From positions 1 through 30,749 of the IMG/VR virus record IMGVR_UViG_3300031601_000018: 30,749 nucleotides of DNA; one strand, written 5' to 3'. The DNA comes from a virus. Below the pieces are notes generated by a model. The model made no database searches. It saw only the letters and a list, made by a program, of their open reading frames with translations, and was not told where the DNA came from. The translations under genes were made by a program, and so were the position numbers. This document shows, piece by piece, positions 1 through 30,749 of the stretch (within the stretch, counting starts at the first letter, position 1; each line of letters begins with the position of its first letter).

Positions 1-2731
1 CCATTTCCGGATCGACGCCTGCGATCCCGGCGATTTTATCAATCAGCTTAGATTTCGCGCTCGGTGTCGGCTTTGTTTTGCCTTTGCCTGTGTCTGGTTC
101 ATCGAACATGCTCTCCTGAACCACAGTCAGTGCATCTTGCTTACGTTGCTTTTTTTCTTCTTCTCTACGATCCCTTTCCCGGCGCCTCAGTTCTACCCCT
201 TTTTTATCGAAGATTCGGATCATGTTTTCCAAATCTGTTTCCATGGCAGCGATCATGCCGCCGAATGGCCCGCCTTCACCTGATAGTAATTCCGACATAC
301 CACCTGTAGCGACCGCAATAATTACACGTCCCATTTTAAAAAATCCGATAAGGACCATATCGATACCGATCAACAGCCCTTCCCAAAATCGTGTGTTTTC
401 TTCCAAGGCCTCACCCAACACATATAATGTGCCCACAAGCAAAACCAATGTCGCAGCCACAATCGCATACGGGTTTGCCATCCCAGCGATATTGAAAGCC
501 CATTGTGCGGCTGTCGCGACCAGCGCCGCTGCAGAGAAACCTTTAAGAATAAAGGCGGCTCCGCCAAACAATAAGGTCTTACCCATTGCAAACATTGCCT
601 GCAAACCGATCGTGAAATAGTAGCCTGCAATGGCCCAAAGGATCGGTTTGAAACTGGAAAGATACTCAATCGCCTTGGCCGCATATCCGATGCCGGTTGC
701 AAACAGTGCTATACTGTATGCCGCAGCCAAACCAAAACCGACAATGACATTTTTCAACCCGTAGAAATCGCCGGAGCTTTCATCTGTGGTTTTCTTCGAA
801 GTGATACCAAACGCCTCAAAAACATTTATCATCGCATCGCCCATTGCGCTAAGTGCCGTGTCGAATGGTGCAAATGCTGCAATGATCGCCGGAACGACAA
901 TAGCAATGCCGTCTTTGAGCCCCCTCCATGCTGTACGCACACGCTTTCCAAAAGTGCCCGCATCATCTGAGTACATCTTATAAACACGGTACAGCCCGTA
1001 GGCCACGAGGCCGACCGCAACCAGTATCGGCAAAGCTGCGACGAAGGAAGACCAAACTGCCGTAGCGGCCTGGGTGACCGCCACCTTCAGCACGCCGAAT
1101 GCGCCGGAGGTTGCGTACGCGGCCAAGCCGGCTTCGCCTGTAGCGAACATTAAACCTTGCAATGCAAGGCCGCCCATACCTGCGGTCAAAAACATAAGCC
1201 CGAACACGCTGGCAAGCACCGAGACGGCGGCCGCTGTGCCCAAGATGACACGACCGAACACTTTATTCTCCTTCACCAAACCGATAACGACATTGAGCCA
1301 TTCATATAGCCTCCCCACAATCTTCGAGAGGAACGGAACTACATCGAGGCCCAAAAGAACGCCTAAAGTCTCCATCGAACCCGACCAAAGCAGCTTGACA
1401 CCCCACCAGGTTTTCAGTTGCTCCTCGGCAGCGGCCCGGGCCGCTCCTTTTGAATCTTTAAGCATACCGACATACGCTTTCAATGCCTCGCCTCCGCGCA
1501 ACGCTTTTTCTTCTTCGGTTCTGCCCCAGGCTTCTCCAGAGAACTCTTGGACGGACTTCAACACATCCTGCGCTTGCATACCGAAAAGCGTGAAACCAAC
1601 AAGCGCCTGGCCCTCCTCTGTTTTAATGTTGGACATCGCATCTGTAATATCCGAAAGCACATTTAGCGTGCCTCTGAATTTTCCAGTGTCGTCAAAAAAT
1701 TTAAGTGGTTCGACTTCGCCGCCGCTGCCGGGAATCTCCTCGCCCAACGTATCCATGAGCGTTTGGATTATTTTACCTTTTGACCGCTTCCGCATTTCCC
1801 CTTCGGTCGCGGTTTCGTAAGCCTTTATCAACTCAGGGGGAATTTCGGCGACCCGTTTCTTAAACTCCTCCTTGGAAAACCCAAATGCGTACAGCATCCC
1901 GGCGGCCCCGTCTTTTGTACGGCGTTGCACTTTTGTGATCTCCGTCATACGACGATAAAAACCGATTACCGCATTCCCGAGTTGAGCTGGGAGCTTTCCC
2001 ATGTACCGACCGGCCGCGCCAATGCCGATGATCTCCTCAAGTCGCACTCCTTCAAACAGTTTCGGCGCGGAGCCGATCGCACGCATGTACGGAGCAAGCT
2101 CTTTTGGGTGAAAAGGCGCAGTGCGGATCGCCGTCGCAAACTGGTCGGCAACATCTTGCGCTTCGGCATTCGTGTCTGAAAACTTATTGAGGATCATACC
2201 CATGACTTCGGACGTGCCGCCAAGATCGAGCTCGCCGCCTGACAACGCAACAAGATCGAGGGTGCTTCGCAGAGACTTCAAGGCGCGGTCGGTCGCAAGA
2301 CCGGCTGACTTCAACTCATAAATACCTTCCGCTGCTTGCGTGGGTGTGAAGACTGTTTCCATACCAGTCTGCAAAGCGAAGTCCCGGTACTCCTTCATTT
2401 CCTCTAGGCCGGCGCCGGTGACGAACTTCACATCCGTCATTTTCTTTTCAAAGCCTTCGGCAACGGAAACTGACTTGCCAATTACGCCGTCATAGACTTT
2501 GCTCGCAGCGCGAAGCAGGCCGTAACCAATAACCATCTGACCCGCTGCACGCATAAAGCCGGCCTGCATATCGTTTGAATGCTTGCGAACTCCTTCGGCG
2601 GTTTTCTTGGCAACTCTTTCGGTATTGTGAAGCGATTGGCTGGCGATACTGGCGCCTGCGACCATGCCTTTCGCATCGACGTCCAGTATTACGCCTAGCA
2701 GGTATTGCTCGCCCCCTCGCATGCCTGGCAT
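1..2731 (-). CDS. Tail tape-measure protein, TP901-like (3' end cut by window)
   Basis: Sets tail length and is packed inside the tail tube until DNA ejection. The frame is open from ATG 2731 to the window edge, about 910 codons, so the C-terminus is missing. ATG 2731 is preceded by GGAGG at 4-nt spacing; a second in-frame ATG lies 9 nt on. Residues about 75-330 match the TP901-type tape-measure core as I know it, for example FVTGAGLEEMKEYRDFA and PTQAAEGIYELKSAGL. Residues about 460-780 contain many long hydrophobic stretches (such as VVIGLVKENKVF, ILVAVGLVAYGLY), typical of tape measures. The end visible here is charged and Lys/Arg-rich. It lies directly downstream of the tail-assembly chaperone, the standard order. 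A terminator-like hairpin separates the two genes. The family call is secure from size, position and hydrophobic pattern; cleavage or enzymatic domains beyond the edge cannot be judged. Confidence 0.93.
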   Translation of the reverse strand, partial: MPGMRGGEQYLLGVILDVDAKGMVAGASIASQSLHNTERVAKKTAEGVRKHSNDMQAGFMRAAGQMVIGYGLLRAASKVYDGVIGKSVSVAEGFEKKMTDVKFVTGAGLEEMKEYRDFALQTGMETVFTPTQAAEGIYELKSAGLATDRALKSLRSTLDLVALSGGELDLGGTSEVMGMILNKFSDTNAEAQDVADQFATAIRTAPFHPKELAPYMRAIGSAPKLFEGVRLEEIIGIGAAGRYMGKLPAQLGNAVIGFYRRMTEITKVQRRTKDGAAGMLYAFGFSKEEFKKRVAEIPPELIKAYETATEGEMRKRSKGKIIQTLMDTLGEEIPGSGGEVEPLKFFDDTGKFRGTLNVLSDITDAMSNIKTEEGQALVGFTLFGMQAQDVLKSVQEFSGEAWGRTEEEKALRGGEALKAYVGMLKDSKGAARAAAEEQLKTWWGVKLLWSGSMETLGVLLGLDVVPFLSKIVGRLYEWLNVVIGLVKENKVFGRVILGTAAAVSVLASVFGLMFLTAGMGGLALQGLMFATGEAGLAAYATSGAFGVLKVAVTQAATAVWSSFVAALPILVAVGLVAYGLYRVYKMYSDDAGTFGKRVRTAWRGLKDGIAIVVPAIIAAFAPFDTALSAMGDAMINVFEAFGITSKKTTDESSGDFYGLKNVIVGFGLAAAYSIALFATGIGYAAKAIEYLSSFKPILWAIAGYYFTIGLQAMFAMGKTLLFGGAAFILKGFSAAALVATAAQWAFNIAGMANPYAIVAATLVLLVGTLYVLGEALEENTRFWEGLLIGIDMVLIGFFKMGRVIIAVATGGMSELLSGEGGPFGGMIAAMETDLENMIRIFDKKGVELRRRERDRREEEKKQRKQDALTVVQESMFDEPDTGKGKTKPTPSAKSKLIDKIAGIAGVDPEM

Positions 2732-2740
2732 CTTGCCTCC

Positions 2741-2787
2741 AAAAAAATACGGCCACCGCCTCTGATGCAGGCGTTGTGGCCGTATTC
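2741..2787 (-). terminator. Terminator/attenuator hairpin between chaperone and tape measure
   Basis: On the minus strand an 11-bp perfect stem (AATACGGCCAC with GTGGCCGTATT, arms 2776-2786 and 2746-2756), with a further CGCC/GGCG pairing inside, is followed at once by seven T (2741-2747). This is a textbook rho-independent terminator. It lies 31 nt after the stop of the frameshifted chaperone frame and directly abuts the GGAGG of the tape-measure gene. It could lower tape-measure expression relative to sheath and tube, or control access to the ribosome site. Confidence 0.8.
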
Positions 2788-2817
2788 CTTAACTTGGTTC
2801 TTTATCGACGGCTCGCG

Positions 2818-3779
2818 TTACTTGCTTGCTTCTCGGCGTTCGTTCTCGTACAGCTCCTCTACAGACTTAATATACTGTTGTCGGTGCTTGGTTTTCAACC
2901 GCATCACGTCCTCGTGCGTCCAACCGAAACGCTCGCCCAACAGCACTACCCCGTAATGGAGTCCGTTGAGGATATTTCGTTGTACCTCTGCCTCGAAGAA
3001 AAAAAATCGTTTAGGCTCACCTGCCTGAAAACTTCGCGCCCGCATGTGTGTTTCCGCACGACGCGTAACTGCAACCCTGGGAGATGTGCAAGCAGCGTGT
3101 CGGACAAGTATCTCCGATCTGTCGAACGAAGCGCCTTGATCGTAAAGGTGGTGATTTCCAACTCGCCGATGTGCGTGACGCATTGCTCTAGCATTTTCGA
3201 GCTGCCCAACGCCATGTTCTTTTGCGCGAACGGTGCAACTTGCTCTTGGATATACCCAGTCGGGATTCGCAATTCGCCTTTTTTGTGGACCGCTTCGCCT
3301 TGATTCAAGCCACGGACAAGCTCGAACGGGATGACTGGCGGCATGTTCGCCGGCCATTGTTTGATCGGGATGTCCGCCAAATGAATGATCTCCGTCCACT
3401 CTTCATCGCATTCCGCGCAGTAGTAGTCCATTTCCAACGCGTCGATGTCGGGAGAAAGCGCATAGATACCGCGAGCGAGAACATCCCGATCAGGCTGAAA
3501 CATGCGAAGAACCACGTCTTCCGGAAGCAGCGCGTTCGGATTGTCCTTTGCTTCGACCACACCGGGGATTTCCTGAATCGCTCTGCGAAGGAGAATGGTG
3601 AGCGCCTTGCCAGGGTTTCCTTGCACACCCGGAGAGCCCATGTTTTCTTCGTCCAGCCCACACATCTCGTCGATGCGGACTTTTGTGTAACGGGCGCCCT
3701 CTTTTTCAACACCGATCGCAAGCTCAACCCATTCGCTGGCGATTACTTTGGGCGCTTCAATACGAGTAATCTCAGACAT
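2818..3779 (-). CDS. Tail-assembly chaperone, -1 frameshifted long product (GT-like)
   Basis: Predicted fusion made by a -1 slip on the T-run at 2999-3006. The ribosome reads 260 codons of the first frame, then continues from base 3000 for 60 more residues to the stop at 2818, giving about 320 aa. The added tail (GERFGWTHEDVMRLKTKHRQ, then a Glu/Lys-rich helix) has no start codon of its own after the T-run and is short, charged and helical, as in known T-domain extensions. In lambda-type and many contractile phages the long form recruits the tape measure while the short form coats it. Gene position (tube, chaperone, tape measure) agrees. The frames and the slippery site are seen directly; the event itself is inferred from family behaviour. 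Confidence 0.8.
2946..3779 (-). CDS. Tail-assembly chaperone, unshifted short product (G-like)
   Basis: 277-aa product of the zero frame. ATG 3779 has AAGGAG about 6 nt upstream. Layout resembles tail-assembly/baseplate-type chaperones I know from contractile phages. A Val/Arg N-terminal segment is followed by an LLRRAIQEIPG helix (about 65-76), a PDRDVLARGIYALS segment (about 95-108) and a CAEC pair (near 120) followed by IIHLADIPIKQWP. The short form ends 17 codons after the slippery site with a polar, non-conserved tail (SSRQRYNEISS), as expected if it is only the read-through of the unshifted frame. It sits between tail tube and tape measure. The CxxC pair could bind a metal, but only two cysteines are visible. 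Chaperone role is inferred from position, frameshift and family resemblance. Confidence 0.83.
   Translation of the reverse strand: MSEITRIEAPKVIASEWVELAIGVEKEGARYTKVRIDEMCGLDEENMGSPGVQGNPGKALTILLRRAIQEIPGVVEAKDNPNALLPEDVVLRMFQPDRDVLARGIYALSPDIDALEMDYYCAECDEEWTEIIHLADIPIKQWPANMPPVIPFELVRGLNQGEAVHKKGELRIPTGYIQEQVAPFAQKNMALGSSKMLEQCVTHIGELEITTFTIKALRSTDRRYLSDTLLAHLPGLQLRVVRKHTCGREVFRQVSLNDFFSSRQRYNEISSTDSITG
2999..3006 (-). promoter_or_regulatory. Programmed -1 ribosomal frameshift slippery site
   Basis: Eight consecutive T on the minus strand. In the zero frame they are read gaT-TTT-TTT-Tct, so positions 3006-3000 form the X-XXY-YYZ heptamer T-TTT-TTT, which allows both tRNAs to re-pair after a -1 slip. 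The downstream open frame is exactly -1. I see only a weak downstream stem (GAGG/CCTC), so any stimulatory structure is uncertain. Confidence 0.82.
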
Positions 3780-3868
3780 GTTTACTCCTTGTAAATACTA
3801 GCAGCCTACACTTTAGAGCGTGTCCTACTGCGCAGGGCTGCCGTTTCGGTTCTGTTTTAACTGCTTAC

Positions 3869-4372
3869 TTAGCCGCCGGCAATACCCGAATCGTAGACGG
3901 CCAGGCCCGAGTGTGCAAGGACCAGACGTTCCTTGTACACATCACCGCCTAAACCTTCCATATCATCGAACTCTTGCTCCGGCGGGAACGCTTTGCGAAG
4001 AACAAAACACTTGACTCGATTTCCCGCTTTGTCTTTCAGGTAAATCTTGACCTTGTGCTTGTACGACTCGTCGGAACCTCCCGTGGCGCCCATCGTACCG
4101 TCGTCCGTGTTGGCAACCCTCTTCGCATCCTTGACCTGCGCGCGCCAAGTGCGAAAGAAATTGCCGGACGTGCTTGTATCCATACCACGTTCGAGAGTCA
4201 CGTTGTCGTACTTGGTGAGACCCGGGTACTTATCCGCCGTTTCCGGATCGTCACCTTCTCGGTACTCGGAGATGTCATCCGCTTCTTTCAATCCTTTGAC
4301 AGACGAAAAGCCGCCGACCGGACCAAGGCCTTCAACTTCGACATCGTACATAAAGTTCAGAATCTTAGCCAT
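3869..4372 (-). CDS. Tail tube protein, T4 gp19-like
   Basis: Forms the inner tube inside the contractile sheath. 167 aa, a normal tube size. Start ATG 4372 has AGGAGG upstream. The N-terminus (LNFMYDVEVEGLGPVGGFSS) and the mid-part (GLTKYDNVTLERGMDTS) match the T4-gp19/phage T4-like tube family: an Fx-V-x-GL-x-xGF start, a kyxNvtLerG strand, then FxxW (FRTWRAQV). The C-terminal part has VKIYLKDKAGNRV and the short WxxxxxP-like AFPPEQEF. It follows the sheath gene by 15 nt, so both major tail-shaft proteins are probably on one transcript. An 88-nt gap leads to the chaperone. Confident in the family from motif order and neighbours. Confidence 0.93.
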   Translation of the reverse strand: MAKILNFMYDVEVEGLGPVGGFSSVKGLKEADDISEYREGDDPETADKYPGLTKYDNVTLERGMDTSTSGNFFRTWRAQVKDAKRVANTDDGTMGATGGSDESYKHKVKIYLKDKAGNRVKCFVLRKAFPPEQEFDDMEGLGGDVYKERLVLAHSGLAVYDSGIAGG

Positions 4373-4387
4373 TTGCTACCTCCTCGC

Positions 4388-7024
4388 TTACGCGGATCGT
4401 TCAACGGTAACGCCGGTGGTCTTCTTATAGGCCACCCGCCACACAACGTACTCAGACGCTTTGGTGGGAGCTGCGCCAAATTCGCCAATCTGGTAACCCC
4501 CATCAATGTCGTCCTGCGTCATGGTTTCATCGGGAACACCGAGCTTCACATAGAAGGCTTCCGCGTCCGTATCCCCCGCAAGACCGCCAGCCGCGCGCAC
4601 CCGTGAAAGGAAACTGATGAGACGTTCTTTCGACGTATTCCATGCACGTACGTTGTTACCACGGAAAAGCGCCCAGGTGGACTCACGCTTGGCCGTCTGC
4701 TCCAACATGATAAACAGCCGGCAGACATTGGACTGGTAAAAGTCCTTCTGCGTGGAAAGCGATCGCAAGCCCCAGGCGTAGATGCCCGGTTGCTTCGACG
4801 GCGATTTCCGAATGCAGTTGACTCCCGCCGGATTGAGAATATCCTGATCATCGCCATCGCGCTCATACTTGAGCCCGTAAATGCCGCGAAGTTTGCCGAA
4901 ATCTTCCTCGCCCGCGCTGGCTTCCCAAACCTGGGCAGGGTCGCCGGCCTTCGACATTTTATCGACACGCGCCTTGAGGCCAACAATCGCACCGGAAGGT
5001 GGAATGTACTTCATCGGCACTTTGCCTTTGCCGATCGGATCGAGAACCTTGATCATCGGTTCCCACAACTCTCCGAACTCGGTCGCGTAACCGCTGTCAA
5101 TACGGTTGTCGACAACACTTTGCGGATCTTCGGCATCGAGGGCGTCGCCCACGAAGAAAATGTCCGCGCGTGTTTGCATGTAATCGAATGCTGTGGTCAG
5201 CACTATTGCGTTCGCACCCGGCATGCACGCCAAGCCAGCATCCCAAATACTGCGAGCCGCGTACAAGCCGGAATACCCTGCCGAACCGCCAATCCGATCA
5301 ACGTCCGTAAGCCCGTCACGCTCGCTGGTCGCGCCTGTGAGTGCGACTGCGGTTGCCACGGCCACCGGAAATCCGTCCCCGTACAACGCGATCGGGACAG
5401 GGACGATATCGAGGTCTTCCAGTTCGATGTACCCCGAACCTGTGTCCTCATCGTTCACGATCGTTTCGTAGTAGTTGTCCGCATCCGGATTCTGCGAAAG
5501 CTGCGACCATGCCGACTCGACCAGCCTACCATCGAGATAGACCATGATTGTAAATTCGAGACTTGCGACTGTGGTCGTGCCGGCAGCAAACGCATCGCCC
5601 AACGCCGAATCCAAATGGGCGTAAACGTCGAAGAGACCGGTGCCTGCATTGAACGTGCGATCAAGCTGGGTGACGATTCGATTAATCGGAGTGCCATCGT
5701 CGATCACCAGTATCTGACCAACCTGGTACCCGAACGTCGAAGGGATTTTGATCTTGGTGTCGGTGAGCACGCCGCTTACCAAAAGGTCGCTACCTGCGCC
5801 GCGCGATTCCCGCATGGGATCCGCTTTCAGGGTGTAGGACAAATGGTTGCCCAACGTGCCGTAGTACTTGCCCCACACCTTCATCATGTTTGTGCCGACC
5901 GAACCATCCGAGCCTGTTTCGTTTACGCCGGCGGCACTGAAACCCCAATCGACAAACGCAAGGTTCCCAGCAAACACGCCGGTATCCGTGAAGGTGATTT
6001 CGTAAACCGCGCCTGCAAGGGCGGTGTAGAAATTCACACGCAGCGGAGTGCGATTGGCGTTCACCAAAATGGTGCCGGCGGACTCAGCTTCGACCAACGC
6101 TTTGATCTCGGCAATCGTAACACTCATGTTGTTAGCGACGTTGCTGCCTGGCGTAACCGCACCACGCAAGCCGTCCACGCCGAGAGTCCAACCAAAAGCC
6201 GTTGTAAGCCCGACCGTGGCGCCCGGAAGTATCCGAATGTACGAAGCAGTGCCGCCAATGTCGTGCGTCAAGTACATGAAGTTGGTGCCAAGATCGTGTC
6301 GCGCCTCAAGCAGATCGACATTCTGGTTGATCATATCAACCACTTCTGTTGCGGTGTAGGTTGTGCCGCCACCGCCACCCGGGAAATCGACCGTGTAGAC
6401 TTGGCCGTTTTCCGCAGTCTGGATATCGAATGTCCAGGTTTCGCCGATGGGAACAGTGAGCGTCACCAACGGCGGGATCGGAAGCACGCCCGTTGCCAAT
6501 TCTTCCTGGTACGCGATGATATCCGTGGTCACATCGGTCGGACCGACCGCGTCGGTGTAAACCAACTGCAACTGCTGCAATCCCGGTTCCATCGGCCAAC
6601 CGCCGAGATACGTGGCCGCAGCGGCCGTGCCCGCCATGATCGCGGGGGCGTCGGCACCTGCGATAGAAAGGTGGCTAGCAGATGCCCGGGTAGCGTCGAC
6701 CGCATCTTTGATTTGCACGTCAGTCATCTTTGCCAAACGGACCAGATAGACAACGCCTGTTTTGGCTTGAAGCTTGGCCTGAATGAAGAATTGCTCGACT
6801 TCGTACATCCCGTAATTGGGAGCACCGCCGGTCTCGTCTTCCAGATACCCGCCAAAATCCACAAAGGCGGAATCGAAACTACGAAACTTCGTGGGTTCAT
6901 TGATCGGACCCCAACCGAACGTGCTGTAAATAATCGCTGTCGATGTATCCACAGCCTCGACCGCACCGCTTCCCGCCTGCGCAATACGTTCGGTGTATGC
7001 GTCAGGGTGTTGGTAGCTTGCCAT
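4388..7024 (-). CDS. Contractile tail sheath protein, enlarged (878 aa)
   Basis: Major contractile shaft protein. ATG 7024 follows AAGGAGG. The C-terminal 300 residues carry the conserved sheath core: IPPSGAIVGLKARVD, then INPAGVNCIRK-like DILNPAGVN, then the SLSTQKDFYQSNVCRLFIML and WALFRGNN segments used in sheath-sheath strand exchange. The N-terminus (SYQHPDAYTERI, then a TAIIYSTFGWGPIN loop) is also typical. Known sheaths are mostly about 380-660 aa; here residues about 115-600 hold beta-rich, Gly/Thr-rich insertions (for example ETWTFDIQTAENGQVYTVDF), probably surface domains. Its own promoter candidate lies upstream at 7115-7144. Start, end and family are clear; the function of the insert is not. 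Confidence 0.95.
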   Translation of the reverse strand: MASYQHPDAYTERIAQAGSGAVEAVDTSTAIIYSTFGWGPINEPTKFRSFDSAFVDFGGYLEDETGGAPNYGMYEVEQFFIQAKLQAKTGVVYLVRLAKMTDVQIKDAVDATRASASHLSIAGADAPAIMAGTAAAATYLGGWPMEPGLQQLQLVYTDAVGPTDVTTDIIAYQEELATGVLPIPPLVTLTVPIGETWTFDIQTAENGQVYTVDFPGGGGGTTYTATEVVDMINQNVDLLEARHDLGTNFMYLTHDIGGTASYIRILPGATVGLTTAFGWTLGVDGLRGAVTPGSNVANNMSVTIAEIKALVEAESAGTILVNANRTPLRVNFYTALAGAVYEITFTDTGVFAGNLAFVDWGFSAAGVNETGSDGSVGTNMMKVWGKYYGTLGNHLSYTLKADPMRESRGAGSDLLVSGVLTDTKIKIPSTFGYQVGQILVIDDGTPINRIVTQLDRTFNAGTGLFDVYAHLDSALGDAFAAGTTTVASLEFTIMVYLDGRLVESAWSQLSQNPDADNYYETIVNDEDTGSGYIELEDLDIVPVPIALYGDGFPVAVATAVALTGATSERDGLTDVDRIGGSAGYSGLYAARSIWDAGLACMPGANAIVLTTAFDYMQTRADIFFVGDALDAEDPQSVVDNRIDSGYATEFGELWEPMIKVLDPIGKGKVPMKYIPPSGAIVGLKARVDKMSKAGDPAQVWEASAGEEDFGKLRGIYGLKYERDGDDQDILNPAGVNCIRKSPSKQPGIYAWGLRSLSTQKDFYQSNVCRLFIMLEQTAKRESTWALFRGNNVRAWNTSKERLISFLSRVRAAGGLAGDTDAEAFYVKLGVPDETMTQDDIDGGYQIGEFGAAPTKASEYVVWRVAYKKTTGVTVERSA

Positions 7025-7114
7025 GAAACTCCTCCTTCGTTCGTCGTAAGGTGGGTTGCCAGGCGTGTCAATTACTTTGAGGGCCGTGTACGTTATGCCT
7101 GCTTGTCAACCGAA

Positions 7115-7144
7115 AATATACTCTGTCTTATCTGCAATCGTCAA
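7115..7144 (-). promoter_or_regulatory. Sigma70-like promoter upstream of the sheath gene
   Basis: Minus strand: TTGACG (7144-7139), 18-nt spacer, TATATT (7120-7115). Each hexamer has one mismatch to consensus. It lies in the 128-nt gap before the sheath gene, the only sizeable gap in this part of the operon, about 90 nt ahead of ATG 7024. A second TTGACA lies just downstream, at about 7105, without a clear -10. Suggests separate high-level transcription of sheath and tube. Confidence 0.5.
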
Positions 7145-7152
7145 TCGCAGAA

Positions 7153-7959
7153 TTATTCATCTATTTCTCGCCATGCGACCTTGCGCGTATCCAACTCACG
7201 CACATCGCCGCTGAAATTCCAAATCCTCCCCCAAAGCATCACATCTGTGATAACTGAACGCAATGCGTCTGTGGCAACTTGGCCTAATCCATCCCAACCT
7301 GGGTCGATCGGGACTGGCGTGCCGCAACCGGGCGGTGGTTGGACGACGGCGCTTGGAATCACGCTACCCTCGTCGTCGACCACCGGTATTTTCGCAGTTG
7401 TGTCCTCGCCCGTAAGATCCAAACCGTAATAGATGTCGTAGACCCAAGAGCGCAAATAAATCGTAACGTCGTTATACGCTTCTTTCCGTAACGAGGACGT
7501 GCCACTTTCCATCATCCATAACATTCGATACGGCAAATGGAACAATGGTAATACCGGGCGCTGCCGTGGAAACAAACGCGGCATCCGATTCGTAAATTCG
7601 CGGTCTTGGTTCCGGTCGCTCGCAACCCATGCAGTGAGGCGGTAAGTGGCTATACGCCACTCGGGCTCTAAACGCGCAACCTCAACAGTCTGTGTGCCGC
7701 CTCCCGGCAACTCTACCTCGACATTTGTTGGAGGATCGTCGTAAATTGTACCGCCGCCTTCAAACCGCGAAGGATCGCTGCGATCTCCTAAATTCTCAAT
7801 TGAAATACACGGGTAGGTCGGTGTAGCTGTTGTTTCTTCCGTTGACGGGTTCTCGACATACACTTCGACCTTCCTACCAAGCACCGTAGGAAATGCCGCA
7901 AGCATTATAGTAAACAGGGCCAAGTCTATGTCGCGCGATGCGCAAATTTCTTCGGTCAT
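7153..7959 (-). CDS. Probable tail terminator/completion protein, unrecognised family
   Basis: 268 aa, no family recognised with certainty. A GTG nine bases upstream (7968) is in frame, but ATG 7959 is preferred because it shares one base with the TAA of the preceding gene (TAATG), the sign of translational coupling, with GGAG just ahead. The protein is mixed alpha/beta: an N-terminal helix (IDLALFTIMLAAFPTVL), a Pro/Gly-rich middle, and a LPLFHLPYRMLWMMES segment. Between an HK97-gp10-like gene and the sheath, tailed phages usually encode the tail terminator that caps the tube and joins it to the neck; that is the basis for the call. It could instead be another neck or sheath-stabilising protein. 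Confidence 0.6.
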   Translation of the reverse strand: MTEEICASRDIDLALFTIMLAAFPTVLGRKVEVYVENPSTEETTATPTYPCISIENLGDRSDPSRFEGGGTIYDDPPTNVEVELPGGGTQTVEVARLEPEWRIATYRLTAWVASDRNQDREFTNRMPRLFPRQRPVLPLFHLPYRMLWMMESGTSSLRKEAYNDVTIYLRSWVYDIYYGLDLTGEDTTAKIPVVDDEGSVIPSAVVQPPPGCGTPVPIDPGWDGLGQVATDALRSVITDVMLWGRIWNFSGDVRELDTRKVAWREIDE

Positions 7960-8432
7960 TATCTCCACCGCAAAGAAACGTTACTCAGAGACTGCCATTC
8001 CGGCATGTCTTGAATACGATCAAACAACGGCTCCCACATCTTACGAGCAGGGACTTTAATATTGCCGTGCTCCAACCAGCCCGCGACTTTCTGCAACGGT
8101 TCGCCTGTGCGCGGCTCCTTCACATTAGCTGGGCCCACCCGCGCCTGCAAATGAAGTTTAGCGCGGATCCGAACTTCAATCGTAACATTCGACAGGTACG
8201 CGCCTGAATCGTAAAAAGGCATCGTATGCCCTTTACGTGCGACCGTAGTTGCGGCTAACGGCGGTCCCGCATGCACGCCAGAACTCAAATCGCGGAGCGC
8301 CTGCTGCTGTACCGCCACCAGTAGTCGCATGGCGTCATCAAATTTACCCTTGGCGAAATCCCCACTTTCCATAAAACGCAAAGCTCTTTCGAGCTTATAC
8401 CAGTGCCCATATCTCCAATTACGCTTCGCCAA
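7959..8432 (-). CDS. HK97 gp10-like / Mu gpG-like neck or tail morphogenesis protein
   Basis: Start chosen as TTG 8432: AAGGAG lies 7 nt upstream, and it overlaps the upstream gene by only 14 nt. The longer in-frame ATG 8468 lacks a ribosome site and overlaps by 50 nt. The 157-aa product has the layout of the gp10/virion-morphogenesis family: an N-terminal helix, then PPLAATTVARKGH, a PFYDSGAYLSNVTIEV segment, a VGPANVKE strand, a GWLEHGNIKVPARKMWEPL segment matching the family's EyGt-x-iPARPfl signature, and a short helix. Its TAA overlaps the next ATG. These proteins join capsid to tail or complete the tail. Family resemblance is good, exact role inferred. Confidence 0.75.
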   Translation of the reverse strand: MAKRNWRYGHWYKLERALRFMESGDFAKGKFDDAMRLLVAVQQQALRDLSSGVHAGPPLAATTVARKGHTMPFYDSGAYLSNVTIEVRIRAKLHLQARVGPANVKEPRTGEPLQKVAGWLEHGNIKVPARKMWEPLFDRIQDMPEWQSLSNVSLRWR

Positions 8433-8874
8433 TGGGGTTCTCCTTGACGAGCAGCTTGCCCAATGCACAAACCATCGTGCAACCTGTTTTCACTTCACCT
8501 GTCGCATGTACGCGAATAATCCGGTAAACCTCGCCATCTTTTTCAATCCTGTCTTTGCTCGTGATCCAAAGTGCGGCTGGGTATACGACGGCGGGGAACT
8601 TACGCTCTAATTCCAACCGGGAAAAGAGAAACGCCATATCAACGTCTTCATCTTTGCCAATGATACTCATCGTTTCTTCGCTTGGATTACTTGTCGCCCG
8701 ACCATTGACTTCGAGCGGGGCTTTGAACTTGGGCCTGCGTGTTTTGTACGGATCAAGCGGTGCCGTTTCCGCGCCGTCGAAAATGTGCACCAACAAAGCT
8801 CGCCCAAAGCCGCGCGAACCGGCGCCCAGTCGGGTGTCTATGGCGCTTTTGATTTGGGCTTCATTCAACGCCAT
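8419..8874 (-). CDS. Probable head-closure/neck protein
   Basis: 151 aa. ATG 8874 lies 1 nt past the TGA of the preceding gene without a clear ribosome site of its own, suggesting translational coupling. The N-terminal helix (ALNEAQIKSAIDTRL) is followed by a beta-rich body: IGKDEDVDMAFLFSR, FPAVVYPAALWITSKDRI and DGEVYRIIRVHA. A small beta-barrel with a D-x-I...DGxxYRI strand pair is the usual look of SPP1-gp16-type head-closure or HK97-type completion proteins. The position between the adaptor-like gene and the gp10-like gene fits. No decisive motif, so the role is inferred from fold impression and order. Confidence 0.55.
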   Translation of the reverse strand: MALNEAQIKSAIDTRLGAGSRGFGRALLVHIFDGAETAPLDPYKTRRPKFKAPLEVNGRATSNPSEETMSIIGKDEDVDMAFLFSRLELERKFPAVVYPAALWITSKDRIEKDGEVYRIIRVHATGEVKTGCTMVCALGKLLVKENPIGEA

Positions 8875-8875
8875 A

Positions 8876-9886
8876 TCAAGTGACTACAACGCTGATCGCG
8901 GAACCGTACAGCGTTATGTTGTTGTCGTTTTCCACCGCTAACCGAAAACCGTGCGCGCCAATTACCAACGTCTGTGTAATCTCCGACTCTGTGACGTGAT
9001 TATCCGTCTCATTGACAAGCACCGTCCAAGTGCCGCTGCCCGGCGCTTTCCATTCAATGATGTACCGGTAAAAATGGTCGCTGTATGTCGTCGGCCATGT
9101 GACAGTGATGACGCCGGCGACGTAGGTAACTGTAGGGCTTCCTGCAGGAGCTACGCCCCGATCCAAACGTCGATCTGAAATTCGCCCGTCGTGCAGATTA
9201 TCTTTTCGCATAAGGGGGTGCGAAGTAACCTCGCCTCGCTGCTTTCCGGGACCGCGATTTGCCGTTTCGCCGTCATATTCCCGTTGCAACGTTTCCGCCA
9301 ACCGATACCAATAACTGGGACCGTATAGGTCGCCCCTCTGCTGAGACAAAACTGAAAGGTCTGGGACTGTCAACTGCGACACGTCGCCTACATCCGAACC
9401 TTCGCTCGGATCAGTAGACTCAGATGCGCGTACGTAACACACTTCAATTGTCGCCAGCTTTTGGAGCAAGAACTCATACTCAACTGGCATCGTTTCAATC
9501 GTCCACGGGGTGGCCGGCTGAAAGTCGAACTGCAATTTACTCAAAGCAAATTCAACAGCTCGCACGTACGTCGCATCTGCGTATAACGGATCCGTTGACA
9601 AGTAACTGAATAACCAACTGGCGCCTGGCGTAAAAGCGACTGGAAGCAGCTCAAGCGTTGACTCATCCACGAAATCCCAGTGAGCCACCAGAACTTCGGT
9701 TCCGTCTTGTTTCAGTAATTGCGCTTGCGCCTTATCCTGAAACGCTTTCCACTTGAGCGTTGTGCGGTGTGGTTCTCCCGAGCAGAAAGTAACCAGCGCG
9801 TTAGAACGTGGGACAGGACTTGGCGGCGGGGCCTCGTCCCGTACACGTCTACGAACGTCGCTTATTACACTTGCCAGATCAGCCAA
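8876..9886 (-). CDS. Head-tail adaptor-like protein with C-terminal fibronectin-III-like domain
   Basis: 336 aa. Start is TTG 9886, with AGGA about 7 nt upstream and an 8-nt overlap with the preceding gene. Residues 1-160 are helical and resemble head-tail adaptor (gp15/gp6-type) proteins: LASVISDVRRRVRDEAP, then LYADATYVRAVEFALSKL and a hydrophobic helix (EFLLQKLATIEVCYVRAS). Residues about 165-245 form a polar linker. Residues about 246-336 look like a fibronectin type III or Ig-like beta-sandwich: VTVTWP-like GVITVTWPTTYSD, YRYIIEWKAPGSGTWTVLV, and GFRLAVENDNNITLYG. Such domains decorate virion proteins and bind surfaces weakly. On a neck protein this would place decoration at the head-tail junction. 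Domain call from strand pattern only. Confidence 0.6.
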   Translation of the reverse strand: MADLASVISDVRRRVRDEAPPPSPVPRSNALVTFCSGEPHRTTLKWKAFQDKAQAQLLKQDGTEVLVAHWDFVDESTLELLPVAFTPGASWLFSYLSTDPLYADATYVRAVEFALSKLQFDFQPATPWTIETMPVEYEFLLQKLATIEVCYVRASESTDPSEGSDVGDVSQLTVPDLSVLSQQRGDLYGPSYWYRLAETLQREYDGETANRGPGKQRGEVTSHPLMRKDNLHDGRISDRRLDRGVAPAGSPTVTYVAGVITVTWPTTYSDHFYRYIIEWKAPGSGTWTVLVNETDNHVTESEITQTLVIGAHGFRLAVENDNNITLYGSAISVVVT

Positions 9887-10259
9887 TGTTCATCCTGACT
9901 GCGCGTTTGCCGTTTACCAGAATGTTCGCAGCCTCTTTCGGGACGCGTCTCGTTTGCCCTTCCACCAGGTCGAACGTAAGCACACCGATAACACTGCGTC
10001 CGGACTTGAGCGCACGAATTGTCACCCAAGAGCCGTTGTCGTCTTTCACTTCGGGGCGAGTCTGCACCTTTGTGGTGACCGGAATCGCTTCTTCCACCTC
10101 CGGAACCTCCACGGGCACCTCGGGCGCTTTGGGTTCGGGTTCAAGCTCATCCGGGATCGGCACGCCTTCTTCGTCTTCGCCTTCTCCTGTCTTCGTGGCG
10201 TCGACTGACGTATCGTCCATCTTTGGATCCCCAGAGGGTTTGCGTGTTTTCTTTCCCAT
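9879..10259 (-). CDS. Small acidic protein downstream of capsid gene
   Basis: 126 aa. ATG 10259 is chosen because AGGAGT lies about 6 nt upstream; the longer frame to 10313 would overlap the capsid gene and has no ribosome site. The N-terminal half is low-complexity, rich in Glu, Pro and Asp (EGVPIPDELEPEPKAPEVP), probably disordered. The C-terminal 50 residues fold as beta-strands ending FDLVEGQTRRVPKEAANILV. This resembles the short proteins often found just after major capsid genes, which carry an fxkGk-x-x-VP-x-x-A-x-x-L pattern. Function unknown; a capsid-associated or connector accessory role is possible. It overlaps the next gene by 8 nt. Confidence 0.7.
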   Translation of the reverse strand: MGKKTRKPSGDPKMDDTSVDATKTGEGEDEEGVPIPDELEPEPKAPEVPVEVPEVEEAIPVTTKVQTRPEVKDDNGSWVTIRALKSGRSVIGVLTFDLVEGQTRRVPKEAANILVNGKRAVRMNIG

Positions 10260-10285
10260 ACTGTACTCCTGTGTCCGTCGCGTGC

Positions 10286-11242
10286 TTAGGTGGTTTCGCC
10301 GAGCACCACACACTCATCGTGCAGCATGCCGGCACCCATAATCGTATACCACGCCAGGCCATGTTTACGGCCGTAGTCCATGACACCGTTGTCCCGAAGC
10401 TGGACCGGCAGCGCTGTCGCATGCCCGTAACCGCCCTCGCCCAAGAAGGCGCAACGATACACATCCTTGGCGTCGGAACTGGCACCCACCATCGTCGCAT
10501 CGTAGCCGACCGAAGCCGCCGCAGCCGCACCGTTACGTTGGTTGTTGGTGCTGATGAAAACCACGTCCTGCCAGCGACCCAGCTCGCCGTTGAACAACGC
10601 GCGGGTGTTGGCGTAGCTGTTGGCCGCAACCCACTCGGGATCTTTCGACAAGCCCGAAGCCTGATGCGGATGACAGAAGCAAACGTAGAAGTCCGCGTTG
10701 AACTTCGGCGCATCGTTGGTTTGCAGAATCTCGACAGCCCGACGAATCAAAGGAACGTCGAACAGATCATCCACGGTCAGCAAGTTCCGAAGAGCTCGCT
10801 CACCCGCGTAGATCAGATTCGTGCCGCTGTCGACCACGTCCCGCAGTGTGCGGTCCAAAATCTTCGCGTAGTTGCGGCCGAGCAACGTCGCGGCTTCTTC
10901 CAGTTGGTCGTCGCGGGCCAGCTGGAGCAGCTTTTCGCGGATGCCGATCGCGTTACCGAACTCGGTGACGGTGATCGAATACCGCGATGCAGCCAGATGC
11001 TGCTCGGTCATGTCCTTGTCTTCTTGCAACTCGCCGCCGCCATCGATGTCCGCATACTGCGTAAAGATGACGTTTTGCCCCGGCTCCACACCAAGCTCGG
11101 TTTTCTTTACCGCGAACTCTTCGTAGCGCATGATGGGCAACGCCGCGTGCTCGATGTCCAGAGAATAGACGTCCAAGATAGCCTGCGGCAATGCAACAAC
11201 AGCACCCGCAGTCGAGACGCCAGCGTAAGTGCTACCAACCAT
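10286..11242 (-). CDS. Major capsid protein, N4-gp56 family
   Basis: Builds the capsid shell (HK97 fold). 318 aa; ATG 11242 has AAGGAG upstream. Matches the N4-gp56 family along its length: LPIMRYEEFAVKKTELGVEP, then GQNVIFTQYADIDGGGEL, a MTEQHLAASRYSITVTEFGN segment (sxsqvsitVtEyGnai), LLGRNYAKILDRTLRDVV, and a late VVFISTNNQR strand. Downstream of the scaffold and upstream of the neck genes, the usual order. No protease gene is seen and the N-terminus is short, so processing is not expected. Strong call. Confidence 0.95.
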   Translation of the reverse strand: MVGSTYAGVSTAGAVVALPQAILDVYSLDIEHAALPIMRYEEFAVKKTELGVEPGQNVIFTQYADIDGGGELQEDKDMTEQHLAASRYSITVTEFGNAIGIREKLLQLARDDQLEEAATLLGRNYAKILDRTLRDVVDSGTNLIYAGERALRNLLTVDDLFDVPLIRRAVEILQTNDAPKFNADFYVCFCHPHQASGLSKDPEWVAANSYANTRALFNGELGRWQDVVFISTNNQRNGAAAAASVGYDATMVGASSDAKDVYRCAFLGEGGYGHATALPVQLRDNGVMDYGRKHGLAWYTIMGAGMLHDECVVLGETT

Positions 11243-11287
11243 TATGTAACTCCTTAATCAAACGACGCGGAAGGCGGCAAGACCCAA

Positions 11288-12097
11288 TTACCGTTCGCCT
11301 ATCCGCAGTTTAGCCGCTGCCAGTAACTCCGCCTTTCGTTCGGCGTAAGCCCGGGGGTCTCTCTCGCGGACCAGACTGGCCCGATCTTTCGTGTTTAACG
11401 GTAGCGTGTTTGCGAACCCTTCGGGGCCGGAAGACGGCGACAAGGGTTCCGGAACATTCACGCCCAGCTGTTTCTTCACTTCCGCCTCTGCCGCAGCGAT
11501 AATTGCCTCTTGTTTCGCTTTGGCAACGACGGTTGCTGCGTCAAGCTCCGCCTCACTTGAACCCATAACCAGGTCTGCTGTGTGCGAAATACCGTGATCC
11601 CGCAACAGTTTTTCCCGATAGGTGTCCAACTCTTGGGTACGAATGCGAAGGGTTGCTTCTTCGGCAACCGCGTTCATCGTCTGCTGAGTCTGATCGGTCT
11701 TCTGTTCGGCGACGCGTACTTGTTGCCTCAATTCCTCAATCTCGGTAGCAGTCGTGTCCCCGATAACCGGGGCCGCGGGTACGGGCGCAGGCGCCTTTTC
11801 GGCAATGGCGACACGCGCAGAAAGCTCATCTTTCTCCTGCGCAAGCGCGGCCTTTTCAGCTTGCAATGCAGAAATCATGCTCTGATGTTTGCTTTTCTCG
11901 TCGGCGCGAATCTTGTTCAACAGAGCATCCCCAACCAAGTCAGCCTTTGGCGTTGTGGCAACTTGCGGGGGTGTGATCGGAGGTACAGGCGCTGCAACCG
12001 GAGGAACCGGAGCAACCACGGGTGGGGTTTGTTCTTTGATTTGTTCTGTGTTGGGAGGGGTCCCGGGCGTAACGGGTATCTGATCGGTGCCAGTCAT
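11288..12097 (-). CDS. Capsid scaffolding protein
   Basis: 269 aa; ATG 12097 has AGGAG upstream. Internal scaffold on which capsid subunits assemble. Residues about 7-50 are Pro/Val-rich (VAPVPPVAAPVPPITPP), probably disordered. Residues about 60-160 are a long heptad-like coiled coil (ALQAEKAALAQEKDELSARV, then IEELRQQVRVAEQKTDQTQQ). Residues 185-225 are a second Ala-rich helix. The C-terminus (YAERKAELLAAAKLRI) is a basic helix of the kind that contacts capsid subunits. Located directly before the capsid gene. The function is inferred from this organisation, which is typical of scaffolds in N4-gp56 phages. Confidence 0.85.
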   Translation of the reverse strand: MTGTDQIPVTPGTPPNTEQIKEQTPPVVAPVPPVAAPVPPITPPQVATTPKADLVGDALLNKIRADEKSKHQSMISALQAEKAALAQEKDELSARVAIAEKAPAPVPAAPVIGDTTATEIEELRQQVRVAEQKTDQTQQTMNAVAEEATLRIRTQELDTYREKLLRDHGISHTADLVMGSSEAELDAATVVAKAKQEAIIAAAEAEVKKQLGVNVPEPLSPSSGPEGFANTLPLNTKDRASLVRERDPRAYAERKAELLAAAKLRIGER

Positions 12098-12129
12098 GTC
12101 TTTCTCCTGTGTTTGCGAAATTTCGCTGT

Positions 12130-12309
12130 TTATCCGCCGGGGCTGTTCTTCTTGCCTTTGCGGACTGTCGGACCTTGCTTGGTGGGCTCCTTGCCAACCG
12201 TGCCGACTTTGTTGACTCTCCGGCTACCCTTGGTGACGCCGGAAAACTTCGGATGGGTGCCGCGATCGTACTTCTCGCCGGCCTTGCCTTCGTTCCCTTG
12301 CGATGGCAT
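12130..12309 (-). CDS. Small basic protein, 59 aa
   Basis: ATG 12309 is preceded by AAAGGAG at a normal distance and the frame closes at TAA 12130, 32 nt before the scaffold gene. The product is very rich in Lys, Gly and Pro (GSRRVNKVGTVGKEP, VRKGKKN) and predicted disordered, with a strongly positive charge. It might bind nucleic acid or capsid interior, but no family is recognised. A perfect palindrome GCGAAATTTCGC lies just after its stop. Confidence 0.6.
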   Translation of the reverse strand: MPSQGNEGKAGEKYDRGTHPKFSGVTKGSRRVNKVGTVGKEPTKQGPTVRKGKKNSPGG

Positions 12310-12415
12310 GTGCTTCTCCTTTCGAGATAGTGGGTGGACTGCACTATTTGTGTAATACGTATCCGAGTTTGCTTATACTTGTCAAACTGGTTCTCAAAAA
12401 GCACTTCGTACAGAT

Positions 12416-12619
12416 TTACGGGAGCTGATAAAAACCTTGCGACTGCCCATACTGTAACGCGCCGGTGAGCATTCTTTTCAGCATGCGGGTGCCTGGATTA
12501 CGACGATCCATTTCCTGAATAATTGCCTGCGCCTTGTCAACAAGCTGTTCCCATGTTTTCCCGTTTGTGGCTCGATGTGCTTCTCGCAAAACCGCCTCAG
12601 CAATTGCTACTTGACTCAT
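12416..12619 (-). CDS. Small helical protein, 67 aa, unrecognised
   Basis: ATG 12619 overlaps the TGA of the preceding 47-codon gene (ATGA), so that start is preferred over the longer frame to 12670. GAGGA lies about 9 nt upstream. Predicted mostly helical (SQVAIAEAVLREAHR, TWEQLVDKAQAIIQEMDR, MLKRMLTGALQYGQSQG). It lies between the minor head protein and the capsid cluster, suggesting a small morphogenesis role, but no family is recognised. Followed by a 106-nt gap. Confidence 0.62.
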   Translation of the reverse strand: MSQVAIAEAVLREAHRATNGKTWEQLVDKAQAIIQEMDRRNPGTRMLKRMLTGALQYGQSQGFYQLP

Positions 12620-12759
12620 AAATCTTCGTCCTCGTCTTCGGAAGTTCCCAGTTCCGGCAAAGTCTCCCATTCGACAACGGGGCCCACATATCGAGTTGTA
12701 TCGAAAAAGTCTTGCATGATCTGCGTTTTTTTCAACATTTCCTGATCGGCGTCTAGCAT
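12616..12759 (-). CDS. Very small acidic protein, 47 aa
   Basis: ATG 12759 shares a base with the TAA of the topoisomerase-fusion gene (TAATG) and its TGA overlaps the next ATG (ATGA); both junctions indicate a translationally coupled gene. The product begins with a short helix (LDADQEMLKKTQIMQDFF) and ends in an acidic tail (SEDEDEDL). No family recognised. Too short for routine gene calling but well supported by the tight overlaps. Confidence 0.65.
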   Translation of the reverse strand: MLDADQEMLKKTQIMQDFFDTTRYVGPVVEWETLPELGTSEDEDEDL

Positions 12760-15542
12760 TACGGAAGCCCTTTAATTTTACGCAGTAACGCTTGCTGTTC
12801 TTCCCAGCGGCTCCAAACCGCAGGATCTATGTAACTGCCCTTGGCAACAGCCGGGGTATTGCCCAAATGGCTCGCCACCGATTCGACCACTTCCTTTTGC
12901 ACAGTCGCAAACTCTGCTGCCGTGGTTGGAATAGGCCGCGCAGCGACTTCTTCCAGAGCTCTCGCTGTGCCATTCCAAGTGCGAAAATCTTTGACCTTAA
13001 AATCGCCGGCTATCTTTTTCACATAGCGACGAAGCCTGGTAGATGCAGTGTCGAATAACGCGCCGCCTTTGGCAACCCGAGGACGAAGAAGCTTTGCTAA
13101 TTCCGCGTCGTCCAAGACCTTGTGAATCTTGACACCCTTCTTACCTATGAAATTAAATTCAAGCCGGCTGCCGGAAATCTTGACATGCTCCGCTTGCAAT
13201 GTGGAGGCACCGTACGCCTGGGTCGTAGCGCCGGTCTCCGCCATACTGCCAGGTCGGAAGCCTGTTCGGTCGATAAGCCGCAGAATAACCGCCTCTTCAT
13301 CTCCTGCTTCGATACCTGCGGCAATCTGCTTGCGAATGTCGGGGAGCTTCTTATCGAAGGCGCGCAGCCGTGCGAACTTCTCGGCCGCTTTTTCTTCCGT
13401 GTGCATAGAACTGTACAGGTATTGCTTCCTGCCTTTAACGTCGAAACCGACAGCTTGCAAACCCGAATTAGGATCAGGGCTGAGACGTACATCACGCCAA
13501 GCAGGGGGGACACGCAACTCTTTTATGCGAGCTGCCGCCTGCTTACTGGCAACCTTTCCTTTACCTGATCGCCATACCTTGTCCTCACCCATCGTAAGGG
13601 CATCGTCAGAAAGATCAGCAGCCCTTGCTCGCGTCTGTGATACTGCTGTTTTCTTGTACGCAGCAACTCTGCTTTTCGCAGATGTCACGAGCTTCGCTCT
13701 AGTAGCCTTTGCCGCTGATGCGCGAACGGAAGTTTTCGTTGCGGCCTTGGTCATTTGACCGGTACTGGTTGGGACGGCCTTTGTCCCGATATCTTTCCAC
13801 GCAGCACTGGCTTTCTTTTCCAAATTTTTCAACAGTGATAACATCTTGCGTTCATCTGCTGCCGTCTTCATTTCATGGTACCTGTAACCAAAATCATCTG
13901 CCTCGTCGAAGGCCTGGGCAAACCCATTGTACTGCTTCAAGGCGTAACGTCTGACCGTTTTCTTGTCCAAGCCGCGGGTGTAGCGCAAAAGTATGGCTTC
14001 CATCCGATCGCCGCCGGTAGATGCTTTCAACAAGTCGGTTGCTACTGTTTCCACCGACTGTTTGCCTGGCATGCCTTTCACAACTTTTTGGAAAAACTTC
14101 ACTTCTTTATCGTACGCACCGCCGTAAATTTTGAAACCTTTAACTCCCCGAAAAACGTCGCGCGTCATACTTCTCGCTAAGGACTCAACAACGCCTTCTT
14201 CCCAGTACAGGAAATTGTGTAAAAACGGGTTCCCGGCGGCTTTACTGACACTGTGCAGACCTTCGTGAATGTACGCCCCTACAACGGATTCGCCATAATC
14301 GACCGCAGCCACAGCATCGTCAAACAAGTACATCAAGTCTTCTGATAACTGCGGATTAATAAAAACTTCCTTCGTGGTCGGCACATACATCCCGTCAATA
14401 CTTCCAGCTCGGCGACCCACTGCCTTTTTCCAATCTTTAGCGTTGCCGAATGTTCGATATTTGGCTGTAACCTTAGAACCAGTCTGCTCATGAATCGCTT
14501 TTTTGACGAACTTCACCAAATCTTCTTCGTCCGCTAATTGTTCTGTGTTGAGCGGAGTCAGTTGCCCAGAAACGCGCGAGCCTCGCGCACTAGCAACTCG
14601 CGATCTCGCAGTACTTTGCGCACGCTTCAAAAACTCTACTGGGCTATGAGACAAACCTGCCCGCCGTGACAGAATGCCCAAATTACTTATTCGCGTGCTT
14701 GCAATTTGCTCCATCTCTTTTCGCACGGCTGCGGTGCGTTCTGCTATTTTCGGCGCTGCCAGTCTGCCCGAAGCGCGCTTAGAGGCGCCCACCGGCTCCG
14801 CCTGACACCCGCACCAGGGATGCGGGTGACTGGGTAATGAATCAATGTGGTAGACACCTTCTTCTTCGTCGACCGCAATTCCCAAACGCGCCAATATTCG
14901 CAACTGTTCAGGATGTCGTGTCAGTGCGTACCGCTCGCATATTTCATCCCCGCCATACCACGGGTGGTTGAAGCCCAATACCCAACGTAGTGCGAGAACG
15001 CCGGCGTCTGCGTACACCCGCTTCTGCTGCTCTTTGTCTACCACCCCCATCGCATTCGACGCACTCATTTTCCAATAGTTGCGAATCTGCGAAAGCTCTT
15101 TCTCATAGGCGGCTGGATTTTTGCTGAGTAATGCGGATCGAAGACGGCGCTCAGCCAACCGCGTTCTCGAAGCGGCAAGCTGTTGAATTGATTGCTTGGC
15201 TTTTGCACCTTTTCGCAAGTAACGCGGATCCCGCAATAACGCCTTTGCGTTTACCTTGGCGCCTATAAAACCTTTTTTCCCGAGCTGTTGCTGGCGCAAA
15301 GTTGCAATCGCGTCCGCCCGATTATCCAGGCTAACCAAAAGCTGTTTTTTCATCTTGGAAAGGGACGCTTTTATTTTCTTGGTGGACGCGCCAAATTTCA
15401 GCTTGGAAAGGCTACCGTCAACCTCTCCGCCAAACCCGACAAGGCTAGACACCTTCGCTCGCATAATTGCTTCACGAGCATTACCGCGGAGTTTTAGAAA
15501 CTTCGCGTAAAGCGGGCCTTCGCCTTTTACCGGACTGGGCAT
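12759..15542 (-). CDS. Minor head protein fused to HEGLH peptidase-like and type IB topoisomerase domains
   Basis: 927 aa, ATG 15542 eight nt after the portal stop with AAGG upstream. It occupies the slot of the Mu gpF/SPP1 gp7 minor head protein. Residues about 1-250 are helical and basic and end with W..D..C (200-202) and HPHPWCGC (239-246), the Cys/His-rich end of that family. Residues about 385-465 contain HEGLH (426-430) and WEEGVVE (447-453), a zinc-peptidase-like HExxH plus a downstream glutamate. Residues about 650-915 match bacterial and poxvirus-type topoisomerase IB: RVPPAWRDV (677), GRKQYLY, the active-site Arg763 (TGFRPGS), Lys801 (FIGKKG), Arg854 (KDFRTWNGT), Asn895 and Tyr904 (LGNTPAVAKGSY). 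Residues 595-645 are an Ala/Lys/Thr linker. Type IB enzymes nick and relax DNA through the tyrosine. Topoisomerase call strong; peptidase and minor-head calls moderate. Probably carried in the virion, by inference. Confidence 0.85.
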   Translation of the reverse strand: MPSPVKGEGPLYAKFLKLRGNAREAIMRAKVSSLVGFGGEVDGSLSKLKFGASTKKIKASLSKMKKQLLVSLDNRADAIATLRQQQLGKKGFIGAKVNAKALLRDPRYLRKGAKAKQSIQQLAASRTRLAERRLRSALLSKNPAAYEKELSQIRNYWKMSASNAMGVVDKEQQKRVYADAGVLALRWVLGFNHPWYGGDEICERYALTRHPEQLRILARLGIAVDEEEGVYHIDSLPSHPHPWCGCQAEPVGASKRASGRLAAPKIAERTAAVRKEMEQIASTRISNLGILSRRAGLSHSPVEFLKRAQSTARSRVASARGSRVSGQLTPLNTEQLADEEDLVKFVKKAIHEQTGSKVTAKYRTFGNAKDWKKAVGRRAGSIDGMYVPTTKEVFINPQLSEDLMYLFDDAVAAVDYGESVVGAYIHEGLHSVSKAAGNPFLHNFLYWEEGVVESLARSMTRDVFRGVKGFKIYGGAYDKEVKFFQKVVKGMPGKQSVETVATDLLKASTGGDRMEAILLRYTRGLDKKTVRRYALKQYNGFAQAFDEADDFGYRYHEMKTAADERKMLSLLKNLEKKASAAWKDIGTKAVPTSTGQMTKAATKTSVRASAAKATRAKLVTSAKSRVAAYKKTAVSQTRARAADLSDDALTMGEDKVWRSGKGKVASKQAAARIKELRVPPAWRDVRLSPDPNSGLQAVGFDVKGRKQYLYSSMHTEEKAAEKFARLRAFDKKLPDIRKQIAAGIEAGDEEAVILRLIDRTGFRPGSMAETGATTQAYGASTLQAEHVKISGSRLEFNFIGKKGVKIHKVLDDAELAKLLRPRVAKGGALFDTASTRLRRYVKKIAGDFKVKDFRTWNGTARALEEVAARPIPTTAAEFATVQKEVVESVASHLGNTPAVAKGSYIDPAVWSRWEEQQALLRKIKGLP

Positions 15543-15550
15543 CTGCTACC

Positions 15551-17107
15551 TTACGCGCCGCTTGTGGGCGGTGTGGCTTTCGCGCTCACGATTTCGCCTT
15601 GAACTACAGGGTTTGGCTGATTCGGACTTGGGTTTCCGCTCGGCTCTTCTTCTTCGTAACCCAAGGTGCCTGCGTTCTCCAATTGCGCGTCGATGATGCG
15701 CTCTTCCAAAGCGTCGTTGACGATTCGCTCCGCGTCTTGATCGCCGACGCCCATATCAACCAGTACCCGTTTCTTCGTGGTGAGGCCAAGACCCAGCTTC
15801 TTTTCGGCGTTCGCTAATTCCATCGCCTCGTCCCTGGGGAACGGTGTGGGGAAGCTGACTTTTGTGCGATAGAGCTTGTTGCGTGCTTCGACAGGCGTGG
15901 CGGTTCGCAACGCAGAAAACTTCTTACTGAACGCTGGATCTTTCAATTCCAGAATCTTGAGTATCATCCGGTTGACGGATTTCAAGCCCGCACCATATAG
16001 CAGGGCTTTTAATTTTCTTCGTGTGGTCATGGGAAGGTACTGGATCGCAAGCGCCGCCGCTGACGTGTTGCTGATCGCCTGTTCTTTCCCAAGCGCGTTA
16101 GGCGGGATTCCCACCATCTCGAACATCGCATTTTTAATATTCATGAAGTACGCAAGCGCCGCGTCTAGTTCGCCGCTGAGCGAAAGATTTTCAATACGTG
16201 CGTCAACCGGAGCCGACCAAACACGATCTGCGCCTTGTTCCAATTCGCCAATCGACGCGCCGTAAAGTACTGTGACCGGAGAGCCGTGATAATTGATAAC
16301 CGAAGAAATATCTGTGCCCTTGGCATCCAATTCTTCTTGCAAGTCCACAATATCGACCATATCCGAAAGGCCATAAAACTCCCCGGCGACTGGGAGATTC
16401 GGGATGTGGATGATCGGAATTTCGCCGAGGGGGTTGGGCTTAGTCTCTCGCAGCGTCTTCCCTTCCCAGTATTGAACAAAGTCCTTCGTCCAAACTTCCG
16501 CATCCCATCGGACGCGCGTACGCCGCATACCGAAAAGACGAATGCCGCCCTCATCTGTGTAACGCGGAAAGACGATTGTGAACTTCGTCATTTTCTTTCG
16601 ATCGGCACCGGAAAGACCACCAAACTCAGGAAAGCAATACTGCGGCGGGATAAGTTCCACACGCACAAATGGACCTTCCGCACCTTCCTCATCCCAGGAA
16701 GGGCGAACGAACACATCACCGCTAACCGAACCCATCTGCCCACATTCCATGCCCCAAAGCTCACGCTGATTCTTTTCCCATTGGTCATCGAGCGCGGCTT
16801 TTACAAACTCCCGTTCGGTCTTGTCAGTGTATGGCGTAGCCGGATCTTCGGGAATCGTAATGGCGAACCCTTCTTTCATCAGCCACGCGACAAGCAAATC
16901 AGCTAATGCCCGCGAGTAGTTGACTGAAAGAACCTTCACGTTGGTATTCTGACGCCAATGCTGGCCGTGATACGTGCGCCAGTATGTGAAGTATCTTGTA
17001 ATTCGTTCACGATGCTCGGTCTCTGAGGAGATGACAGCCGCAATGCCCGATAAGTCAAGGTCGCCGCGTAAACGGTTACCGTACGGAGTGTGATCTATGA
17101 CCGGCAT
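15551..17107 (-). CDS. Portal protein, SPP1 gp6-like
   Basis: 518 aa. ATG 17107 has GGAGG 5 nt upstream; an in-frame TTG at 17119 is part of that ribosome site and is rejected. Forms the dodecameric ring at the capsid vertex for DNA entry and exit. Typical features: N-terminal YFTYWRTYHGQHW, a VNYSRALADLLVAWLMKEGF segment, a basic beta wing, GEIPIIHIPNLP, a helix with YGLSDMVDIVDLQEELDAKG (the conserved portal crown/stem pattern) and the GIPPNALG loop. The C-terminus is disordered and Pro-rich. Flanked by terminase and minor head protein in the normal order. Strong call. Confidence 0.94.
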   Translation of the reverse strand: MPVIDHTPYGNRLRGDLDLSGIAAVISSETEHRERITRYFTYWRTYHGQHWRQNTNVKVLSVNYSRALADLLVAWLMKEGFAITIPEDPATPYTDKTEREFVKAALDDQWEKNQRELWGMECGQMGSVSGDVFVRPSWDEEGAEGPFVRVELIPPQYCFPEFGGLSGADRKKMTKFTIVFPRYTDEGGIRLFGMRRTRVRWDAEVWTKDFVQYWEGKTLRETKPNPLGEIPIIHIPNLPVAGEFYGLSDMVDIVDLQEELDAKGTDISSVINYHGSPVTVLYGASIGELEQGADRVWSAPVDARIENLSLSGELDAALAYFMNIKNAMFEMVGIPPNALGKEQAISNTSAAALAIQYLPMTTRRKLKALLYGAGLKSVNRMILKILELKDPAFSKKFSALRTATPVEARNKLYRTKVSFPTPFPRDEAMELANAEKKLGLGLTTKKRVLVDMGVGDQDAERIVNDALEERIIDAQLENAGTLGYEEEEPSGNPSPNQPNPVVQGEIVSAKATPPTSGA

Positions 17108-17128
17108 GTGCTCCTCCAATATTGTAAC

Positions 17129-20100
17129 TTATCGTTGTCCAAAAAGACCGTGGCCGCCAGAACCTGCGTAAAGCCCGTTACGCCCATCGCCACGCCGCAT
17201 CATAAACGGGTTTGTCCTCCCGTCAAATGCGTTGCGGTTTAAGCGTCTTCGATCTTTGTTTACTGCCCAACAAGCCATCATTAGCGAGTCAGGGAAATCG
17301 TCTCGCCCATCTTTTTTATTTGGTTTTTGCACAACCATGTAACGACCACGCCAAGACTTTTCAAGCTGAAACATCTGCCGTACGAATCGGCGTGCGCGCC
17401 CATGCATTGTTTGCTTAGAGGCCGGATACGTGATTCGTCCCGCTTTCCATTCTTGATCGAGCAACGTGTAGCCCAAATGCTTCGACTGGGTAGAGAATAC
17501 GAACGGTATGACGATAATATCTGACACTCTTTCCAATTCCGCTTTGATACGATCGTGAACCGGGTCGCCTTTTCCTGTCGCGTCGACGACTACTTTCATC
17601 AAACCGAACTTGCCGAGAAACTCAAGGATCTGGCCGTATTGCGCTTCGTGGTCGTCGCCCTGAATTTCCAACCAATCCAAAATATGTATCGCATATCGTT
17701 TTTCAGGGCCGTACAAAAATGGGCGGTCCCACCAAACTTTCGCAACTGTGACCACTGTCGAATACTTCTCTTTGCCGATGTCGATTCCCGCAACACAGTC
17801 TGTTCTTTCGCAAGACTGCATCGTCTGCCCACGAATCATAAACGTGCCGCGAGCAACGCCGGCGTCATCCTTCCATTTGAGATTGACCCCGCGTCGCACT
17901 CCGCGTTGTTGAACCTGCGTCAGCGTAAGGAAACGTCCGTAAGAGGCAACCCACTGAACCAAATACTTCAAACGGAATTCGTCGGAATCTGCGCCTAGTC
18001 TGATTTCCTCTTTTTTAAGAAACTTCGCATAACGCGGATTGTACTTAGCCGCAACGTGCGCGTCGTATTCCAAATGATTCGCGTGATACTTTTTGTATTT
18101 CAACGGCACGTTCAAAACAGCGTCCCGCTGCTTATTTCGTTCGCATGCTTCGTAAAATTCGCAACCTATAGGAATCGGTGTGCCGGATTTTACAATTGTT
18201 CCGGCTGTGGCTGCTGCCATCGGATGAATCGACGCCTTGATCTTGGTATCGGACACATCTTGGCAGTTGTGAGACAGAATACCGTCCGCGTAAAAATTAC
18301 CGGTACTCGTCTTGATATCGTAGACCATCTTTAGACGGGGAACTTTTCTGATTGCTACGAATTTCGTCGTGCCCGCTGCAAATCCAGTTTCCGTTTCTTC
18401 TGACATACTTTTGAACAACAGGGGAACGGATTGCTCTTGTGCCTGGGTACAAACCGCGTTCCGCAAATCTGGCACTCGATTTGTTCGCGCAAAGCCTTCC
18501 TCTTTTCCAGAAGCGCTTTGTCGTACTGCATTTTTCTTTCCCGCCGGCAAGCAACGGAGCAACAGGGACTTGAAAGCGCTCTTTTCCGCGGTACGAACTC
18601 TTCCCCACAGACGACGCACCGAACTCTCTGCTCGAAAGTGATCTTGTACTTCATGCTCGGGAAGACGTAATTCGCAATCACTTCCGACAACTTGCATAAC
18701 GTCCTGCGCTTGAATACCAGATACGGCGTATTCCCTCTTTTTTCGGTCGCCAAGCGCGACTCCACACCCCAAGTTTCCAATAACCAAGTCTGAATGATCT
18801 CGACTTCTTCGATTGAAAATCCGTGCGCACTCAACGAGCCTGCGTTTTTGCGCTTTGACAAACTCCCATCGTCCATCCACCACCAAGCCAGCCCTTCGGC
18901 TGTCAAAAGCTGCAATAACTCTTTTCGGATTCTCTTTTTGCCGTCCGGATAAAACAGTCGATAGTACGGCACCAATTCTTTTCTGCATCCGGTTACAACT
19001 CTTGCCCATTCGGACCCGTAACCCGGATTCGCTTGTATCGTGATTTTCTTGGCGCCGTAAATCCTCAACCGTTCCAACTTTTCCTTTACATACTCGATCT
19101 GCTTGCTGGAATGGTTCGTGACGTACCGCGGCGTTTTCGATCCTCTTGCCGGATAATTTAGCGAACCGTCGCCCAACAGCGTTCCCAACAACATCTGATC
19201 CATGCGTAACCTCCAATAATTTGGTCGGTACGCATAAATTATAATATGATTTGTTTAGGTTGTAAAGCTGTTTGGCGGGCACGTAGCCCTGGCCCTCGAC
19301 CCACCATAGATGATTCGCAGTACACTGTTCAACCACACCATTCTCAAACTCCAACTCAAAACACGCTTCAAACGCAGGACGCGAAACCCACCCTAAAACT
19401 TCTGTCCAAACGTCCTTGCCTTGTTCGTGATCGAAAGCGCGAACCTTGCCTTCGTATCTTGAATCCACAATGTCTTTGATAGCCCGATCGCCTTCCGGTG
19501 TCCGGAGCGAACTGCGCGCCCACAAACACTCATCAATGATAATAATGTGGTACGTCCGCGCTTCAATCTTTGTTCCTGGCGCTGCAGAAACGGCATCGAC
19601 AAAAGAACCATTCGGCAAATTCAAATGCTTATTCTTCGGAATAACAATGTCAATTTCAGGATCCGCAAGTACTTCTTTTGCCGCCTGCGATGTAATGCGA
19701 ACCTGCATTCTTCGATAAAGAATACCGATGAGATCGTATGTGGGTCCGAAACAACCAACCCAAACACCATCCTTGAACTTTTCAATTCGAGGATCCGCAG
19801 AAAAAACGCCTGCAAGAATCGGAAGTATGACGATAAGCGCAACCACCACTTGTGCGATCGTCTCCGTTTTTCCCGATTGCCTGGAAAAGAGCGCTGTGAT
19901 TTCTTCTGCGTCTTCGAGCAACACTGACGCAATCAGTCGACGCGCGAAACTCTGCTCGTATTTATGGAGCGGAATGCCTGATTGTGCCTGGGTGTACAAC
20001 AGCAACTTCTCGACCAGCTCGTACACTGTTTTATCTGTGAGCAGTCCGCCTTGGTCTTGATACGCGATTTTGAACTTCTCAGCTTCGAGTGTAGCTTTCC

Positions 20101-20203
20101 CTTGCACATGCGCATACACTTCCTCAGACACTAATTCCATATCTTCGAAAAATTCTTCTCGCTCGACTGTGCCGTCTACTTTTGGGAACTTGCGCCTTGC
20201 CAC
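17129..20203 (-). CDS. Terminase large subunit interrupted by an intein
   Basis: Packages DNA into the capsid: N-terminal ATPase and C-terminal nuclease. 1024 codons including a 421-residue intein (residues 226-646), leaving about 603 aa after splicing, a usual size. Start is GTG 20203 with AAAGGGG upstream. Walker A is SRQSGKT (107-113). Walker B is HIIIIDE (219-225), and the intein sits directly after Glu225, before CQDVSD. Nuclease acidic residues follow: GIDIG (Asp808), VVVDATG (Asp874) and the DGRDDFPDS cluster near 965-972. No small terminase is recognised next to it. A terminator precedes it at 20230-20265. A second gene runs inside it in another frame (see 18355-19203). Without splicing the Walker B/C region would be split, so activity should depend on the intein. 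Confidence 0.95.
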   Translation of the reverse strand: MARRKFPKVDGTVEREEFFEDMELVSEEVYAHVQGKATLEAEKFKIAYQDQGGLLTDKTVYELVEKLLLYTQAQSGIPLHKYEQSFARRLIASVLLEDAEEITALFSRQSGKTETIAQVVVALIVILPILAGVFSADPRIEKFKDGVWVGCFGPTYDLIGILYRRMQVRITSQAAKEVLADPEIDIVIPKNKHLNLPNGSFVDAVSAAPGTKIEARTYHIIIIDECLWARSSLRTPEGDRAIKDIVDSRYEGKVRAFDHEQGKDVWTEVLGWVSRPAFEACFELEFENGVVEQCTANHLWWVEGQGYVPAKQLYNLNKSYYNLCVPTKLLEVTHGSDVVGNAVGRRFAKLSGKRIENAAVRHEPFQQADRVCKGKVGTVEDLRRQENHDTSESGLRVRMGKSCNRMQKRIGAVLSTVLSGRQKENPKRVIAAFDSRRAGLVVDGRWEFVKAQKRRLVECARIFNRRSRDHSDLVIGNLGCGVALGDRKKREYAVSGIQAQDVMQVVGSDCELRLPEHEVQDHFRAESSVRRLWGRVRTAEKSAFKSLLLRCLPAGKKNAVRQSASGKEEGFARTNRVPDLRNAVCTQAQEQSVPLLFKSMSEETETGFAAGTTKFVAIRKVPRLKMVYDIKTSTGNFYADGILSHNCQDVSDTKIKASIHPMAAATAGTIVKSGTPIPIGCEFYEACERNKQRDAVLNVPLKYKKYHANHLEYDAHVAAKYNPRYAKFLKKEEIRLGADSDEFRLKYLVQWVASYGRFLTLTQVQQRGVRRGVNLKWKDDAGVARGTFMIRGQTMQSCERTDCVAGIDIGKEKYSTVVTVAKVWWDRPFLYGPEKRYAIHILDWLEIQGDDHEAQYGQILEFLGKFGLMKVVVDATGKGDPVHDRIKAELERVSDIIVIPFVFSTQSKHLGYTLLDQEWKAGRITYPASKQTMHGRARRFVRQMFQLEKSWRGRYMVVQKPNKKDGRDDFPDSLMMACWAVNKDRRRLNRNAFDGRTNPFMMRRGDGRNGLYAGSGGHGLFGQR
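18355..19203 (-). CDS. LAGLIDADG homing endonuclease nested out of frame in the intein
   Basis: 282 aa, in the +1 frame relative to the terminase-intein. ATG 19203 has a perfect GGAGG six nt upstream and a near-consensus promoter at 19238-19266. Two LAGLIDADG helices: LLGTLLGDGSL (5-15, Asp12) and LAWWWMDDGSL (105-115, Asp111/112), with the RYVTNHSSKQIEYV segment common to this single-chain family. The C-terminus has two near-identical cysteine modules: CVVCGEEFVPR with CCSVAC (Cys196, 199, 214, 215, 219), then CQICGTRFVPR with CCSKVC (Cys244, 247, 262, 263, 267), probable zinc-binding DNA readers. It should cut intein-less terminase genes to spread the element. The stop (TAG 18355) lies 89 nt before the intein end. 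Family clear; separate expression inferred. Confidence 0.92.
   Translation of the reverse strand: MDQMLLGTLLGDGSLNYPARGSKTPRYVTNHSSKQIEYVKEKLERLRIYGAKKITIQANPGYGSEWARVVTGCRKELVPYYRLFYPDGKKRIRKELLQLLTAEGLAWWWMDDGSLSKRKNAGSLSAHGFSIEEVEIIQTWLLETWGVESRLATEKRGNTPYLVFKRRTLCKLSEVIANYVFPSMKYKITFEQRVRCVVCGEEFVPRKRALSSPCCSVACRRERKMQYDKALLEKRKALREQIECQICGTRFVPRHKSNPFPCCSKVCQKKRKLDLQRARRNS
19238..19266 (-). promoter_or_regulatory. Sigma70 promoter for the nested endonuclease
   Basis: Minus strand: TTTACA (19266-19261), exactly 17 nt, then TATAAT (19243-19238). The -10 is perfect and the -35 has one mismatch. It lies 35 nt upstream of ATG 19203 in a locally AT-rich patch inside intein coding sequence (encoding SYYNL in the intein frame). 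With the GGAGG before the start it indicates that the endonuclease is transcribed and translated by itself. Confidence 0.65.
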
Positions 20204-20229
20204 GAAACCCCTTTCAAAAACCCAGACAT

Positions 20230-20265
20230 AAAAAAGGCCGGCACGGGTTTCTCCGTCCGACCTTT
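20230..20265 (-). terminator. Rho-independent terminator upstream of terminase
   Basis: Minus strand stem AAAGGTCGG-A-CGG pairing with CCG-TG-CCGGCCTTT (one bulge, one G-T pair), followed by six T. It lies 36 nt after the stop of the 20302-20844 gene and about 27 nt before the terminase GTG. It marks the end of the small-gene block and separates it from the packaging/structural operon. Confidence 0.75.
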
Positions 20266-20301
20266 AGAGTATCGTCATTCTTCTTCTATTGTCTAGCTAC
20301 T

Positions 20302-20844
20302 TTACAGTAGCTGCTCGATTGCTGCTCTGAACGCTCCCTTGAGTGTTTTGCCGACGCCTCGAACAGGCTTAGCATCGCGCAAGTTAAATGTCACCGACCG
20401 CTGCCGACGTTCCTGGCGACTGCTGATACGGACCACTTGATTTATTTCCAATAACCGTGTCAATTCCGCCATTGTCAGTTGGTCAAAATGGTCCGCCGTA
20501 AGTATCTTATTTTCGAACTTCGGGGGCGTTATCAGCAACTCTGCAACTGCCGCCTTGGCACCAAAGCCGCCAACCGCAAGTCGCTCTTGTGTGTCGCGAA
20601 GCACCTTGGCAGCAACCAAAGCTTCGAGAATGCCTTCATTCTCAGACCAAGTTTTTACGAACACCTCTTTTTCGCATTGCGAGATATTCGGCAGGTTGAC
20701 TGTGACTGTGACGAACCGCTTCCACGATCCGGGACACTCCGGCCGTTCACTGACAAGCTCGATAGCTACTCTGCCATTTGACGGATAGCGGTAAAACTCA
20801 ATCTGGCATTCGACACCCAAGACCATGACGGTGATCGTACTCAT
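20302..20844 (-). CDS. Unknown protein, 180 aa, two-part
   Basis: ATG 20844 overlaps the TGA of the preceding gene (ATGA), so this start is chosen over a longer frame that would overlap that gene by about 300 nt. Residues 1-110 are beta-rich and resemble small phage and plasmid proteins of unknown function that I know by the SENEGxLxxLVxA-x-VxxDT pattern (here WSENEGILEALVAAKVLRDT), preceded by RVAIELVSE and TVTVNLPNI strands. Residues 120-180 are a separate helical and basic piece (ADHFDQLTMAELTRLLEINQ, ending GKTLKGAFRAAIEQLL). It lies just before the terminase, where small terminases often sit, but no helix-turn-helix is evident. Function unknown. Confidence 0.72.
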   Translation of the reverse strand: MSTITVMVLGVECQIEFYRYPSNGRVAIELVSERPECPGSWKRFVTVTVNLPNISQCEKEVFVKTWSENEGILEALVAAKVLRDTQERLAVGGFGAKAAVAELLITPPKFENKILTADHFDQLTMAELTRLLEINQVVRISSRQERRQRSVTFNLRDAKPVRGVGKTLKGAFRAAIEQLL

Positions 20845-21560
20845 GCTAGTTTCCCTTCCAATTCTGGGATTTCGATGCGACGCGTTTTCTTGCCCTCTGG
20901 CAATGGCTGCGAAACTCGATGTCGGATTTGCAACAATCGCCACACTTCTTCTGGGAAGCGCTTGTAAGGCAAAACCATAAACGGCTGGGATGTGCTGCGC
21001 CCCAACCACGCTTGACTCTCTACTGCTTTGATCGCTGCCGAAAAAGCGCCCTTCATTCCACTGTCTGTTGTTACGCCTTTCACTTGACGCCCAATCTCTT
21101 GCAATAACATCGGCGTGTATTCGAGTCCTGGGACCTGGAACCATGCGAGATCGAGCAGCCGCTCTTGCTCAAGCAGTCTTTTGCTTTCGGCCGTCACTTG
21201 CTCGTAGTGCATCGCATATTGCAACGCCGGCAAACCCAACATCCGCACCCTGTCTTCCAAATCGGCGGGGGCGTGGCCCAAAAACCATCTGTAGCCCGAG
21301 CCGCTACTCAAGCCCAGCACCTGGTCAACCACCGAAATTCTGCGCGATCTCTCAGCACGCGTGCGCGCTTCTGCCTCGTCTTTCACGGCCGCTGTAACCT
21401 CGACCTGAACTTCTCCGTCATTGTCAACGAAGAAATAATGGCCGGCAACGCCAACCATATATTCCCCGATGCCAGTCTTGACACCCAAGGGCATCGCACC
21501 TGCGGCCAAAAACGGAGACACTGCGAGTACGATTTTCTCCCTTTGTTTCTCGTCGAGCAT
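20841..21560 (-). CDS. Unknown protein, 239 aa
   Basis: ATG 21560 is chosen because GGGAGAAGAAGA lies right before it, the leader shared with other genes of this block; the frame to 21599 has no better site. The N-terminal domain (1-110) begins DEKQREKIVLAVSPFLAAGA and includes YMVGVAGHYFFVDNDGEVQ-like strands. The middle is a Glu/Leu-rich helix (YEQVTAESKRLLEQERLLDL). The end has KGAFSAAIKAVESQAWLG, a short similarity to KGAFRAAIEQLL of the next gene. Stop-start overlap ties the two genes together. No family recognised; no transmembrane segment. Confidence 0.7.
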   Translation of the reverse strand: MLDEKQREKIVLAVSPFLAAGAMPLGVKTGIGEYMVGVAGHYFFVDNDGEVQVEVTAAVKDEAEARTRAERSRRISVVDQVLGLSSGSGYRWFLGHAPADLEDRVRMLGLPALQYAMHYEQVTAESKRLLEQERLLDLAWFQVPGLEYTPMLLQEIGRQVKGVTTDSGMKGAFSAAIKAVESQAWLGRSTSQPFMVLPYKRFPEEVWRLLQIRHRVSQPLPEGKKTRRIEIPELEGKLA

Positions 21561-21649
21561 TCTTCTTCTCCCTTCCTGCACACGTTTGCGACATTGCAAA
21601 CGCGGGAAACTCTGTCACCGAACCGCCCAAGACGGCCTGGGCGGAATGG

Positions 21650-21892
21650 TCACCTAGCTTGCGCTGCCTTAACGATGTCCCTCGCTTTGATGAACTCACA
21701 AAGTCCTTTGGGATTCTGTTTGTGGGTGCGGTAGTACCGGATAGCTTGTAGCGCCTGGTCCAGCGCCTCCGCGTACTTTCCCAATTTCACCAAACGGCGA
21801 AACTGCTCGGCTGTGCGCCCCATGCCAGAGCCGGGCGCCGACACATTCAGATTGCAGGTAACTTGGCCTTTCTCATGGCGTGTCAATGGCAT
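21650..21892 (-). CDS. Small unknown protein, 80 aa
   Basis: ATG 21892 has GGAGG upstream. Predicted helical with a tetratricopeptide-like pair: RTAEQFRRLVKLGKYAEALD and QALQAIRYYRTHKQNP. This could be a single TPR-type hairpin but is too short to be sure. It lies 11 nt after the zinc-ribbon gene and 89 nt before the next start. Function unknown. Confidence 0.65.
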   Translation of the reverse strand: MPLTRHEKGQVTCNLNVSAPGSGMGRTAEQFRRLVKLGKYAEALDQALQAIRYYRTHKQNPKGLCEFIKARDIVKAAQAR

Positions 21893-21903
21893 CTCGAACC
21901 TCC

Positions 21904-22125
21904 TTATAATTCGTTTTCGGGAATTGCTTTGTATGCGCCTTCTTGCAACAGGATCGGCGGCAGCCCTTTGCTCACACGGTGAATCTCATTCCATTTACGG
22001 AAGCAGCTTTCGCAAATCGCTTCGCGTGAGCCGTCGACCGTGATGCTGGGAACCTTGTGTGGGTTGTACTGAATCGGCTGCCTGCATGCAGCGCACAAGC
22101 CGTGCATGATTACGTAGCCGGCCAT
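21904..22125 (-). CDS. Small zinc-ribbon-like protein, 73 aa
   Basis: ATG 22125 shares a base with the TGA of the preceding gene (TGATG); a GTG one codon upstream is in frame but less likely. Two cysteine pairs, CAAC (about 11-14) and CESC (about 38-41), are spaced as in a zinc ribbon or treble clef, with a helix after the second pair (FRKWNEIHRVSKG). Could bind zinc and nucleic acid or protein. No specific family recognised. Confidence 0.68.
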   Translation of the reverse strand: MAGYVIMHGLCAACRQPIQYNPHKVPSITVDGSREAICESCFRKWNEIHRVSKGLPPILLQEGAYKAIPENEL

Positions 22126-22523
22126 CACGCGTACTCGCCAGAATACTTTTCCAACAGCCGCGCAATTATCTGCGAAGCCGGGACCTGGAAGTACTCTTCG
22201 TCCTTTTCAGCATGCCTGCCTTTCAACATGTCCCACAGTACCAACTTATGTTGCTTCTTTAAGTGGGCGTGAAACTCCTCTTGTGTTGCCCTCATACTGC
22301 ACCTCTCTTGGGAAGCGGGAGAAGCCTGTTCGTCGGCCACCCGCGCAACCTCGCCTGCGTAACCGCCGGATTCGCCTAACTCTCCGCTGCACTTTGGGCA
22401 AACTTCGGGCATCGGATCATTTTCATGCCGTGCCAGTTCTTGTGCCTCGAACTCACACTTACCTTTTTCGCGCCACATTTCCACGCGATCCAAATACGCT
22501 TGATCTTGTTCTTGTTTCGGCAT
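22125..22523 (-). CDS. Unknown protein with CxxC, 132 aa
   Basis: ATG 22523 lies 3 nt after the stop of the previous gene; the ribosome site is weak (GGATTA), so it is probably coupled. Charged N-terminal helix (QDQAYLDRVEMWREKGK), a CPKC pair at about 42-45 with further Cys at 23 and 75, and a C-terminal helical part (EEFHAHLKKQHKLVLWDMLK, VPASQIIARLLEKYS). A CPKC with distant Cys/His (HAHLKKQH) hints at one zinc finger. Function unknown. Confidence 0.65.
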   Translation of the reverse strand: MPKQEQDQAYLDRVEMWREKGKCEFEAQELARHENDPMPEVCPKCSGELGESGGYAGEVARVADEQASPASQERCSMRATQEEFHAHLKKQHKLVLWDMLKGRHAEKDEEYFQVPASQIIARLLEKYSGEYA

Positions 22524-22526
22524 GAT

Positions 22527-22826
22527 CTAATCCGCATGCCGTAGCGTTGCGATCTCATCCTGGGCGATGCGAAGCCGCTCAACCTTGGCCACAATGCGAT
22601 TGAACGCAAGCGCGATTTCCAGCAGATGCCTGGAAACCTCCAGCGCCGTCCTGGCACCTTCGAGCGCGTATTCCGCAGCCCAATCACCCGCGGCTTCTGA
22701 CGCCTCCGAAACCCAGTTCGTATCCACTTCGATCTCTGTTTCCAATGCGATTTCCTGCGCCTTCATCTGTGCGAAACTGTCGGACGCATCCAAACCAACT
22801 TCCGGGAATGCTTTACTGTGTTTCAT
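22527..22826 (-). CDS. Unknown helical protein, 99 aa
   Basis: ATG 22826 follows AAAGGAGAAGAAGG, the block's common leader, so it is preferred over a longer frame to 22868. Acidic N-terminus, then Ala-rich helices (ASEAAGDWAAEYALEGARTA) and a basic coiled-coil-like end (AFNRIVAKVERLRIAQDEI). No family recognised. Confidence 0.65.
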   Translation of the reverse strand: MKHSKAFPEVGLDASDSFAQMKAQEIALETEIEVDTNWVSEASEAAGDWAAEYALEGARTALEVSRHLLEIALAFNRIVAKVERLRIAQDEIATLRHAD

Positions 22827-22875
22827 CCTTCTTCTCCTTTCCACCTTTTGGCGGGATAGGGGCTTCATTACCTCT

Positions 22876-22905
22876 CCGCTACTCGCGCTTTCGCGTGAGT
22901 AGCGG
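22876..22905. repeat. Intergenic hairpin
   Basis: Twelve-bp stem (CCGCTACTCGCG with CGCG-TG-AGTAGCGG, two-base bulge, CTTT loop) between two small genes and ahead of an AAAGGAGAAGAAGG leader. No T-tract on either strand, so it is not a classical terminator; an mRNA-processing or stability element is possible. Confidence 0.6.
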
Positions 22906-22963
22906 GCAAGTAAGAACCTGCTTTTGTTTATGCTGGGTGATGCTCCAAGTACGTTTTCGCCAT

Positions 22964-23143
22964 CTAGTCTTCTTCGCCGAAGTAGTTGGCTGGGTGACCG
23001 ACCGGGTTTGCGCCTTCCGTCCCCGGCCCGGTCATGGGATCCAGATAATTACATTGCCCGCACATTTCGCAGAGGGTTTTCATCTTGTTTGGACATGTGG
23101 CGCAACACGCTTCCCGGCCAAAACGCCGCTCCTTCGTTGTCAT
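22964..23143 (-). CDS. Small cysteine-rich protein, 59 aa
   Basis: ATG 23143 follows AAGGAGAAGAAG directly; the longer frame to 23191 lacks a ribosome site. Six cysteines lie within about 20 residues: CCATCPNKMKTLCEMCGQC, probably a small metal-binding knuckle. The C-terminus is Gly/Pro-rich and acidic. No family recognised. A 120-nt gap without a gene separates it from the next one; that gap contains the hairpin at 22876-22905. Confidence 0.6.
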   Translation of the reverse strand: MTTKERRFGREACCATCPNKMKTLCEMCGQCNYLDPMTGPGTEGANPVGHPANYFGEED

Positions 23144-23239
23144 CTTCTTCTCCTTGCGTAATAGAGACACCAATGTCTCTCCGAAGCCCACGAACTACTC
23201 CGTGAGCGACGGGCAAACATTGCGTTATTCGGTAGGCGA

Positions 23240-24016
23240 TTACTGGCGAGCTTCGGGGTCGTAGAACTCGACCAATCCCAGCGCGTTGAGAATCCCTTCT
23301 TCCGTATGCGCTATCGCAGTTCCAAAACCGTCAAACAAACCGTACTGCAATAGTTTCAACCCGCGCTGTTTGGCTGCGGCCCTGCATCGAATATTGAAAG
23401 TCTTCGAGCCAGTCCATGTGAAAACCTGCGCATCGAACTCATCGGGCAACGCCCAATACAGATCGATATGCCAGTCGCCGTTTGTCTTTGACTTAAACAA
23501 GCCCAATGTCTTTTTCTTGCCGTCTGCGGTAATTTCCACCAATGGCGCTTTGAAACAACGCCTTCGAGACAACTCATTCGGAAGCTTGGATTCGATAACG
23601 ATGTCGATATCGCTGACCATTTTTGCTTGCCGCCGTATCGAACCAACAATGAGCAGCTTTGGCAGTTTGCCGAAAAGAGCTTCGACTGCGCACAAAAATT
23701 CGTTGGCTACCTTTTCAGCCGTTACCCGCGAACGCGGATCTTGCTTGCGCCTATGTAACCCTGCAGGTCTAGTCTGCGAATCGCCGAATCCGACTGCAGC
23801 CCCTTCTTCGGCAGCGGTGCCGAAAAATTCAAACTCGCGGCGATTGCCTTTTTTACCCATGAGCAGCCCCCTCTGTTCTTCCGCTTGACGGAAGCACTCG
23901 TTACACAACAAAACACCTTCGACACTCATTACGACGCCGGGCCAGGTTCTGCAGACTTCACACATGAGGTCTTCTTGCACAGGCACGTCATTGCCGGAAT
24001 GCGTACGTTCTGCCAT
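23240..24016 (-). CDS. DNA polymerase X-like nucleotidyltransferase with N-terminal zinc motif
   Basis: 258 aa; ATG 24016 follows AAAGGAGAAGAAG. Residues 19-41 have a CEVC...CNEC pair. Residues about 95-258 match the palm and thumb of polymerase X: VGSIRRQAKMVSDIDIVIES (GSxRR at 125-129, catalytic Asp137 and Asp139), WHIDLYW with the third Asp185, then FTWTGSKTFNIR (TGS near 202-204, used for dNTP binding), AAAKQRGLKLLQYGLFD, and TEEGILNALGLVEFYDPEAR at the end. These enzymes add nucleotides in gap repair or end processing. The N-terminal lyase/HhH region of cellular polymerase X is absent and replaced by the cysteine module. All three catalytic carboxylates are present, so activity is plausible. 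Substrate and role in the phage are unknown. Confidence 0.88.
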   Translation of the reverse strand: MAERTHSGNDVPVQEDLMCEVCRTWPGVVMSVEGVLLCNECFRQAEEQRGLLMGKKGNRREFEFFGTAAEEGAAVGFGDSQTRPAGLHRRKQDPRSRVTAEKVANEFLCAVEALFGKLPKLLIVGSIRRQAKMVSDIDIVIESKLPNELSRRRCFKAPLVEITADGKKKTLGLFKSKTNGDWHIDLYWALPDEFDAQVFTWTGSKTFNIRCRAAAKQRGLKLLQYGLFDGFGTAIAHTEEGILNALGLVEFYDPEARQ

Positions 24017-24064
24017 CTTCTTCTCCTTTCACACCGATTTCTCGGCGGGCTGTGAACTCCTTTA

Positions 24065-24085
24065 GAAAGGCGCTTTACGCCTTTC
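24065..24085. repeat. Intergenic hairpin
   Basis: Perfect 8-bp stem GAAAGGCG / CGCCTTTC with a 5-nt loop, between the 24112 and 23240 genes and just before the latter's leader. No clear T-tract on the minus strand. Same placement as other hairpins in this block. Confidence 0.6.
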
Positions 24086-24111
24086 CGAGCAATCCGCAAC
24101 CACACGGCGCT

Positions 24112-24345
24112 CTACAACAGCACACAAACGATGTCATCGTTTCCGTCAACATATACGTGAGTGAACTTGAATCGTGCAGCGAGGATCGCCGGAAATTTTT
24201 CCCTAATATGCTCATCGAATCTGAGATGCTCATCAACCCCTTCTGCCACCTTGTTGGCGGCGTCCTTCATTGCCCAATCGGCGCCTTCGATAATAATCAC
24301 TGGCGGGTCGTTTTCAGTTCTGGGCTCCCGTTTGTAGAATCGCAT
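24112..24345 (-). CDS. Small unknown protein, 77 aa
   Basis: ATG 24345 follows AAAGGAGAAGAAGA; the longer frame to 24642 overlaps the next gene and is rejected. Acidic product with a strand PPVIIIEGADWAM, a helix (AANKVAEGVDEHLRFDEHIR) and a final strand pair (FKFTHVYVDGNDDIVCVLL). Fold alpha/beta, no family recognised. Confidence 0.65.
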   Translation of the reverse strand: MRFYKREPRTENDPPVIIIEGADWAMKDAANKVAEGVDEHLRFDEHIREKFPAILAARFKFTHVYVDGNDDIVCVLL

Positions 24346-24375
24346 TCTTCTTCTCCTTTCGTAACCTCGTAACTG

Positions 24376-24430
24376 GGTTGAACTCCGGCAGACGCACGAT
24401 CCGCAGACCGTGCGCCCAAGCAACTCAACC
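24376..24430 (-). repeat. Structured intergenic element, copy 1
   Basis: Outer stem GGTTGA/TCAACC encloses an inner stem GCACG/CGTGC. On the minus strand it reads TTGAGTTGCTTGG, inner hairpin, then GGAGTTCAA, starting at the stop of the 24425 gene. The outer sequences are shared with 24957-25008. Sits between a stop codon and the next gene's leader. Confidence 0.6.
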
Positions 24431-24838
24431 TTCCAACTGATTTGGGTGCAGCGCATAAATGAAAGTTTCTTTCGTCTGCAACGGCCGCACGTCATGCATG
24501 TACGCAACCGCCGCGACCTCGCCTTCGCCGTACATAGACACGCGCCATGCCAGCTTTTGCACCGGGCGATAGATGTACCAAATGTCCAAATCGCCCTCAA
24601 GCTGGAACGCGAGGACTGTGTTGCCTTCATGAACGTCGGCATCCCACAACTGCACCAGTCGCAGAAACGCTTTCAACGCCGCTTCGCGGGCCGCACCATG
24701 CGCACAAAAGTCATCGGCGTTCTGGAGCATTCTGCGGACTTCGGACATCCCGTCTGCATCTTTAAGCGCCAGCCCGATCATCTGGAAAACACGCTTGCCA
24801 TGCTCAACGAAGAACTTTTCTTGCCACGTTTTTGCCAC
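24425..24838 (-). CDS. Unknown protein, 137 aa
   Basis: GTG 24838 with AGGAGG five nt ahead. N-terminal half helical (WQEKFFVEHGKRVFQMIGL, MSEVRRMLQNADDF), C-terminal half with strands (EGDLDIWYIYRPVQKLAWR, EGEVAAVAYMHDVRPL). No family recognised. It overlaps the 3' end of the small membrane-protein frame by 35 nt. Confidence 0.7.
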   Translation of the reverse strand: MAKTWQEKFFVEHGKRVFQMIGLALKDADGMSEVRRMLQNADDFCAHGAAREAALKAFLRLVQLWDADVHEGNTVLAFQLEGDLDIWYIYRPVQKLAWRVSMYGEGEVAAVAYMHDVRPLQTKETFIYALHPNQLEG

Positions 24839-24938
24839 CTTCTCCTCCTTTTCGCATTACGCGAATTACGATAACGCAGACGAAAAAAATACCCGTAATG
24901 CAAATCGTTGCATCTACGAGCATCTCTCTCTGCGTCAT
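24804..24938 (-). CDS. Possible small membrane protein, 44 aa
   Basis: ATG 24938 follows AGAAGAAGAAG, a variant of the common leader that lacks the GGAG core. Residues 10-28 form one clear membrane helix (ATICITGIFFVCVIVIRVM) with a basic, positive tail (RKGGEGGK), so the C-terminus probably faces the cytoplasm. The frame ends inside the next gene. Short and the ribosome site is weak, hence only moderate confidence. Confidence 0.45.
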   Translation of the reverse strand: MTQREMLVDATICITGIFFVCVIVIRVMRKGGEGGKNVARKVLR

Positions 24939-24956
24939 CTTCTTCTTCTAATGTTC

Positions 24957-25008
24957 GTTTGAACTCCAGCGGTCGCACCGATTTACGATGCGACCAAGCA
25001 ACTCAAAC
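24957..25008 (-). repeat. Structured intergenic element, copy 2
   Basis: Outer stem GTTTGA/TCAAAC and inner perfect 7-bp stem GGTCGCA/TGCGACC with an 11-nt loop. Shares TTGAGTTGCTTGG and GGAGTTCAA (minus strand) with 24376-24430, and 16 identical bases (GATTTACGATGCGACC) with 26994-27009. The inner stems of copies 1 and 2 differ in sequence but keep pairing. Confidence 0.65.
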
Positions 25009-25036
25009 TAAGATTTGCAGTACCACTCGATACGGG

Positions 25037-25519
25037 TTACGCAGCCGCTTTCGCGGGAACGCCCAGCTTCGCGCACTTGTTGGTGTAATGCGAAATAGCG
25101 CCCGCATAATCGTCCACGTGCTGCTCCGCCACTTGCAACCAGATGCGAACTTGGCCGACCCACGCGGGCGGAATCAGCGAAGTCTTGATCCGCAAAACGC
25201 CGCCGCATTCAGTCAACTGTTTGGGAGTGTGAATGCCGTTCGGCATCACAACCACTTCCGCGTTCAACGCGATGCCCATGATCTTCATCTGCATCAAGAA
25301 CTCGGCCCAGGTTTTTTCGTCGGTCACTCTGAACTGAACAACCGCGCCCACGCCTTTGTCGGCGAACATGGTGAAGTAGGTCCAATTTTTCACTTCCAAC
25401 CGACCCCGAAATGTCTGATTCGCTTGCGCGGAGAATTTTTGTCCAGTGAAGTGTGTCGCAACCAGGTTACGAGTACCGTTGGCCTTTTTTCCGCGCAACA
25501 TGATTCTTACTTCTTTCAT
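25037..25519 (-). CDS. Unknown protein, 160 aa
   Basis: ATG 25519 follows AAGGAGAAGAAGA; the frame to 26050 is a shadow of the next gene. N-terminal basic start (KEVRIMLRGKKANGTRN), a beta-strand pair (FRGRLEVKNWTYFTMF), GVGAVVQFRVTDEKTWAEFL, and a C-terminal helix (GQVRIWLQVAEQHVDDYAGA). Soluble; no family recognised. Confidence 0.7.
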   Translation of the reverse strand: MKEVRIMLRGKKANGTRNLVATHFTGQKFSAQANQTFRGRLEVKNWTYFTMFADKGVGAVVQFRVTDEKTWAEFLMQMKIMGIALNAEVVVMPNGIHTPKQLTECGGVLRIKTSLIPPAWVGQVRIWLQVAEQHVDDYAGAISHYTNKCAKLGVPAKAAA

Positions 25520-25581
25520 TCTTCTTCTCCTTCGCAGCCTTTCGGCTGGGTGTTGAGTACGCTTATGCGGACTCAAGAAAA

Positions 25582-25601
25582 CCCGGGACCTGTGTCCCGG
25601 G
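25582..25601. repeat. Intergenic hairpin
   Basis: Perfect 8-bp stem CCCGGGAC/GTCCCGGG with a CTGT loop, 25 nt after the stop of the 25627 gene in transcription order. A second small stem (CAGCC/GGCTG) lies at 25535-25548, right before the next gene's leader. No T-tract. Confidence 0.65.
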
Positions 25602-25626
25602 CAATCCTCAATCCGTAGCAGGTAAC

Positions 25627-26313
25627 TTAGACGCCGGCGACCAGCATCTTTTTGCGCCGAAGAGCCAGGCCCTCGGCCAACTCCGTCGAACCGGTGATCG
25701 CGAACCCGGCGAGACCGCCGTCTTGCACCCGCAGGATCGCGATGTTGACAGGGGCTTCGTTCGCACCCAGTTGGAACGGGGCCGCCATTTCGACGACCGG
25801 CACGAAAGCAGCAGTGCCCGATTCGATACCGCCCGCCGTCAGCGCCACGCCGATCCAGCCTTTGGTTTCTCCGGCGATCGGAACGAATGCTTCTTTCATG
25901 GTGTCCTTGTTCGCTTTGAGGAAACGACCGGCCAACTTTTTCACAGCCGCCTGATGCGCTTCTTCGGCCGTCTGGTTTTTCTTCGGCTTCGTCGCACGCT
26001 TCGGAAGTGCGGCAGCCAACGCCGTGAACATCGGTTGCGCTTCCACGCACATTGCAATGAACGCCTTTTTGCTCGTCTTGACGCGCTTGGGCGCTTGCAG
26101 TGTGTAGTAGTCTTCGACCACCGCTGCGATCGTCGCGCCGGCAGTGGCGGTAACGATCTTCAACACTTCGACCGCATCCCGCATGACCAACTCGATCACT
26201 TCGGGTTTGCCGTCCGTCGTAGCCGCCGGGGGAGTAGCAGTCTTGCTGCCCTTGCCTTTGGCATTGGCGGAATTGGGGTCACGAACGACAGTCTGGTTCT
26301 TGGGTTTACTCAT
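25627..26313 (-). CDS. Unknown protein, 228 aa
   Basis: ATG 26313 follows AAGGAGAAGAATC; the frame to 26397 has no better site. Residues 1-40 are disordered, Lys/Thr/Pro-rich. Residues 45-110 are helical (PEVIELVMRDAVEVLKIVTA). A Lys-rich linker (KRATKPKKNQTAEEAHQ) follows. Residues 140-228 contain a hydrophobic beta-rich part (GWIGVALTAGGIESGTAAFV, VNIAILRVQDGGLAGFAITG). No family recognised; the Ala/Gly-rich second half could be a globular domain without cysteines. Confidence 0.7.
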   Translation of the reverse strand: MSKPKNQTVVRDPNSANAKGKGSKTATPPAATTDGKPEVIELVMRDAVEVLKIVTATAGATIAAVVEDYYTLQAPKRVKTSKKAFIAMCVEAQPMFTALAAALPKRATKPKKNQTAEEAHQAAVKKLAGRFLKANKDTMKEAFVPIAGETKGWIGVALTAGGIESGTAAFVPVVEMAAPFQLGANEAPVNIAILRVQDGGLAGFAITGSTELAEGLALRRKKMLVAGV

Positions 26314-26448
26314 GATTCTTCTCCTTGAGAAATGAACACTTGTCACGAAATGTGACTCAAGCTCGTGCACCCCGTACGATCTTGCGGAGGCGCACACTGC
26401 ATGCGCTACCGTAAAACCGGATGGCTATTTGGAAAGGTTATCGAATCT

Positions 26449-26652
26449 TCATTTTTTGCTTCCTTTTTCGATGGACTGATTTGCTTTGTTCTGCGCTTTA
26501 TCACGGATGGCCAAAGTGTTTTCTTTGTACCGACCGCGAATTTTTTGCGTGCGAACTCCGCGTGCAGTGCCCGCTTGATAAGTGATTACCGCAACCACCT
26601 GACCGTCAATCGTCTCAAGACGACCGTTGATCGGTTTCTTCGGATCCTTCAT
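26449..26652 (-). CDS. Small basic protein, 67 aa
   Basis: ATG 26652 has GAGGTG about 7 nt upstream, so it is preferred over the frame to 26736. Basic product with strands (INGRLETIDGQVVAVITYQA), then RGVRTQKIRGRYKENTL and a Lys/Gln-rich tail. Might bind nucleic acid; unrecognised. Confidence 0.55.
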   Translation of the reverse strand: MKDPKKPINGRLETIDGQVVAVITYQAGTARGVRTQKIRGRYKENTLAIRDKAQNKANQSIEKGSKK

Positions 26653-26696
26653 TGCAGCACCTCGCAAAATTATTTGAAGCCGCGCCGTAAGGTTGT

Positions 26697-26945
26697 TTAG
26701 TCGTCTAACCTCATCAGATCCTCTGGCAGAAAACAAAAAAGGTTGCGGCTCATGCCAAACCGCAACGCCCTTTTCACAGTAGAGAAAACCTGCTTTGTAC
26801 CCCAGCCTTTAAGCCGGTAACCCTTTGGCCGTTTCTCAATCTCAAATTGCACTAGCCCTTTTTCATTGGAAACGCTGAGAAGCTCGGGGTTTGAATTGTC
26901 TAAATTGCAAAACCCGATTATCTTGTTCTCATCAAGAGCAAACAC
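26697..26945 (-). CDS. Possible small protein, 82 aa
   Basis: GTG 26945 without a good ribosome site. The reading frame is compact and has a plausible fold: strands at LVQFEIEKRPKGYRLKGWGT and a helix at VFSTVKRALRFGMSRN. It ends 45 nt before the next gene. Coding is likely from composition and position, but start and existence are uncertain. Confidence 0.45.
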   Translation of the reverse strand: MFALDENKIIGFCNLDNSNPELLSVSNEKGLVQFEIEKRPKGYRLKGWGTKQVFSTVKRALRFGMSRNLFCFLPEDLMRLDD

Positions 26946-26968
26946 TATTTACACTTTTTGCATGCAGT

Positions 26969-27014
26969 AACTCCCACTCAGTCTTTCGACCGGGATTTAC
27001 GATGCGACCTCAAA
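26969..27014 (-). repeat. Structured intergenic element, degenerate copy 3
   Basis: Carries 16 bases identical to copy 2 (GATTTACGATGCGACC at 26994-27009) and the flanking AACTCC and CTCAAA, but the partner of the inner stem is altered (GTCTTTCGACC), so pairing is poor. Lies at the edge of the minus-strand gene block. Confidence 0.45.
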
Positions 27015-27041
27015 TAATTTTACGAACTGAAAAACAATAAC

Positions 27042-27065
27042 CGGGGGGCCGTTTCCGATCCCCCG
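27042..27065. repeat. Hairpin upstream of plus-strand gene
   Basis: CGGGGG / CCCCCG stem with a 12-nt loop, followed 22 nt later on the plus strand by AAGGAG. Same placement, hairpin then leader, as on the minus strand. Confidence 0.5.
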
Positions 27066-27100
27066 ATTACCGCTTCGTTCATCTAAGGAGAAAAAGAAGA

Positions 27101-27382
27101 ATGACTTATTCAGCAGGCTCGCCGTTTCCGGATCATCGTCTGACCACCAACAAGTATTGTGCAGTCTGTTTTCAGTTTGTGAGAAACCTCCTCGGCCCTT
27201 CGCTCTGCCTTTCGGCCACGATTCGATCACATGCAAAATATTCTTTGCATGTGATGGAGGATACAAACTTGAAAAACGTGTCGACTGTTTTTCACTTTGT
27301 CAGCTTTCCCGCGATCAAGAAAAAGAATCAAGGCCCCTCAGCCTTTCCGTCATCCAGGGAACTATCCCTTTTTTTCGTCTGA
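27101..27382 (+). CDS. Possible plus-strand small gene, 93 aa
   Basis: ATG 27101 follows AAGGAGAAAAAGAAGA, nearly the same leader as eight minus-strand genes, which is the main support. The product has one CAVC pair, is basic and polar, and shows no known family. A 12-bp inverted repeat at 27226-27255, then GGAGG and TTG 27270 in the same frame, suggests an alternative shorter product. A hairpin with seven T overlaps its 3' end. Competing minus-strand frame 27266-26997 has no ribosome site. It would be divergent to the 26945 gene. Confidence 0.45.
   Translation: MTYSAGSPFPDHRLTTNKYCAVCFQFVRNLLGPSLCLSATIRSHAKYSLHVMEDTNLKNVSTVFHFVSFPAIKKKNQGPSAFPSSRELSLFFV
27226..27255. repeat. Perfect 12-bp inverted repeat
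   Basis: ATCACATGCAAA and TTTGCATGTGAT separated by six bases. It may be a protein-binding operator or an mRNA hairpin; GGAGG follows it directly on the plus strand (27256-27260). Confidence 0.6.
27356..27375 (+). terminator. Short terminator-like hairpin, plus strand
   Basis: AGGGA-ACTA-TCCCT followed by seven T (27369-27375). It overlaps the end of the possible plus-strand gene. The stem is only five bp, so activity is uncertain. Confidence 0.45.
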
Positions 27383-27690
27383 GAATTCTCATTCTCATTT
27401 CGTCTTATTTTGGATTGCAGTTTGAAAGTGATCGCCTTACAAATCCAAAATCGGGCGGCGGACTCTTTACTTTCCCAAATCATTTAGGTTTTTATTGAGG
27501 GTTTTCAGCCACCGTACCTCTTGGCTCTCTGATTTGGTTCGCGGGGTTTATGGTTCAAAACCACCAAACCCTTTGAGTATAAAGGATTTGAATGAAAAAG
27601 AAGCCCTTCGAGTAGGGTTAAGGACACTTGTATTGTAGGGTATTTATAGGTAAATGCAAGATATTTTTTACTTTGTAAACGTATGATATT

Positions 27691-27780
27691 ATAGGGGATT
27701 TTAGGACGTGCTGCTAAGTAGTTGATATTACAAGAAACTTTTATTTGGGCGGCTAAGTAGTTGATTATAAAAGGGATTTT
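27691..27780. repeat. Imperfect direct repeat pair
   Basis: GCTAAGTAGTTGAT occurs at 27713-27726 and 27752-27765, 39 bp apart. The pair is flanked by ATAGGGGATTTT (27691-27702) and AAAAGGGATTTT (27769-27780) in an AT-rich stretch. Iteron-like, function unknown. Confidence 0.6.
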
Positions 27781-28422
27781 GCAAAATAAATAGGGTTGTA
27801 AATGGTTGAAATCGTTGGTGTTTTTGAGGGTAGCAAGAGAGGCAGCCAGGGTAGGGTAAGAAGGTGGGAAAGGTAGGAGTAAGGAAAAAAGGATTCATGG
27901 CGCCCTGGGGCATCCTGTGAGCAGCCATAGGGTAGCAAAAGGGTAGCAATAGCAGAGAAAGCAGAGACGGACGTAGGAAATCGGTAAAGGCCATAAAGCA
28001 AAAGAAATCGTGTTGAGCAAGCAAGGAACAACGCAGTAAATAGCAAGGAGCGCACGCAAAAATCGCAGTACCCTGACAGCGGAATAAACGCTACCCAGTT
28101 CCAATCGTTAAATGCTGTACCAGTGTCGAGTAGTCTACATAACCGGCTTGGCTCGCCTTCTTCAATTACTAGACTCAGCAAACACAACCACTTCGAAACT
28201 CAACCGCCTGTGTCCAACACCAAGCCAACCGCCTGCATCGAAATAACCGCCGCTCCTCGCTTACCAGTTACCGCCACACCCAAACACACACAGCACTCCT
28301 CAATTTGAGACTTAGGTGCTGGCATCTCCTCTATGTGGGAGACGGGTGGGATGACGTCGATCTGGATGGGTCCATGAAGGGTCGAACAGTCTCACGCTCA
28401 AAATCGTGAACGTGTACTGCAT

Positions 28423-28763
28423 CTCACCTTGCCCTTTCTCACCTCACCTTTGCTTTACTGAACGGGCGGGCTTCACCTTATGGGGGGGGCCTAAAAATCA
28501 CTGGGATATCTCACCCGTGCCTGCAAACTATTCCTGCACTTGCCTGCACCTTATAAAGGACGGGCCATGAAGCACTTTGCTGCGCCTTCAACTTTTTCTG
28601 TTACGTACCGCTGCAGATCCCGACACACACGCTTTATTCTTATCTCACCTGAGGACTCACCTCGAACCAAAACCAGAACCGGAACCCGCGACTGATTCTA
28701 TACGCAGCCAGCAGCCAGCAGTACCGGAACGCACCTTCAACCACAACGGGAACGCGCCTCACC
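28423..28763. repeat. Cluster of CTCACC and CCTGCA hexamers
   Basis: CTCACC occurs seven times, at 28423, 28438, 28443, 28510, 28644, 28656 and 28758, all in the same orientation. CCTGCA occurs at 28520, 28533 and 28543. A GAACC-type repeat run lies at about 28664-28688. In 340 bases a given hexamer is expected much less than once, so the CTCACC clustering is not random, though C-rich composition contributes. Confidence 0.55.
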
Positions 28764-29055
28764 TGCGAGCGCCACGTGGGATTGCTCCTACACCCTCGGT
28801 GGTCCGGGAGATACGGGGGTAGACGCTAACATTCGAGGGTACGCTTTGAGAGGTTGGGTAGGGGAGGGTGTGCTTCTATAAAGGGAAGGACTTTATACGT
28901 TGACTTGAACCGCCTGGTTCGGGCATCGGGCTTGTTTCCTACTTCTGCGCGTTATGTGTATACGTACGCTATGCAGTTCATTCTCTGCTATGTGTTATTC
29001 CGTTGTAAGGGGGTTTTACTTTATGACTTCCCAAGCCGCGAATCATCGGCTTTCA

Positions 29056-29328
29056 TCAATCGTTCCGCTGAAGGTGCCGTTGAACATACCCTTCGTTAAA
29101 TCCGTCGTCAAATCCCGCCTTGTAGCCCTTCCCCTTCCCGTTTTCAGTTGCCGTCGCAATGCACACCGGGCATGGATTGATCGACACTACCCCTGTATCT
29201 GGGTGGAAGCTGCCCGTGAGCTTGCTATCGCATTCGCCACAATGCGCTGTGATTGTGATCTTTCCAAGGACAAAGCCAAGCGCCACAGCGAACGTGACCA
29301 CTAGTGAAACAGCGATTATGTAGTCCAT
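29056..29328 (-). CDS. Membrane-anchored zinc-ribbon-like protein, 90 aa
   Basis: ATG 29328 follows AAGGGGG. One N-terminal membrane helix (IIAVSLVVTFAVALGFVLG, residues 4-22), then two cysteine pairs CGEC (about 30-33) and CPVC (about 53-56) forming a likely zinc ribbon. The tail has a Gly/aromatic repeat (KGYKAGFDDGFNEGYVQ), resembling short G-x-x-x-G-[YF] tails in phage small proteins. Last gene of its operon; the gene-poor region follows. Family unknown. Confidence 0.75.
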   Translation of the reverse strand: MDYIIAVSLVVTFAVALGFVLGKITITAHCGECDSKLTGSFHPDTGVVSINPCPVCIATATENGKGKGYKAGFDDGFNEGYVQRHLQRND

Positions 29329-29340
29329 GGTTCCCCCTTG

Positions 29341-29514
29341 TTATGAACGGCAGTCGATAATCTCCGCACGCAGACGCTTGATTTCGTCTGCCTGTGCGGC
29401 ACAATGAGCGAGAAGCATGGCCGGATAAGTGTCGGGGGTGTGGTGTTCATACGCCTTTCGTATTCTTACCAGCTCATTGTCAAGTAGCAGCATTTTGTCA
29501 ACATGCTTGCTCAT
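29341..29514 (-). CDS. Small helical protein, 57 aa
   Basis: ATG 29514 lies inside the end of the preceding gene (17-nt overlap) with a G-rich stretch upstream; the longer frame to 29625 is a shadow. Two helices (VDKMLLLDNELVRIRKAYEH, AHCAAQADEIKRLRAEI), possibly coiled-coil. Twelve nt before the next gene. Unrecognised. Confidence 0.6.
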   Translation of the reverse strand: MSKHVDKMLLLDNELVRIRKAYEHHTPDTYPAMLLAHCAAQADEIKRLRAEIIDCRS

Positions 29515-29761
29515 TCCCCCCCACTGGCCGGAACTCAGCCGGTGCCGTTTGTACAAGCGCAACCACCCGTTCGCCGGCGACCATCTTAGTAACTCTGACC
29601 TCCGGCACCAATTGCACCGTCTCAATCAAAGTGTCCTTGAGACGCTTTCCTTTGAGGTACACCCCGCCACTTCCAGCGGTCGTGAACGGCGCACCAACCG
29701 CCAGGTCGTGCAGTGGGGTGGTTCCATACGACGGAACAATCTTCACGTGAAACTCTACCAT
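29498..29761 (-). CDS. Unknown small protein, 87 aa
   Basis: ATG 29761 with AGGAG about 7 nt upstream. Beta-rich (VEFHVKIVPSYGTTPLHDL, AGSGGVYLKGKRLKDTLIET, VRVTKMVAGERVVALVQTA). No cysteine pairs, no membrane helix. It overlaps the next gene. No family recognised. Confidence 0.7.
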   Translation of the reverse strand: MVEFHVKIVPSYGTTPLHDLAVGAPFTTAGSGGVYLKGKRLKDTLIETVQLVPEVRVTKMVAGERVVALVQTAPAEFRPVGGNEQAC

Positions 29762-29809
29762 TTGATTCTCCTGTCCCGGGCCTTGTCCGGAACTTGTCTG
29801 TTTTCGCCA

Positions 29810-30625
29810 TCAGAAATTCATTAACAACACCTCGGTTGTCTTCTTCCGTTTCCCGCCTTTGAGCAACACAGAGCAGTTATGCGAAGCACGGGATACTTGC
29901 CGCCATCCGGAGTACAGCTCTCCCAAGCCCTCGGCGGCGTGGTAGGAAACGATCGCCTTGCCTTGAATCGTTGCAAACGCCTTTGCTAAGCGGTGGTGGT
30001 CGTCTCCACCAAAATCTAGTCGGTACTGGTGCCGACGATCCCGCCCATGCATGAGATACGGCGGATCCGCGTAAAATAACGTATCGGGAGTATCAAGCTT
30101 CTCGACACACCTATGAAAGTCCACGTTCTCGATGGCGACACCCTGCAGCCTCTCTATGACCGCATCCATTCGTGTTGTAATAGCATTCTTCCATACAGTG
30201 GTACTGGTACGGCGGCCGCAAACGCTGGGTTGCTTCCAGTTTCCTGGGGAAAGGTTACGCTCGCTCACACCACACCCGCCGAACGCCTGGCGCGATATTA
30301 CGAGAAACCTCCTTGCACGCTCAATCGGGTCGTCGGTAGCCGGCGCTGAAATGGCCGCTGCAAACTCATCGCGGGCATACGGCGTCAGCCATAACGCCCT
30401 CTTCAATTCCTCACCGTTGTCTCGGGTTACGCGAAAGAAATTGGCGACGTCGCCTTCCAGATCGTTGTAGACCTCGACCAGCGCTCGTTTTTTGGCAAAC
30501 AACACGGACGCTCCGCCACCAAACAGCTCAACGTAAACACGATGTTCAGGAAAGTGGCTAACAACCCATGGTGCGAGCATGCTTTTCCCGCCGTAATACA
30601 CGACGGGCGAAAGAACGCGAATCAT
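29810..30625 (-). CDS. D12-class adenine-N6 DNA methyltransferase (Dam-like)
   Basis: 271 aa. ATG 30625 overlaps the TGA of the upstream frame (ATGA) and the conserved N-terminus starts just after it, so the frame to 30712 is rejected. Uses S-adenosylmethionine to methylate adenine. Motifs: YYGGKSMLAPWV (10-21), VELFGGGASVLF with motif I FGGGAS (35-40), and YADPPY, catalytic motif IV DPPY (187-190). The target-recognition part between 80 and 170 sets the site and is not predictable here. Phage copies usually protect DNA from host restriction or regulate. No restriction enzyme partner is nearby, so it is probably an orphan. Confidence 0.92.
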   Translation of the reverse strand: MIRVLSPVVYYGGKSMLAPWVVSHFPEHRVYVELFGGGASVLFAKKRALVEVYNDLEGDVANFFRVTRDNGEELKRALWLTPYARDEFAAAISAPATDDPIERARRFLVISRQAFGGCGVSERNLSPGNWKQPSVCGRRTSTTVWKNAITTRMDAVIERLQGVAIENVDFHRCVEKLDTPDTLFYADPPYLMHGRDRRHQYRLDFGGDDHHRLAKAFATIQGKAIVSYHAAEGLGELYSGWRQVSRASHNCSVLLKGGKRKKTTEVLLMNF

Positions 30626-30749
30626 CGTAAATCCAATAGTACGGCAAGTACGGTAAGCGCGGTAAGCGTGACAATCGGAAGAATTATGCAGAAAGCCAAC
30701 CTGAGCTCCCATACTGTGCGCTGGAGCTTGGACACCTGGTCATCCAATC
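30622..30749 (-). CDS. C-terminal end of a small membrane protein (cut by window)
   Basis: Open frame from the window edge to TGA 30622, which overlaps the methyltransferase ATG. Visible part: charged helix (LDDQVSKLQRTVWELR) followed by one membrane helix (LAFCIILPIVTLTALTVLAV) and a short LLDLR end. The coupling overlap supports it as a true gene. N-terminus not visible. Confidence 0.65.
   Translation of the reverse strand, partial: LDDQVSKLQRTVWELRLAFCIILPIVTLTALTVLAVLLDLR

Follow-up and report, generated by a model that had tools for sequence, protein, structure and literature searches.

A type IB topoisomerase joined to a head protein in a contractile-tailed phage

The fusion gene and its surroundings

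The window, by which we mean the whole stretch of DNA that was analysed, is a 30.7-kb virus record, and its head and tail genes are collected in Table 1 together with the parts of the fusion protein. In gene direction, terminase, portal and fusion genes come first, then the putative scaffold and the major capsid, and after these the neck/tail completion, tail sheath, tail tube and tape measure genes; the phage is thus contractile-tailed. The original prediction had placed the fusion gene in the slot between portal and capsid genes, and this is where it lies: directly after the portal gene, its start 8 bp past the portal stop codon, and before the putative scaffold and the capsid. The putative scaffold gene has no family match, and the same slot in Streptomyces phage GiJojo is annotated as scaffolding protein. 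Distant relatives of the portal and capsid (31-40% identity) are found in the Streptomyces phages BRock and GiJojo, in an unannotated human-gut phage and in Bacteroides phage BS162P1. The terminase large subunit is unusually long: of its 1024 aa, residues 218-316 give a helicase-like match, and terminase matches set in at 667. Related phages also have ORFs of 905-956 aa in the terminase slot. The rightmost part of the window (29810-30712) holds a DNA methyltransferase gene (phrog_56, 4e-70).

Table 1. Positions of the fusion gene, the parts of its product and the neighbouring genes in the window.
Feature	Position	Strand	Basis or remark
Fusion protein gene (MuF-like minor head + HEXXH-motif linker + TopIB)	12759..15542	-	927 aa
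N-terminal minor-head part, residues 1-262	14757..15542	-	homologous to minor head proteins of related phages
Best-modelled MuF-like core, residues 170-250	14793..15035	-	W..L...H..GG.E.C ... PHP.C.C; pLDDT 77-89
HEGLH, residues 426-430, candidate metallopeptidase motif	14253..14267	-	motif only
WEEGVVE, residues 447-453, candidate third zinc ligand Glu	14184..14204	-	motif only
Type IB topoisomerase (TopIB), residues 663-916	12795..13556	-	Pfam, PDB sequence match, AlphaFold + Foldseek
Predicted nucleophile Tyr904 codon	12831..12833	-	Tyr invariant in 82 viral + 31 bacterial TopIBs
Portal gene (SPP1 gp6 type), directly preceding the fusion gene	15551..17119	-	Pfam 9.1e-16; phrog_64 5.7e-25
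Terminase large subunit gene	17129..20203	-	phrog_2 8.6e-12
Putative scaffold gene	11288..12097	-	position only
Major capsid protein gene	10286..11242	-	phrog_1357 4.7e-52
Tail sheath gene (contractile tail)	4388..7024	-	phrog_23 5.7e-31

The fusion gene is a single unbroken frame on the minus strand, running from an ATG at 15542 to a stop codon at 12759. A search for close homologues of the full protein in viral contigs and 50,697 phage records returned a near-identical contig and distant TopIBs, and nothing else. Given that the contig is metagenomic and that an identical three-part layout was not found, one could suspect an assembly error that joined two genes, or a lost stop codon, yet we regard such an artefact as extremely improbable. 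In fact, the intact 927-aa ORF recurs in a second contig (IMG/VR 3300031645_001262), which shares 99.97% identity with the window across 13.8 kb and may not be an independent sample; base composition is even along the gene, which has no convincing ribosome-binding site with an internal start before the TopIB part; and many other contigs carry MuF-TopIB and portal-TopIB fusions of their own. Almost certainly, then, a genuine TopIB is joined to a head protein.

The three parts of the protein

Both the N-terminal and the catalytic TopIB domains of Pfam are present in the C-terminal part (Top1B_N_bact at residues 663-701, 3.5e-13; Topoisom_I at residues 715-902, 2.2e-24), and phmmer against the PDB aligned residues 669-916 with the Deinococcus TopIB 2f4q (7.9e-38). 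Structure prediction gave the TopIB fold that had been expected: the AlphaFold model of residues 640-927 has a mean pLDDT of 85, and all 22 PDB structures matched by Foldseek with E < 0.001 are topoisomerases IB, again with Deinococcus 2f4q at the top (1.2e-18). The five catalytic residues named beforehand (Arg763, Lys801, Arg854, Asn895 and Tyr904) are all found where they were placed, in the Arg-Lys-Arg-(His/Asn)-Tyr order and with the spacing of the family. The Deinococcus radiodurans enzyme (PDB 2f4q/3m4a) shares the fold, the N-terminal domain and the five catalytic residues with the window protein, and both have Asn where viral and eukaryotic enzymes have His. The variola TopIB (2h7f) is an enzyme of the same type, to which the window model aligns with a TM score of 0.74. 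The poxvirus enzyme (variola/vaccinia) is packaged in the virion and helps early transcription; it is not joined to a structural protein and has His where the window protein has Asn.

The N-terminal part is more elusive. Neither Pfam, PDB nor NCBIfam recognized it directly, it left PF04233 unmatched even with a relaxed cut-off, and the MuF domain (PF04233/TIGR01641) found no match in the window protein or its close relatives. A first hhalign comparison with five MuF proteins aligned 12 columns and no more; against a MuF profile that includes Mu gp30, the alignment was in register and weak (probability 41%, P 2.7e-4). The best fold matches in BFVD include capsid morphogenesis and minor capsid proteins, the best E value (0.008) being below significance. 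In the sequence itself, a signature that may reflect remote similarity to MuF/SPP1 gp7 proteins, E..R..N....G....W...H...C ... P.HP.C.C, is conserved, and an alignment of 15 members retains the pattern W-x-L-x3-H ... E-x-C ... P-x2-(P)HP-x-C-x-C; the Cys/His end to which the original prediction had drawn attention (C202 ... HPHPWCGC) is present and conserved across 15 homologous phage proteins. From the portal-adjacent position, the conserved motif and the weak fold and profile matches, several weak lines taken together, we infer that this part is a divergent MuF-like protein. The minor-head identity proposed for it is upheld to that extent, in a region to which Pfam is blind. What is supported is that a minor head protein encoded between portal and capsid carries a TopIB whose active site is complete.

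Between these two parts, HEGLH and WEEGVVE are both in place, and Glu449, nineteen residues beyond HEGLH, completes the layout of a zinc peptidase. No homologues of the middle part were found, the HEXXH stretch returned nothing from Pfam, PDB or fold searches, and its model falls below pLDDT 50. The motifs are thus as described, but the internal peptidase that they had been taken to indicate, a motif lacking homologue, family and confident fold, is not established. Zincin-like peptidases are frequent in polyvalent proteins, according to the main text of PMC5512222.

Head proteins and their payloads across phages

If the N-terminal part is a head protein, what do its relatives carry? With blastp, it matches proteins at loci L088, L089, L091 and L093, and further contigs were found by searching with the N-domain itself; the family comprises 24 loci. 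Seven contigs have a capsid 54-60% identical to that of the window, and the N-domain is seen in five of them, the remaining two ending before the gene. Most family members are 279-403 aa long when complete or nearly so and have no enzyme. Two members carry one at the C-terminus: the window protein with its TopIB, and a 1207-aa protein (L091:1443-5066, IMGVR_UViG_3300029258_004230) with a SNF2-type helicase (Pfam Helicase_C 4e-15, SNF2 1.7e-11). Since most relatives are without an enzyme and one has a helicase instead, we read the C-terminus as an exchangeable payload. SNF2 helicases and MuF/portal fusions are described among polyvalent proteins in the main text of Iyer et al. 2017 (PMC5512222), and the helicase of L091 recalls their SNF2 domains. 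A more distant relative is a 2136-aa protein with a MuF-like end; this ORF (1-6411 in L185, L186 and L187) encodes at least 2136 aa, with the MuF-like signature C-terminal and no convincing domain in the rest of the tested part. Stand-alone TopIBs of related phages were considered as the source of the fusion and rejected, because no separate TopIB gene was found in 27 related records, many of them fragmentary.

When viral contigs were searched with an alignment of TopIBs, 107 loci were confirmed, of which 80 were kept. A maximum-likelihood tree built from 119 TopIB domains places 82 viral TopIBs, the window's included, in one group (support 100/99) and 31 bacterial chromosomal TopIBs in another (support 96/88). 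The bacterial enzymes are mostly short single proteins, with a median ORF of 373 aa (n=31) as against 674 aa for the viral TopIBs. Within the main viral clade, large extra domains are present in 59 of 82. Many of these are head proteins: Pfam finds Phage_Mu_F in L207, L217 and L235, and weakly in L206; portal PF06381 in L192/L209, L211 and L258, plus 17 of 22 in a further set; portal PF06074 in L218 and L283, PF04860 in L223, and PF05136 in L229 and L232; and the DUF2213 head maturation protease in L239, L261 and L262. With local profiles, 32 of the 82 TopIBs are fused to a recognized portal, MuF or protease domain and another 31 have one within about 6 kb; the other 19 have no head domain recognized by these profiles, Pfam finding one in at least L206 and L218. 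Thus, at least 63 of the 82 have a head gene fused or within 6 kb, and stand-alone viral TopIB genes, too, are adjoined by portal and protease genes. None of the 31 bacterial control loci has a head gene, a weak control since these loci are mostly 3.8 kb each. A scan of GTDB genomes for prophage or chromosomal TopIBs, made with a single short pattern of the viral motif, returned one chromosomal enzyme only and says little. As for the same fusion elsewhere, TopIB does occur on the head proteins of other phages, but the identical three-part layout was found in none. On the tree, the portal label requires at least 5 changes, and the MuF label, which has 4 members, requires 4. With fusion types so scattered, TopIB has evidently spread among phages and been joined to different head proteins several times. 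That dozens of unrelated uncultured phages have head protein-TopIB fusions of their own hints at a topoisomerase being packed together with phage DNA.

In L206 (4804-9330), one 1508-aa protein combines GNAT, TopIB, the anti-CBASS Acb1 and a weak MuF match. The MuF-TopIB fusions of L217 (2-3274) and L235 (3637-6741) apparently contain an intein (Pfam Intein_splicing), and the L230 protein (2866-6777), whose intein-type matches are weak, is possibly another such case. One TopIB protein of the portal-TopIB alignment A6 also matches Rubrerythrin/EncFtn-like ferritin families. The gene next after the TopIB gene in L191 (4588-6408) joins a minor-head PHROG match to a Zeta_toxin-like domain. The 1042-aa protein of L202 (4611-7739) has TopIB at 140-341, a HELTH motif in mid-protein and a terminal HAD-type domain (HAD_SAK_1); its TopIB falls in a separate, distant group.

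The catalytic Arg-Lys-Arg-Asn-Tyr set is identical in all 82 viral TopIBs, where mean column identity is 0.59, and is invariant in the 31 bacterial enzymes as well. Around the first Arg, chromosomal enzymes read ..TLIRVGN.. and the viral clade ..TG(I/F)RPGS... A DNA-binding fold in a head-gene setting might be a non-catalytic, structural leftover that grips DNA at the portal, but DNA binding alone would not require five invariant catalytic residues, and we hold this to be highly improbable.

Possible packaging and action of the topoisomerase

How could a topoisomerase serve a phage from within its head? SPP1 Gp7, a MuF protein of which a capsid has 1-2 copies, binds the portal (PMC5576092), and MuF and portal proteins are supposed to deliver their enzyme domains together with the DNA (main text of PMC5512222). 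To explain our findings, we propose that the MuF-like N-terminal part would hold the fusion protein at the portal, inside the head, so that it would be packaged with the genome. The protein, whole or cut, would then enter the cell along with the DNA, where its TopIB part would relax the supercoils that arise on the incoming genome, under constraint, during its first transcription or replication, at a stage when host topoisomerases cannot yet be brought in. The fusion protein is likely to be present in the virion. We consider a virion-borne TopIB, carried in with the genome and relaxing early supercoils, to be probably the best explanation, and action after ejection to be more probable than action inside the head. 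Presence in the virion, ejection, enzyme activity and the step of action are points that we infer.

The frequent pairing with portals makes action in the head the main rival. The TopIB would be held at the portal, relieve torsion generated by the packaging motor or by ejection, and never enter the cell. Portals from four Pfam families bear a TopIB of this clade at their C-termini, and so do head proteases, all of them parts of the head; its stand-alone copies are head-module genes as well. On a dodecameric portal, as in other phages, a TopIB may remain in the virion, which would favour action in the head. However, most relatives of the window phage are without the enzyme and presumably package their DNA anyway, and the crowding of DNA in a full head would leave scant room for rotation. 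Moreover, Acb1, ART, InPase and NUDIX domains co-fused with TopIB are thought to act in the cell. We therefore find action restricted to the head unlikely.

The co-fused effector domains (ART-PolyVal, 2H/Acb1, InPase, NUDIX and ADP-ribosyltransferase) bear on the matter in two ways. The company of ART-PolyVal, Acb1/2H, InPase and NUDIX would place TopIB among early injected effectors (cf. the main text of PMC5512222), and by analogy the window TopIB would fit functionally with the payloads that phages attach to MuF and portal proteins. The presence of Acb1, 2H, NUDIX and ART-PolyVal, known for counter-defence or host-directed roles, in the same polypeptides also makes such a role conceivable for TopIB: once injected, it would alter the topology of host or phage DNA, blunting defences that load on, loop or sense supercoiled DNA, or disturbing host transcription. 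The patchy distribution and repeated gains are typical of arms-race genes, but no defence system countered by TopIB has been identified and the catalytic core itself is strongly conserved, so that we judge this role a little less likely still than action in the head. Relaxation of the incoming genome remains our preferred reading.

How does the fusion protein compare with known systems? Like the polyvalent proteins, as described in the main text of PMC5512222, it combines a virion structural part with an enzyme domain and a possible zincin-like peptidase and is encoded with head genes; several unrelated domains in a single protein encoded with virion genes, the mark of that class, are found here as a minor-head part and a TopIB, and likewise in TopIB relatives with ART-PolyVal, Acb1 and InPase and in the minor-head relative with SNF2. 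Unlike in the window, no TopIB domain is named in that main text, where 'topoisomerase' occurs only in a reference title. The MuF polymorphic toxins (Jamet et al. 2017, PMC5576092) likewise have a portal-adjacent MuF gene and, at the C-terminus, an enzyme that varies and is believed to reach the cell with the DNA, whereas their payload is a toxin, the paper makes no mention of topoisomerase, and the window's N-terminal part lies outside recognized MuF families. Stand-alone phage TopIBs are known from Bacteroides phage BS162P1 and from jumbo phages (PMC7824862), the jumbo-phage survey reporting only a phage-specific tyrosine-type topoisomerase I gene. BS162P1 is the distant relative of the window phage noted above, but its TopIB has a gene to itself, some 9.6 kb away from that of the portal, and falls outside the head-fused clade. 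As a payload, TopIB goes unnamed in the main texts of PMC5512222, PMC5576092 and a viral NAD/ADPr survey, and no head protein-TopIB fusion was found in the open-access literature, taken without subscription papers, preprints or supplementary tables. The original remark that no such case was described holds for TopIB in the main texts of PMC5512222 and PMC5576092, but enzyme payloads of MuF and portal proteins, zincin peptidases included, had already been described there.

Judged from its sequences, TopIB is a recurrent domain of the MuF/portal payload class. We lean towards the broader view that virion-borne topoisomerases are a widespread, as yet undescribed class among tailed phages, in the form of a distinct viral TopIB clade attached repeatedly to MuF, portal and head-protease proteins. 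A DNA-topology enzyme also joins the list of payloads likely to be delivered by virions. It is hard to follow how a phage genome is coiled while it is packaged, ejected and transcribed for the first time, and little is known of the enzymes in charge; repeated gain by unrelated phages of a TopIB with an intact active site makes the question of torsion testable. If our view is true, a TopIB is stationed at the DNA gate and accompanies the genome. To control topology as the genome enters, or shortly afterwards, would then be a general need, which many phages would meet with a packaged enzyme of their own.
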